A stretch of 60,616 nucleotides of DNA. Source: a virus. This document shows positions 1 through 60,616 of this stretch, in pieces; within the stretch, counting starts at the first letter, position 1; every line of letters starts with the position of its first letter. A program made the position numbers and the translations under genes. The stretch lies in the IMG/VR virus record IMGVR_UViG_3300037258_000413, positions 1 through 60,616 of that record; one strand, 5' to 3'. Below the pieces are notes generated by a model. The model was not told the origin of the DNA. It ran no database searches and saw nothing but the letters and a program-made list of their open reading frames with translations.

Positions 1-69
1 GGGGCCGCGGCGGCGGTGCGGGCGGCCGCGATCGCGCGAATCCTGCGCACGGGTGCGCGGCGGCCATGA
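1..69 (+). CDS. C-terminal end of holin-like membrane protein (partial copy)
   Basis: This is the last 22 codons plus stop of the gene given in full at 60121-60558, present here only because the contig ends overlap. Its TGA overlaps the ATG of the next gene (ATGA at 66-69). Confidence 0.9.
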   Translation, partial: GAAAAVRAAAIARILRTGARRP

Positions 70-127
70 GCGCCGGGAACCTGTTCGCGGACGCGGCCGC
101 GCTGGCCGCGTTGGCGAGCGCGGCGTT
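1..127. repeat. Terminal direct repeat (circular assembly overlap), left copy
   Basis: Bases 1-127 are identical to 60490-60616. The repeat lies inside coding sequence and joins the holin-like gene at the right end to the coiled-coil gene at the left end in proper reading order. This indicates a circular or circularly permuted molecule rather than a biological terminal repeat. The exact length of 127 also equals a common assembler k-mer size. Confidence 0.95.
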
Positions 128-503
128 CACGTGGTTCCGGGGCTGGCGTCGGCGCGACCGGGACCGGGCCGTGGCCGCGGCTACCGCGCCGTTCACCGCG
201 GGACGGGAGGTGGCGGAGGAGGCTGAGCGGCTGCTGGCGTTGCGTGGGGCGACGTTGCAGGAGTCGGAGCGGCGCGAGAAGGACCTGCGTGACCGAAATG
301 CGGAGTTGCAGGCGCAGAACTCTGCGCAGGAGAAGCAGATCAGCGAGCTCTATGCGCGGCTCGGGCATCTGACGGCGGAGAACTCGGAGTTGCACGAGCT
401 CGTGAATCAGGCGAAGACGCGGGAGGAGTCGGACCGGCGCCGGATCAACGAGTTGGAGGCGAAGGTGCAGGAACTGACGAAGCACCTCGGGCTGGGGCAG
501 TAG
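66..503 (+). CDS. Membrane-anchored coiled-coil protein, lysis cassette
   Basis: 145 residues. An N-terminal hydrophobic segment (about residues 3-24) is followed by a basic stretch (RGWRRRDRDR) and then a long charged heptad-rich coiled coil (about 45-142). The start overlaps the stop of the holin-like gene across the circle junction, so the two are probably translationally coupled. The position directly after endolysin and holin-like genes and the anchor-plus-coil shape suggest a lysis accessory role (spanin-like or holin partner). That role is inference from context; no family was recognised. Confidence 0.75.
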   Translation: MSAGNLFADAAALAALASAAFTWFRGWRRRDRDRAVAAATAPFTAGREVAEEAERLLALRGATLQESERREKDLRDRNAELQAQNSAQEKQISELYARLGHLTAENSELHELVNQAKTREESDRRRINELEAKVQELTKHLGLGQ

Positions 504-540
504 GCGCTAGACTGTCCTCGACGACAGCAGTGACGCACGA

Positions 541-577
541 AGCGGTCTCACCCTCCGGGGTGGGGCCGCTTTCGTCG
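541..577 (+). terminator. Terminator of the lysis/late operon
   Basis: The hairpin runs from AGCGG with CTCACCC to GGGTGGGG with CCGCT, closed by a short loop, and is followed by TTTCGTCGTG. It lies 38 bases after the stop of the coiled-coil gene. The same tail TTTCGTCGTG follows the second hairpin near 980. Confidence 0.65.
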
Positions 578-948
578 TGCCCAGATAGACTGCGCGTGGG
601 GCTGCCGACAGCAATGAGCACCACCTTCGCGGGCAGCCGCCCGAGGCCGCTCTTGCGGCGATGCGGGGAGGCGGTCAGCGGCCCGAGGCTGTTCGTAACC
701 CTCCCCATCGGCAGGCCCCTCCTGTGTCGCGCGGGAGGGGCCGCGCCCAGCTACTAGACGTCGCACCTCGGCGCTTTGTCTGGAGCGCGCGCTATCCTTT
801 TCGTAGAGCTTCGGCTCGCCACTCCCACCACACAGAGAAGGTCGGTCTGAGGCTGGGAGGCGCCACCGCAGCGGTGCGACCGCTCGGCACGTGCGCCAGG
901 GTTCCGCGCATGCACCGACCTGAACGCGCGGCCAAGGGCCGACCGCGA

Positions 949-984
949 ACGGCCCCCTCTTCGGAGGGGGCCGTTTCGTCGTGT
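949..984. terminator. Strong GC hairpin terminator
   Basis: ACGGCCCCCTC, a TTCG-type loop, then GAGGGGGCCGT followed by TTTCGTCGTG on the plus strand. It could end a plus-strand transcript starting in the 590-800 region and also stop the leftward operon arriving from 1118. Confidence 0.7.
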
Positions 985-995
985 CCGGACGCGCG

Positions 996-1028
996 TTCGC
1001 CCCGCGCGGGCCCGGTGCGCGGGGCGAA
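996..1028. terminator. 12-bp inverted repeat, probable terminator of the leftward operon
   Basis: TTCGCCCCGCGC (996-1007) and GCGCGGGGCGAA (1017-1028) are perfect complements with a 9-base loop. The element sits about 90 bases beyond the stop of the last leftward gene. Confidence 0.5.
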
Positions 1029-1117
1029 GCGTGATGGTGGGACCTCTACGCTAGCGCAGTGGTCCGACAGCGGCCGTGGCTCGCCCTCGCGGGGTGCTCT
1101 TCAGCCGGTTAGCGCCA

Positions 1118-1390
1118 TTACTTTTCCTCGCGTCCCTCCCTCTCAGCCCGAAGCCTGGCGCGCCTTGCGGCGACCGCGGCCGTGTTGCCGGCGGTACACA
1201 CCTCGCACCGGCAGTGGTAATTGACGTAGCCCCCCGCACCGTGGGGGATCTCCTCGGCCGGCAATTGCGCGCGCCTTTGCTGTCGGCCTGACCACTTGGC
1301 CGCGCCCGCGCCCTTGCACGCGTCGCAGCGGCATCCGGCTCGGTAGGTGGAGGCTTTCCCGTGCGTCCTCATCCTGATCGGCTCCCCCAT
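1118..1390 (-). CDS. Small two-repeat zinc-finger-like protein
   Basis: 90 residues with two related repeats: HGKASTYRAGCRCDAC (about 10-25) and HGAGGYVNYHCRCEVC (about 50-65). Each has His-Gly, Tyr and a CRC-x2-C cysteine cluster, so one zinc per repeat is likely. The gene at 11940-12248 carries a related arrangement (CGTPAAARRHL then CxxC). Such proteins are frequent in actinophages and their role is not known. The tail is Arg/Glu-rich. It is the last gene of the leftward operon. Confidence 0.7.
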   Translation of the reverse strand: MGEPIRMRTHGKASTYRAGCRCDACKGAGAAKWSGRQQRRAQLPAEEIPHGAGGYVNYHCRCEVCTAGNTAAVAARRARLRAEREGREEK

Positions 1391-1463
1391 CCTCGATCAC
1401 GGGCTTGGGTGGTTCGGCCGCCGTGCCGGTGAGTGCGGCAGCGACACGGCGACCAGCTCAGGG

Positions 1464-1640
1464 TCAGAGCCTCTGGAGCGCGTCGCGGAAGCGCTCGAGG
1501 GTGGCCAGGTCGGGCAGCACGACCGGGGTGTCCAGCGCCAGCGGCGGCGGCGGCGGGATGCTCGGGTCGTGGTCGGGCAGCGTCATCCAGTCGCGGCAAC
1601 GCGGGCACTTGGACAGCGCGGGGAGGGGCGTGGTGGGCAT
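1464..1640 (-). CDS. Small CxxC protein
   Basis: 58 residues from the ATG at 1640. It begins MPTTPLPALSKCPRCRDW, so it has one CxxC knuckle, followed by a proline run and a short C-terminal helix (LATLERFRDALQRL). A longer reading from 1679 is possible. No function can be assigned. Confidence 0.5.
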   Translation of the reverse strand: MPTTPLPALSKCPRCRDWMTLPDHDPSIPPPPPLALDTPVVLPDLATLERFRDALQRL

Positions 1641-1658
1641 GTGGGCCTTCGGTGTAGG

Positions 1659-1723
1659 CCCCGGCCGGCACCGCTGCATTCGCGAAGCACACGCAACTGC
1701 AGGAGGACAGGTGCCGGCCGGGG
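1659..1723. repeat. Perfect 14-bp inverted repeat
   Basis: CCCCGGCCGGCACC (1659-1672) pairs with GGTGCCGGCCGGGG (1710-1723). Inside it CTGCA (1674-1678) pairs with TGCAG (1698-1702). It fills the gap between two leftward genes and may be an intra-operon terminator, a processing site or a cruciform. Confidence 0.6.
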
Positions 1724-1726
1724 GGC

Positions 1727-1981
1727 TTAGGGGCGCTTCGGGGTGCGCGTCACGGTGATCTTGGTGTCCCGATCCTCGGCCTCGTGGTGGTATTCGCCCG
1801 TCTCGGCGAGCACCTCCTCGAAGGCCTGCGGCGAAAGGCTCGGCGGGAAGGGGACGCCCCAGCAGGCGAGGGAGTCCTCGACATACCCTCGCGCGTCTTC
1901 CAGCGCAGGCATGCCGGGCTTGGTGTAGGTCATCCCGCGGGTGCGCACCACGACGTCATACGCCACGTAGGCCACCTTCAT
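1727..1981 (-). CDS. Hypothetical protein, STAS operon
   Basis: 84 residues from ATG at 1981 (MKVAYVAYD); an upstream in-frame ATG at 2005 would add 8 residues. It overlaps the 3' end of the STAS gene by 26 bases, so it is likely coupled to it. The protein is soluble and acidic, with no recognised domain. Confidence 0.6.
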   Translation of the reverse strand: MKVAYVAYDVVVRTRGMTYTKPGMPALEDARGYVEDSLACWGVPFPPSLSPQAFEEVLAETGEYHHEAEDRDTKITVTRTPKRP

Positions 1982-2330
1982 CCCCGGGCGGCGCGAGCTC
2001 GCCAATGTCTTCGATGAGCTCGAACAGCCCGAGGGTGCCGGTGCGCCAGAGAAGCTCGAACACCCTCATCGGCGTGCGTGCGAGATACGTCTTGCCGCCG
2101 CGCTCATGGGTGCGTTTGACGGCGCCGAGCAAGACGCCCAAGCCGGTCGAGTCGCAGAACTCGACGGCGCCGACCGCCAGCACGATGTCGCCGGACGGAG
2201 AGTCGGCCAAGGCCTGCGCGATGTCCTCGCGCAGCCGGGGCGCGGTGTAGAGGTCGAGGATCGCGGGCGCGGCCACCACGGCGCGGTCGTACTCGACGCT
2301 CACGCGCAGGGAGGGGGTCTTGGTGCTCAC
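1956..2330 (-). CDS. STAS-domain protein, anti-sigma factor antagonist-like
   Basis: 124 residues from a GTG at 2330 that overlaps the previous stop (GTGA), implying coupling. The fold is that of SpoIIAA/RsbV/BldG: an N-terminal beta segment, ILDLYTAPRLREDIAQAL (about 24-41), IVLAVGAVEFCDSTGLGVLL (about 49-68) and a C-terminal helix. The family's phosphorylatable Ser is present (Ser61 in CDSTGLG; BldG-type proteins have DSTGLG). Family members bind anti-sigma kinases and so release sigma factors that control stress and sporulation in actinobacteria. It is inferred that the phage copy manipulates a host sigma/anti-sigma switch. No partner kinase is encoded nearby. Confidence 0.85.
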   Translation of the reverse strand: MSTKTPSLRVSVEYDRAVVAAPAILDLYTAPRLREDIAQALADSPSGDIVLAVGAVEFCDSTGLGVLLGAVKRTHERGGKTYLARTPMRVFELLWRTGTLGLFELIEDIGELAPPGDEGGLRGV

Positions 2331-2575
2331 CGGAGCAGGTCCGCCGCGCCGTGCACGGCCGGGGGCTGCGCGCCTTGGCCGACGAGGTGGCGGTGGATCG
2401 CGGCGTGCAGCTCGGTGGCGGCGTTCTCGTCGAGTACGAGCTCGTAGGTGGCGACGGTGTAGCGGCCGTCCTTGAGTGCGACCGGGAGTGCCAGGCGTCC
2501 GGCGTGCGTGGTGCGCGGGGGTCCGGCGAGTTCGAGATGGTCGATCTGCGTGCTGACGGTCAGCGTCTGGTTCAC
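2327..2575 (-). CDS. Hypothetical protein upstream of STAS gene
   Basis: 82 residues from GTG 2575, preceded by GGGAG at good spacing. It starts MNQTLTVSTQIDHLEL and has a beta-rich N-terminal half and a helical C-terminal half (ATELHAAIHRHLV). Its stop overlaps the STAS start by 4 bases. It may be a functional partner of the STAS protein, but no family was recognised. Confidence 0.65.
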   Translation of the reverse strand: MNQTLTVSTQIDHLELAGPPRTTHAGRLALPVALKDGRYTVATYELVLDENAATELHAAIHRHLVGQGAQPPAVHGAADLLR

Positions 2576-2657
2576 AGAAGTCTCCCAAAGTGGATGGCTT
2601 TGTGAACGTAACGGCTCGTCAGGCTGCTGCCCCGGAGGATTCGTCCGGGAAGAGTAG

Positions 2658-2687
2658 CCCTCCGGGTTGGATGATCAACCCGGAGGG
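2658..2687. terminator. Hairpin between leftward genes
   Basis: CCCTCCGGGTTG and CAACCCGGAGGG form a perfect 12-bp stem with a 6-base loop. It lies just beyond the stop of the XRE/repeat regulator (2701) and probably ends its transcript. Confidence 0.7.
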
Positions 2688-2700
2688 TTTCTCCGGGTTC

Positions 2701-3933
2701 TTAGACGGCGACGCCGAGCCGGTCTGCCATGGCGCGCACATCGCGCCGGTAGAGCGACTTGTTCTTGTGCACCAGGTCGCGCACGGCCTCCCGGGCGACC
2801 GGGAAGAACTTGATCTCTTCCGGGGACTGCGCCTCGATGCGCTGGAGCATGTAGAGCGTCCCTAGGTCGTCCTTGACCAGGCGGTTCGCCTGCATCACCT
2901 CGACCAGGTAGCGGGTGGTGCGCTCGAGCGGCAGTATGCCGGGGACGATTTCGACGTCGTCGGCCAGGCGCAGCGCCTCGGTGGGGTCGCCGTCTTCGCC
3001 GGCGAGGTGCACGCTGTGCATCTTGACGTTGGTCGGCCCGAAGCTCGTCCGGAAGTCGTTTCGGTCGGCGCCGAGGCGCTGCGCGACGGTGTCGGCCTGC
3101 CGGAGGTAGTCCCAGCCGCGGCTGGACTGCCCGGAGCGGGCGCTGGCGATGACGGCGACCAGGTGCAGGGCGCCGTAGACGGAGATGTATTCGGCGCTGG
3201 CGTCCTCGGGGATGGGGGTCATCATGCCGATCATCTCGCGCACCAGGTCCAAGGCGAGGTCGCCTTCGCCGCGGTTGAGCATGATCGCGCCGAGGTTCCA
3301 TGCGCTGGCGCCCATCCACACCGGGTCGCCGAGTTCGCTCGCATAGGTCAGGGCGCGGTCGGCCGCGGTGCGGGCGAGCTCGCGTTCCCCGAGGCGCTTC
3401 AGGAACACCTGCAGGAGGTGGTAGACCTCGATGCGGGAGCGCGCGGCGGCTTCTGCGCCGGGTCCTGCGGCGCGCGTGGAACGGTAGGCCTCTCCCAGCA
3501 GGTCCGGCAGGCCCGGTCCGAGCCTGGCGTAGCGGGCGGTGTCGGTGTCGTAGATCGTCCACGCGGCGCTGACGCGCTCGGCCAGGGCCTCGGCGCCCAG
3601 GGGGGAGCCGGGCAGCGTGTTGCCGCGCAGTGCGGGCAGCCGCGTCATCGCGGCGCGGATCTCGGCGACGGAGGCGTGCTCGGGTGTTTCGCTCGAGGAG
3701 ACGGCGAGCGGGTGGCCGGTCAGGTCGACGAGGTCGCGCACGCTGAGGGCGCGGGCGAGTTCGATGAGCATGCTGTACCGGTCGACGGGCAGGATGCCGC
3801 GCTCGACCTTCGAGACCCAGTCCTCGGAGCGCCCGACCATGGCGCCGAGGGAGAGCTGGTTCAGGCCCCTGCGTTCGCGGTAGTAGCGGACGCGCTCGCC
3901 GATCGGGAGGTCGAGGCTGCTGGTCTGGTCCAT
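2701..3933 (-). CDS. XRE-family regulator with C-terminal helical (TPR-like) repeats
   Basis: 410 residues. Residues about 10-65 form a lambda-repressor-type helix-turn-helix (ERVRYYRERRGLNQLSLGAM, then SEDWVSKVERG). The remaining ~330 residues are helical-pair repeats of TPR type (for example RSRIEVYHLLQVFLKRLGE and ARTAADRALTYASELGD). Long XRE-TPR regulators are common on Streptomyces chromosomes, and the HTH-plus-TPR layout is shared with peptide-sensing RRNPP regulators. Whether this one senses a peptide is unknown. It is transcribed away from the small membrane gene and the integrase and may act in the lysogeny decision. A host-derived gene is plausible. Confidence 0.85.
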   Translation of the reverse strand: MDQTSSLDLPIGERVRYYRERRGLNQLSLGAMVGRSEDWVSKVERGILPVDRYSMLIELARALSVRDLVDLTGHPLAVSSSETPEHASVAEIRAAMTRLPALRGNTLPGSPLGAEALAERVSAAWTIYDTDTARYARLGPGLPDLLGEAYRSTRAAGPGAEAAARSRIEVYHLLQVFLKRLGERELARTAADRALTYASELGDPVWMGASAWNLGAIMLNRGEGDLALDLVREMIGMMTPIPEDASAEYISVYGALHLVAVIASARSGQSSRGWDYLRQADTVAQRLGADRNDFRTSFGPTNVKMHSVHLAGEDGDPTEALRLADDVEIVPGILPLERTTRYLVEVMQANRLVKDDLGTLYMLQRIEAQSPEEIKFFPVAREAVRDLVHKNKSLYRRDVRAMADRLGVAV

Positions 3934-4200
3934 CGGGTGCTCCCCGGGGCTTCGGCGCAGATCCGGGTTCGCGCTCCCGGGAGCGGCTGGCTGCCGTCGG
4001 GGGCTGTCCGTAGACTGCGTGTTGGTGAATGGCTGTTCTCAGAGTACGTCTGTCGCGGGCGCCCTGGGAACCGACTCGGCCCGACCGCCCTTCCAGGGTG
4101 GCCGGGCCGACGCGTTCACACGGCGGCCGCCTACCGATCACGGTCGGTGAGAGGTACGATCCTGCGTCGTCACACAACGTCGCCACTCGCAGGGGGAACC
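3934..4200. promoter_or_regulatory. Divergent control region with two inverted repeats
   Basis: 267 bases between divergent genes. A long inverted repeat at 4076-4110 (outer arms TCGGCCCG/CGGGCCGA) and a shorter one at 4132-4147 (ACCGA/TCGGT around six bases) may be operators. TAGACT at 4011-4016 and TACGAT near 4154 look like actinobacterial -10 boxes, but no convincing -35 elements were seen. Confidence 0.4.
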
Positions 4201-4470
4201 ATGAGCACCGAGTCCACGACGCCCACACCCGCACCGAAGCCGCGGGCCGCCACGGCAGCGCGGCCGGTCGACACGATGCCGTTCGAGCGCGAGCACCTGG
4301 CGCGCCTGACGCCCGAGGAGCGGTCGGCGATCTATCTGAACTCGATCCGCAAGTCGATGATCTTCTTCGTGGTCGTGGCCGTCGTCGGGATCGTGGCCGC
4401 GGTCATCATGGGGATCCTCGTGATCGGCGCCATCCACTCCGGCCAGACCGCTACGACCTCCGGCTTCTGA
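4201..4470 (+). CDS. Small single-pass membrane protein
   Basis: 89 residues, ATG preceded by AGGGGGAA. A Pro/Thr/Ala-rich N-terminal tail (about 1-24) leads to a charged helix (FEREHLARLTPEERSAIYL), then one strong membrane helix (about 53-78, MIFFVVVAVVGIVAAVIMGI). It is transcribed alone: a terminator follows at once, before the integrase. An expressed-in-lysogen gene with a superinfection-exclusion role would fit this location, but that is only a guess. Confidence 0.7.
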   Translation: MSTESTTPTPAPKPRAATAARPVDTMPFEREHLARLTPEERSAIYLNSIRKSMIFFVVVAVVGIVAAVIMGILVIGAIHSGQTATTSGF

Positions 4471-4492
4471 GCACGCGCACACCGCTACACGA

Positions 4493-4521
4493 GGGCGCCC
4501 CCGGGCTGGGGGGCGCCCTTT
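4493..4521 (+). terminator. Rho-independent-type terminator
   Basis: GGGCGCCCCC, a short loop and GGGGGGCGCCC followed by TTTCC. It separates the small membrane gene from the integrase region. Confidence 0.8.
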
Positions 4522-4573
4522 CCTATGTGCCTGTCGGTTTTTTTCTGGCGAGAAACGGTGACAGGCATATAGG
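4522..4573. other. attP: Candidate attP site of the serine integrase
   Basis: A 52-bp imperfect palindrome with 14-bp arms differing at one position: CCTATGTGCCTGTC (4522-4535) and GACAGGCATATAGG (4560-4573). The centre of symmetry is GG at 4547-4548, flanked by a T tract. It ends 20 bases before the integrase start. Large serine integrases use attP sites of about 50 bp with inverted half-sites and a central dinucleotide, often next to the integrase gene. The assignment rests on size, symmetry and location; the attB partner is not visible here. Confidence 0.7.
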
Positions 4574-4593
4574 TTGGACGATACGGTCAAGCC

Positions 4594-6018
4594 ATGGAGC
4601 AGCATCTACGAGCCTTCATCTATGACCGGACGTCGCGCGACATCAGCGGCCGCGGCACCGCGAACCGCGACCAGAACATCGAGAACGAGCGGCTGTGCCG
4701 CGAGTACGGCTGGGAGATCGTCGCCCGGTTCAGCGACGCCGGGAAGGGCGCCTCCCGCCATGCACGGAGCAAGCGCCGGGACTACGAGGAGATGGTCGAG
4801 CGCCTCCAGCGCCGTGAGGCCGACGTGCTCGTCGTGTGGGAGGCCTCCCGCGCCTACCGCGATCTCGAGGTGTACGTGCAGCTGCGCAACCTCTGCACAC
4901 GCCACAGGGTGCTGCTGTGCTACGACGGCACCGTCTACGACATGACGCGCAGCGAGGACCGGTACCGCACCGGCCAAGACGCCCTCCAGGCCGAGCGGGA
5001 GGCGGACAAAATCCGCGACCGGGTGCTGCGCACGACTCGCCTGAACGCCGAGCGGGGCCGTCCCCACGGGCGCACGCCTTACGGCTACCGGCGCGTGTAC
5101 GACCAGGACACGGGCGAGTTGCTCGAGCAGGTTCCGGACGAGCAGCAGGCGCCGATCGTGAGGGAGATCGCGGAGCGGGCCGCCGGCGGTCAGTCGCTCT
5201 ACGGGATCGCCCAGGATCTGAACGACCGGGGCGTGCCGGGCCCGTCGGGCGCCCGTTGGATGCCCGAGGTGCTGCCGGACCTCATCACGAAGCCGACGTA
5301 CATCGCCAAGCGGCAGCACCAGGGCATCGTGATCGGTGACGCGACGTGGAAGCCGATCCTCACGGAGGAGGTCTACTACGCCTGCGTGACGCTGTTTTCC
5401 GATCCTGCGAGGCTCACCGCGAAGAGCCGTGCGATCAAGTACCTTCTGTCGGGGATCGCCAAGTGCAGCGTGTGCAAGTTCGTGGTGCGGCCGCGGCGTT
5501 CGTACGACCGCGAGAAGTGGTCGTACACCTGCGTTACCTGCTTCAAGACCCAGATGCGCACGCCGGCGCTCGATGACATCGTGACGGGCTCGGTGCTCGC
5601 GCATGTGGAGCGGCCCGAGTTCGTGAGAGCGCTGACGGCGGCTGCGGCCGACGATGGGGCGCGTGAGGCGCTGGCGGAGGCGGAGGCGCTCGAGATGCAG
5701 TTGGCCGAGGCGCGGGAGCTGGCGGGCCGGTTCGCGAACGGCCGCATGGCGCTCTCGGCGCTCTCGCTGGCGAAGATGGAGCAGGAGTTGGGGCCGAGGA
5801 TCGAGGGGGCGCGCCAGCGGGCGCAGGCGGTGACCGTGCCGCAGTCTCTGCGGCAGATCGCGGGTCCCGGCGCGCGGGAGCGCTGGGCCGTGATGGAGCA
5901 GGACCTCGTATGGCGGCGCGCGGTGGTGAAGTCGGTGGTGGTGCCGTGGCTCAATCCTGCGGGCAAGGGGGTGCGCACCATCAAGCCGGGCCGCTACGAC
6001 CTGGAGTGGCTGTACTGA
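4594..6018 (+). CDS. int: Large serine integrase (site-specific recombinase)
   Basis: 474 residues. The N-terminal resolvase domain has the catalytic motif YDRTS with nucleophile Ser14, and a conserved arginine cluster follows. A recombinase domain (about 155-285, starting RPHGRTPYGYRRV) is followed by a zinc ribbon (C291, C294, C313, C316) and an Ala/Glu-rich coiled coil (about 340-430). This is the usual order and length for phage integrases of the phiC31/Bxb1 class, which integrate phage DNA at attB. The ATG lacks a clear ribosome binding site. The candidate attP lies directly upstream. Confidence 0.95.
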   Translation: MEQHLRAFIYDRTSRDISGRGTANRDQNIENERLCREYGWEIVARFSDAGKGASRHARSKRRDYEEMVERLQRREADVLVVWEASRAYRDLEVYVQLRNLCTRHRVLLCYDGTVYDMTRSEDRYRTGQDALQAEREADKIRDRVLRTTRLNAERGRPHGRTPYGYRRVYDQDTGELLEQVPDEQQAPIVREIAERAAGGQSLYGIAQDLNDRGVPGPSGARWMPEVLPDLITKPTYIAKRQHQGIVIGDATWKPILTEEVYYACVTLFSDPARLTAKSRAIKYLLSGIAKCSVCKFVVRPRRSYDREKWSYTCVTCFKTQMRTPALDDIVTGSVLAHVERPEFVRALTAAAADDGAREALAEAEALEMQLAEARELAGRFANGRMALSALSLAKMEQELGPRIEGARQRAQAVTVPQSLRQIAGPGARERWAVMEQDLVWRRAVVKSVVVPWLNPAGKGVRTIKPGRYDLEWLY

Positions 6019-6066
6019 CGGGCCGTCACGGGGCGCGGGCGCCGAGGGGGATCACAGGGGTTTTAT

Positions 6067-6243
6067 CTAGTCGTGCGGCTCGTCGGGTGCGTCCTGGGCG
6101 AGGATGCGGACGGTGTGCGCGGTGGCGTTGATCCGCTTGGTGACGTGGCGTAGCTCACTCCTGATGCCGTGTAGTTCATGCCAGCACCCCCCCGCCATCA
6201 CGAGCACCGTCAGTACCGCGATACGCACTAGTAGTGTGACCAT
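6067..6243 (-). CDS. Small membrane-anchored protein (hidden short ORF)
   Basis: 58 residues. The N-terminal hydrophobic segment (about 2-20, VTLLVRIAVLTVLVMAGG) is followed by Cys20 and a charged tail (HELHGIRSELRHVTKRINAT). The cysteine after AGG only weakly resembles a lipobox. It starts 9 bases after the stop of the repressor-like gene, with GAGGGG immediately before the ATG, so initiation could instead use the GTG five codons in. Co-transcription with the repressor-like gene suggests a lysogenic (immunity or exclusion) function; this is inference. Confidence 0.5.
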   Translation of the reverse strand: MVTLLVRIAVLTVLVMAGGCWHELHGIRSELRHVTKRINATAHTVRILAQDAPDEPHD

Positions 6244-6252
6244 CCCCTCACG

Positions 6253-6651
6253 TTAAGCCCCTGAACGGGGGGGACGCGTTCCCTCGTCTGGGTGATTTTT
6301 CGCGACCCGGCGTCTAGCGATCTTGATGGCGTTGAGGATCATCTCGCGGTCGATCGGGTCCCAGGTCGCCCACTCCTTCGGGTCGAAGCCGGCGGGTGCG
6401 GCGTCGGCGTCGGTGGACGGGCGCGGGGTGGGGGTGCCTCCGTTGAGGATGGTGCGGATGCTGCCGCGTTCCCATTGGAGGGCGCGTTCGATGGTCGCCC
6501 AGTTGGAGTCGTAGGGGATCGTGCCGTTCTCCCAGGCGTCCCATGCGGGTCGGGAGACGCCTGCGGCGCGTGCAGCTGCGGATTTGGACAGGCCGAGCTC
6601 TTCGCGTCTGGCAGTGATCGCGCCGGCGAGGTCTGGGCCGGTGGTGGGCAT
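6253..6651 (-). CDS. XRE-family DNA-binding protein, probable immunity repressor
   Basis: 132 residues. The HTH domain spans about 8-65 (ITARREELGLSKSAAARAAG, then VSRPAWDAWENG). A proline-rich linker and a short helical C-terminal part (DREMILNAIKIARRRVAKN) follow. It is divergent from another XRE gene at 6760, and the 108-base gap contains two copies of a 15-bp repeat. This is the layout of a cI/cro-type switch; which protein maintains lysogeny cannot be told from sequence. Confidence 0.8.
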   Translation of the reverse strand: MPTTGPDLAGAITARREELGLSKSAAARAAGVSRPAWDAWENGTIPYDSNWATIERALQWERGSIRTILNGGTPTPRPSTDADAAPAGFDPKEWATWDPIDREMILNAIKIARRRVAKNHPDEGTRPPRSGA

Positions 6652-6665
6652 GCTCAGATCATTCC

Positions 6666-6680
6666 TGCTAAGTCTTGCAA
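6666..6680. promoter_or_regulatory. Candidate repressor operator, copy 1
   Basis: TGCTAAGTCTTGCAA. It matches the copy at 6725-6739 at 14 of 15 positions in the same orientation. It lies 15 bases upstream of the leftward repressor-like gene start. Confidence 0.65.
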
Positions 6681-6723
6681 TGTCTAGCTTTGGTAACGGA
6701 ACTTGGCGGCAGGGCAGCAGGTA

Positions 6724-6752
6724 TTGCTAAGTCTTGTAAAGAGTCATAAAGT
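6724..6752 (+). promoter_or_regulatory. Candidate early promoter with overlapping operator; leaderless start
   Basis: TTGCTA (6724-6729), a 17-base spacer and TAAAGT (6747-6752) resemble -35 and -10 boxes. The expected transcription start falls on or next to the ATG at 6760, which has no ribosome binding site, so the message is probably leaderless. The second operator copy TGCTAAGTCTTGTAA (6725-6739) covers the -35 box and spacer, which suits repression by steric block. Confidence 0.6.
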
Positions 6753-6759
6753 CTCCTCC

Positions 6760-7020
6760 ATGGCAGACACACGGCAGCGAGAGTCACCCATGGTGGCCGT
6801 AAACGCCCCCGAGCTGCGGCGCCGTCGCCAGTTGCTCGGTGACAACCAGGCTGAATTCGCCCGCCGCTGCAACATCAGCGCGGGATACCTGAGCCAAATC
6901 GAGAACGAAGTGCGTCGCACCGTGAGTCCCGGCGTCTACGTCCGGATCTGCGATGCCCTCGGTGTACAGGATCGCAAAGAGTTGCTCGCCGCTTCAAGGC
7001 GTGCGGGAGCCGTGCGATGA
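6760..7020 (+). CDS. XRE-family DNA-binding protein, Cro-like
   Basis: 86 residues from ATG 6760. An alternative start is the ATG at 6790. Almost the whole protein is an HTH domain: LRRRRQLLGDNQAEFARRC, then ISAGYLSQIENE. It is the first gene of the rightward early operon, and the following gene overlaps its stop (ATGA). The position is that of a Cro-type early regulator facing the repressor-like gene at 6253-6651. Confidence 0.8.
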   Translation: MADTRQRESPMVAVNAPELRRRRQLLGDNQAEFARRCNISAGYLSQIENEVRRTVSPGVYVRICDALGVQDRKELLAASRRAGAVR

Positions 7021-7238
7021 CCATCACACCACTGACAGCGCCCCCCGCGAGCTCCCCACGCGCCCCCCAGGACGCCGAAAAGCCCGCGCCCTACTCCCGC
7101 GAGTACTTCCTCGCACGCCTCGGTCCCGAACTGGTGGCAGACATCGAACGCCGCGTCGCCGAGGCGCCCGCGCCGAGCCCGGCGAAAGTCGAGCAGGTGC
7201 GGCGGCTGTTCGCGGCCGTCCCCCTGCCGCGCTCCTAA
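7017..7238 (+). CDS. Small hypothetical protein
   Basis: 73 residues with a Pro/Ala-rich N-terminus and a helical centre (YSREYFLARLGPELVADIERR). The start overlaps the previous stop by 4 bases. No family recognised. Confidence 0.65.
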   Translation: MTITPLTAPPASSPRAPQDAEKPAPYSREYFLARLGPELVADIERRVAEAPAPSPAKVEQVRRLFAAVPLPRS

Positions 7239-7246
7239 CGCAAAGA

Positions 7247-7272
7247 CGGTCCCCGAGGCAAGTCGGGGACCG
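7247..7272 (+). terminator. Hairpin in the early operon
   Basis: CGGTCCCCGA and TCGGGGACCG form a 10-bp perfect stem with a 6-base loop between two rightward genes. No T run follows, so it may be an attenuator or an antitermination-controlled stop. Confidence 0.55.
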
Positions 7273-7308
7273 CGAGATCCCTCGAACCCTGATCAGAGAG
7301 AAGGGACC

Positions 7309-7794
7309 ATGTTCGAACAGCCTACCAGGGGTGCTCACCGCGCCCCCCGCCAGCAGCGCCGCTGGTTCAAGCGCACGCGCCCGGCGTGCGGCCCGATCCC
7401 GCCGGTGCCCGTCGCCGAGGAGCCGGTGCTCCCGTCGATGGACCTGCCGGACGGGAGTCTTCTGCGCCAGCGCCCCCGCGACCGCGTCGTGCTGGCGGTC
7501 ACGGACACCGGCTCGGCGCGGATCGGGCACTGGCTGCCCGCGGCGTTCGCGGCGCAGCCGCGGGACGTGGTCGAGGTCATCGACGCCTCCTCGCCGCACT
7601 TCGAGCGCGTCGGCACGGTCGACGCGGTGAGCGGGACCGTGCGTCCGGCCGTGGTGGAGATCCCGGGGGTGGGCACCGCGTATTTCGAGCACGCGCAGCT
7701 CGGCCTCGTGCAGCGCCCGGCCGCGGACACGCTGGTGGCCGATGCGCTGGCCGAGCTGGACGACCTGCCGCTGATGGGCGGTGCGTCCCGATGA
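7309..7794 (+). CDS. Hypothetical early protein
   Basis: 161 residues; a GAGAGAAGGGA ribosome binding site precedes the ATG. A basic N-terminus (RGAHRAPRQQRRWFKRTR) leads to a beta-rich part (SLLRQRPRDRVVLAVTDTG and onward). It heads a run of overlapping genes. No recognised domain. Confidence 0.7.
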   Translation: MFEQPTRGAHRAPRQQRRWFKRTRPACGPIPPVPVAEEPVLPSMDLPDGSLLRQRPRDRVVLAVTDTGSARIGHWLPAAFAAQPRDVVEVIDASSPHFERVGTVDAVSGTVRPAVVEIPGVGTAYFEHAQLGLVQRPAADTLVADALAELDDLPLMGGASR

Positions 7795-8123
7795 GCGAGT
7801 ACCTGATCTGGTCGCACGAGCACGGCGCGTGGTGGAAGCCCGCGCGGCGCGGATACACGCACTCCCACTCCGAGGCCGGCCGCTACTCGGAGGCAGCAGC
7901 CCGGCAGATCATCGCGGACTCGGAGCCCGGCTGGAAGCGGGGGACGGTGCCCCCCGAGATGATGATCCGGGTCCCCAAGATCTGCATCGCGCTCACGCTG
8001 GACATGGCCGTGGCCGAGGCGACCGAGCGCATGCTCGCCGCGAGGAACCACGTCGAGTCGCTGCTCGACGACATCGAGCAGCAGCCGCGCGAGGACGTCG
8101 ACGCCGAAGACGGTGCTCGATGA
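7791..8123 (+). CDS. Hypothetical early protein
   Basis: 110 residues. It begins MSEYLIWSHEHGAWWKP, has a Tyr/His-rich N-terminal part (YTHSHSEAGRYS) and a long C-terminal acidic helix (AEATERMLAARNHVESLLDD). Its ATG overlaps the upstream stop by 4 bases. Similar small proteins starting with a WW/HGxWW segment are common in actinophages, with no known role. Confidence 0.7.
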   Translation: MSEYLIWSHEHGAWWKPARRGYTHSHSEAGRYSEAAARQIIADSEPGWKRGTVPPEMMIRVPKICIALTLDMAVAEATERMLAARNHVESLLDDIEQQPREDVDAEDGAR

Positions 8124-8470
8124 GCATCGAGACCGCTCCCGCGTTCCGCATCACCACTGAGCGCTCGCACCTGATCCGCGAGCGCGGCCACGCCGCCGAG
8201 TCCGTCCCCGAGCTCGCCCTGGACGCGGTGCTCGCGAAGCTCGCCGAGGCCCTGCTGCCGCGCGGGCAGTTCACGAAGGAGGCGATCGCCGAGGCCGTGG
8301 AGGCTGCGGTGGCCATCGCCCACCGGCTCGCAGGGGTGGCCGTGTGCGGCGGCTGCGACCACGGCTGGGGTGATCACGTGGCGATGCGCGGGTGTTTCGA
8401 GTGCGCGTGCACCGCGCGCCGCCCGCACGCCACCGAACTCCAGGCAGCAGTCGGAGGTGTCCGGCCGTGA
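8120..8470 (+). CDS. Hypothetical protein with cysteine cluster
   Basis: 116 residues. A helical middle part is followed by a C-terminal Cys/His set (CGGCDHGWGDHVAMRGCFEC) that probably binds zinc. The start overlaps the upstream stop (ATGA). Function unknown. Confidence 0.7.
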   Translation: MSIETAPAFRITTERSHLIRERGHAAESVPELALDAVLAKLAEALLPRGQFTKEAIAEAVEAAVAIAHRLAGVAVCGGCDHGWGDHVAMRGCFECACTARRPHATELQAAVGGVRP

Positions 8471-9069
8471 GCGAGAGAACCGGCTGGATCCGCTTCTCGG
8501 GGAGCCTTGCGGGCCCGCGTTTCGACGCGGCCGAGCTGCTCGTGGCCGACGACAAGATCGCCGAGCTGGTCGAGCTGACCGCGGAGTACACCCTCTCGAC
8601 GGGCGGCGAACTGATCCACTTCCCGCAGCGCGCCGACGTCGACGGCATCTTGACCCACTACGTCCGGGCGCGCCCGTCGACGCCCCTCGGGCGCCAGGAA
8701 CGCGACCAGCTGATCGGGGCCCGCCTGATCCGGCGCTTCGGCCTGGAGCCGCACATCGTCGTGCACCTGGCCGACGGCGTCGTGCTCTGGACCGCAGGAG
8801 TCCGCGCAACGCAGTCGGCGGCTAGCTGGGCAGCTCGCAACGAGGTCTGCCCGGTGGTCTGCGACGTTCGCGGAGTGGTGGGCACGCACGCCGAGAACGA
8901 CCTCGACGAGGTGACGTGCAACGCGTGCCGCGTGCAGGCCGAGGCCACGACCCTCGCGGCGTGGCTCGTGCAGGGATGCGGCGTCGAGTCGCTCCTGGTC
9001 AAGGGCGAGTGGAAGTACCAGCCCGTCGCCCCCATCCGCTCCGCCCTACCCGAGGAGGTGTCGCGGTGA
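8467..9069 (+). CDS. Hypothetical early protein
   Basis: 200 residues from a GTG overlapping the upstream stop. A mixed alpha/beta N-terminal half (AELLVADDKIAELVELTAEY) precedes a C-terminal half with scattered cysteines (CPVVCDVRGVVG, CNACR). No family recognised. Confidence 0.65.
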   Translation: MSERTGWIRFSGSLAGPRFDAAELLVADDKIAELVELTAEYTLSTGGELIHFPQRADVDGILTHYVRARPSTPLGRQERDQLIGARLIRRFGLEPHIVVHLADGVVLWTAGVRATQSAASWAARNEVCPVVCDVRGVVGTHAENDLDEVTCNACRVQAEATTLAAWLVQGCGVESLLVKGEWKYQPVAPIRSALPEEVSR

Positions 9070-9410
9070 CGCGCGCCACGGACGCTATCGGCCGCTACCG
9101 GGCCGCGCGGGACTTGAAGCGCGGCGATCACGTGCGCCTCGGTGACGGGCGCTGGGCGCTGGTCCTCGACGCTGCGGTGAGCAAGAAGCTCGGGCACGCC
9201 CAGAACTCGCGGCCCACCGTGTCGGCCGGGCTCCTGGTGGACCTGCGCACCACGGAGGGCCGGGAATGGCCGGCCACGGAGCAGGTGTGGTCGCGCAGTC
9301 CGGCGCAGCAGGTGCAGTACATGGAGACCGTGATCGTCGAGGCGCGCACGGCGGCGCAGCTGGCGCGGATCGCGCAGGACAAGGTGCGCGCGGCCGGGGG
9401 TGCGGCGTGA
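9066..9410 (+). CDS. Hypothetical protein upstream of RecE-like gene
   Basis: 114 residues from a GTG with 4-bp overlap. It contains a KRGDHVRLGDGRWALVLD segment, possibly an SH3-like barrel, and a helical C-terminus. Translationally coupled to the nuclease gene. Confidence 0.65.
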   Translation: MTRATDAIGRYRAARDLKRGDHVRLGDGRWALVLDAAVSKKLGHAQNSRPTVSAGLLVDLRTTEGREWPATEQVWSRSPAQQVQYMETVIVEARTAAQLARIAQDKVRAAGGAA

Positions 9411-10282
9411 CGCTCATCGATGAGGAGACCGAAGCGCCGGCGGTCCCGGAGGTCGAGATCACCGGGCCCGGCGTGTACGACATGCCCGCGGACCAGTACC
9501 ACCGCAGGCCGGAGCTCAGCTCGTCGGGGATGCGCAAGCTGCTCGCGCCGTCGTGCCCGGCCCTGTTCAAGTGGGACCAGTCGCACGCGCAGCCGCCGAA
9601 GGACGAATTCGACTTCGGGCACGTGGCCCACAAGATCATCCTCGGCGCAGGCGCCGAGATCGAGGTGCTCGACTTCGACTCGTTCCGCACGAACGCGGCC
9701 CGGGACGCGAAGGCGCAGGCCTACGCCGAGGGGAAAGTCCCGATCCTGGAGCGCGACTACGCCAACGCGAAGGCGATGGCGTGGCAGGTCAAGAACCACC
9801 CGATCGCCGGTCCGCTGCTGACGGACGGGCGCGGGGAGCAATCGCTGTTCTGGAACGACCGCGCGACCGGGCAGTCGCTGCGCGCCCGGGTGGACTGGCT
9901 GCGCAACCCGCGCAGCTCGCGGCTGATCGTCGTGGACTACAAGACGACGACCAAGGTCGATCCCCCCTCGCTGGAGAAAGCGATCTACGACTTCGGCTAC
10001 CACCAGCAGGGCGCGACCTACCGCGAGGGATGCATGGTGCTCGAGCTCGGCGACGAGCGCACGGTGGTCAACCTGGTCTTCCAGATGAAGACGGCGCCCT
10101 ACCTGGTGCACGTCGTGCAGCTCACGCCGGGCGACCTGCAGCTCGGGTCGGCCCGGAATCGGGCGGCGATCCGCATCTACCGCGAGTGCATGGCCTCGGG
10201 TCAGTGGCCCGGCTACGACGAGGTGAGCCATATCGAGATCCCCGCTTGGGCTCAGGCCCGCGAGCAGTTGGAGTACCTGTGA
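9407..10282 (+). CDS. RecE-like / PD-(D/E)XK exonuclease
   Basis: 291 residues from GTG 9407. It shows the features of the exonuclease VIII-type PDDEXK family: ELSSSGMRKLL (about 36-46), FGHVAHKIILG (about 70-80), and the metal-binding set Asp163 (RVDW), Asp177 and Lys179 (VVDYKTTT). Such enzymes resect double-strand ends to give 3' tails for an annealing partner. That partner is probably encoded by the next gene, which overlaps by 4 bases. Together they would form a phage recombination or replication-restart pair independent of host RecBCD/AdnAB. Confidence 0.85.
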   Translation: MTLIDEETEAPAVPEVEITGPGVYDMPADQYHRRPELSSSGMRKLLAPSCPALFKWDQSHAQPPKDEFDFGHVAHKIILGAGAEIEVLDFDSFRTNAARDAKAQAYAEGKVPILERDYANAKAMAWQVKNHPIAGPLLTDGRGEQSLFWNDRATGQSLRARVDWLRNPRSSRLIVVDYKTTTKVDPPSLEKAIYDFGYHQQGATYREGCMVLELGDERTVVNLVFQMKTAPYLVHVVQLTPGDLQLGSARNRAAIRIYRECMASGQWPGYDEVSHIEIPAWAQAREQLEYL

Positions 10283-11244
10283 GTCAGCAGATGGAGTTCG
10301 CCCCGGCCGTGGCCGAGGCCGGCCGGGTGGGCCAGGGGACGGTCATCGAGCAGTCCCGCGCCATCGCCGAAGTCCAGGCCCTGGTGGTCATCGCGCGCCA
10401 GTACCCGCGCGACCGCCGGTCTTCCACCGTCCGCATGCTCGACGCGTGCGCGCAGGTGCAGCTCGCGAAGAAAGCGTTCTATGCGTTCCCGCGCGGCGAC
10501 GACACGATCTCGGGCCTGACGATCGACGCGGTCGCCGAGCTTGCCCAGGCGTGGGGAAACATCGACTACGGCCTGACCGAGCTGCGCCGCGACGATATCT
10601 ATGGGCAGTCCGAGATGCAGGCCTTCGCCTGGGACCTGGAAACCAATGTGCGGCACACGAGCAGGTTCATCGTGCAGCACGTGCGTGAGACCAAGCGCGG
10701 CAACTACAAGGTGACGAGCCCGCGTGACATCTACGAGGTCAACGCGAACATGGGCAATCGGCGCATGCGGGCGGCCGTCCTGAAGGTGCTGCCGCGCTGG
10801 TACAAGCTCGAAGCCGAGGAGGCTCTGAAGGCGACCCTGGCCGCGATGGTCAAGGCTGGCGGCAAGTCGCTGGCGCAGCGCATCGAGGACGCTGTCGCGT
10901 GGTTCGGTACGGAGTTCGCCGTCACCCGCGACCAGTTGGAGTACAAGCGGCGCCGACCGAGCGCGCAGTGGGGCGACGAGGACCTGGTGCAGCTTCGGAT
11001 CCTCGGCGACAGCCTGAAGCGCAAGGATCTGGCGCTGGACGAGGCGTTCCCGCAGGCGAAGGTGACGGCCGAGGAGCTCGCGCCGAGCCAGGAGGCGAAC
11101 CCGGGGCCCGTGGCGGACGCTCCGGCCGAGACGCCCCCGGTCGAGCACCTCGACCATCCCGAGGGCGACTGGATGGACGGCTGCCCCGGCTGCGTCGCGG
11201 AGTCGGACGCGGTGGATCAGGGGGCTGACGATGGCGACGCTTGA
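10279..11244 (+). CDS. Probable single-strand annealing (RecT-like) recombination protein
   Basis: 321 residues from GTG 10279, overlapping the nuclease gene by 4 bases. The core contains SGLTIDAVAELAQAWGNI, EMQAFAWDLETNVRHTSRF and SPRDIYEVNANMGNRRMRAA, followed by an acidic disordered tail (from about 265) ending in a CPGCV knuckle. Phage nuclease genes of this type are normally paired with an annealase, and an acidic tail is typical of single-strand DNA proteins. The family call is from pattern memory and context and is not certain. Confidence 0.6.
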   Translation: MSQQMEFAPAVAEAGRVGQGTVIEQSRAIAEVQALVVIARQYPRDRRSSTVRMLDACAQVQLAKKAFYAFPRGDDTISGLTIDAVAELAQAWGNIDYGLTELRRDDIYGQSEMQAFAWDLETNVRHTSRFIVQHVRETKRGNYKVTSPRDIYEVNANMGNRRMRAAVLKVLPRWYKLEAEEALKATLAAMVKAGGKSLAQRIEDAVAWFGTEFAVTRDQLEYKRRRPSAQWGDEDLVQLRILGDSLKRKDLALDEAFPQAKVTAEELAPSQEANPGPVADAPAETPPVEHLDHPEGDWMDGCPGCVAESDAVDQGADDGDA

Positions 11245-11620
11245 CGTCGAGCTGCTGCGGCGCGTGCTCGAGCGCGTCCAGTACTACCCGAACGGGTGGG
11301 ACCCGACCCGGATCGCGCGCCGGGATCCTGTGGACCGCGACGGCTGGCGCTACCTCGTCTTCGGTGTCGAGGGCCACGCCATCGAGTCCGTGCACGACGA
11401 CGCGCTGTGGCATTGGCTGCCCGACCCGGACCGGGACGGCGCCGAGTTCGCGCTGCTGGTGACCGTGGACGGGTCGCGGAAGAAGCCGGGGCGCAACGCG
11501 TCGTTCGTCGCGCGCAAGCTCCTCGGCCTCGACGTGGAGCAGGCCGAGCGGCTGTTCGGTGCGGCCACGATCGAGGAGCTGCGGCTCGTCGTCGACCGGC
11601 TGTGCGCGGGTGCGTCGTGA
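11231..11620 (+). CDS. Hypothetical protein
   Basis: 129 residues, 14-bp overlap with the upstream gene. Contains WRYLVFGVEGHAIESVHDD and a Lys/Arg-rich segment (VDGSRKKPGRNASFVARKLLG). No domain recognised. Confidence 0.65.
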   Translation: MATLDVELLRRVLERVQYYPNGWDPTRIARRDPVDRDGWRYLVFGVEGHAIESVHDDALWHWLPDPDRDGAEFALLVTVDGSRKKPGRNASFVARKLLGLDVEQAERLFGAATIEELRLVVDRLCAGAS

Positions 11621-11943
11621 GGCGCCTGGCGCCTGCGGCGCTGCCCTCTCGCGACGGCGCCGACCTCGGGTTCGGGAATCTGCGCCTCGCCTGCATGGCC
11701 GCGATGGTGCCGCTGCGGGACGTGGACGGCTGGGCGCTTCCCGGCAGTCAGGTCACGGTCGCGGTCGGGGCCGCGCGCGACGGGGCGAGTCTCGTCGGGG
11801 GCGTGGAAGGGCTCCGCGACGCGTTCGACGGGGGCGCGCTCGCGCTCGGGAGCCGCCTGGTGGCAGGGCGCCCGTTGGACTCGGAGCTGCTGGTGCTCGC
11901 GAGCGTGCTGCGCTCGCCCGTGGCGGACGAGGCGATGCCGTGA
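11617..11943 (+). CDS. Hypothetical protein
   Basis: 108 residues from a GTG overlapping the upstream stop. Gly/Ala/Leu-rich, without a clear membrane segment. Nothing further can be said. Confidence 0.55.
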   Translation: MRRLAPAALPSRDGADLGFGNLRLACMAAMVPLRDVDGWALPGSQVTVAVGAARDGASLVGGVEGLRDAFDGGALALGSRLVAGRPLDSELLVLASVLRSPVADEAMP

Positions 11944-12248
11944 CGCGGGGGCTGGCGCCGGGCCAGCAGTTGAAGCCGTGCGGCACCCCCGCCGCGGCCA
12001 GGAGGCACCTGCGAAACGGCGAGGAGCCGTGTGAATCCTGCCGGGACGCGGAGAACCGACGGCGCCGCAAGAAGTCCCGTCAGCAGATGCTGCAGCCGTG
12101 TGGAACGCCCGCTGCCTACGCCCGTCACCTGAAGGCCAACGAGGCTGCGTGCGTGCCGTGCCTGCGGGCGCATGCGCGTCGCATTCGCGAGTTCCAGGCG
12201 GCTGCGCGGGCGCGGCGTAAGGCCGAACGAGCCGAGGCGGTGTCCTGA
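11940..12248 (+). CDS. Small two-repeat zinc-binding protein
   Basis: 102 residues from a GTG. It has two repeats of CGTPAAARRHLRNGEEPCESC type (about 14-34 and 53-73), each with a Cys, a His and a CxxC, then an Arg-rich helix. The arrangement resembles the HG-Y-CRC repeats of the protein at 1118-1390. The basic helix suggests nucleic acid binding (inference). Confidence 0.7.
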   Translation: MTRGLAPGQQLKPCGTPAAARRHLRNGEEPCESCRDAENRRRRKKSRQQMLQPCGTPAAYARHLKANEAACVPCLRAHARRIREFQAAARARRKAERAEAVS

Positions 12249-12379
12249 TGCTGCGTCCGTCGGTGCTGGATCTGGTCGTCGAGCTCGGTGGCCCCGCGGT
12301 CGCGCTGGCACTGCTCACGTGGTCGTGGCTGCGCCCCCATCCGCCCCATCCCCGGCGCCGGGACGACGAACGGTCCTGA
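12248..12379 (+). CDS. Small membrane protein (43 residues)
   Basis: The ATG overlaps the upstream stop (TGATG). One hydrophobic helix (about 6-25, VLDLVVELGGPAVALALLTW) is followed by a proline- and arginine-rich cytoplasmic-type tail (RPHPPHPRRRDDERS). It is the last gene before a strong hairpin. Unknown role. Confidence 0.6.
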   Translation: MLRPSVLDLVVELGGPAVALALLTWSWLRPHPPHPRRRDDERS

Positions 12380-12393
12380 CGCCCCTTTGAACT

Positions 12394-12429
12394 GCTCGCC
12401 GCGCCCGACCCCCTCCGGGCGCGGCGAGC
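12394..12429 (+). terminator. 14-bp perfect hairpin
   Basis: GCTCGCCGCGCCCG (12394-12407) and CGGGCGCGGCGAGC (12416-12429) with an 8-base loop. There is no T run. It probably ends or attenuates the recombination-gene transcript. Confidence 0.65.
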
Positions 12430-12460
12430 GCTACCCGAATCTTCATATCAGGAGCCTTGC

Positions 12461-13195
12461 ATGACCGACCTTTACGAGAGCAACGACGACCTTTACGACG
12501 AGGACCGGCGCGCGCAGGACGCCGTGGAAGACGCGAAGTACGACTTCCCGCCGAAGGAGGAGCCGGACGACTGGCAGCAGGGCGAGCCGACGCACTACCA
12601 GCACGCCGAGGAGCTGCTGGCCGAGGCCGCCGATCTGCACGGGCGCGGCGATGACGAGTGCTACGCCCTCGATGCTGCCGCCGCACGCGCGACGCTCGCC
12701 GTGGCCGACCAGCTCGCCAAGGTTGTGTCGCTGCTCAAGCGCGAACGCAGCCCCGAGCCGCTCGCCGAGCACGACGTCGCCGACCGGGCGTGGCTCGACT
12801 CGAACCCGTTCGCTGCCGCTGTCGGTGTGGGTTCGGTCTCGCCGACCGATCCGGCCGCGCTCGGCGAGTGGCTGCGCGGGCTGCCCGACGGCACGATCTT
12901 CCGGGGCGCGAAGGGCCTCGGCTGGCAGCTCAACGTGGTCGCCGTCACGAGCTTCCTGGTGGCCCCGTACACGTTCCGGGCGTTGACGTCGACTGCGGGC
13001 GAGGAGTTCCGCATCGACATCGACGTCGACCTCCCCGCGCTCGCCTTCGGCGCCCCGTTCACGGTGCTCGCCCTGGGAGCCCCGCAGGATCAGTCCGACG
13101 AGCCGCCTCGCCACCAGCGCACTACACAGGTCGCCGCCGTGGGCACGCTCCTCGAAACCCTCGCGCGGCCGGACGGAGGCGACCGTGATGCCTGA
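12461..13195 (+). CDS. Hypothetical acidic protein
   Basis: 244 residues; AGGAG lies 8 bases before the ATG. The N-terminus is strongly acidic (ESNDDLYDEDRRAQDAVED). A helical centre and a beta-rich C-terminal domain (GTIFRGAKGLGWQLNVVAV to APFTVLALG) follow. No recognised family. Confidence 0.7.
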   Translation: MTDLYESNDDLYDEDRRAQDAVEDAKYDFPPKEEPDDWQQGEPTHYQHAEELLAEAADLHGRGDDECYALDAAAARATLAVADQLAKVVSLLKRERSPEPLAEHDVADRAWLDSNPFAAAVGVGSVSPTDPAALGEWLRGLPDGTIFRGAKGLGWQLNVVAVTSFLVAPYTFRALTSTAGEEFRIDIDVDLPALAFGAPFTVLALGAPQDQSDEPPRHQRTTQVAAVGTLLETLARPDGGDRDA

Positions 13196-13511
13196 CTCGC
13201 CGAGGCTGCTGCGCCGCGTACCGGGCTACCCATCCAGGCTGGGACCCAAGGCGCTGGCCACCCGAAGTGCGCTGATCAGCGCACTGGAGGAAGAACTGCG
13301 ATACACGGCCTGGCGCGAGATCTTGGTCGGCGATCTCGCCCGGAAGGCTGGCTGTTCTTCGGCGACGTTCTACCAGTACTTCCCGGACGTGTGCGCGGTG
13401 TTCCGCGCGCTGCTCGAGCGACTCGAGGAGGAGGGGCGCAAGCCGAGCGCCCACGTGCAGCTGATCGCGTATCTCGTGGACTACGAGCGGCAGGAGCTGG
13501 GCCGTGGCTGA
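13185..13511 (+). CDS. TetR-type HTH protein lacking a ligand-binding domain
   Basis: 108 residues. Residues about 24-68 match the TetR DNA-binding domain: three helices with VGDLARKAGCSSATFYQYFPD as the HTH. Normal TetR proteins are about 190-220 residues; here only a short helix (VFRALLERLEEEG) and about 25 residues follow, so the inducer-binding half is missing. GGAGG is well placed for the GTG at 13185. It may be a constitutive DNA-binding protein or a dominant-negative partner of a host regulator (inference). Confidence 0.75.
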   Translation: MMPDSPRLLRRVPGYPSRLGPKALATRSALISALEEELRYTAWREILVGDLARKAGCSSATFYQYFPDVCAVFRALLERLEEEGRKPSAHVQLIAYLVDYERQELGRG

Positions 13512-13773
13512 GGCGCCTGCGGACATCGTGCGGCGCGCCGTCGAGGGGGTCCTCGCCGACTTCGGCGATCCGTTCGCCACCACGCTCGCCGAGCTGCTCG
13601 GGCACATCGCCACCGACATGGCAGGCGCCGAGGCCTTCGAGTGCAAGGCGATGGGCGCGGTATCCAGCGAGTCCGACGGATACCGCGCCGACTGGACGGC
13701 GGCGCTGAAGCTAGCCCGCTTCTACGGAGGCGCCCCGGTCGAGGGCGCCTCTCCTCCGGGCTCGACCCCTTGA
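13504..13773 (+). CDS. Hypothetical protein
   Basis: 89 residues from a GTG overlapping the upstream gene by 8 bases. Contains ADIVRRAVEGVLADFGDPFA and a C-terminal Gly/Pro tail. Last gene of this operon; no family recognised. Confidence 0.6.
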   Translation: MAEAPADIVRRAVEGVLADFGDPFATTLAELLGHIATDMAGAEAFECKAMGAVSSESDGYRADWTAALKLARFYGGAPVEGASPPGSTP

Positions 13774-13859
13774 GCTGGTCGCCCCGCCGGCGCCGCACTC
13801 GCCGGCGGGGCGGCCGAACCACCTGTACCCGCTTACGTCACAGATTGGAGGTCGCCGTG

Positions 13860-14114
13860 TCAGTCGGTGTTTTGTGCGGCGATCGCGATCGCTTCGAGGA
13901 CGGCCTTGGCGTTGGCCTCGACCCATTCGGCGAGCCATGCGGGGACGATCGCGGCGGTGCGCTCGTCACGGTTGGTGACGTAGACGATGGGAAGTTCGCC
14001 CAGGTCGCGGCGCGCTTCGCGGGCGGCCCGGGTGATGCGACCGAAGCGCTTGTAGACGTCGCCGGTTGCGAGTTCGTCCTTGGTCACTTTGATTTCCTCG
14101 GGTTCCTTGGTCAT
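13860..14114 (-). CDS. Phd/YefM-like antitoxin-type protein (orphan)
   Basis: 84 residues, transcribed against its neighbours. An N-terminal part with TKDELATGDVYKRFGRITRA, then LPIVYVTNRDERTAAIVPAW, resembles the Phd/YefM fold (helix, then strand with VTNR, then A-x-IVP). The C-terminal helix is Ala-rich. No toxin gene is adjacent. It may be an anti-toxin decoy or a transcriptional autoregulator. The family match is moderate. Confidence 0.5.
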   Translation of the reverse strand: MTKEPEEIKVTKDELATGDVYKRFGRITRAAREARRDLGELPIVYVTNRDERTAAIVPAWLAEWVEANAKAVLEAIAIAAQNTD

Positions 14115-14248
14115 GGCGGGAGTTTAGCGGGATCTCCTTGGCATCCTAGCTTGTCACGTGGTCCTTGTCTTGCTTGATCTGTACTTCTAGAACTTCAAGA
14201 ACTTGGATAAGATAGTCCCAACCATTCCCGATGACGAAGAGGAGCGAG
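14115..14248. promoter_or_regulatory. AT-richer divergent promoter region
   Basis: This is the least GC-rich stretch of its neighbourhood, lying between the Phd-like gene (left) and the initiator-like gene (right). TAAGAT at 14208-14213 is a good -10 candidate for the rightward gene. AGAACTT occurs twice in a row around 14189-14203 and may be a binding site. Confidence 0.45.
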
Positions 14249-15265
14249 ATGAGACTTGAGGAGCGCGCCGACGCCGACGGCAACGCGCCCCCCGCCGGCT
14301 TCGCGCTGTTCCGCGTCGGCGCCGAATGGCGGGCGTGCGGCTGCGGGAGCGCCGACGAGATGCGCGCGATCGTGGCCCTCCTGGATCAGCTCGCCGGACG
14401 CCCCGACGGCCAGCGGGTCGCACCTGAACCCGACACGCGCGCGCTCGCCGAGCGCTTGGCCGACATGACCGACCGCGACGACAGACCGGTGATGTGGAAC
14501 ATGGGCTACAAGCTGCGCCGCGAACTCCGGGAAGCCCTCGGTTCAGAGATCACCGGGCTGCAGCGGCTCGTCGCCCTGGAGATCGCGGACGACGCCAACG
14601 ACATCACCCGCATGAGTAGGGCCACCCTCGACGATCTGGTGCGCTGGACCGGCGCCAAGGACGGGAAGGTCGTGCGCACGATCCTCAAGCGGCTCGCCGA
14701 GGCGGGATGGGAGTTCCGGGTCCCGATCGACAAAGGGAAAGACGGTCGCACGCTGTATGCGATCCCGGGCAGGGCGTTGACGTTCCGGGTCCCCGAGTGG
14801 CCGGAAGGGGTAACCCCGGTTACCCCTTCGGCCGAGCAAGGGGTAACCGGGGTGGCTTCCGAAGCTACCGGGGTAGCCACCGAAGCTACCCCGGTAGCTT
14901 CCGAGACCACGGGGGTTACCCCCCTCTCCTCATCCCCTCAGAACCCCTCCTCTCTCTCTGGCCCGGCGCGCATCCTTCGCGCGGCCGCCGTCGTGGCCGA
15001 GCTGGAGGAGAGAGAACTCCTCGACTGGATCGCTAAGGCCTACAAGCCGCGCGGCATCGGCTGGTGGCGCACCGTCGCCCGCAACGGCGACCTCGCCGCC
15101 ATCGCCGACCAATGGCGCCGCGCCCCCACCGGGCCCGATCCAGACGCCCCCCACACCATCACGGCGCCCCCGCCACCCGAGTGCGTCGAGTGTCGCGTCG
15201 CAATCAAGGGACCGCTAGCTGCCGACGGTCTCTGCATCGAATGCCGAACGGAAGTGGACGCATGA
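14249..15265 (+). CDS. Replication initiator-like protein (winged-helix), lambda O-like
   Basis: 338 residues from ATG 14249, chosen because GAGGAG is ideally placed before it; an ATG at 14231 is also in frame. A winged-helix domain (about 105-182) contains SRATLDDLVRWTGAKDGK and KVVRTILKRLAEAGW. Residues about 187-225 are a Gly-Val-Thr-Pro / Glu-Ala-Thr repeat region encoded by palindromic DNA (see 14807-14922). A helical C-terminal part ends in a zinc-knuckle pair (CVEC, CIEC). The gene is the best candidate for the phage's own initiator; a host helicase and polymerase would be recruited. Function is inferred from domain layout and the internal repeats. Confidence 0.6.
   Translation: MRLEERADADGNAPPAGFALFRVGAEWRACGCGSADEMRAIVALLDQLAGRPDGQRVAPEPDTRALAERLADMTDRDDRPVMWNMGYKLRRELREALGSEITGLQRLVALEIADDANDITRMSRATLDDLVRWTGAKDGKVVRTILKRLAEAGWEFRVPIDKGKDGRTLYAIPGRALTFRVPEWPEGVTPVTPSAEQGVTGVASEATGVATEATPVASETTGVTPLSSSPQNPSSLSGPARILRAAAVVAELEERELLDWIAKAYKPRGIGWWRTVARNGDLAAIADQWRRAPTGPDPDAPHTITAPPPPECVECRVAIKGPLAADGLCIECRTEVDA
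14807..14922. other. ori: Iteron-like palindrome cluster; candidate replication origin
   Basis: GGGGTAACC occurs at 14807-14815 and 14840-14848, and its inverse GGTTACCCC at 14818-14826 and 14914-14922. GCTACC-GG-GGTAGC (14864-14877) and GCTACC-CC-GGTAGC (14885-14898) are two further palindromes. A pyrimidine-rich tract (about 14920-14958) follows. In lambdoid phages initiator binding sites lie inside the initiator gene, with an asymmetric tract beside them. The parallel is the basis of this call. Confidence 0.55.
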
Positions 15266-15567
15266 CCCTCCCTGCCCGTGACCCGATGCGCGAGGCCGGC
15301 CGTCGCTGGTGCCCGCGCTGCCGGACCGAGGCCTTTCCCCGCGACGCCATGTGGCTCGGCGAGGACCTGATACTCGCGACCTACGAGCCCCTGTGCGAGC
15401 ACCAGGGCGAGACCACGCAGCTCGTGGTGCCCTCCGAACTCACGGTCGCCGGGGATCGCTGCCGGGGCTACACGGTGGTGGGCACCTGGTGCCGCAACCG
15501 GCCGCGCCGCGACAGCCAGTACTGCGCCGCCCACGAGCACCAGGACGCCGACCGGGGCGCGCGATGA
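15262..15567 (+). CDS. Small cysteine-rich protein
   Basis: 101 residues, overlapping the initiator-like gene by 4 bases. Two Cys groups (CPRC; then CRGY, WCRN, YCAAHEH) suggest one or two zinc sites. No known family. Confidence 0.65.
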   Translation: MTLPARDPMREAGRRWCPRCRTEAFPRDAMWLGEDLILATYEPLCEHQGETTQLVVPSELTVAGDRCRGYTVVGTWCRNRPRRDSQYCAAHEHQDADRGAR

Positions 15568-15806
15568 CCAAGGCCGACCCCCGCGCCGTCCGGCTCTTCC
15601 TCGGCTACCTGCTGGCCTGCTACGCGATCGTCGCGTCCGCCATCGCCACGATCGCCGCGCTGCTCACAACCAGCTTGATCACCGTCGAGGGCGTGACGCC
15701 CCTCGAGGAGTTCGTGGCTATCGCCGGGGTCTTCTTCATCGCGGCCTCAGTGCTCGGCGCGCGGATCTTCCGCGCGCTTGAGGACCGAAGCGGGGGCGCC
15801 CGGTGA
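15564..15806 (+). CDS. Small two-pass membrane protein, paralogue A
   Basis: 80 residues with two membrane helices (about 10-35 and 47-68) joined by VEGVTPLEEF. It is clearly related to the protein at 16484-16717 (shared ACxxIVA, ATIAA, GxTPLE and a terminal LEDR/DDR), so the pair arose by duplication. Function unknown. Confidence 0.7.
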   Translation: MTKADPRAVRLFLGYLLACYAIVASAIATIAALLTTSLITVEGVTPLEEFVAIAGVFFIAASVLGARIFRALEDRSGGAR

Positions 15807-16015
15807 CCGACCCTCCCCGTTGCCGCCGCTGCAGGCGCCCGCTGCGGACCGACGCGACCGACCGCGGAGGCCTCGGCCTCGGCTGCTGGCGGATCGTGCG
15901 CCGACGGCGGCGTCGACTCGCCCGGCAGGGATTCCCCGGCATTCGGGCGTACCGAGCCTACGGACATGTACCGGGACAAACCGTGATACCCATCGACGAC
16001 AGGACTAGACCATGA
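15803..16015 (+). CDS. Small zinc-knuckle protein, DUF6011-like
   Basis: 70 residues. CRRCRRPLRTDATDRGGLG with GCW shows the C-x2-C ... G-x-G-C pattern of DUF6011-type domains, followed by an Arg-rich helix. Short overlaps on both sides. Confidence 0.6.
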   Translation: MTDPPRCRRCRRPLRTDATDRGGLGLGCWRIVRRRRRRLARQGFPGIRAYRAYGHVPGQTVIPIDDRTRP

Positions 16016-16359
16016 ACGCCGCACGGCTGATCCGGATCAACGAGCTCGCCAAGGGCGACCCGCTGATCATCGGACAGGAACTCGTCAAGGTCATCGAGGA
16101 GCAGGAAGTCGAGCTGGCCCGGCTGCGCGCCGAGGCCGAACAGGCCGACGCCCCCGAAGAGTCCGAGCCCATCACCGACATCGTCCAGCTCATCGTGCCC
16201 GTGGGCCCCCTCTGGGACAGGATCAAGGGCTACCTGCGCCGAGACGGCTGGGCCGCAGCCGGCCCGATCCCGCTCGCCGAGGACCCCGTTCCGACCTACG
16301 TGCTCCAGCCGGTCGAGGCCGCGCCGGCCGCCGACGAGCGCCGGACGGTCGCCTCGTGA
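16012..16359 (+). CDS. Hypothetical protein
   Basis: 115 residues. It has an N-terminal helix-rich part with a short coiled coil (VIEEQEVELARLRAEAEQ) and a C-terminal beta/proline part. The segment AGGACTAGACCATG at its start is also found at the start of the gene at 19857. Confidence 0.65.
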   Translation: MNAARLIRINELAKGDPLIIGQELVKVIEEQEVELARLRAEAEQADAPEESEPITDIVQLIVPVGPLWDRIKGYLRRDGWAAAGPIPLAEDPVPTYVLQPVEAAPAADERRTVAS

Positions 16360-16487
16360 ACCGGCGCCTGAAGTGGCTGATCGCCCCCCTCGCCGTCGCC
16401 CTGGCCGCCATCGCCACGTTCTTCGCCGACTGCGGCGACCAGGACTGCGCCTACTGCCGCCACCCGACCGAGAAGGACCCCCGATGA
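16356..16487 (+). CDS. Small membrane or exported protein (43 residues)
   Basis: It starts at a GTG overlapping the previous stop. MNRRLKWL leads into a hydrophobic helix (about 7-24), then CGDQDCAYC with three cysteines in nine residues. It lies between two membrane-protein paralogues in an unbroken overlapping gene chain. Confidence 0.6.
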   Translation: MNRRLKWLIAPLAVALAAIATFFADCGDQDCAYCRHPTEKDPR

Positions 16488-16717
16488 GCCCCGGGGACCG
16501 CCTCCTGAACTGGGTCCTGGCGTGCTGCTCGATCGTCGCGGGCACCGTCGCCACCATCGCCGCGCAGCTCGTGGCCGACTTCTCCACCATCTCGGGGCTC
16601 ACCCCCCTCGAAGTGTTCTGGGCGACGCTCGCGCTCCTCACCGTGGCGTTCGGGCTCGCCGCCGGTGCGATGCTCGCCCACCTCGAAAGCCTTCTCGACG
16701 ACAGGAATGACCGATGA
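16484..16717 (+). CDS. Small two-pass membrane protein, paralogue B
   Basis: 77 residues, related along its length to the protein at 15564-15806, with two membrane helices (about 9-32 and 44-66) around ISGLTPLEVF. Its start overlaps the upstream stop by 4 bases. Confidence 0.7.
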   Translation: MSPGDRLLNWVLACCSIVAGTVATIAAQLVADFSTISGLTPLEVFWATLALLTVAFGLAAGAMLAHLESLLDDRNDR

Positions 16718-17703
16718 CCGAGACGATCACCGCGCCCCCCGCGCGCCGGGCGCTGACCGCCGAGCAGCTCGCGACCGAAGCGATAGCCCGCTTCGGCGAG
16801 GACCCCCGCAACTGGGCGTTCCGCTGCCCCACCTGCGGCGACATCGCCACCGGGAAGGACTTCCCGCCCGGGCAGCGCTCCCGCGTCGCCGCGGAGTGCG
16901 TCGGCCTGCACGTCGAGGGCCGCGGCTGCCAGCGCACCGCGGCCGCCGGGATCATCCCCGGGCCGTGGCTCATCGAGCTCGAGGACGGCACCGTGCTGCC
17001 CTCCTTCCCGCTCGCCGACGCGCCGCCACAGACGCCCCAGAAGGCCGTGCACGACTCGCCGGGCACACCCGGACCGGAGCGCGCCGAAAGACCGCCAGCG
17101 CCCCCCACGGTGCCCGCATGCACCCTCCGGCTCGAACGCGGCGCACCCCCCATGCGCATCAGCCGCCCCGACGGAGAATTCGTGCTCGATCTCGACCGCT
17201 GGACCTACCGCGTCGCCCTCACCCCCGACCACTCCATCCTCGGCTACCGCGACATCGACGACGCACGCCTCTGCACGATCTTCGCCGACCCGACGACCGC
17301 CCTGTTCGGCGCATTCCTGCCCCTCGACGAGCAGCTCCCCGCGGTGCTCAAGCACATCGCCGAGTACGGCCTGCCGATCACCGGCGCCGAGATCGCCGCG
17401 GCGCGCTTCCTGATCGTCGAGGCCTGCGTCCAGGACACCGCGGCGCCCTCGGCGCCGTCGATGCCCACCCCGTCGGCCGAGTACCTCACGGGCCCCCAAG
17501 GCAAGTACTGGACCGCCGAGGACGGCTGGGCCGAGGACCACGTCTACGGCTGCAGCTGCCACCTGTCCGCGCCGTGCGTGCGATGCGAGTCCCTCGACGT
17601 CTGCGAGCACTGCGAGACCGAGGTCCTCGTCCCGGCCGCGGACATGTGCGCGCACCTCGACACCGTCCACCCCGAGGTCGAGCACCACGCCGAGGAGGCG
17701 TGA
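16714..17703 (+). CDS. Zinc-ribbon hypothetical protein
   Basis: 329 residues. An N-terminal zinc ribbon uses C38, C41, C62 and C72 (FRCPTCGDIATGKDF and later RGCQ), a domain repeatedly seen in actinophage proteins. A proline-rich linker follows, then a middle domain (about 150-235) and a C-terminal region with many cysteines (CSCHLSAPCVRCESLDVCEH). Possibly a nucleic-acid-binding early protein; no activity can be assigned. Confidence 0.65.
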   Translation: MTETITAPPARRALTAEQLATEAIARFGEDPRNWAFRCPTCGDIATGKDFPPGQRSRVAAECVGLHVEGRGCQRTAAAGIIPGPWLIELEDGTVLPSFPLADAPPQTPQKAVHDSPGTPGPERAERPPAPPTVPACTLRLERGAPPMRISRPDGEFVLDLDRWTYRVALTPDHSILGYRDIDDARLCTIFADPTTALFGAFLPLDEQLPAVLKHIAEYGLPITGAEIAAARFLIVEACVQDTAAPSAPSMPTPSAEYLTGPQGKYWTAEDGWAEDHVYGCSCHLSAPCVRCESLDVCEHCETEVLVPAADMCAHLDTVHPEVEHHAEEA

Positions 17704-18053
17704 TGGACGCGAACGTCAACCCCCACGAAATGGTCGCCCGCACCGGCGCCCTGCGCACCGGCCGCAACCCGGGCGCCGAGAAGACCAAAGCGGTGTCGAT
17801 GATCCGCCGCTTCGCCCCCGACCCCGAAGCCGCGCTCATCGCGCTCGCCGCGTGCGGGCTGACCGACCCCTACCAGCCGCTCCCTGGCATCCCCGACGCG
17901 GGGCTGTCCGTCGTGCGCCAGGCCGGACAGGCCACGCACGGCTGCCGCGCGGGCGTCGCCTGGCACCGGGCACAGCGCACGTCGCTGTGCGGGCCGTGCA
18001 GGAAATGGGAGTCCGCCACGCAGCGCATCCGCGCCATGAAGGAAGGGGACTGA
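17703..18053 (+). CDS. Hypothetical protein with C-terminal Cys/His motif
   Basis: 116 residues, start overlapping as TGATG. The C-terminal part HGCRAGVAWHRAQRTSLCGPC could bind zinc. Unknown role. Confidence 0.65.
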   Translation: MDANVNPHEMVARTGALRTGRNPGAEKTKAVSMIRRFAPDPEAALIALAACGLTDPYQPLPGIPDAGLSVVRQAGQATHGCRAGVAWHRAQRTSLCGPCRKWESATQRIRAMKEGD

Positions 18054-18054
18054 G

Positions 18055-18564
18055 ATGCCCGACGAGATCCCCCAGATCCAGATCTGCGGAGGGCCGACCC
18101 CGAACACGTCGAAGGTCACCCTCTACCGGTACGTCTGCCCCTACTGCGACGGCAGCGGTCAGTGGTCCGAAGGCGAGCGGTGCATGAACTGCCACGGCTA
18201 CGGCCTGACCGACGAGGAGGGGATCAGGGGCTTCGAGCAGCACGAGATCGTTCTGGCGCCCACGCCCCCCGCTGTGATGCGCAACCCGTGCATCGACTGC
18301 GCGTACCGGCCGGGCTCGCCCGAATCCGAGACCGGCGTCGCGCCCGGAGCCCTGAACCCGTTCTACTGCCACCACGGCCTTTTCCGGCAGGGCGACGGCT
18401 ACGTCTCGGCCGCGAACCTCGACAACGGTCTCCCGCTCGGCGCGATGGTCTGCGCCGGATGGTGGGCGCTCGCCAGCGGGCAGCCGCTGCCCGACCGCGA
18501 GTTCCGCGATCCCGGGGGCTCCGACCGCAGTGCTCAGGCGCCCACCTCGGCGACGGAGGCGTGA
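18055..18564 (+). CDS. DnaJ-type zinc-finger-like protein
   Basis: 169 residues. CPYCDGSGQ (about 29-37) and CMNCHGYG (about 43-50) match the CxxCxGxG motif of DnaJ zinc domains, but no J domain is present. A second region (CIDCAYRPGSP, FYCHHG) adds more Cys/His. Known roles of isolated motifs of this kind are few. Confidence 0.65.
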   Translation: MPDEIPQIQICGGPTPNTSKVTLYRYVCPYCDGSGQWSEGERCMNCHGYGLTDEEGIRGFEQHEIVLAPTPPAVMRNPCIDCAYRPGSPESETGVAPGALNPFYCHHGLFRQGDGYVSAANLDNGLPLGAMVCAGWWALASGQPLPDREFRDPGGSDRSAQAPTSATEA

Positions 18565-18566
18565 GC

Positions 18567-18839
18567 GTGGCCCGCCTCACCGAACAGGACCAGGCGTCGC
18601 TCGCCGAGCGCCTGATCGACATCCCTTGGGCCGTGTACCTCCAGGGCGTCGACCGGATCATCTACTGCCCGTGCCTCTGCCTCCAGCAGCCGTGCATCGA
18701 CGCGTTCAACAGCGGGAGCGCCGACAAGTTCGCCCGCGCTACCGGCCGCACGGCATCCGTGTTCGACCGCGGCGGCTTGGCCGAGGTCGAGGTCACCGCG
18801 TACGTCCTGCACTACGGCGTCGTCTGGACCTACCGATGA
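18567..18839 (+). CDS. Hypothetical protein
   Basis: 90 residues. The GTG at 18567 is preferred to the one at 18561 because GGAGG is 7 bases before it and only 1 base before the other. Contains CPCLCLQQPC and a C-terminal beta part. Confidence 0.6.
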   Translation: MARLTEQDQASLAERLIDIPWAVYLQGVDRIIYCPCLCLQQPCIDAFNSGSADKFARATGRTASVFDRGGLAEVEVTAYVLHYGVVWTYR

Positions 18840-19090
18840 CCGCCCCCACTCCGGACCCGCGCCACCGTGCCGTCGAGACCATCGAACGCGGCCTCATGGC
18901 CATGGCAGGCGAGCCGCCCGCGTACCTCGCGCGCGCCCTCGTCACGCGCCTGGAAGCAGCCGGCCTCGTCATCCGCGACGCGACCCCGCAACGCCCGTGG
19001 GGCCGGTGCGAGTTCCACGAGCTGCCGCAGCCGTGCGCGGGCTGCGCGGGGGACGCGAAGGCCAAACACGACGCCGAAGAGGCAACCTGA
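18836..19090 (+). CDS. Hypothetical protein
   Basis: 84 residues. Helical N-terminal two thirds (HRAVETIERGLMAMAG; ALVTRLEAAGL), then a small Cys cluster (CEFHELPQPCAGC). 4-bp overlap with the previous gene. Confidence 0.6.
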   Translation: MTAPTPDPRHRAVETIERGLMAMAGEPPAYLARALVTRLEAAGLVIRDATPQRPWGRCEFHELPQPCAGCAGDAKAKHDAEEAT

Positions 19091-19446
19091 TGGCCGCGCG
19101 AGCCTCCGCTCCGGAGCTGTCCGAGGCCGCGTTCCAGCGGCGCATCCTCGACTTCGCCCGGCTCACCGGGTGGATCGTCTACCACACCCACGATTCGAGG
19201 AAATCAGAACCCGGATTCCCGGACCTCGTCGGCGTCAACGCCGAGCAGCAACGGATCATCTACGTCGAGCTGAAATCCGACCGCGGACGCCTGACCGGCC
19301 CACAACGCCGATGGCTCGACAAGCTCGCCCGGGCCGGCGCCGAGACCGCCATGTGGCGCCCCGCCGACTGGGATGAGGCCGTCGCCGTCCTGCGCGGCAA
19401 ACTCCTGCCCGTACCGTCCCCCGATAAGCCCCGGGAGGGCCCGTGA
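19090..19446 (+). CDS. VRR-NUC domain nuclease
   Basis: 118 residues, a stand-alone VRR-NUC protein. The PD-(D/E)XK core is visible: PGFPDLVGV with Asp45, then IIYVELKSD with Glu60 and Lys62, then RLTGPQRRWLDKL and AMWRPADWDEAV. Phage proteins of this family act as structure-specific endonucleases, possibly on recombination junctions. It lies directly before the WhiB gene with a 4-bp overlap. Confidence 0.88.
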   Translation: MAARASAPELSEAAFQRRILDFARLTGWIVYHTHDSRKSEPGFPDLVGVNAEQQRIIYVELKSDRGRLTGPQRRWLDKLARAGAETAMWRPADWDEAVAVLRGKLLPVPSPDKPREGP

Positions 19447-19853
19447 CCTCGCGCACCCCGCGCCCGGAACGCTTCAACATCACCCTCCACACCAGCGGCC
19501 GCCCCCGACGCCTGACCGACGACCGCGACTGGACCGAATCCGCCGTCTGCGCCGGAACCGACCTCGAGCTGTTCTTCCCCGCACCCGGCTCCCACGGCGC
19601 GCAGGCCAAGGCGGTCTGCTTCGGGTGCCCCGTCATCGAGGACTGCATCCTCGACGCGCTCAGCGCCCCGTGGCTCGACGGGGTCTGGGCCGCGACCACC
19701 GCGCCGGAGCGCGCCCGGCTGCGCACCACGCTGCACACCGACCTTCTGACCGAGGAGCAGCTACGCGTGTTCGCGGCGCGCTTCGCCGGCCACGTGCGTG
19801 CGCGCATCGACTTCAACCCGGCCCTCGGGCCGGACCGCGACCAGGAGGACTAG
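19443..19853 (+). CDS. WhiB-family iron-sulfur regulator
   Basis: 136 residues. The four cluster-ligand cysteines are C36, C59, C62 and C68 (C-x22-C-x2-C-x5-C). The turn GVWAATT at 80-86 replaces the usual G[VI]WGG. The C-terminal extension (about 95-136) is longer than in most WhiB proteins and has RVFAARFAGHVRARI as a basic patch. WhiB proteins are restricted to actinobacteria and their phages and bind sigma factor or DNA; a phage WhiB is known to alter host gene expression and septation. A similar host-takeover role is inferred. Confidence 0.9.
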   Translation: MTSRTPRPERFNITLHTSGRPRRLTDDRDWTESAVCAGTDLELFFPAPGSHGAQAKAVCFGCPVIEDCILDALSAPWLDGVWAATTAPERARLRTTLHTDLLTEEQLRVFAARFAGHVRARIDFNPALGPDRDQED

Positions 19854-19856
19854 ACC

Positions 19857-20135
19857 ATGGAAACGACGAACCCCGCGCTCACCCGCGTGCAACTGCGCAC
19901 CCTGCTCGCGGTCACCCGGGGCGAGATCTCCAAGCCCGCGCCCGGCATCGACTACGACGCCCATACCTGGCGCGACGGCGCCCGGAACGGCCGCGCGGTC
20001 ACCGCCCCGGTCGAGGCGCTCATCCGGAAGGGCTTCGCGCGCATCGCCGACGAGCCCGTCGACGACCGGGTCCTGGCGCAGGCCACCCCGCGCGGCCACG
20101 AGGCGCTCAGCCGGGCGGCGCACCGTGGACGCTGA
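19857..20135 (+). CDS. Hypothetical protein
   Basis: 92 residues; AGGAGG precedes the ATG. The sequence (RVQLRTLLAVTRGEISKPA; GRAVTAPVEALIRKGFARIA) suggests a winged-helix-like fold, without a firm match. Confidence 0.6.
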   Translation: METTNPALTRVQLRTLLAVTRGEISKPAPGIDYDAHTWRDGARNGRAVTAPVEALIRKGFARIADEPVDDRVLAQATPRGHEALSRAAHRGR

Positions 20136-20688
20136 CGAGCGCGGCGCACAGGCCGACTTCGACGGCAACGTCCTGCTCCCCGCCGTCGAGCCGTTCGTGC
20201 TCCGGGCCGTGGACGCTGCGGCCCACCGGGACATGGACGCCGTCGCCGAGGCGTGGAACTCCATCCTGGCCCTCGGCGGACGCGCCCTGTTCATCGCCCT
20301 GACCGCCCTGTCCGAGATGGCCGTCCTCGGCCTGAAGATCCCCGAAGGCGCCCTCGGCCCGATGCCGGTGATCCGCTGGCACCCCAGCGGCGAACCAGAC
20401 GACCCCGGCAAACCCATCGACCCCGACGACCCCGAGCACGCCGCCATCGCGTTCGTCGGGAGGTTCTGCGCGGCCGCCGTCTCGAAGGACCGCCCGATGC
20501 AGCGCGACCTGATGGAGGCGCTCGCGTTCCCGCCCGGCCGAGACGTGCCGGACGCGGCGTCGGAGGAGCGGATGGCCGACGCGTTCGCGATGCTCGCCCA
20601 GTGCGCGGCCGAAGGCATCGAACGCGAGCGCATCCGGCGGCAACGCACCCACCGGCATCCCCGCGCGCGACGCCATTCAGGCCACTGA
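20125..20688 (+). CDS. Hypothetical protein
   Basis: 187 residues from GTG 20125, overlapping the upstream gene by 11 bases. The central part has a hydrophobic helix (LGGRALFIALTALSEMAVLG) and an acidic proline-rich loop (GEPDDPGKPIDPDDPEH). The tail is basic. No family recognised. Confidence 0.6.
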   Translation: MDADERGAQADFDGNVLLPAVEPFVLRAVDAAAHRDMDAVAEAWNSILALGGRALFIALTALSEMAVLGLKIPEGALGPMPVIRWHPSGEPDDPGKPIDPDDPEHAAIAFVGRFCAAAVSKDRPMQRDLMEALAFPPGRDVPDAASEERMADAFAMLAQCAAEGIERERIRRQRTHRHPRARRHSGH

Positions 20689-20703
20689 CTTAAGGACTGG
20701 ATC

Positions 20704-21057
20704 ATGACCGACATCACGACCCCCGCACCCGAGCGCCCGTTCGACCCCGGTGTTGTCGCCCGGCTCCAGGCGCGCATCGACAAGCGAGACCTCTGGGGCA
20801 TCGAAGCCGACGTCCACGAAATCCTGCGGCAACTCGCCTACGCCAAGACGTCGCGCCACGAGCTCGCCGAGGACTGCCGGAACTGGCGCGGCCGCTACGA
20901 AGAGACCCGCGGCCGCCTCGAAGCCGTCCGTTCCCTCGCCAAGGAATGGTGCGCCTACGCCGAAGCCCGCACCCAGGACAACCCCACTGCAGCCTTCGCC
21001 GCCGGGAACGCACTCGGCCAGCTCCTGCGCGTCCTCGATGGCGAGAGTGCCACGTGA
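20704..21057 (+). CDS. Hypothetical helical protein
   Basis: 117 residues, mostly helical with a possible coiled coil (HELAEDCRNWRGRYEETRGR). No recognised domain. Confidence 0.6.
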   Translation: MTDITTPAPERPFDPGVVARLQARIDKRDLWGIEADVHEILRQLAYAKTSRHELAEDCRNWRGRYEETRGRLEAVRSLAKEWCAYAEARTQDNPTAAFAAGNALGQLLRVLDGESAT

Positions 21058-21275
21058 GCGGCCACAGAGTATCCAAAACCGACATGAAAGCCATCACCGA
21101 ATGGGCCCGTCAACAAGGCTGCGACGTACAACTCAGCCGCGGCCACTGGCGCATCACCTACCAGGGGCGCCTCGTCGGCGCCATCGCATCCTCGCCGGGC
21201 GACCCGCGAGCAGTCCTCAACGCGAGGAGCTTCCTGCGCCGCAACCTCGCCAAGATCAAGGAAGGCCAGCCGTGA
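21054..21275 (+). CDS. HicA-like small protein (orphan)
   Basis: 73 residues from GTG 21054. MKAITEWARQQGCDVQLSRG, then HWRITYQGRLVGAI and LNARSFLRRNLAK follow the helix-strand-strand-strand-helix plan of HicA mRNA interferases. The catalytic His would be His34 in RGHW; HicA usually has GSHH. No HicB partner follows. It could be a toxin remnant, an RNA-binding protein or a modified interferase. Confidence 0.5.
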   Translation: MSGHRVSKTDMKAITEWARQQGCDVQLSRGHWRITYQGRLVGAIASSPGDPRAVLNARSFLRRNLAKIKEGQP

Positions 21276-21391
21276 GCGGCCACAGCGACCCCCTGCGCGG
21301 CGACGACACCGGCGAACTGATCGCCCTGGTCGCCGTGGTGCTCGCCGTGACCGCCGTGCTCGTCTTCTTCCTCAACCTCGGAACACCATGA
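21272..21391 (+). CDS. Small single-pass membrane protein (39 residues)
   Basis: It starts at GTG 21272 with the same bases (GTGAGCGGCCACAG) as the upstream gene at 21054. An acidic N-terminus is followed by one membrane helix (about 15-35, ELIALVAVVLAVTAVLVFFL). Confidence 0.6.
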   Translation: MSGHSDPLRGDDTGELIALVAVVLAVTAVLVFFLNLGTP

Positions 21392-21690
21392 CCCTCACCC
21401 CCTTCGCGATGCCCGGCGCCAAACGACCCGCGCCACCACCCCCGGACCTCGAAGCCATCACCATCGACCAACCCCTCGAGCCGATCCGCGGCGCCCCGAC
21501 GCCCCTCCCGGGCCCTCCCGTCAGCCGGCACCTCCCGCTCTACGGCATCCAATACCTGCGCCGCGAAGCACTCCGGCTCGCCGTCCAGCGCTACCACGAC
21601 ATCGACGCCACCGACAAAGAAATCCTCGAAACCGCACACTTGTTCGCCGAATACATCCGCAATGGGAAACACCCCGAAAGGAAATCGTGA
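21388..21690 (+). CDS. Hypothetical protein
   Basis: 100 residues with a proline-rich N-terminal half and a helical C-terminal half (YLRREALRLAVQRYHDIDAT). 4-bp overlaps on both sides. Confidence 0.6.
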   Translation: MTLTPFAMPGAKRPAPPPPDLEAITIDQPLEPIRGAPTPLPGPPVSRHLPLYGIQYLRREALRLAVQRYHDIDATDKEILETAHLFAEYIRNGKHPERKS

Positions 21691-22160
21691 AGTTCATTCG
21701 CAGACGCACCCGCAAACAACTGAAACGCGAATACGAACAGGCCGCACACGTCATCGCCTGGACCCCCATCGCGATCGCCGGCATCGCCATCGCGATCCTG
21801 CTCGTCGTCGGCGCCTTCTGGCTCGCCATCTGGCTCATCACCGCGTCCTCCGGCACCCGCGGCAACGCCGACGTCACCCGACAGCACAACTCCGGCCAGA
21901 ACCAGGTCGCGCAGAACACCACGTTGCTCAACGCCAGCGCCGTCGTCACCTCAGACGAACAGAAAATCAAGATCCAAGCCGCCAACATCGCCACCCAGCA
22001 AGACCGCCTCGACCTCGCCGGCCTCGAACAGAACTGCCAAACCGACGTCGCCACCTACAACGCCGACGTCCGCAACATCCTCGCCACCGGCTACCTCCCG
22101 GCGGCCCTCCCCACCTCGTACGCCGCCACGGCATGCGACACCCCCACCCCAACCCCCTGA
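21687..22160 (+). CDS. Single-pass membrane protein with extracytoplasmic domain
   Basis: 157 residues. A basic N-terminus (RRRTRKQLKREYEQ) precedes a membrane helix (about 25-52). The rest is Asn/Gln/Thr-rich and contains two cysteines (C116 and C150 region) that could form a disulfide outside the cell. Codon use differs from neighbours in favouring polar residues. It directly precedes the lipoprotein gene, and the two may act together at the cell surface. Confidence 0.7.
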   Translation: MKFIRRRTRKQLKREYEQAAHVIAWTPIAIAGIAIAILLVVGAFWLAIWLITASSGTRGNADVTRQHNSGQNQVAQNTTLLNASAVVTSDEQKIKIQAANIATQQDRLDLAGLEQNCQTDVATYNADVRNILATGYLPAALPTSYAATACDTPTPTP

Positions 22161-22171
22161 AAGGCACCCCC

Positions 22172-22780
22172 GTGAAGAACAGCAAAACCCGAAGCCACCT
22201 GCGGCGCGTCCGCGTCGGCATCACCAGCGGCATCCTCGTCGTCGTCGCGGCGGTCGCCCTCGCCGCGTGCACCGGCAGCAGCGGCGGCGGCTCCCAGTCA
22301 GCGGTCAACGCCTCCAACTCCACCGCCCAGATCGAATACAACGAGTTCACGAAGGCAGTCCCCTACCCGTACGCCAACGCCGCCCCCTCGAACCCGCTCG
22401 AACGCGAAAACGCAGCGCGCCGGCTCGTCGAGTACAACAGCAAGGGCGACACCAACTACGTCTACATCCAGACCTTCTCCGGCCAGGTCGTCGGCTACTA
22501 CATCACCGACGGCAAGGTCAGCTCCACTAGCACCGAGATGACCTCTACCCAGCAGGTAACCAACTGCGGCGACCAGAACAAGGGCGACGGAGGCGGCTGC
22601 TCGGTCACCGACGCCATCGGCGACGACGGCACCTACGGCGGCGAGGAGGGCGGACAGTTCGGCGTGTTCTTCTTCACCGCCAGCGGCACCCTGGTCGAGA
22701 CGGACGACCCGGTCATCATCTCCTCGGAGCCGATCGCGCTCTACACGAACGTCCCGCAGCTCGACGCGCGGGCCAAGTAG
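22172..22780 (+). CDS. Lipoprotein, candidate superinfection exclusion factor
   Basis: 202 residues from GTG 22172. The signal peptide has a basic start (MKNSKTRSHLRRVRV), a hydrophobic core and a lipobox LAAC with Cys33 as the lipidated residue. The mature part begins TGSSGGGSQSA and carries a folded domain with Tyr-rich strands (TNYVYIQTFSGQVVGYYI) and two later cysteines. Lipoproteins of temperate Gram-positive phages can block DNA entry of related phages. That role is inferred from export and location in an accessory region. Terminator follows. Confidence 0.8.
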   Translation: MKNSKTRSHLRRVRVGITSGILVVVAAVALAACTGSSGGGSQSAVNASNSTAQIEYNEFTKAVPYPYANAAPSNPLERENAARRLVEYNSKGDTNYVYIQTFSGQVVGYYITDGKVSSTSTEMTSTQQVTNCGDQNKGDGGGCSVTDAIGDDGTYGGEEGGQFGVFFFTASGTLVETDDPVIISSEPIALYTNVPQLDARAK

Positions 22781-22800
22781 AACCCCACCCCACCCCACGC

Positions 22801-22823
22801 GGCCCCCGGTGCCCCGGGGGCCC
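22801..22823 (+). terminator. Terminator after lipoprotein gene
   Basis: GGCCCCCGG, TGCC loop, CCGGGGGCC, followed by CTCTTCC. Placed 21 bases after the stop. Confidence 0.75.
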
Positions 22824-22860
22824 TCTTCCATCCGCGACACGAATACAGAAGGGCCCTGAC

Positions 22861-23319
22861 ATGACCGAGACCACCGGGCGCCGCGTCCGCATCGAGAACC
22901 GCAACCCCGACGGCAAGAAAATCCTCTCCGACGCACGCGTCACCATCGACGGCGAAGACATCAGCAGCCACGTCCTGCGCGCCGACATCCACCTCGACCC
23001 CCGCGAACTGCCCACTGCCGTGATCGAAGTCGTGGACATCGATCTCGACATCGAAGCCGAGCTCGCCGTCCGCGAAACGCAGCCGGCCCCGGAGGCGCCC
23101 ACCCACGAGCTCGCCGCGAGCGCCGATCCGATCCTGTGCCTCGGGTGTCTGATCGACCGGCACAACGGCGTGCGCGAAGACGTCCTCCCCGCGATGGTCA
23201 TCCTCAACGGCGCCTCCGTGTGCGCCGACCACTTCAAGATCCAAGACGGGCCCGCGCCGCTGCCGGACCGCACACCCGGCGGCATCATCCTCGGCGGACC
23301 CATCAACGGCGGACACTGA
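22861..23319 (+). CDS. Hypothetical protein
   Basis: 152 residues. A beta-rich N-terminal part (VRIENRNPDGKKILSDARVT) resembles phage proteins of unknown function. The C-terminal part has CLGCLIDRHNG and later VCADHFK, a possible zinc site. Confidence 0.65.
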   Translation: MTETTGRRVRIENRNPDGKKILSDARVTIDGEDISSHVLRADIHLDPRELPTAVIEVVDIDLDIEAELAVRETQPAPEAPTHELAASADPILCLGCLIDRHNGVREDVLPAMVILNGASVCADHFKIQDGPAPLPDRTPGGIILGGPINGGH

Positions 23320-23320
23320 T

Positions 23321-23518
23321 ATGCCGCTCAGCCCCTGGTTCAACTTCACAAATGCGGACGGAAAGGTCAGCCTCCACTGCGGGAAATGCATTCGGCCCAT
23401 TGCCTGGTGGCCCGGCGACGCCAGCCAGCACACCCAAGCCATCCGCACGATCTGCGGCGAGCATGACGAGGCGCTCCACCCGGACGACAGCCCGGCCGAC
23501 TACCTGAACGGACACTGA
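23321..23518 (+). CDS. Small zinc-binding-like protein
   Basis: 65 residues with CGKC and CGEH motifs about 30 residues apart. Single-base gap to the upstream gene. Confidence 0.6.
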   Translation: MPLSPWFNFTNADGKVSLHCGKCIRPIAWWPGDASQHTQAIRTICGEHDEALHPDDSPADYLNGH

Positions 23519-23519
23519 G

Positions 23520-23810
23520 ATGACCGACACTGCCGCCGACACCGTTCGCAAAGCCGGAACCCTCATGCTCACTACGGCCGATGAAGTCTCCCGCGACTTC
23601 CCGACGCCCCCGCTCCTCCCATCCCTAGGCGCCCTCCTCATGGCCCTCGGCGACGAGATGGCCGACTACCCCGCCGTCCACGTCCCCAACGGCATCGGCA
23701 TCGAGTCACGCCCCAACCAGCCGTCCGCAGTCTGGACCGCCGCGCACCGCGTAGCAACCAACTACCTTGACCGACACCAGGCACTCCCGCCCACCCTGAC
23801 CCGAGAGTAA
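23520..23810 (+). CDS. Hypothetical protein
   Basis: 96 residues, helical and acidic, no motifs recognised. Last gene before the packaging operon. Confidence 0.6.
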   Translation: MTDTAADTVRKAGTLMLTTADEVSRDFPTPPLLPSLGALLMALGDEMADYPAVHVPNGIGIESRPNQPSAVWTAAHRVATNYLDRHQALPPTLTRE

Positions 23811-23811
23811 C

Positions 23812-23825
23812 GTCATACGTATGAC
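23812..23825. promoter_or_regulatory. Perfect 14-bp palindrome at the start of the packaging operon
   Basis: GTCATAC-GTATGAC spans the first codon of the HTH gene at 23821. It is a strong operator candidate, possibly for the HTH protein itself or for a repressor of late genes. Confidence 0.55.
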
Positions 23826-24324
23826 CACCAGCGGCGCGGCGGACCAAAGAGGCGAGCAGCCCACCCCTGCACAGCGGGAATTCGCCAAGGACTTCGACCT
23901 CTCCGTCCAAGACGCCATGATCGTCGACCTGAAACACACCGGCCTGACCTACCAACAGATCGGCAACCGACTCCAGATCTCCAGGGCCGCAGCGTTCCGT
24001 GGCTACGAGCGCGCCATCCGCCGCGTACCCGCCCGAGCCGTCAACGAGTACCGGGAGGAGATGTACGCCCGGATCGGCGCAGCCAGGGAGGCGGTGATGG
24101 ACGTGCTCAACGCACGGCACGTCACCGTCTCCAACGGCGTGATCGTCCGCGACGACGAGGGGCCGCTCGAAGACGACGGCGTCGTGCTCGCAGCGGTCGA
24201 CCGGCTCCTCAAGTTGGACGACCAGGAGGCGAAGCTCCGCGGGGCGTACCCGAAGACGGAGGTCAACCTCACCGGGGCTGTCCGGTACGAAGTTGTGGGT
24301 CTAGCCGGAGAGGAATTGACGTGA
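23821..24324 (+). CDS. terS: Small terminase subunit-like HTH protein
   Basis: 167 residues. The HTH (about 45-75) reads LKHTGLTYQQIGNRLQISRA. Helical oligomerisation-type segments follow (YREEMYARIGAAREAVMDVL and LAAVDRLLKLDDQEAKLRG). Size, HTH and position five genes upstream of the large terminase suit TerS, which recognises the packaging site and stimulates TerL. Intervening small genes make the assignment less than certain. A perfect palindrome covers the start codon, and no clear ribosome binding site is present. Confidence 0.65.
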   Translation: MTTSGAADQRGEQPTPAQREFAKDFDLSVQDAMIVDLKHTGLTYQQIGNRLQISRAAAFRGYERAIRRVPARAVNEYREEMYARIGAAREAVMDVLNARHVTVSNGVIVRDDEGPLEDDGVVLAAVDRLLKLDDQEAKLRGAYPKTEVNLTGAVRYEVVGLAGEELT

Positions 24325-24671
24325 ACGCGTACTTCGGAGAGCCCTGGGGCGCGCCGATCACCGACGGCCAGCGCCGCGAGCCGACACCGCTCGGCGTGCC
24401 GTGCGTCTGGTGTCGGGTGCCGATCGCCGCGGGTGACCAGGGCATCCTGATGGGCGTCGTGGGCCTCGGCGGCGGCGCTTCCAAGCCCAGGGCCACGAGC
24501 ATGCCGTATCACCGTGAGTGCCTGATGCGCTCGACGGTGGGTTCGCCTGAGCACCTGGACGGGAAGTGCACCTGTCGGGGTGGTGAGCGTCCGGCCGAGC
24601 AGACACCGCAGGAGATGCGGGCCGAGGCGTTGGAAGTGTGGCGGCGCGTCACCTCAGGTGAGCTCGGGTGA
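24321..24671 (+). CDS. Hypothetical protein with zinc-site residues
   Basis: 116 residues. CVWCRVPIAAGDQGI, HRECLMR and GKCTC give a likely zinc-binding fold. Overlaps terS by 4 bases. Confidence 0.65.
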   Translation: MNAYFGEPWGAPITDGQRREPTPLGVPCVWCRVPIAAGDQGILMGVVGLGGGASKPRATSMPYHRECLMRSTVGSPEHLDGKCTCRGGERPAEQTPQEMRAEALEVWRRVTSGELG

Positions 24672-24949
24672 TCCGGACCGAGCCGCCGCAGAGCGCCGCG
24701 TTCACCGCGGCGGTCTACCGGATCGAGCAGATCCTCGGCCCGCGCGCCCATCCCGATGTCGCCGCGGTGATCGACGTCGTCCGCGACGCCCTGGACGGCC
24801 AGTCCAGGTTCATCGCCCACCTGGCACGGTGCGAGGCCGCGGCGTTCCGGCGCGGGGAACTGTCGCAGGCGCCCAACCAGCAGTTGACCTACGACGGCGG
24901 TCTGCGCCGGGGAGCGCGCATCGCCGATGCGCAGCGGAGGCAGGAATGA
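24668..24949 (+). CDS. Hypothetical protein
   Basis: 93 residues, GTG start with 4-bp overlap. Helical, with no recognised motif. Confidence 0.6.
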   Translation: MIRTEPPQSAAFTAAVYRIEQILGPRAHPDVAAVIDVVRDALDGQSRFIAHLARCEAAAFRRGELSQAPNQQLTYDGGLRRGARIADAQRRQE

Positions 24950-25290
24950 ACGCGCGGCCATGGCCACCCGCTCCGGAAAGCCTCACCATCCATCCGGCCG
25001 ACCGGCGCAACCTCGACGAGCAAGTACCCAGCGCCCGCGTCTACGGCGAACCGGTGCCGACCAGCACGCCGATCATCGAAGACCCGAACATGATGCCGGG
25101 CACGCTCCGAGTGCGCGTCGATGGCCGGGACGTTACCTGCACGCTCGACCGGCTCCCCGCTCCGCGCTGGTTAATCTGCGATCCGGTGACGGGCTGGCCG
25201 CCGGGCGCATCCCTGCTCGGCGCCCTGCTGCGCCAGCGCCAGGAGGCTCCCAAGCGCACCGAGGACGCGCCGGTGGAGAACACGCCGTGA
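24946..25290 (+). CDS. Hypothetical protein, tandem paralogue A
   Basis: 114 residues. PESLTIHPADRRNL, then PGTLRVRVDGRDVTC correspond to AEWIAVHPSQLAQF and PGTIRVHTDSGDVSV of the next protein, so the two are diverged tandem copies. Function unknown. Confidence 0.6.
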   Translation: MNARPWPPAPESLTIHPADRRNLDEQVPSARVYGEPVPTSTPIIEDPNMMPGTLRVRVDGRDVTCTLDRLPAPRWLICDPVTGWPPGASLLGALLRQRQEAPKRTEDAPVENTP

Positions 25291-25691
25291 GGACCGTCAA
25301 TCCGCCTCCCATGAACGCCGAGTGGATCGCCGTGCACCCCTCCCAGCTCGCCCAGTTCGGCGTGCTGTTCGGGGACGGCAGCACGTCGCACTGGTTCGGC
25401 CGCCCCCTAACCGGCATCCCCGCGTACGGCGGCTGGGACGTGAAGCCCGGCACGATCCGCGTCCACACCGACTCCGGGGACGTGAGCGTGCCGTGGAACT
25501 TCGCGACCCGCGTCCCGCAGCAGGGGCCAGTGTGGCGTGAGCCGGAAGCGCCGCTGCCGCCGGCCGACCCACCGCCGCGTAAGCCGGAGCGGGCGCCGCG
25601 TCGGCGTAACCCGCGGATCGGCTGCGAGCAGCTCGCCGGCACGTGGATCCACGGGTCGCCGCACGACTGCCCGACCTGGGCACGCGGGTGA
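25287..25691 (+). CDS. Hypothetical protein, tandem paralogue B
   Basis: 134 residues from a GTG overlapping paralogue A by 4 bases. Same core plus a basic proline-rich extension (PPRKPERAPRRRNPRIG) and two C-terminal cysteines. Overlaps the large terminase start by 4 bases. Confidence 0.6.
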   Translation: MRTVNPPPMNAEWIAVHPSQLAQFGVLFGDGSTSHWFGRPLTGIPAYGGWDVKPGTIRVHTDSGDVSVPWNFATRVPQQGPVWREPEAPLPPADPPPRKPERAPRRRNPRIGCEQLAGTWIHGSPHDCPTWARG

Positions 25692-27013
25692 GCGACACGG
25701 TGGTGCGGTTCGAGGCGCGCGGCGCCGTCGCCGAGGCCTTCAAATCCCGCGCCGGGGAACTCTTGCTCTCCGGCGCGGCCGGCACCGGCAAGTCCGTCGG
25801 CGCGTTGATGAAGGTTCACCTATCGATGCTCCAATACCCCGGCGCCCGCGCTCTGCTCGCCCGCAAAACCCACGCCAGCTTGACCGCGTCGACCCTAGTC
25901 ACCTACCGGCAGAACGTCGCCGCCGAAGCGCTCGCGGCCGGCATCGTGAAGTACTACGGCGGATCCGGATCAGAGCCCGCCGCGTACCGGTACACGAACG
26001 ACTCCGCGATCGTCGTGGGCGGCCTGGACAGGGCCAGCCGGCTGCTCTCGACGGAGTACGACGTGGTGTTCGTCGACGAGGCCACCGAGACGATCCCCGA
26101 GGACATCGACACGATCATCACGCGCCTCCGGCACGGTGTGATGCCGTATCAGCAGTTGCTGATGTGCACCAACCCGGGCGGTCCCACCCATCACCTGAAA
26201 GCCCGTGCGGACGCCGGACGCTGCAAGATCCTTTACTCGCAGCACGAGGACAACCCGCGGATGTTCCAGGACGGCGCCTGGACGACGTACGGGCAGACCT
26301 ACCTCGCCAGGCTGGAGACCCTGACCGGTGTCCGGTATCAGCGGATGCGGCACGGCCTGTGGGTCGCCGCCGAGGGCCTCGTGTACGCCGACTGGAACCC
26401 CGCGATCCACCTGGTCCCCAAGCTGCCGCCGGGCAGCGAGAAGTGGACGCGCTGGTGGGGCATCGACTTCGGCTACTCCAACCCGTTCGTCGTGCTCTGC
26501 TTCGCCGAAGACCCCGACGGCCGGCTCTGGCTCTACCGGCAGGTGTACTTCAGCCACCGCCTGGTCGAGGATCACGCGAAGAAGCTCCGCGCGCTGGTGT
26601 GCCCGAACGGCCAGTGGATCGAACCGCCCCCGCGCGCGATCCTCGCCGACCACGACGCCGAAGACCGGGCCACCTTCGAACGCCACTTCGGGATGGCCAC
26701 GCAGCCCGCGCACAAGTCCGTGTCCGATGGCGTCCAGGCGATGCAGGCCAGGCTCCGTGTGCAGCCCGACGGGCAGCCGCGCCTGTACGTGGTGCAGGAG
26801 TGCCTCCTCGAACGCGACCCGCTGCTCGTCGAGGCCAAGAAACCCACCTGCTTCGAGGACGAGATCGCGGAGTACGTGTGGCCGCAGGACGTGAAGCCCG
26901 AGAAGCGGGAGGCGCCGGTGAAGGAGAACGACCACGCGATGGACACCGGCCGGTACGTCATCGCCGAGCGTGACCTCGGCGCGCGCCCGCGCTACCGGGT
27001 GTTCCGCTACTGA
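25688..27013 (+). CDS. terL: Terminase large subunit
   Basis: 441 residues from GTG 25688, coupled to the upstream gene. The ATPase domain has Walker A GAAGTGKS (29-36), Walker B VVFVDEA (126-132) and a coupling motif region CTNPGG (160-165). The nuclease domain has Asp260 (WWGIDFG), the ADHDAED segment (320-326) and a C-terminal HAMDTGRY. This motor cuts and pumps phage DNA into proheads. The length is typical of the family. Confidence 0.95.
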   Translation: MSDTVVRFEARGAVAEAFKSRAGELLLSGAAGTGKSVGALMKVHLSMLQYPGARALLARKTHASLTASTLVTYRQNVAAEALAAGIVKYYGGSGSEPAAYRYTNDSAIVVGGLDRASRLLSTEYDVVFVDEATETIPEDIDTIITRLRHGVMPYQQLLMCTNPGGPTHHLKARADAGRCKILYSQHEDNPRMFQDGAWTTYGQTYLARLETLTGVRYQRMRHGLWVAAEGLVYADWNPAIHLVPKLPPGSEKWTRWWGIDFGYSNPFVVLCFAEDPDGRLWLYRQVYFSHRLVEDHAKKLRALVCPNGQWIEPPPRAILADHDAEDRATFERHFGMATQPAHKSVSDGVQAMQARLRVQPDGQPRLYVVQECLLERDPLLVEAKKPTCFEDEIAEYVWPQDVKPEKREAPVKENDHAMDTGRYVIAERDLGARPRYRVFRY

Positions 27014-27019
27014 CCTCGC

Positions 27020-27054
27020 GGCCCACCTTGGCCAGACCGCTGACCAGGTGGGCC
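27020..27054. terminator. Terminator between convergent genes
   Basis: GGCCCACCTTGG pairs with CCAGGTGGGCC around a 12-base loop, just after the terL stop. It can serve both the terL transcript and the leftward gene ending at 27127. Confidence 0.65.
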
Positions 27055-27126
27055 CATGGAAACGCGCAGGTGGCGTGTCGAAGTCGGGCGGATGCTTGCC
27101 CCCTACCCCGCGAGCAGGTGCGCGGT

Positions 27127-27483
27127 TCAGAACGCGCAGTTGAAGCAGCGCGGGAAGTTGTCGCCGATCGGCAGACCGGTTTCCTTCGGACCCTGGCACA
27201 CGGCGCAGGTCGACAGCGCGTGCTCGACCAGTTCGGCGGTCGCGTCGGCCTCGGCCGCGTGCTTGCCGGTCTCGACCCCGCAGTGGCACGCGAACCACAC
27301 GAGGCTGCCGCTGTCGTCGTAGGCGCGGTCCTGGGTGCGGCAGGCGACGCCGTGGACGTCGGTGCGCGTGCTCTCCCATTCGAGGATGGCGAGCGCGGGG
27401 TGGACGGGGGATCCGCTGGCGCCGTTTTCGAAGCGCTTGGCTCCCGTCAGCCCGTGGACGATCTGGGTTGCGGTCAGGTTCAT
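27127..27483 (-). CDS. Hypothetical protein with C-terminal zinc motif
   Basis: 118 residues. Contains WFACHCGVETGKHAAEADAT and CAVCQ, then CFNC at the end, likely one or two zinc sites. First of a leftward accessory group. Confidence 0.65.
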   Translation of the reverse strand: MNLTATQIVHGLTGAKRFENGASGSPVHPALAILEWESTRTDVHGVACRTQDRAYDDSGSLVWFACHCGVETGKHAAEADATAELVEHALSTCAVCQGPKETGLPIGDNFPRCFNCAF

Positions 27484-27531
27484 GGTGGCCCTCTCGTGTT
27501 CTTGGATAGTGGAGATGATCTGGGCTGTCGG

Positions 27532-28089
27532 TTACGCGGCTGCGAGCAGGTGTGCGGTGCGCTTGTACGCCCGTGCGCCGGCCTCGAGGTCGGTCACGTC
27601 CGCGTACTTCATGGTGTGCCAGACCCGTCCGCGCAGGATGACGCGGCCGCCGTGCTCGGGTTCATCGCCGTGGTTGCGGCGGAACGTCTCGGCGACCTTC
27701 CGGCCGAATGCGGACTCGTACTTGCCGATGAACTCGTCGTCCAGGCCGAGCGAGACCAGGAACGCGCGGGCCAGTATCCGGCCGGAGTTCGCGGCGGCTT
27801 TCCGGGCGCGCTCATGGTGCCCGATCACGCGGGTGCCGTGCTCGGCCGCGACCTGGCGAGCCTCGACGCGAGCGGCTGCGCGACGCGCGGCCCGCCCGGC
27901 GAGCACCAGGCGCTGCTCGCCGGCGCGTGGCCGGTCGGCGGTCGGGCATATCAGCCGGGCGAGAGCCGAGGCGCGGATCGCCCAGCGGCGGCCGGCCTTC
28001 ACCGCGGCGAGCAGACCGGTCCGGCACCAGGCGGCGACGGTGTGCGCGGTGACGTGCAGGCGGGTGGCGGCTTCGGCAGTGGTGATCAT
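27532..28089 (-). CDS. Excisionase/MerR-like HTH protein
   Basis: 185 residues. The N-terminal 48 residues (MITTAEAATRLHVTAHTVAA, WCRTGLL, GRRWAIRASALARL) form a winged HTH of the HTH_17/excisionase type. A basic helical middle part and a C-terminal domain (about 105-180) follow; these are longer than in a simple Xis. It could be the recombination directionality factor of the serine integrase or a transcription regulator. Confidence 0.65.
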   Translation of the reverse strand: MITTAEAATRLHVTAHTVAAWCRTGLLAAVKAGRRWAIRASALARLICPTADRPRAGEQRLVLAGRAARRAAARVEARQVAAEHGTRVIGHHERARKAAANSGRILARAFLVSLGLDDEFIGKYESAFGRKVAETFRRNHGDEPEHGGRVILRGRVWHTMKYADVTDLEAGARAYKRTAHLLAAA

Positions 28090-28098
28090 GATCGGCTC

Positions 28099-28251
28099 CT
28101 AGAAGCGGTACAGCAGGGTCGGGAGGGCCGGGGTGGTCGCGAGGATGATCGCCGCGGCGACCATCGCGAGCCGGATGAGCGTGGTGAGGCCGTCGATCCA
28201 GGTGAACTTCGTGTCGGGGCGTGGCGCGCGGCCGTAGGTTCGGGTGGTCAT
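28099..28251 (-). CDS. Small membrane protein (50 residues)
   Basis: Basic N-terminus followed by one hydrophobic helix (about 25-48, LIRLAMVAAAIILATTPALP). It sits between two leftward genes with gaps of 9 and 1 bases. Confidence 0.55.
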   Translation of the reverse strand: MTTRTYGRAPRPDTKFTWIDGLTTLIRLAMVAAAIILATTPALPTLLYRF

Positions 28252-28252
28252 C

Positions 28253-28501
28253 TCAGAGGCCTGCGGTCTCGATGTAGGCGGCGATGTTGACGCGCACGAT
28301 GACCGGGTCAGTGAAGGTTGCGGGGGCGATCTCGAAGACGGCGCCAGCGTTGGTGACGTAGTCGCGCACCCATCCGGCGGCGTGCTCGACGGTCTTGAAC
28401 CGGACGCGGGCGGTGACGTCGGTGGCGGAGATGACGCGGCCGGCGCGCTCGGCGTCTTGGATGTTGGTGGTGATCTCGGTGAGTATTTCGGTGAGGCCCA
28501 T
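28253..28501 (-). CDS. Hypothetical protein
   Basis: 82 residues from ATG 28501, chosen because AGGGAGA is at good spacing; an in-frame ATG lies at 28540. A beta-alpha protein (VISATDVTARVRFKTVEHAA) without a known domain. Confidence 0.6.
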   Translation of the reverse strand: MGLTEILTEITTNIQDAERAGRVISATDVTARVRFKTVEHAAGWVRDYVTNAGAVFEIAPATFTDPVIVRVNIAAYIETAGL

Positions 28502-28529
28502 CGTGTTCTCCCTGGGAGCGGCCCGTTTG

Positions 28530-28586
28530 TGTACATACATAAACTAGCGCTCGCGCCCGATCCGTGCAACCCTTCCCGTATGTACA
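28530..28586. promoter_or_regulatory. Inverted-repeat operator in a divergent promoter
   Basis: TGTACATAC (28530-28538) and GTATGTACA (28578-28586) are a perfect 9-bp inverted pair 39 bases apart. The right arm overlaps the start codon of the CopG-like gene and the left arm lies about 30 bases upstream of the leftward gene. Local GC content drops here. The arrangement suggests autoregulation. Confidence 0.65.
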
Positions 28587-28783
28587 ATTACGACGTGGGA
28601 AGACCAGCAACAGGCAAGACACCGCACCGCACCATCCGCGTACCAGACGAAGAATGGGAGGAACTCAAGGAACGAAGCGCCGGCGACGCCACCAGCCTCA
28701 TCCGACAGTTCATCCGCTGGTACCTGCGCCGGCCCGGCGCAAAGCTCCCCGTACGCCCGGACCCGAAAGAAGAGCGCCGATGA
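28580..28783 (+). CDS. CopG/ribbon-helix-helix-like regulator
   Basis: 67 residues. HRTIRVPDEEWEELKERSAG followed by TSLIRQFIRWYLRRPG matches the ribbon-helix-helix fold: a short basic strand (TIRVP), then two helices. The ATG lies inside the inverted-repeat operator and has no Shine-Dalgarno sequence, so a leaderless message or use of the GTG six codons in is possible. Likely autorepressor of this divergent promoter pair. Confidence 0.7.
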   Translation: MYNYDVGRPATGKTPHRTIRVPDEEWEELKERSAGDATSLIRQFIRWYLRRPGAKLPVRPDPKEERR

Positions 28784-29511
28784 CCGTCATGCGGATCCTG
28801 GCCCACGGCGGCCGGTTCCTGACCTACGACACCGACGACGTCGAGAACATCCAGCTCCAGACACCGCTCGACGCGATCGATATCACCAAGGACGGTGACA
28901 GGTTCGCCCGCTACAAGCCCGGCCGGGCGCACCTGGACCTGCACATCGACTTCAAGGAGGGCAAGCGGCCGCTCTGGCTCACCCCGGACAAGGCCGAGAG
29001 CGCCCAGAAAATCGCCGAGGGGCGCAAGGTGACGACGCTCCTCGAGGAGGCGCTACGCGAGGAGCTCGTGCCCGCGCACATCGTGTGGCGAATCGTGAAC
29101 CGGTTCGTGCACGGCAACCCCGACGGCCCAACCGCGCGTCCGCTGGACGAGATGCAGTTCCCGGCTGGCCAGAGCGAAGACGAGCGGATGGCCGGGATCC
29201 TCGAGTCGCTGCCGGACTTCTCGATCACCCTGGAAGGCACCCTTACCCTTACCGGCCCCGTCGACCTTGAGATCCTCACGCCACTACCGGGCCCGCAGAA
29301 GTGTGAGGCGTGGATCAACCTCCCTTCGCTGTACGACTCGCCAGTGCCCGGCGGCATCACCAACTACCGGCTGTACTGTGAAGTCCCGGCTGGCGGCCGT
29401 CATCCCGTCGTGACCGACGATCCGGACGACGTCGCAACGTCGCACGTCGTGCACCGGGCCAAGTCGATCTGGTGGGCAGCGCGCAGCACCCCGGAGGACG
29501 ACGATGACTGA
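28780..29511 (+). CDS. Hypothetical protein
   Basis: 243 residues, overlapping the CopG-like gene by 4 bases. Beta-rich N-terminal third (MRILAHGGRFLTYDTDDVEN), helical middle part (AESAQKIAEGRKVTTLLEEA) and acidic end. No recognised family. Confidence 0.65.
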   Translation: MTVMRILAHGGRFLTYDTDDVENIQLQTPLDAIDITKDGDRFARYKPGRAHLDLHIDFKEGKRPLWLTPDKAESAQKIAEGRKVTTLLEEALREELVPAHIVWRIVNRFVHGNPDGPTARPLDEMQFPAGQSEDERMAGILESLPDFSITLEGTLTLTGPVDLEILTPLPGPQKCEAWINLPSLYDSPVPGGITNYRLYCEVPAGGRHPVVTDDPDDVATSHVVHRAKSIWWAARSTPEDDDD

Positions 29512-29938
29512 CCACGAGCCCGGCGCCCACCCGCGCGACCCCCAACGACGCCCCGGGGAGAAAGACTCCGAGTACGCGCAGCGCGTGTTCGCCGCGCGCA
29601 GTAAAGCCTTCGGCACCGAGCTGGCCGCACGCGCGCAGGCCGAGCCTGTGTGGGAGGGCCAGGAGTGGGGATGGGAACCAGACGTGCCGCCCCCTACAGA
29701 CGCCGCGCCGATCGCCGAGAAGCGCCGTGAAGAGTTGCTCGCCTCCATCCGTGCGGTAGGCGGTGAATGGACCGGGTCGAAGGTCGCGCGCTGGTGGAAT
29801 CTGCGCTTCAACACCGAGATCACCCGCTACCGGGGCGACCAGCACCTGTTCATCCTCGCGGCGCACGGACACCTCGTGCAGACGCGGCCGCCGCGCGGGC
29901 GCACGTTCGTGCTCGCAGAGGTGGCCAAGGATGCCTGA
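29504..29938 (+). CDS. Hypothetical protein
   Basis: 144 residues. The C-terminal part (EKRREELLASIRAVGGEWTG to GHLVQTRPPRGRTFVLAE) looks like a winged-helix fold; the N-terminal half is charged and probably disordered. Confidence 0.65.
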   Translation: MTDHEPGAHPRDPQRRPGEKDSEYAQRVFAARSKAFGTELAARAQAEPVWEGQEWGWEPDVPPPTDAAPIAEKRREELLASIRAVGGEWTGSKVARWWNLRFNTEITRYRGDQHLFILAAHGHLVQTRPPRGRTFVLAEVAKDA

Positions 29939-30374
29939 TCTGGTCGCGTTCCTCACCGCACGCTACGACGAAGAACAGGCGGCAGCGGAGGCCGCGACGC
30001 CGGGCGCATGGCTGGCTCTGGACGGCGGCGTGCAAGCCCTCGACGGAGGCGACGAACCCGAGTGGCCCGTCAGCGATACCGAGTCGGAGCGCAGCCGCGA
30101 GGACCGGGTCCATATCGCCTACTGGGGTCCGGCCCGCGTGCTCGCCGACCTCGCAGCCAAGCGGGCACGCCTCGCGATGTGGCAGGAAGCGCTCGACAAG
30201 CGCGCCAGGGCTACGAAGCTCAGCCGCTCGGACTCGGGGATGATGCGTCGCGCGGCGGACACGCTGCCAGCTCAGGCGAACGGCTTCTGCGAGGCAGTTC
30301 TCAAGATGGTCCAACTCGACGCCAGCGTCTACGCGGAGCATCCGGACTATCGGCGGGAATGGGCGGTCGCGTGA
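29931..30374 (+). CDS. DUF6221-like protein, copy A
   Basis: 147 residues. MPDLVAFLTARYDEEQAAAE, HIAYWGPARVLADLAAKRA and EHPDYRREWAV are hallmarks of DUF6221, a family of unknown function found in Streptomyces and its phages. The following gene is a second copy. Confidence 0.8.
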   Translation: MPDLVAFLTARYDEEQAAAEAATPGAWLALDGGVQALDGGDEPEWPVSDTESERSREDRVHIAYWGPARVLADLAAKRARLAMWQEALDKRARATKLSRSDSGMMRRAADTLPAQANGFCEAVLKMVQLDASVYAEHPDYRREWAVA

Positions 30375-37197: not shown

Positions 37198-38447
37198 TGG
37201 AACGCGGAGCACGGCCGATGCGCTCGACGCGGCGGCTGCAGAATCTCCAGACCACCCTGCCGAAGTGGTGGTCGATCACCAACCGCACCGAAGCCGGCGC
37301 CCCGACCCTCGTGAGCATCTACGACGAGATCGGGTTCTACGGCGTCCCGGCGGGCCAGTTCCTCGCGGAGCTCTCGGGCATCGACGGAGACATCGACCTG
37401 CACCTGAACTCGCCGGGCGGGGACGTCTTCGACGCGATCGCGATCTACAACAGCCTCAAGGCCAGGCGCGGCACCGTCGGAATCATCGTGGACGGCCTGG
37501 CCGCGTCCGCCGCGTCGTTCATCGCACAGGCCGCCTCCCCGGGGCACCTCGAGATGGCGCCCTTCAGCACGATGATGATCCACGACGGTTTCGCCGCCGG
37601 GATCGGCAACGCCGCGGACATGCGGGACCTCGCCGACCAGCTCGACGACGCCTCCGACAACATCGCCGGGATCTACGCCGCCCGCACCGGCAAGCCCGCC
37701 GCGTACTGGCGCGCCAAGATGCAGGCGACCACCTGGTACAAGGACGCCGAAGCCGTAGCCGACGGTCTCGCGGACCGGGTCCACGGCCAGGACGACGCCA
37801 CCCGCAACGCCTGGGACCTCTCGGTGTTCAACGCCGGCAGCGGGCCGAAGCCTCCGGCCGGGGACACCCCGCTCGGGGACGGTTGGGTGCGGGGCGCGGA
37901 CGGCAAGGAGCGGTTCGACCCGGACGGCGACGGCGACGACGACGGCACGCCGGAGGGCGACACCGACAACGACTACTTCGACAAGTCCGGCAAGCAGATC
38001 AAGGAGATCCCGCCCAAGCCCGGCTCGAAGAAGCAGACCCCCGAGAAGACCGCGGACACCGCACCCGTGGTGATTCAGAACGCTGACGCGGGCGCCGACG
38101 GGTCCGACTGGGACGCCTCGAAGGCCTGGCACAACGGCTCCCAAGCCGACGACCCCGCCGCGTTCTTCGAGGGGATCTGCGCCGGCAAGAAGAACGGCGA
38201 CCCCTCGACGCAGGCCGGGTGGGCGCTGCCGTACAAGTACCACCCGTCCGACTCCCCGAACGCCGCCGGGGTGCACGCCGCTCTCGCTCGTCTTTCCTCG
38301 ACCGAGGGCCTGATCAACAAGACCGAGGCCAAGTCAACCCTCGAAGCCGCCATGAAGAAGATCAACCCGGACTACAAGCCGGGCGACGCACTGGACGGCG
38401 GCCTCCTGGCGGCCGTCCTGACTTCGGGCCTGAAAGGGGCTAGATAG
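37197..38447 (+). CDS. ClpP/S49-type head maturation protease with C-terminal extension
   Basis: 416 residues. The protease domain (about 35-205) has NSPGGDVF (71-78), nucleophile Ser104 in GLAASAASF and His129 in MMIHDG. A linker near 240-265 is very acidic (FDPDGDGDDDGTPEGD) and resembles EF-hand/dockerin-type calcium loops. The C-terminal domain (about 300-405, DWDASKAWHNGSQADDPAAF onward) is probably a scaffold-like or capsid-binding part. It cleaves or assembles the prohead with the capsid protein encoded next. Confidence 0.87.
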   Translation: MERGARPMRSTRRLQNLQTTLPKWWSITNRTEAGAPTLVSIYDEIGFYGVPAGQFLAELSGIDGDIDLHLNSPGGDVFDAIAIYNSLKARRGTVGIIVDGLAASAASFIAQAASPGHLEMAPFSTMMIHDGFAAGIGNAADMRDLADQLDDASDNIAGIYAARTGKPAAYWRAKMQATTWYKDAEAVADGLADRVHGQDDATRNAWDLSVFNAGSGPKPPAGDTPLGDGWVRGADGKERFDPDGDGDDDGTPEGDTDNDYFDKSGKQIKEIPPKPGSKKQTPEKTADTAPVVIQNADAGADGSDWDASKAWHNGSQADDPAAFFEGICAGKKNGDPSTQAGWALPYKYHPSDSPNAAGVHAALARLSSTEGLINKTEAKSTLEAAMKKINPDYKPGDALDGGLLAAVLTSGLKGAR

Positions 38448-39883
38448 TGGCACCCAAGATGATGGTCCCGACGGACAGCGCGGGGCTGATGGACCTGCTG
38501 TCCGACGAGACGCGCCTGAAGGCGTATTTCGAGCGGGACGCGGTGGCGGACGGGACGACCAAGGAGTTCCTCGACTCGTACGCGAAGGACTACCTCAAGC
38601 GGAACCCGGAGACGGTCGACGACGTCCGCGACCAGGTCCAGTCCGTGATCTTCGACATGCTGCGCGACGGGCACGGCTCCAAGCGCGGGCCGAAGCTCGG
38701 CGTCTCGCTCGCCAACGGCTCCCCGGAGCTCACGGTCGACGGCACCGCCAGGGTCTCGAAGGGCCGCGGCGCGGTCTACAACAAGACCTCCGCCGGCGCG
38801 CAGCTCGAGCGGGCGTACAAGCCGCAGGACCGCTTCAACAGCATGGGCGAGTACTGCAAGGCGATCTTCGAGCTGCGCTCCCCGTCGACCCGGTCGGACC
38901 GTGACGAGATCATCCGGAAGCTCGACAACGTCCGGACGTTCCAGAACAGCTTCTCCTCCGAGGAGCCGGGCGCCGGCGGATTCCTCATCCCCGAGATCAT
39001 GCGGTCCGAGCTCCTGCAGCTCGCCCTCGAGGAAGCGATCGTCCGCAACAAGGCGACCGTCATCCCGATGTCCACGCTCCGGGTGCCGATCCCGACGGTC
39101 GACGACACGAGCCACTCCACCAGCGTGTTCGGCGGCATCGTCTTCTACTGGACCGAAGAAGCCGCACAGATGGCCGAGAGCCAGGCGACTTTCGGCCGCG
39201 TCACACTGGATGCCAAGAAGCTGACAGGCTTCTTCAAGGTCCCGGCGGAACTCCTCGACGACGCCCCGGCGTTCGGCGCGTGGTTCGACGAGCGCGTCCC
39301 CGCGGGCCTCGCGTGGTTCGAAGACATCGCATTCATGACCGAGAGCGGCGCGGGGGTGCCGCAGGGGTTCATCAACTCCCCGGCGTCCATTCAGGTCCCC
39401 AAGCAGTCCGGCCAGACCACCGGCACCATCGTGTGGGAAAACCTCGTCGGCATGTACGCGAGGATGCTCCCCACGTCGCTGAAGAACGCGGTGTGGCTGG
39501 CCTCGATCGATACCTTCCCTCAGTTGGCCACGATGGCGCTGTCGGTGGGCACCGGGGGTGGCCCGGTGTGGATCGGCGGCTGGGCGCAGCCCGGCTCCGA
39601 AATGCCCCCCATGACCATCCTGGGCCGTCCGGTGATCTTCACCGAGAAGACGCCGGCGCTGAGCACCACGGGCGACATCAACTTCGTTGATCTCTCGTAC
39701 TACCTGATCGGCGACCGCCAGCAGGTCCGAGTGGACAGCTCGGAGCACTTCCTGTTCCAGAACAACCAGGTTGCCTACCGCCTCATCGAGCGCGTCGACG
39801 GTCGCCCGTGGCTCAACAGCCCCCTGACCCCCCATAACGGCGGCCCCACCCTGTCGCCGTTCGTCCAGATCGCGACCCGGTAA
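38447..39883 (+). CDS. Major capsid protein, HK97 fold
   Basis: 478 residues from GTG 38447. A helical N-terminal delta region of about 100 residues (likely removed by the protease) precedes the HK97 core: FNSMGEYCKAIFELR, EEPGAGGFLIPEIMRSELLQ, a P-loop-like strand region and a C-terminal segment (INFVDLSYYLIGDRQQVRVD). It forms the icosahedral shell. Position after portal and protease and length are typical. Confidence 0.9.
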   Translation: MAPKMMVPTDSAGLMDLLSDETRLKAYFERDAVADGTTKEFLDSYAKDYLKRNPETVDDVRDQVQSVIFDMLRDGHGSKRGPKLGVSLANGSPELTVDGTARVSKGRGAVYNKTSAGAQLERAYKPQDRFNSMGEYCKAIFELRSPSTRSDRDEIIRKLDNVRTFQNSFSSEEPGAGGFLIPEIMRSELLQLALEEAIVRNKATVIPMSTLRVPIPTVDDTSHSTSVFGGIVFYWTEEAAQMAESQATFGRVTLDAKKLTGFFKVPAELLDDAPAFGAWFDERVPAGLAWFEDIAFMTESGAGVPQGFINSPASIQVPKQSGQTTGTIVWENLVGMYARMLPTSLKNAVWLASIDTFPQLATMALSVGTGGGPVWIGGWAQPGSEMPPMTILGRPVIFTEKTPALSTTGDINFVDLSYYLIGDRQQVRVDSSEHFLFQNNQVAYRLIERVDGRPWLNSPLTPHNGGPTLSPFVQIATR

Positions 39884-39889
39884 CGCGGC

Positions 39890-40159
39890 ATGAAGCAGCG
39901 TCAGATCCAGATCGCCGAGCTCACCCCGAAGCTCGTGCGCGAAGCCCTCAAGAAGGGCGAGCGCCTGGTCGTGTTCGACGCCGGCGAACCGATCGCGTTG
40001 ATCTCGGGCGCGGCCGCGGAGCTGCAGCGCCACCGGGACTACTTCGTGCACTACCCGCACGACCCGTCCGAGTGCTTCAACACCTGCTGGCGCCACGACG
40101 GATCCGCCGAGCAGGACCCGGCGGCGCCCGTCGAGGAGCCGGTCCTCTTAGAGGCCTGA
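39890..40159 (+). CDS. Hypothetical head-region protein
   Basis: 89 residues. IQIAELTPKLVREALKKGER, LVVFDAGEPIALISG, then a Cys/His-containing acidic tail. A likely capsid accessory protein by location only. Confidence 0.65.
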   Translation: MKQRQIQIAELTPKLVREALKKGERLVVFDAGEPIALISGAAAELQRHRDYFVHYPHDPSECFNTCWRHDGSAEQDPAAPVEEPVLLEA

Positions 40160-40276
40160 TCGAGTACGGGAGCGCCTCGGCCGCAATCCTGCGGTCTGGT
40201 CCCGCGCCCGGAGTGAGCAGCTCGGCAGTGACGCCCCGGGCCAAGACAAGAGTCGGTTTCGAGGAGGTGGCCAGCC

Positions 40277-40729
40277 ATGGCTGGTATGGAAGGGCTCGGT
40301 CGCGTCAACAACGCGATCGCCAGCGGCTCGGGCGTCAACTTCAGCATGAAGCAGTGCTCTGCCGTCGAAGTGCTCTGTCTGGCGTCGGGCGCATCGAGCG
40401 TCGCGATCACCGCGTCCACCGCGTACTCCGGTGGCACCACGGTGAACTTCACGACCGCGAACGGCTTCGGGCAGGGGGCGCACTGGTACCAGGCGGTCAC
40501 CGCCACCGGCACGTCGGCATGGACCAAGCAGCCGGCCGTCTGGACATCGAACTCGCTCGCCCTGGCCGGGACGACCGGATATCAGTCGGTGTTCCACATC
40601 TTCTGCTCGGAGCTGGCCGACACCTACGACTACCTGAACATCACCGGCACGAACTGCGGCGTGATCATCTTGCCGTATGACCTGACGGTCTCTCGCACGC
40701 CGGCGAACCTGACGATCCTGGGGGTGTGA
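40277..40729 (+). CDS. Probable structural (capsid decoration-like) protein
   Basis: 150 residues with GGAGG before the ATG. Beta-strand-rich and Ser/Thr/Gly-rich (SSVAITASTAYSGGTTVNFT), typical of small structural proteins. The 117-base gap before it holds no gene. Confidence 0.65.
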   Translation: MAGMEGLGRVNNAIASGSGVNFSMKQCSAVEVLCLASGASSVAITASTAYSGGTTVNFTTANGFGQGAHWYQAVTATGTSAWTKQPAVWTSNSLALAGTTGYQSVFHIFCSELADTYDYLNITGTNCGVIILPYDLTVSRTPANLTILGV

Positions 40730-40730
40730 G

Positions 40731-41210
40731 GTGCCTGATTTCATTCAGGGCTCCCAGCTGCGCAGGCTGCTGCTCGGCAACCAGGTCCTCAAGAGCGCGC
40801 TGACGCTCCCGCAGACGGCGACGGGCACCCTGTTCACGGTGTCCGGGGGCGCGGTGCTGGTCACGTCGCTGATCGGCGTGGTGAGCACGGTGGTCCAGTC
40901 CAGCGACCCGGTGCTCTCGCTGGGCACCGCGCCGACGACCGGGACGGCCGAGACCTCCGGCATCGCGACCACCACGGTCCTCACGAGCGCCGAGGTCGGC
41001 TCGATCGTCACGGTCGGCTCCAGCGCCGGCCTCCCGACGGCCCTCGTCGTGATGGCGACCGCGGCGAAGGCGGGCAACGCGGTGTTCCTGGGGACGCCGT
41101 TCGTGGTCTCGGCGGGCACGATCACGTGGACGACGACGGCGAGCAAGACGGGCGCCTTCAACTGGTACCTCACCTACATCCCGCTCGACACCGGCGCATC
41201 GGTGTCCTAA
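40731..41210 (+). CDS. Probable structural protein
   Basis: 159 residues from GTG. Hydrophobic beta-rich sequence (TGTLFTVSGGAVLVTSLIG; WTTTASKTGAFNWYLTYIPL). Likely a head decoration or stabilising protein. Confidence 0.65.
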   Translation: MPDFIQGSQLRRLLLGNQVLKSALTLPQTATGTLFTVSGGAVLVTSLIGVVSTVVQSSDPVLSLGTAPTTGTAETSGIATTTVLTSAEVGSIVTVGSSAGLPTALVVMATAAKAGNAVFLGTPFVVSAGTITWTTTASKTGAFNWYLTYIPLDTGASVS

Positions 41211-41232
41211 GCGTGCAAAGGGGCTGGCGGCT

Positions 41233-41712
41233 GTGTGGGACTGCGACAAGTGCGGCTGTAAATGCATCGCCGCTGGTCTCGATGTGTGTCCGATGTGCTT
41301 TAAGGAGCGTGGAATGCCGAAGGTGACGAGTAGCGGGAGCTCGATCGCGGCGCAGGGACTGTCCGAGGCCGCGCAGACGGCGCCCGCGGAAAGCGCCCCT
41401 GGCGTCGAGGCCGAGCCGCGTGTCGGGATTCCGGTGGCCGTCGGCGAGACCGGCGTGGCCGAGGACCTCGAGGGCGCGTCCGGCGAGCAGGTCGTCCAGG
41501 ACGACGACCCCGAGAAGACCCCGGAGCCCGCAGGGGCGCCCGCGCCGGAGGCGGACGCCGCGGCCGATTCGGCGCCGGACGCCGCGGGCGCCGCGCCGAC
41601 GGCGAAGCCCGCGTCGAAGCGCGCGGCCAAGAAGACCGCCGCACCCTCCGCGCCGCCCCTCCCGGCGGTTCCGGACGGTACGGACGACCCCCAGGAAGGT
41701 GCAGCGAAGTGA
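41233..41712 (+). CDS. Zinc-ribbon plus disordered acidic protein
   Basis: 159 residues from GTG. CDKCGCKC and CPMC at the N-terminus form a zinc ribbon; the rest is Ala/Pro/Glu-rich and ends with a Lys-rich stretch (SKRAAKKTAAPS). Disordered tails like this occur in head assembly proteins. An internal ATG start at about 41314 (GMPKVTSSG) would remove the zinc part. Confidence 0.6.
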   Translation: MWDCDKCGCKCIAAGLDVCPMCFKERGMPKVTSSGSSIAAQGLSEAAQTAPAESAPGVEAEPRVGIPVAVGETGVAEDLEGASGEQVVQDDDPEKTPEPAGAPAPEADAAADSAPDAAGAAPTAKPASKRAAKKTAAPSAPPLPAVPDGTDDPQEGAAK

Positions 41713-42002
41713 CCGCCAACCCCGAACCCTCCACCGAACCCGCGGCCCCGGCCGCGCCGGTGCCCGCGAGCTCGGTGAGCCCGAACCCGCGCCCCACCAT
41801 CACGCCCGGCGCGTGGGCGGCGGACGCGATCGCGTTCGTCGCGAAGGAGTACAACGCGATGATCCACGAGATCGAGGCGTTGTCCGCGCACGTCCTGCAC
41901 CTCGGCGGCGACCCGAAGCAGGCAGTCGCGCCGAGCACGCCGACCGCGACACCCGACGTGGCCGCCGAAGTAGCGTCCGAGAAGCCCGCTGCGAGCGCCT
42001 GA
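41709..42002 (+). CDS. Hypothetical head-region protein
   Basis: 97 residues. Proline/alanine-rich ends around a helical core (WAADAIAFVAKEYNAMIHEI). Confidence 0.6.
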   Translation: MTANPEPSTEPAAPAAPVPASSVSPNPRPTITPGAWAADAIAFVAKEYNAMIHEIEALSAHVLHLGGDPKQAVAPSTPTATPDVAAEVASEKPAASA

Positions 42003-42286
42003 TGGAGCCGAGCGTCGGCCGCGCCGTCCACTACGTCGCGCACGGCACCCCGGTCCGCGACGACGGGACGCAGGCTTTCCGGCCCGCGTGCCGCGCCGCG
42101 GTCATCACCGAGGTCGGCGAGTACCCCGACGGGATCAGCGACTCGGACCGCAGCCAGATCGCGGTGCCGGTCGGGCTGGCCGTGCTCAATCCGACGGGCC
42201 TGTTCTTCCACCGGGGCGCGGTGCAGAGCGAGCTCGGCCGCGAGGGCGGCACGTGGCACTGGCCCGAGCGTGTAGGCGGCGGCTGA
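42002..42286 (+). CDS. Hypothetical protein
   Basis: 94 residues, TGATG overlap. GRAVHYVAHGTPVRDDGTQA and TGLFFHRGAVQSE are recurrent in short actinophage proteins of unknown function. Confidence 0.65.
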   Translation: MEPSVGRAVHYVAHGTPVRDDGTQAFRPACRAAVITEVGEYPDGISDSDRSQIAVPVGLAVLNPTGLFFHRGAVQSELGREGGTWHWPERVGGG

Positions 42287-42287
42287 C

Positions 42288-42506
42288 ATGTCCGAGGGCG
42301 GTGTGACCGGGTGGGACCTGTACTCGACGCTCGAGCAGCAGTCCGAGTACGTGACCTTCTACAAGTCGCAGCCGCCCACGAACTGCCCCAACTGCGGCGA
42401 ACCGCTCCGTACGGGGCCTGCGACGACCCCGGGGATCTTGTTCTGCCCCTGGGGGCACTTCCGATATCCGGAGGACTGGGACCCGGAGACGATGGCCGGA
42501 ATGTGA
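42288..42506 (+). CDS. Small zinc-ribbon protein
   Basis: 72 residues with CPNCGEPL and FCPWGHFRYPEDW, a treble-clef or ribbon-type zinc site. Confidence 0.6.
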   Translation: MSEGGVTGWDLYSTLEQQSEYVTFYKSQPPTNCPNCGEPLRTGPATTPGILFCPWGHFRYPEDWDPETMAGM

Positions 42507-42525
42507 TCATGGAGGAGGAGCAAGG

Positions 42526-42807
42526 ATGACCGTGACCAGGCCGACGACGGCCACCGACGCGAACGTCGCGTCCAGCGGTACGAACGTCACCCTGTTCGCT
42601 GCCGCGTCGGGCGCGAACGGCCGCACGATCTTCAACGACTCCACCTCCGTGTTGTACGTCAAGTTCGGGGCGACCGCGTCCACGACCTCCTACACGGTGC
42701 AGATGGCCGCGGGCGCTTACTACGAGTTCCCGCAGCCGACCTACGCCGGGCAGGTCGACGGGATCTGGGCGTCGGCCAACGGGTTCGCGCGAACGACGGC
42801 GTGGTGA
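42526..42807 (+). CDS. Small structural protein
   Basis: 93 residues. Beta-rich (GTNVTLFAAASGANGRTIFN; YTVQMAAGAYYEFP), like small head or tail decoration proteins. It directly precedes the beta-helix protein. Confidence 0.65.
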   Translation: MTVTRPTTATDANVASSGTNVTLFAAASGANGRTIFNDSTSVLYVKFGATASTTSYTVQMAAGAYYEFPQPTYAGQVDGIWASANGFARTTAW

Positions 42808-42811
42808 CCTG

Positions 42812-44503
42812 ATGCCCCTCTACCCCCCCGGCGGCGGCTCCGGCGGTGCGACGTCGGCGGCGCAGTTCTCCGTGGTCGCGCAGGGCGCGAAGGGCGACGG
42901 GAAGCTGTCGAACACCGGGGCCACCAACGGCACCGCGACGGTGACGATCGGCGAGTCGGTCCTGACGTCGGCGGACGTCGGCAAGATCGTCGCGGTGAAG
43001 AACGCCCTGAACACCCAGTCGACCTCGGGGCAGACCACCTCGGTGGGCACGATCACGACGGTCAACAGCGCCACCTCGTTCACCGCGACCTGGAACACCA
43101 TCCCCACCACCACCGCGACCGGGCTGCAGGTCCTGTGGTGCACCGACGACACGGCCGCGATCCAGGCCGCGATCGCCGCCGGTTTCCCCTACGGGCAGGC
43201 GCACGGTCTGTACGAGGTGTTCCTGCCGTCCCCGGCCGGCCTGTTCTACGGCGTCGGGGGCCCGCTGAAGACCACCGACGGAACCAACGCGGTGTTCAAC
43301 TCGCAGCTCACCATCCCGGTCAACGCAGAGGCGAACACCGGGGTCACGATCGTGTTCCGCGGCGTTGGCGACGGCGGCCAAACCCGCTACTGGAACACGA
43401 GCTCGCCGGCGTTCGCCGGTTCCCCGATCGTGTCGTTCGGCGTGTTCACCGGCAGCAGCGCGCAGTCCACGAGCATCACCGGCGGCGGCAACCCGTCGGT
43501 GATCGGCGGTCCCACGGGGAAGAACGGGTACGGGGTGGGGACCCCGACGCCGCTGTACTCCAACGTGTGCGTCGTGTTCCAGGACATCTCGATCCTCACG
43601 ACGCACTCGAACTCCGGCTGGACGTATTCGGCCGCGAACATGTTCGGGGTCGCCCGGTTCCACGCCCGGAGCTTCACGTACGGCACCGTCGGCGTGGTCG
43701 AGCTGTACAACAGCAACTCCGGCGACTTCCAGAACGTGAGCCTCCTGTCCGGCGGCCTTTCGCTCGGGCTGCTGATGCCGTCGAACGGCAACAACGCCTC
43801 CTCCTACCTGAACAACGTGGTGTGCAACGGCGGCTACACCTACGCGCTGCTCGCGACCGAGCACGTGGTGGGCAACGAGGTCACCATCCTGTACTGCTGG
43901 TCCGGGATCTGCCCGTGCGGCTCCTACACGGACTCCGGGTCGAACCCGGTGTCCGCGCTGCACTCGATGTGGTTCGACCAGCTGTGCATCGAAGCGTGCT
44001 CCTACCACGTCAACATCTTCGGCGCCGGAGCCTCCGGGGTCGGCCCGATCGTGCACTTCGTGATCGACAGCGAAGGCGCCATCGAGTTCCGCGACAACCC
44101 GAACGACGGCACCGGCCTGGGGGCCGCGACCGGGGAGATCCGGCTGACCGGCTCGACCTCCGCGCCGTCGCTGACGTTCCCGACCGGGATCCGGATCATC
44201 CGGGAGCAGGTCGCGCCGGGCGTGAACGGGTCGCCTCCGGCGTTGACGGCGAACACGGAGGTGTACAACACGCTGCACCGGCCGGCGACGCTGTATCTGA
44301 CCGGCGGGACGTTCCTGACGACGATCCAGGTGAGCGGGCTCGCGGGTGGCGCGTCGGCGCCGAGTGTGGCGACGGTCGCGGACTTCACGGGCGCGGGCAC
44401 GATCGCGACCCCGTTCCCGGTGCGGCTGGGCCCCGGCGCGTGGATCAAGGTCAACACGTCCAGCGGCACCGCGGTGCCGACCGCCGTCTGGGTCCTGGAC
44501 TGA
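42812..44503 (+). CDS. Pectate-lyase-like beta-helix protein (spike or decoration)
   Basis: 563 residues. QFSVVAQGAKGDGK with later DDTAAIQAAIAAG is the entry motif of right-handed beta-helix tail-spike/pectate-lyase-3 proteins. Repetitive Asn/Ser/Thr/Gly strands follow up to about 450, then a C-terminal beta domain. Such proteins often bind or cut surface polysaccharide. Its place among head-connector genes, far from tail-tip genes, is unusual, so a head-surface spike is possible. Confidence 0.7.
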   Translation: MPLYPPGGGSGGATSAAQFSVVAQGAKGDGKLSNTGATNGTATVTIGESVLTSADVGKIVAVKNALNTQSTSGQTTSVGTITTVNSATSFTATWNTIPTTTATGLQVLWCTDDTAAIQAAIAAGFPYGQAHGLYEVFLPSPAGLFYGVGGPLKTTDGTNAVFNSQLTIPVNAEANTGVTIVFRGVGDGGQTRYWNTSSPAFAGSPIVSFGVFTGSSAQSTSITGGGNPSVIGGPTGKNGYGVGTPTPLYSNVCVVFQDISILTTHSNSGWTYSAANMFGVARFHARSFTYGTVGVVELYNSNSGDFQNVSLLSGGLSLGLLMPSNGNNASSYLNNVVCNGGYTYALLATEHVVGNEVTILYCWSGICPCGSYTDSGSNPVSALHSMWFDQLCIEACSYHVNIFGAGASGVGPIVHFVIDSEGAIEFRDNPNDGTGLGAATGEIRLTGSTSAPSLTFPTGIRIIREQVAPGVNGSPPALTANTEVYNTLHRPATLYLTGGTFLTTIQVSGLAGGASAPSVATVADFTGAGTIATPFPVRLGPGAWIKVNTSSGTAVPTAVWVLD

Positions 44504-44513
44504 GGGGGCGGCG

Positions 44514-45587
44514 ATGAGTATCTACCGGCCCTGCTACACCACCCGCGAGGCGGTGAAGCGCGCCCTGGACATGAAGATCACCGCGCGGCAGGACTGGCAG
44601 GTCGACGACGCCATCCAGGCCGCATCGGAGGAGGCCGAGAAGTTCCTGCACCGGGTGTTCTACCCGACCATCGACACCAGGTGGGTGGATTGGCCGAATT
44701 TCCAGGCCGCGGCCCCGTGGCGGATCTGGCTGGATGAGGCCGAGCTCGCGGACGTGACGGTCAACGTGCCCGTGGTCACCTCCGGCGGCAACGTCATCCC
44801 CAACGACCAGATCTTCTGGGGCAACCCGCGGTACACGCCGCCGTACACGTATTTCGAGCTCAACCGGGCGTCCTCGGCGACGTTCGGCCAGGGCCCGACG
44901 CCTCAGCGGGACGTCGGGATCACCGGGACCTTCGGATATTGGATCATCTCGACGCCGGCCGACGTGCTCGCCGGGTCGGTCTCCACCACGGGTGCGACGT
45001 CGATCACGGTGACCGGGGCGTGCACCGCGGCGGTCGGGGTGGGCGACAACGTCCTGATCGGCGCCGAGCGGATGCTGGTCGTCGACAAGCAGATGGCCGA
45101 CACCGGCCAAGCCCAGCAGTCCGGAGTGACGACCGACAAGACGAACGATGTCGCGCTCGGGGTGAGCAACGGCGCCGACTATGCGACGGGCGAGATCCTG
45201 CAGCTCGACGCCGAGCAGCTCCTCGTCACCGCGATCACCGGGAACCTCCTTACGGTCATCAGGGCGTGGAACGGCACGGTGCTCGCTACCCATTCGGGCG
45301 CGGAGATCTATGGGCTGCGCACCCTGATCGTGCAGCGCGCCGCGCTCGGCACGACCGCGTCGACGTACGCGGACGGAACGGCGCTGGCGGTGCACGTCTG
45401 CCCGCGCCTGGTGGCGCAGCTCTCGCGGGCGCACGCGATCGACCAGGTGATGCAGGAACTGGGCGCCTACGCGCGCACCCAGGGCTCCGGAGCCGCGAAG
45501 CAGGGCCAGATCGGCCAGGGCATCGCCGGGCTGGCGCAGCGCTGCTACGACGCGTACGCGCGCAGCGGCCGAAGCCGGGTGGTGTGA
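44514..45587 (+). CDS. Head-tail connector (gp6-like) with inserted domain
   Basis: 357 residues. The N-terminal helical part (TTREAVKRALDMKITARQDW; IQAASEEAEKFLHRVF) and the C-terminal helical part (LVAQLSRAHAIDQVMQELGA) are those of a connector. About 200 residues of beta-rich sequence lie in between (VLAGSVSTTGATSITVTGAC and a second module). Connectors of this class are usually 100-200 residues long. Confidence 0.65.
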   Translation: MSIYRPCYTTREAVKRALDMKITARQDWQVDDAIQAASEEAEKFLHRVFYPTIDTRWVDWPNFQAAAPWRIWLDEAELADVTVNVPVVTSGGNVIPNDQIFWGNPRYTPPYTYFELNRASSATFGQGPTPQRDVGITGTFGYWIISTPADVLAGSVSTTGATSITVTGACTAAVGVGDNVLIGAERMLVVDKQMADTGQAQQSGVTTDKTNDVALGVSNGADYATGEILQLDAEQLLVTAITGNLLTVIRAWNGTVLATHSGAEIYGLRTLIVQRAALGTTASTYADGTALAVHVCPRLVAQLSRAHAIDQVMQELGAYARTQGSGAAKQGQIGQGIAGLAQRCYDAYARSGRSRVV

Positions 45588-45588
45588 G

Positions 45589-46044
45589 ATGGACTTCACC
45601 ACCCTCCTGGATGCGCTGGTCTCCCATGCGCAGTCGGTCGGCGGTATCGCACCGGTCAACGGCCACCAGCCGCCGTCGGTCGACCCGAGCGGGATCAGCG
45701 CAGGCATCTGGGTGCAGGACATGCGCCCGGTCAAGGAACTCTCGGGCCTGAGCGTGACCAGCATGGAGGCGCTGTTCAACGTCCGGCTCTACAGCAGCGC
45801 GGTCCAGCAGCCGTACGACGCGATCGACCCGGCCCTGATGAACGCCGCCGACACGCTGCTGGCCGCGTACAGCGGCGACTTTCAGCTCGCCGGTGAGGTC
45901 ATGGAGGTGGACCTGCTCGGCCAGTACGGTCCCTCGATGTCTGCGACCGCCGGATATATGACCAACGACGGCGTGACCCTGCGCGTGATGACGATCGCGC
46001 TGCCGCTGATCGTCGCGGACCTGTGGAAGCAGGGGGGGTCATGA
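45589..46044 (+). CDS. Head-tail joining / tail terminator-like protein
   Basis: 151 residues. Position after the connector and an alpha/beta layout (LFNVRLYSSAVQQPYDAIDP, ADTLLAAYSGDFQLAG) fit a tail terminator or head-closure protein. The exact role is uncertain. Confidence 0.6.
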   Translation: MDFTTLLDALVSHAQSVGGIAPVNGHQPPSVDPSGISAGIWVQDMRPVKELSGLSVTSMEALFNVRLYSSAVQQPYDAIDPALMNAADTLLAAYSGDFQLAGEVMEVDLLGQYGPSMSATAGYMTNDGVTLRVMTIALPLIVADLWKQGGS

Positions 46045-46439
46045 CGGAGATCTCCTACTCCGGGCCGCTGTTCGACGGATCCGCCGCGGCGATGGTCGAA
46101 CAGATGCTCGAAGCGGTGCGCACGACGGTCGCCGGGCAGGCGCTGGTCGAGTGGGAGTCGGGCATGGAGGAGCACATCCGCCATTCCGGCCCCGTCTACC
46201 AGACGTATGCCCAGGCCCGGGATGAGGGCGGCACCGAGCGGGTCGTGAACGACGGCTGGGGTGAAACCAATGATCTGCCATATGGCCCTTGGCTTGAGGG
46301 CGTCGGCTCGCGCAACAGCCCGGTGACGATCTTCCCTGGCTACCACTCGCTCCGGGACGCCTTCGAGACCACGACCGGCCAGGTGGAAGAGCTCGCGGCC
46401 CCGGTCGTCGAGGAATGGGTGGAGAAGATCAATGACTGA
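46041..46439 (+). CDS. HK97 gp10-like tail completion protein
   Basis: 132 residues from ATG 46041, which has a GGGGGG ribosome binding site, preferred to the ATG at 46023. Helical N-terminal part (MLEAVRTTVAGQALVEWESG), then YGPWLEGVGSRNSP and PGYHSLRDAFE, as in phage minor neck proteins. Confidence 0.6.
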   Translation: MTEISYSGPLFDGSAAAMVEQMLEAVRTTVAGQALVEWESGMEEHIRHSGPVYQTYAQARDEGGTERVVNDGWGETNDLPYGPWLEGVGSRNSPVTIFPGYHSLRDAFETTTGQVEELAAPVVEEWVEKIND

Positions 46440-46468
46440 CCGGCGCACATGGCAAGGAGGGGTGACCC

Positions 46469-47431
46469 ATGGGTAAGAGTTCGGGCCTCGGCGACTATCT
46501 CTGGTTCAGCGGAGTCGACCTGTCGAGCGACACCCAGTCCGGGAAGGTCTCCGGGTCGGTGGCGCTGCTCGACTTCACCGGCATCAACAACCTCGCGTTC
46601 GTGCGCCAGGGCGGCGAGCGCTCGGCCGACATGGCGTGGGTCTCCTACTTCGACTCCTCCGTCTCCCACCCGCTGCTCTCGGCGCTCCCGCGCACCGACG
46701 TCCTCGGCACGTACGTCACCAACCTCGGCGCGGCCACCTCGGCGATCGGGAACCCCGCGTACTGCATGCAGGGCCTGCAGCTGAACTACGACCCGACCCG
46801 TAGCACGGCGGGCGCGTTGACGATGGCGGTGACGTGCGACTCGGACAACTACGGCGGCGAGTGGGGCGTCCTGCTGACGCCCGGGATCCGGACGGACACG
46901 GCGGCGACGAACGGCGCGACGTTCGACGGCGCGGGCGGCTTGAGCACGCCGTCGTTCCCGCTCACCACGGTCGCGGTGCCCAACCCGTCCGGGCTGCCGG
47001 TCACGGTGGTGATCTCCTCCGGGACCGTCACCCTCGTGACCGTGAACGGGGTGACGGTCGGCACGGGGGACGGCACGTACACGCTGCCGGCCGGGGCGTT
47101 GATCGCGGTGACCTACACCGGGTCGCCGACGTGGACGTGGACGCCGGTGACGGCGTTCGGGGCGCAGGCGTACCTGCACGTGTTCGCGTTCACCGGCACC
47201 GATGCGACGGTCGCGGTGCAGTCCTCGCCGGACAACTCGACGTGGACGACGGTCGCGGCGCTGACGTTCGCCCAGACGACGTCGGGGCCCGGCTATCAGC
47301 GGGTGGCGACGGCGAACAACGCGACGGTGCCGCGGTATCTGCGGGCGATCACCACGACTTCGGGGGGTTTCTCGAACCTGCAGTTCGCGGTGGTCGTGGT
47401 GCGCAATCCGGTCGCCGGACAGACGTTCTAA
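46469..47431 (+). CDS. Tail-region structural protein with Ig-like C-terminal part
   Basis: 320 residues. The N-terminal part (FSGVDLSSDTQSGKVSGSVA) looks like a tail-tube or virion protein. The C-terminal ~170 residues are beta-rich repeats (VTVVISSGTVTLVTVNGVTV; VAVQSSPDNSTWTTVAALTF) typical of surface-exposed domains. Could be a second tube protein or a decoration. Confidence 0.6.
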   Translation: MGKSSGLGDYLWFSGVDLSSDTQSGKVSGSVALLDFTGINNLAFVRQGGERSADMAWVSYFDSSVSHPLLSALPRTDVLGTYVTNLGAATSAIGNPAYCMQGLQLNYDPTRSTAGALTMAVTCDSDNYGGEWGVLLTPGIRTDTAATNGATFDGAGGLSTPSFPLTTVAVPNPSGLPVTVVISSGTVTLVTVNGVTVGTGDGTYTLPAGALIAVTYTGSPTWTWTPVTAFGAQAYLHVFAFTGTDATVAVQSSPDNSTWTTVAALTFAQTTSGPGYQRVATANNATVPRYLRAITTTSGGFSNLQFAVVVVRNPVAGQTF

Positions 47432-47441
47432 GGGGACTGGC

Positions 47442-47897
47442 ATGTCTGAGGTGCAGATGGTGCGGACCCCGGAAGGCATGCGGCTGCTGCCGCGCCACCG
47501 GCCGTCGGCTTATCAGACGTTCTCGGTGCACCGGCCACTGGCCACCCACTGGCGCCCCGCGACGTGCAAGGAGGTCGAGTGCCCGGACTACCTGCACGGC
47601 TGGCGGCTGCGGGTGGAGGGCCTGGACGCGCGGGATGTGCACCTCGCGACGCACTGCGGGCGCTCCTTCCAGCGCGTCGAGGTCGCGCAGGGCGAGACGT
47701 GGCTCGTGTTCCAGGCCGGCCAAGCGTGCTTTCAGGCCGCGCGCCACCAGAAACCGCTGGAGCGCCCGGAGCTGTACGTGGTGCGCGGGGGCGACTGGCG
47801 GGAGCTCGGTGATCCGCATCAGCTCTCGCCGACGTCGTGGGTCGATTCGTTCGGGGAGAACCAGCAGGCAATCCGCGACTCTATAGGGAGAGGTTGA
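47442..47897 (+). CDS. Hypothetical tail-region protein
   Basis: 151 residues. Contains CKEVECPDYLHGWRLRVEGL and TWLVFQAGQACFQAARHQ. Homologue-like genes occur near tail genes of actinophages; role unknown. Confidence 0.6.
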   Translation: MSEVQMVRTPEGMRLLPRHRPSAYQTFSVHRPLATHWRPATCKEVECPDYLHGWRLRVEGLDARDVHLATHCGRSFQRVEVAQGETWLVFQAGQACFQAARHQKPLERPELYVVRGGDWRELGDPHQLSPTSWVDSFGENQQAIRDSIGRG

Positions 47898-47902
47898 CAT
47901 CA

Positions 47903-48310
47903 ATGGCAAAGGCAAGCGGTATCGCGTGGACCACGTTCTCGGTGGACGACGCGACCAACACACAGCAGGCGATCGTGGACGACATCACCGACGTCAAGAT
48001 CGCCACCCCGCGCGCGGTGCAGGACATCACGGGCATGGACAAGTCCGCGATGCAGCGGCTGCTCCTGCTCGCCGACCTCACCCTGACCATGAACGGGGTC
48101 TTCAACGGCGCCGCGAACATGTCGCACGCCGTGTTCTGCACCATCCCGTCCACCTCGGTCGCGCGCCTGGTGACGATGGTCGTCAACTCCAAGACCCTCG
48201 CACCCACGGTCGTGCTCACCGACTACCCCCTCACCCGCGCCACCGGCGGCGCGCTGACCTGGTCGGTGCCCGGGTCGCTCTCCTCCGGCACCGCACCGAC
48301 CTGGTCGTAA
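47903..48310 (+). CDS. Major tail (tube) protein
   Basis: 135 residues with GGGAGAGG before the ATG. WTTFSVDDATNTQQAIVDDI, KIATPRAVQDITGMDKSAMQ and LTLTMNGVFN are typical of tube proteins of small-tube siphoviruses. It is immediately before the tail chaperones, as usual. Confidence 0.75.
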   Translation: MAKASGIAWTTFSVDDATNTQQAIVDDITDVKIATPRAVQDITGMDKSAMQRLLLLADLTLTMNGVFNGAANMSHAVFCTIPSTSVARLVTMVVNSKTLAPTVVLTDYPLTRATGGALTWSVPGSLSSGTAPTWS

Positions 48311-48320
48311 GGACACGTAT

Positions 48321-48731
48321 ATGAGCGATGGTTTCCGCCTGGAGCCCAAGCAGTACAACCTCGACTTCGAGGACCCGAAGCTCGATGGTCTCCAGGTCCA
48401 GCTGACCGGCATGAGCATGCAGGAGGCCCTCGACCTGGACCTGCTGCGCTTCGCCCCCTGGAAGGGCGTCGAGGACAACGCGGAGCGCCAGCGCGCCATC
48501 GCCGAGACCATCGTCGCGCACCTGGCCGGCTGGAACCTGACCGAGAAGGACCGCACCCCCACGCCGCCGACCGCCGACGGGCTCCTGTCGCACGACCAGG
48601 AGATCCAGACCGCGATCGTCGGCGCATACGGGCGCGCGATCCGGGGCGTCCCGGCCCCTTTGGGCAGCGGATCGACGAATGGCGAGGGGGTGGACTCACT
48701 GCCGACGGAAACGTTGCCCGCGAGCCCGTAG
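48321..48731 (+). CDS. Tail assembly chaperone (gpG-like), zero-frame product
   Basis: 136 residues. LQVQLTGMSMQEALDLDLLR and AERQRAIAETIVAHLAGWNL are typical of the gpG domain. The gene contains a slippery heptamer at 48656-48662; ribosomes that shift give the longer gpGT form. The chaperone pair coats the tape measure during tail assembly. Confidence 0.85.
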   Translation: MSDGFRLEPKQYNLDFEDPKLDGLQVQLTGMSMQEALDLDLLRFAPWKGVEDNAERQRAIAETIVAHLAGWNLTEKDRTPTPPTADGLLSHDQEIQTAIVGAYGRAIRGVPAPLGSGSTNGEGVDSLPTETLPASP

Positions 48732-48874
48732 AACACCGGCACGCCGACCTGATGGTGGCGTTGTGCGACCGGTTCCACAAGCTCCCGTCCGAGATCCTCG
48801 CCGAGGACGCCTCGCTGCTCCAGATGATCGCCATCGTCGAGAGGGGGAAGCCCCAGCGTGACGAATATTATTGA
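48321..48874 (+). CDS. Tail assembly chaperone fusion (gpGT-like) by -1 frameshift
   Basis: Reading zero frame to the slippery site and then the -1 frame gives about 184 residues ending at TGA 48872-48874. The -1 frame segment includes ADLMVALCDRFHKLPSEILA and LLQMIAIVERGKPQRDEYY, which looks like a real gpT tail and overlaps the tape measure start. The -1 frame is open throughout 48659-48874. Confidence 0.75.
48656..48662 (+). promoter_or_regulatory. Programmed -1 frameshift site CCCTTTG
   Basis: In the zero frame the codons are C CCT TTG, an X-XXY-YYZ heptamer. After a one-base backward slip the tRNAs re-pair on CCC and TTT. Its position in the last third of the gpG gene is that seen in most siphoviruses. 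Confidence 0.75.
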
Positions 48875-51800
48875 GATCCGCGTCCAGACGGTCAACGACA
48901 TCGCGGCGGGGCTCGCCGGCGCCAAAGCCGACGCCGTCTCCGGGGCGCAGGAGATCGCCGGGATCTTCGAGGAGGCCGGCGGCGAGGCCGGGGACGGGTT
49001 CGCCGCCGCGTTCGCCGCGGCCCTGGGCGGCAGCATCGGCAAGAGCGCGGCCCCCGCGGGCGAAGAGATCGCAGGCGCGCTGACCGAGTCCGCGGCCGGC
49101 GCCGGGGACGCGATGGCCGCCGAGATCGGCGACGCCCTGGGCACCGGCCTGGCGTCCGCCGGCGAGCGCGCCGGCGCGGCGGCCAGCGACGGCATCGCGA
49201 GCGGCCTGGACGCCGCGCGGTCCGAAGCGGAGTCGGCGGCTGGCGCGATAGGCGCCGCGCTCGCAGAGGGAGTCGCGGAAGGCGCTTCCGGCGCCGGGGA
49301 CGCGATCGGCCAGCAGCTCGGCGACGGATTGTCCGGGAAGGCGCAGGCCGCAGGAACACAGGCTGGCCAAGCGCTCGCGGAGGGCTTCGACAACGCCACC
49401 GCGGGGCTCGGCCAGGAGACGGCCCAGCACGTCGAGACCGCGCTGTCCGGCCTGGCGCCCGCGGCGAGTTCCGCCGGCAGCGCCGCGGGCACCGCGCTGG
49501 AGGCCTCGGTCGCACACGGCCTCGCCGCGCTCGCGTTTGCCGGGGCCGCTGCGGGCACCGAGCTCGCCCTCGGGATCACGGCGGGCGCGGCCGCGGCCGT
49601 CGGCGCCGTCGCCGGGATCGCGGAGGCCATCCAGGCGCAGCTGACCGGCGAACTGAGCGAAGCCGGCGCCTCCTCCGGCTCGGAGCTCGGGATCAGCGTC
49701 GGGGACGGCGCGCAGTCGAGCGCCGGGAGCGCGGCGTCGATGATCGCCCGCGCCCTCGAAGCCGACCTCGCCGACGCCCTGGCCGAGTCGGGGGGAGCCG
49801 CCGGCATCTCGCTACTCCACGGCATCCAGGACGGTGCGACCGGCGGCGGCAAGACCGTGGCCGCGAAGATCGCCTCCGCCATCGAGGCGCCTTTGACCGA
49901 CGCGATGGGGGAGGTCGGCGCTGAGGCCGTCGGGGCGCTCTTCACGCAGGTGAGCGCGGGCCTGGACGTGACGGTGGCGGAGATGGGCGCCTTCGCCGGG
50001 CGCCTGGGCGCGCTGCGCGCCCAGGCCGGTACGGCTGCCGCAGGCCCCGTGGCGCAGGCGGCGCAGGAAGCGGCCGAGGAGGCGCCCGCCGCGCAGGAGG
50101 CGATCGCCGAGGCCCTCGGCGCCGCAGAGGCCAAAGCGATCGATGAGGCGAGCGCGCGCGCCGAGGCCGCGGCCGCGGCGGCCGGCCCGCGGATCGCCGC
50201 AGCGGTGCGCACCTCCATGGCCACGGCCGTCCACGGCGGGATGGCCGGCGGCCCGAACGTCGATCCCTCGGAGCTACTCGCGTCCCTCAGCCCGCAGGCG
50301 TTCGACCCGCTCGTTCCCGACCTGGCATCGAGCGTTTCCGGGGCGTTCACCCGCGCCTCGAAGCTCGGGCTGCAGGACGCGGTCGCGGCCGCGCAGTCCG
50401 AGTGGGGCGCCGAGCTCGCCGGACTCGTCCCGTCCCCTGAGCGCTTCTCCTCGCTGACCGACAAGGGGATCGCGCTGTGGACCGAGGAGGTGCGCGCGCA
50501 GGTCGCCGAGGCCGGTCCGGGACTCGCGGACGCGTTCTCCAACGCCATGGCGCTCGGGCTCGGCGGCATGGACTGGTCCTCGCTCACCGGGGCGCAGGCC
50601 ACGGCGCTGATGGGGGCGATCCGCGGCAGCCTGGTCGAGGGCGCGGACGCGGCCGCGCCCCAGGCCGAGGCCGCGATGGAGCAGCTCGGCGCCGAGTCCA
50701 CCGAGGCGCTCGCCGTCGCGGTGCAGTCCACCGGGTCTGCGGTCGCTGACGCGCTGATCGGGAAGATCGTCGAAGCGCGCGAGGCTGCCACCGCGCAACT
50801 CGTCGAACTCGCCGTCGCCGCAGGCCAAGAGGGCGACGAAGCGGGCGGCAGGTTCGCGACGTTCTTCTCCCAGGCCGTGAACAGCGTGCGCCTGGTCTTC
50901 GCCCAGGACCCGGAAAAGGCCGCGGAAGCCGGCGCCGAGGCCGGCCGCCAGTACGCAGACGCCATGGTCGAACAGCTCGAAGCGGAGTTCGGGGAACTCC
51001 CGCAGGCCGCGGCCGAGGAAGGGGAAGAGGCCGGGGGCGCGTTCGGCCAGTTCTTCTCCAGCGCCGCCAGCGCCGTCCTGGGAGTGTTCGCGAAGGACCC
51101 GGCAGCGGCGGCCGGCGCGGAGGCCGGCGCCGAGTTCGGGGACGCGATGGTCGAGCAGCTCGAGGCCCGGCTGGCCGCCATCGGGGAGAGCGGGGACGCG
51201 GGGTTCGCCGCGACGCTCGAGCAGCAGCTGGAAGCGCAGCTGCGCGCGGCTGCGCAAGAGGCCACGGCAGCGTACGAGCAGCAGCTCGTCGAAGGCATCG
51301 CCGAGGCCGAAACCGAGGCGCAGGCGCAGCTCGGCGAGATGCGCATGGACGTCAACCTCGACCAGATGTTCTCCAACCTCACCCAGAGCCTCCCGGCCGA
51401 TTTCGTGAACGCGTTCTCCGCGGTCCGCCAGGGCATCGCCGTGACCGAGGAGGAGTTCGCTCAGTTCAGCGAATACGGGCAGCAGCAGCTGCGGGCCCTG
51501 GTGACGGTGCTGGATACCGAGGGCGTCCAAGCCGCGGACCAGTTCATGGAAGCGCTGTCCACGAAGTCGTTCAACGAGCGCCTGAATCCGGCGTCGCTGA
51601 TGGCCGGCAGCTCCTCCGAGATGGAAGGCGTGGCCTCCGAGTTCGGGGGCGTCGAGAAGGCCGCGGCCGGAGCGGCTGCCTCGGTGGGCGGCATGGGCGC
51701 GATGATGAGCGGGCCGCTCATGATGGGCGCGATGGGCGCGATGACGATCCTGCCGATGCTCTCGGGCCTGTTCACTTCGAGCGCGGCCTCGGCGTCCGAT

Positions 51801-53417
51801 TTCACCTCCGCCGTGTCGCAGGACTCGAATGCGGTCGGCGACAACACCGCGGCCACGATCCAGCAGACGCTCGCGAAGTCGAACCTTGCCGGGATCTCCA
51901 ACCAGCTCGGGCTCTCGCAGTCGCAGCTGATCGAGTACGCGGCCGGCGAGGCGAACGTGCAGGCACAGGTCACTGCGGCGTACAACGCGCAGACGGAGGC
52001 GTTGCAGAAAAACCAGCAGCAGACGCGGGTGACGGCGGGGAAGTCGGGCGCGAACGCGGACAACCCGAGCGCCCAGTCGCTCTCGCAGCTGCAGCAGCAG
52101 AAAGCGGCGCTCGACGCGGTGGCCGCGGCGGTGGCGGCTGCGGTCAACGAGGATGCGGCGAACTCCGCCGCACTGCTGGCGGCCGAGCAGACCACGAAGA
52201 TCTACGACGCCAGCGTGGCCGCTCTCGGCGAGTCGCAGCTGCTTCAGGTCCAGCAGACGAAGATGTCGAACCAGGCGACCTCGGAGTACGGCTCGCAACT
52301 GCTGGCGGCGGCCTCCAGCGCGTCGTATGCCGCCGCGGCGGTCGGCGCGAACGGCGTGAACATGCAGCTGCAGGCCCAGGCGACGCAGTACACGAACGAG
52401 GCGACCGTCCAGTACGGGAACAACGTGCTGGTGATGGCGCGCAGCACGCAGGCGTTCAACGCGGCGCTCGGTGCGTCGAACATGACGATGCAGCTCAACG
52501 CGCAGAACAGTGCGATCTCCTCGGTGGGGCTCCTGAACCTGGGCAACTCGCAGCTCGGGCTCAACCAGAAGCTCGTCTCCTCCGAGACGGCGTACGCCGA
52601 GGCGCAGCAAGGCGCGTCTGCGTACAGTGCGGCGGTCACCGCGCTCAACGGAGACGCGATGTCGCTGGCGCAGGCGCAGAACACCCTCGCCGGGGACATG
52701 GTGTCGGCCAAGGCCACGTTCGATCAGAACTCCGATTCGCTGAAGTTGAACACGCAGGCCGGGGTGAACGACCGGGAGGCGCTCGTCTCGGCGTCGCAGT
52801 CGATCGTGGCCATGGCCGTCGCCCAGTACCAGTCGACCGGCAACATGAACGACGCGAACAAGACGATCTCCCAGCAGATCACCGCGTACGTCAACGCCAC
52901 CGGCGCCACCGGGAAGGCGAAGACGGCGATCGAGTCCTACCTCGAGTCGATCACGCACATCCCGGCGAACGTCTCGACGACCGTGCACGCCAACACGTCC
53001 ACGGCCTCCAGCGCGATCAGCTCGCTGCAGAACCAGCTCGCGCTGCTCGAATTCCAGGGCGTCAACTCCGTGCAGCAGCAGGTCTCCCTCGTCAAGCAGG
53101 AGATGGGCCACGCCGCCGGCGGGTTCAGTGGGATGAGCTACGCCGCGCAGGGCGGCTCCCAGTACGGCGGTCCGACCATGATCAACGAGCAGGGCGCGGA
53201 GATGGTGAACCTCCCGAACGGCTCCCAGGTCATGCCGGCCGCGAACACCGCGTCGATGATGGCCAACGGGTTCGGGATGGGACCCCAGCGCATCCAGCTC
53301 GAATGGGTCGGCGCGAGCGACGACCCCCTGTTCGAGATGCTGCGCCAGGGCATCCGGGTACGCGGCGGCGGCGGCTCCAACAGCGTGCAGCGCGCGCTCG
53401 GGCAGGTGACGCGATGA
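48858..53417 (+). CDS. Tape measure protein
   Basis: 1519 residues from GTG 48858. Extremely Ala/Gly/Glu-rich with long helical repeats (GAGDAMAAEIGDALGTGLAS type), a hydrophobic Gly/Met-rich stretch near 950 (GGMGAMMSGPLMMGAMGAMT) and a Gln/Asn/Ser-rich coiled C-terminal third. It sets tail length and helps DNA ejection. At about 0.15 nm per residue the tail would be roughly 225 nm. Its start lies inside the end of the frameshifted chaperone gene. Confidence 0.95.
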   Translation: MTNIIEIRVQTVNDIAAGLAGAKADAVSGAQEIAGIFEEAGGEAGDGFAAAFAAALGGSIGKSAAPAGEEIAGALTESAAGAGDAMAAEIGDALGTGLASAGERAGAAASDGIASGLDAARSEAESAAGAIGAALAEGVAEGASGAGDAIGQQLGDGLSGKAQAAGTQAGQALAEGFDNATAGLGQETAQHVETALSGLAPAASSAGSAAGTALEASVAHGLAALAFAGAAAGTELALGITAGAAAAVGAVAGIAEAIQAQLTGELSEAGASSGSELGISVGDGAQSSAGSAASMIARALEADLADALAESGGAAGISLLHGIQDGATGGGKTVAAKIASAIEAPLTDAMGEVGAEAVGALFTQVSAGLDVTVAEMGAFAGRLGALRAQAGTAAAGPVAQAAQEAAEEAPAAQEAIAEALGAAEAKAIDEASARAEAAAAAAGPRIAAAVRTSMATAVHGGMAGGPNVDPSELLASLSPQAFDPLVPDLASSVSGAFTRASKLGLQDAVAAAQSEWGAELAGLVPSPERFSSLTDKGIALWTEEVRAQVAEAGPGLADAFSNAMALGLGGMDWSSLTGAQATALMGAIRGSLVEGADAAAPQAEAAMEQLGAESTEALAVAVQSTGSAVADALIGKIVEAREAATAQLVELAVAAGQEGDEAGGRFATFFSQAVNSVRLVFAQDPEKAAEAGAEAGRQYADAMVEQLEAEFGELPQAAAEEGEEAGGAFGQFFSSAASAVLGVFAKDPAAAAGAEAGAEFGDAMVEQLEARLAAIGESGDAGFAATLEQQLEAQLRAAAQEATAAYEQQLVEGIAEAETEAQAQLGEMRMDVNLDQMFSNLTQSLPADFVNAFSAVRQGIAVTEEEFAQFSEYGQQQLRALVTVLDTEGVQAADQFMEALSTKSFNERLNPASLMAGSSSEMEGVASEFGGVEKAAAGAAASVGGMGAMMSGPLMMGAMGAMTILPMLSGLFTSSAASASDFTSAVSQDSNAVGDNTAATIQQTLAKSNLAGISNQLGLSQSQLIEYAAGEANVQAQVTAAYNAQTEALQKNQQQTRVTAGKSGANADNPSAQSLSQLQQQKAALDAVAAAVAAAVNEDAANSAALLAAEQTTKIYDASVAALGESQLLQVQQTKMSNQATSEYGSQLLAAASSASYAAAAVGANGVNMQLQAQATQYTNEATVQYGNNVLVMARSTQAFNAALGASNMTMQLNAQNSAISSVGLLNLGNSQLGLNQKLVSSETAYAEAQQGASAYSAAVTALNGDAMSLAQAQNTLAGDMVSAKATFDQNSDSLKLNTQAGVNDREALVSASQSIVAMAVAQYQSTGNMNDANKTISQQITAYVNATGATGKAKTAIESYLESITHIPANVSTTVHANTSTASSAISSLQNQLALLEFQGVNSVQQQVSLVKQEMGHAAGGFSGMSYAAQGGSQYGGPTMINEQGAEMVNLPNGSQVMPAANTASMMANGFGMGPQRIQLEWVGASDDPLFEMLRQGIRVRGGGGSNSVQRALGQVTR

Positions 53418-56400
53418 CGAGCTTCCCGCAGTCCCCCCTCGGGACGATGGTCGAGCTGTATCTCGGGTCGTGGACGGACATCTCGACGTACGTGTATCAG
53501 CGCGCCCTGGTCGCCATCAGCAGCGGCAAGCAGAACCAGACGTCGCAGATCTCCCCGGCGCAGTGCACGATGGCGCTCAACAACCGCGACGGGCGTTTCA
53601 GCATCAGCAACCCGGTCGGCCCCTACTTCGGGTCGCTGGTGCGCAACACCCCGGGGCGCGTGTCGGTGCCGAACTCGCTGCTGCCCGCGCCCGGGAACAC
53701 CACGTACATGCGGTTGCAGGACGACGCGGTGTCCTACGCGTCGTGCCCGGCCGCGTCCCGGATCGAGCTGACCGGGTCGTTCGAGGTGCGGATCGACGTG
53801 GACGTCCACGGATACGGTCCCGTGGTGCTCGCCGGCAGCTGGGGGGCGTCGGCGTCGGTGCCGCAGCAGCGCTCGTGGGCGCTCGTGCTCACGCCGAGCG
53901 GCCAGGTGGGGATCTGCCTATCGCAGGACGGGACGGCGCTAGGGGTGACGGGTCCGACCGTGTTCTCGGACCCGAACGCGCCGCTGCCCCTCGGGCGCTG
54001 CGTGATCCGCGCCACGGTGAACCTGAGCAGCGGTGTCGTGGGCTTCTCGTACGGTGCGGCCGGGCAGATCAACGGCTCGACATTCACCGCGCTGGGTGTG
54101 AACGCGGTCTACAGCGAGGCGATCCCGGCCTCAATCTTCGCGTCCAGCACGCAGCCGCTGACCGTCGGCTATGCGCCGGGCATGGAGTACGACGTGCAGC
54201 AGCTGAGCACGCTCCCATACGAGAACGCGTGGCTCGGGGTGACCGGCTCCATCTTCGACTTCCAGCTGCGATCGAGCATCGGCGGCACCGTGGTCGCCCA
54301 GGCCGCGTTCAACGCGCAGAACGCCGGCGCGACGAGCTGGACGGACTCGCCGGGCAACACCTGGACGCTGAACGGCACCGCGGCCCTGGTGAACCGGTCC
54401 TACCGGTTCCACGGCGAGCTCGCCCAGGCCCCGAAAGCCTCGGACCCCTCGCTGACCGACATCTACTCGCAGGCCACCTTCTCCGGGGTGCTCCGGCGCC
54501 TGCAGCAGGCCGAGAACCCGCTGAACTCCCCGATGTACCGGGCGGTCCTCGCGCAGGCCACCTCCGGCTCGCTGTTCGCGGCGCCCGCCGTGGCGTACTG
54601 GCCGTGCGAGGACGGGATCGGTGCCACCCAGCTGGCCTCCGCGATCACCGGGGGCAGCGCGATGACGATCAACGGCGCGCCGCAGCTCTCGAGCAACACC
54701 GACTTCCTGTGCTCCGATTCCCTCCCCACCCTCAACGGGAGCCGCTGGAGCGGCAACGTGAGCTCGGCGGGGATGTCCTGGAGCGAGAACGTCCTCGGAC
54801 TGCTGCTGGAGCTCCCATCCGGCGGGGAGGCCAACGGCGCGGTGATCGCGTCGCTGTTCACCGCCGGCACCTACGCGCGCATCGACCTCGTGTACGCGTC
54901 CGCGTCCTCGGGCTCCCTCGGCTACAACGCGTACAACTCGGCCGGGACCCTGGTGGCGAACGTCACGGGCGTGCAGTACGAGACCAACGGGGGCGCCGTC
55001 ACCGTGGGGGTGAACGGGAATCGGGCGCTGATCGAGATCAGCATCACGCCCAGCGGCGCGGACGTGTTCTGCAACCTCAACGCGCGCGTGCCCGCGAGCG
55101 GCGCGGTGACCGGCGCCAACGAGTTCGTCCTCGGCACCGTCGGCGCGGTCACACGCGTCATGATCAACCCCAACGGCACCCTGACGAACACCGTGGTCGG
55201 CCACGTGTTCGTCGCGAACGCGGGCGACAACGGCAGCCAGCTCACCTCTCCCGGATACGGGGCCCTCGGAGCATGGGTGGGAGAGCCGGCCGGGGCCCGG
55301 GTGCAGCGGCTGCTGACCGAGGAGAGCGTCCAGGCCCGCGTATACGGGCATCCCTCGCTCTCGGCGCCGATGGGCGCGCAGAGCATTGAGACGCTCCCGG
55401 AGCTGCTCCAGGAATGCGAGACCACCGACGGCGGAATGCTCATCGAGCCCCCCACCTGCGTCGGAATGGGCTACCGGACGCTGTACTCGCTCTACAACCA
55501 GTCCGCGAAAGCGGTCGCCGCGTTCACCTCGGCCGCGGTGGCCGCGGGGTTCTCCTCGATCGCGGACGACCTGCTCTCCGTCAACGACGTGACCGCGACG
55601 AACATCGACGGCAGCTCTGCACGGCAGTATCTGGCCTCCGGGCCCATGTCGGTGCTCGCGCCCCCCAACGGCATCGGCCGCGTGGATACCGAGGTCCAGG
55701 TGAACGCCGCCTCCGACACCCAACTCCAGCCGATCGCGCAGTGGATCCTGCACGTCTCCACCGACCCGCACGAAAGGTTCCCGGCGATCCCGTTCGACCT
55801 CGCACGCCCGCAGACCCCGTATTCGGTCGCGACGCTGCGCGCCGGGGACCTCCTGGCCGTCACCTCCCCGCCCACCTGGATGCAGTACGACGAGGTCGAC
55901 CAGCTCGCCGCCGGGTTCACCGAGAACCTCGGGCCGGCCGGGACGTGGCAGATCGCCGTCAACGGGATCCCCGCCTACCCGTACACGATCATGTCGGTTG
56001 CTCCCGCGCTCTCCACCGCGGCATCGTTCGCCGGGTCCGGGGCGTTCGCGACGCACATCGACACCGACGGCACGACCCTCACCTCCTCGGTCACCTCCAG
56101 TGCAACCGGGCTCTCGTTCACCACGACCGAGACCGGCATGCCGGTCTGGACCACCAACCCGGTCGACTTCCCGTTCGACGTGCAGTGCGCGGGCGAGCGG
56201 ATCACCGTGGTCGGCCCGGGCGCGTGCCTGGGGATCGATCCGTTCCTCGCGAACGGGGTCACCGACTACGCGGGGCAGCAGGCGAGCATCTCGCTCTCCA
56301 CCGCGCACGGGGCCCCGGCGGTGGCGAACGGATACGCCACGAGCGTGATCCTGGTCGCCCCGGCCGGGGCCCCGAACACCTTCGCGGACGTCGTGGGGAC

Positions 56401-60616: not shown

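Follow-up and report, generated by a model that had tools for sequence, protein, structure and literature searches.

A putative lambda O-type replication origin within the initiator gene of an actinobacterial temperate phage and its close relatives

Introduction

In bacteriophage lambda, the origin of replication is located in the middle of gene O, with four iterons and an AT-rich region, and variants in Stx phages carry six iterons, the extra ones adding residues to the linker of the protein (PMC7466680). In the Bacillus phage SPP1, oriL lies within gene 38, and the loader gp39 and the DnaB-type helicase gp40 take part in the same system (PMC6316719). Among mycobacteriophages, an origin near or within repA has been suggested by analogy with lambda, in a study where no repeats were identified between the tail genes and parS-L (PMC7157519). 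For the phrog_270 family, we found no text describing origin sites, and in the open-access texts searched there was no description of an intragenic origin of this type in Streptomyces-type phages or actinophages.

Here we describe an array of repeated DNA words in the window, by which we mean the whole 60,616-bp stretch analyzed, an IMG/VR virus record of an actinobacterial temperate phage. Considering its anatomy and the comparative evidence, the array is very probably (with a probability of roughly 0.87) a lambda O-type intragenic replication origin bound by its own initiator. What the sequences themselves provide is an array that is conserved at the DNA level, occurs in a single place, and covaries with the recognition helix of the initiator.

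Results

The word GGGGTAACC was found at 14807-14815 (+), 14818-14826 (-), 14840-14848 (+), and 14914-14922 (-), and a word count over the entire 60,616 bp returned these four copies alone, all of them within 14807-14922, and zero copies of the reversed control word. A first-pass annotation, made from the letters alone, had called attention to these four copies (two direct, two inverted), to two GCTACC/GGTAGC palindromes, and to a pyrimidine-rich tract behind the repeats; the positions of the copies were confirmed, the palindromes were located at 14861-14880 and 14882-14901, and the tract likewise stood up to measurement, as described below. Overlooked in that annotation was that the GGGGTAACC words are half-sites of five 20-bp dyads (9+2+9) in helical register, starting at 14807, 14840, 14861, 14882, and 14903, with centre-to-centre distances of 33, 21, 21, and 21 bp. 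Dyads 1 (14807-14826, GGGGTAACC-CC-GGTTACCCC) and 4 (14882-14901, GAAGCTACC-CC-GGTAGCTTC) are perfect palindromes (9/9), and dyad 3 (14861-14880, GAAGCTACC-GG-GGTAGCCAC) is palindromic at 7/9 positions. Dyads 2 (14840-14859, GGGGTAACC-GG-GGTGGCTTC, 5/9) and 5 (14903-14922, GAGACCACG-GG-GGTTACCCC, 4/9, bearing the fourth copy as GGTTACCCC) are degenerate and, given this poor palindromy, were assigned by register. Four non-overlapping copies of a single 9-mer, counted on either strand, occur in no other 130-bp segment of the window, and such a segment arose in 0 of 100 Markov-1 simulations of the window.

The array is placed inside the replication-initiator gene (14231-15265, +), an open frame of 344 aa, right behind the stretch encoding a winged-helix domain. 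The gene owes its name to a weak match to phrog_270 ("replication initiation protein"; 19.8 bits, E 8e-4), which spans residues 100-221 and takes in the winged helix. On this weak family match, repeated sites are found within the gene of the initiator itself. Pfam returned no match for the protein of the window, nor did a tblastn search with it against 50,697 phage records. The core alignable to relatives begins at MGY (14501), and the equivalent starts in relatives have good ribosome-binding sites; the 90 residues encoded upstream in the frame of the window have no counterpart in close relatives. From this point, the alignment (A3) and an AlphaFold2 model delimit the winged-helix DNA-binding domain (14501-14806, +), modelled as H-H-H-H-E-E with a mean pLDDT of 70, rising to about 86 in residues 41-60, and with a predicted recognition helix at residues 55-67 (14663-14701). 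In a PDB fold search, the best matches were winged helices of the Fur/MarR type, with E-values that were not significant.

The C-terminal part of the initiator (14965-15265, +), as defined from the sequences and the family results, differs from the C-terminal domain of most relatives. It ends in CxxC...CxxC, a zinc-ribbon-like termination found also in L042, L043, and L044, whereas many relatives have an FWxxYPKK C-terminal domain instead. On the other side of the gene, the least stable 50-bp stretch of the region from 13.9 to 15.6 kb (14165-14214) lies between divergent genes and is likely to serve as promoter region for the initiator gene. The divergent neighbor upstream (13860-14114, -; 84 aa) had no PHROG or Pfam match, and its product, read by eye, resembles an antitoxin of the Phd/YefM type.

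Relatives were gathered by scanning viral contigs twice and genome contigs once. More than 30 distinct ones were found, and about 30 close ones (Streptomycetaceae prophages and IMG/VR records) keep the arrangement; those from the genome collection were mostly Streptomyces, together with Kitasatospora and a Catenulispora bin. Common to the close relatives is a domain of about 102 residues counted from MGY, and in those with a complete linker a run of 20-bp dyads stands behind it, with spacings mostly of 21, 22, 32-33, and 54 bp. Regarding the half-site words, most relatives use GGGG[TG]AGCC and GAAGGAGCC, the window and L005 share GGGGTAACC, and L042-L044 use GGGCCAACC. Dyads scoring above 12 bits, by matrices built from the arrays, are confined to the array in the window and in nine relatives, in two of which the sites scored as outlying (G004 and G007) were assigned to the arrays by their coordinates: the gene of L014 lies on the minus strand with its start at G004 19913, which places 19309-19400 at the distal end of its longer linker, and the L018 linker (about G007 19793-20003) is split by a piece boundary at 20000. 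Furthermore, a DnaC-like loader or a DnaB-like helicase was identified in 11/11 long relatives (six each, one with both), and in several of them this gene is directly downstream of the initiator gene; with the same profiles, neither was recognized in the window.

This setting bears on the possibility that the array serves as an operator for a winged-helix protein acting mainly as a regulator, which would bind within its own gene to control transcription while replication starts elsewhere. Such a role would suit a fold common to Fur/MarR-type regulators, and the iterons would serve equally well as its binding sites; nevertheless, we consider it unlikely, since the sites lie at least 300 bp into coding sequence and away from promoters, no further sites occur in the window or in the nine relatives, and the family is named for replication initiation and is accompanied by loader or helicase genes.

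Returning to the array as an origin read by its own initiator, the strongest evidence that the winged-helix domain would read these sites comes from covariation. Sorted by the base at half-site position 7, 26 loci were mostly G and five were mostly A, L005 being mixed (six A, three G). Across the approximately 102 columns of the winged-helix domain, A-core and G-core loci were separated solely by residues 56, 60, and 61, all of which fall within the recognition helix predicted in the AlphaFold2 model. At residue 60, all 26 G-core loci have N, the window and L005 have T, and L042-L044 have E, and the separation at column 60 is lost when L005 is replaced by any other locus. In the tree, where the forks are weak and the placement of the window is unsure, L005 nests among G-core loci; consequently, the change of core probably arose at least twice independently.

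The excess of repetition was also evaluated against synonymous recoding, keeping the same linker peptide and the codon usage of the family. For the window, four 9-mer copies were obtained in 0.3% of trials (p 0.003), and 9-mer repetition was also above this null in many relatives. The number of palindromes did not exceed the null in the window (p 0.18) or in most relatives, because repetitive peptides themselves favor palindromes; palindrome counts were therefore set aside in favor of 9-mer repetition, codon phase, and covariation. In this context, a given 9-mer recurs on one strand of a single gene in different codon phases in, for example, L007, L008, L012, L014, L022, L025, and L028, and several relatives read the iteron word in two or even three frames. 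Moreover, dyad starts in relatives fall in frames 0, 1, and 2, their spacings of 22 and 32 bp correspond to non-integral numbers of codons, and identical iteron DNA yields different peptides (e.g., GGATATP vs. KGEPGLP). Since the same DNA word is kept in different frames, the conserved entity is the DNA and not the peptide; copies in different frames together with the excess over the synonymous null indicate that selection acted on the repeats as DNA and not as coding sequence.

That the repeats are a mere consequence of a repetitive, low-complexity protein linker is, in this light, highly improbable. The linker peptides are indeed repetitive (GVTP and SEAT in the window, SEGA in relatives), and palindrome counts alone stay close to the synonymous null, but one DNA word giving different peptides in several frames argues strongly against this explanation, as do the identical 9-mers in excess of recoding, the spacings that are not whole codons, and the covariation with the recognition helix. 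The proposal of the first-pass annotation that the peptide repeat (GVTP, SEAT) is a by-product of the DNA sites was thus supported. Its broader reading of a lambda O-like origin also gained support, since close relatives with a complete linker keep the palindromic iterons while their linker peptides differ, and among them no relative was found with the linker and without the palindromic DNA.

Behind the array, the pyrimidine-rich tract (14915-14964, +) is a candidate unwinding or strand-asymmetric element. Its 41/50 pyrimidines are the highest count in any 50-mer of the window, and most relatives likewise have such a tract following the array. The mean stacking energy of 14911-14960 was -1.473, against a window mean of -1.654, denoting a tract less stable than average and not AT-rich, with a modest local melting signal, and no AT-rich element was present after the array in the window. 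Cumulative GC skew, which had been put forward as a check on the origin, is maximal in the window at 14876, inside the array, but eight relatives were one-signed throughout, without a sign change at the array; as the maximum was not reproduced, GC skew was dropped as evidence, and it neither supports nor refutes the origin.

The remaining genes identified in the window comprise a phrog_95-type integrase with matches to DNA invertases as well (4594-6018), a minus-strand regulator (6253-6651), exonuclease VIII (9266-10282), a phrog_3657 protein (10282-11244) that we take to be RecT-like, VRR-NUC (18997-19446), WhiB (19443-19853), and terminase (25643-27013), a layout that is that of a temperate phage. 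Clustered inverted repeats occur at packaging (pac) and partition sites too, but it is very doubtful that the array is another cis site of this kind, with the terminase gene 10 kb off, an integrase that should make plasmid-type partition unneeded, and an array standing behind the DNA-binding domain of the initiator in every close relative whose linker is complete.

Discussion

Taking the array as a lambda O-type origin, we infer a course from initiator binding through unwinding and helicase loading to initiation. The winged-helix domain encoded just upstream would bind the 20-bp dyads, whose spacing is close to two or three turns of the helix, and an O-some-like complex would be built from several initiator copies bound there. 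Opening of the DNA next to the array would then follow, with the pyrimidine-rich tract as its probable site, and the replicative helicase would be recruited through the C-terminal part of the initiator. In most relatives, this recruitment may proceed with a phage DnaC-like loader or a phage DnaB, while in the phage of the window the host helicase is probably recruited, as we would expect for the type of initiator with a CxxC...CxxC C-terminus.

On a broader level, we lean moderately toward a family of actinobacterial phage initiators carrying their own origin in the linker, where the peptide would be largely a by-product, and in which residues 56, 60, and 61 would set the specificity of the iterons, switched at least twice together with the whole array. 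With site and reader in one gene, these loci offer a natural experiment in which the initiator and the whole array change specificity together. The array also provides a precise, testable model of an origin common to about 30 prophages and contigs, and could yield small replicons for actinobacterial genetics.

The C-terminal domain of the L007 initiator (L007:6526-6783, residues 175-260) matched 176 phage records by tblastn, from phages of Mycobacterium, Arthrobacter, Gordonia, and Pseudomonas with different N-terminal parts, which suggests a swappable module. Among the more distant initiators with the C-terminal domain of the relatives, some also bear repeats inside the gene. In Arthrobacter phage Kuleana, gp46 carries GGGGTGCAC five times, in all three frames (L079 1384-1488), and Pseudomonas phage CF183a carries AACGGGGTG four times, also in all three frames (L082 1310-1402); no such intragenic repeat was present in Prairie gp43. 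The repeats of Kuleana and CF183a are probably intragenic iteron arrays with a pitch of about 22 bp, not annotated as origins.

The RepA-like or HTH initiators from phages of Arthrobacter, Gordonia, and Mycobacterium share the C-terminal domain with L007, whereas their N-terminal DNA-binding parts and repeat words differ. With SPP1, the locus shares repeats inside the initiator gene, but those of SPP1 are direct, its unwinding element is AT-rich, and it possesses oriR as a second origin, while no second array was seen in the window. The likeness to the lambda origin lies in iterons placed centrally within the initiator gene and, in several relatives, in an adjoining loader gene; in contrast to lambda, half-sites here are G/C-rich and vary between relatives, a pyrimidine tract replaces the AT-rich region, and no P-like gene was recognized in the window. 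The likeness described here is one of anatomy. In brief, intragenic origins of the lambda type are already known, and this probable actinobacterial example shows with unusual clarity how a site and its reader have changed in concert.
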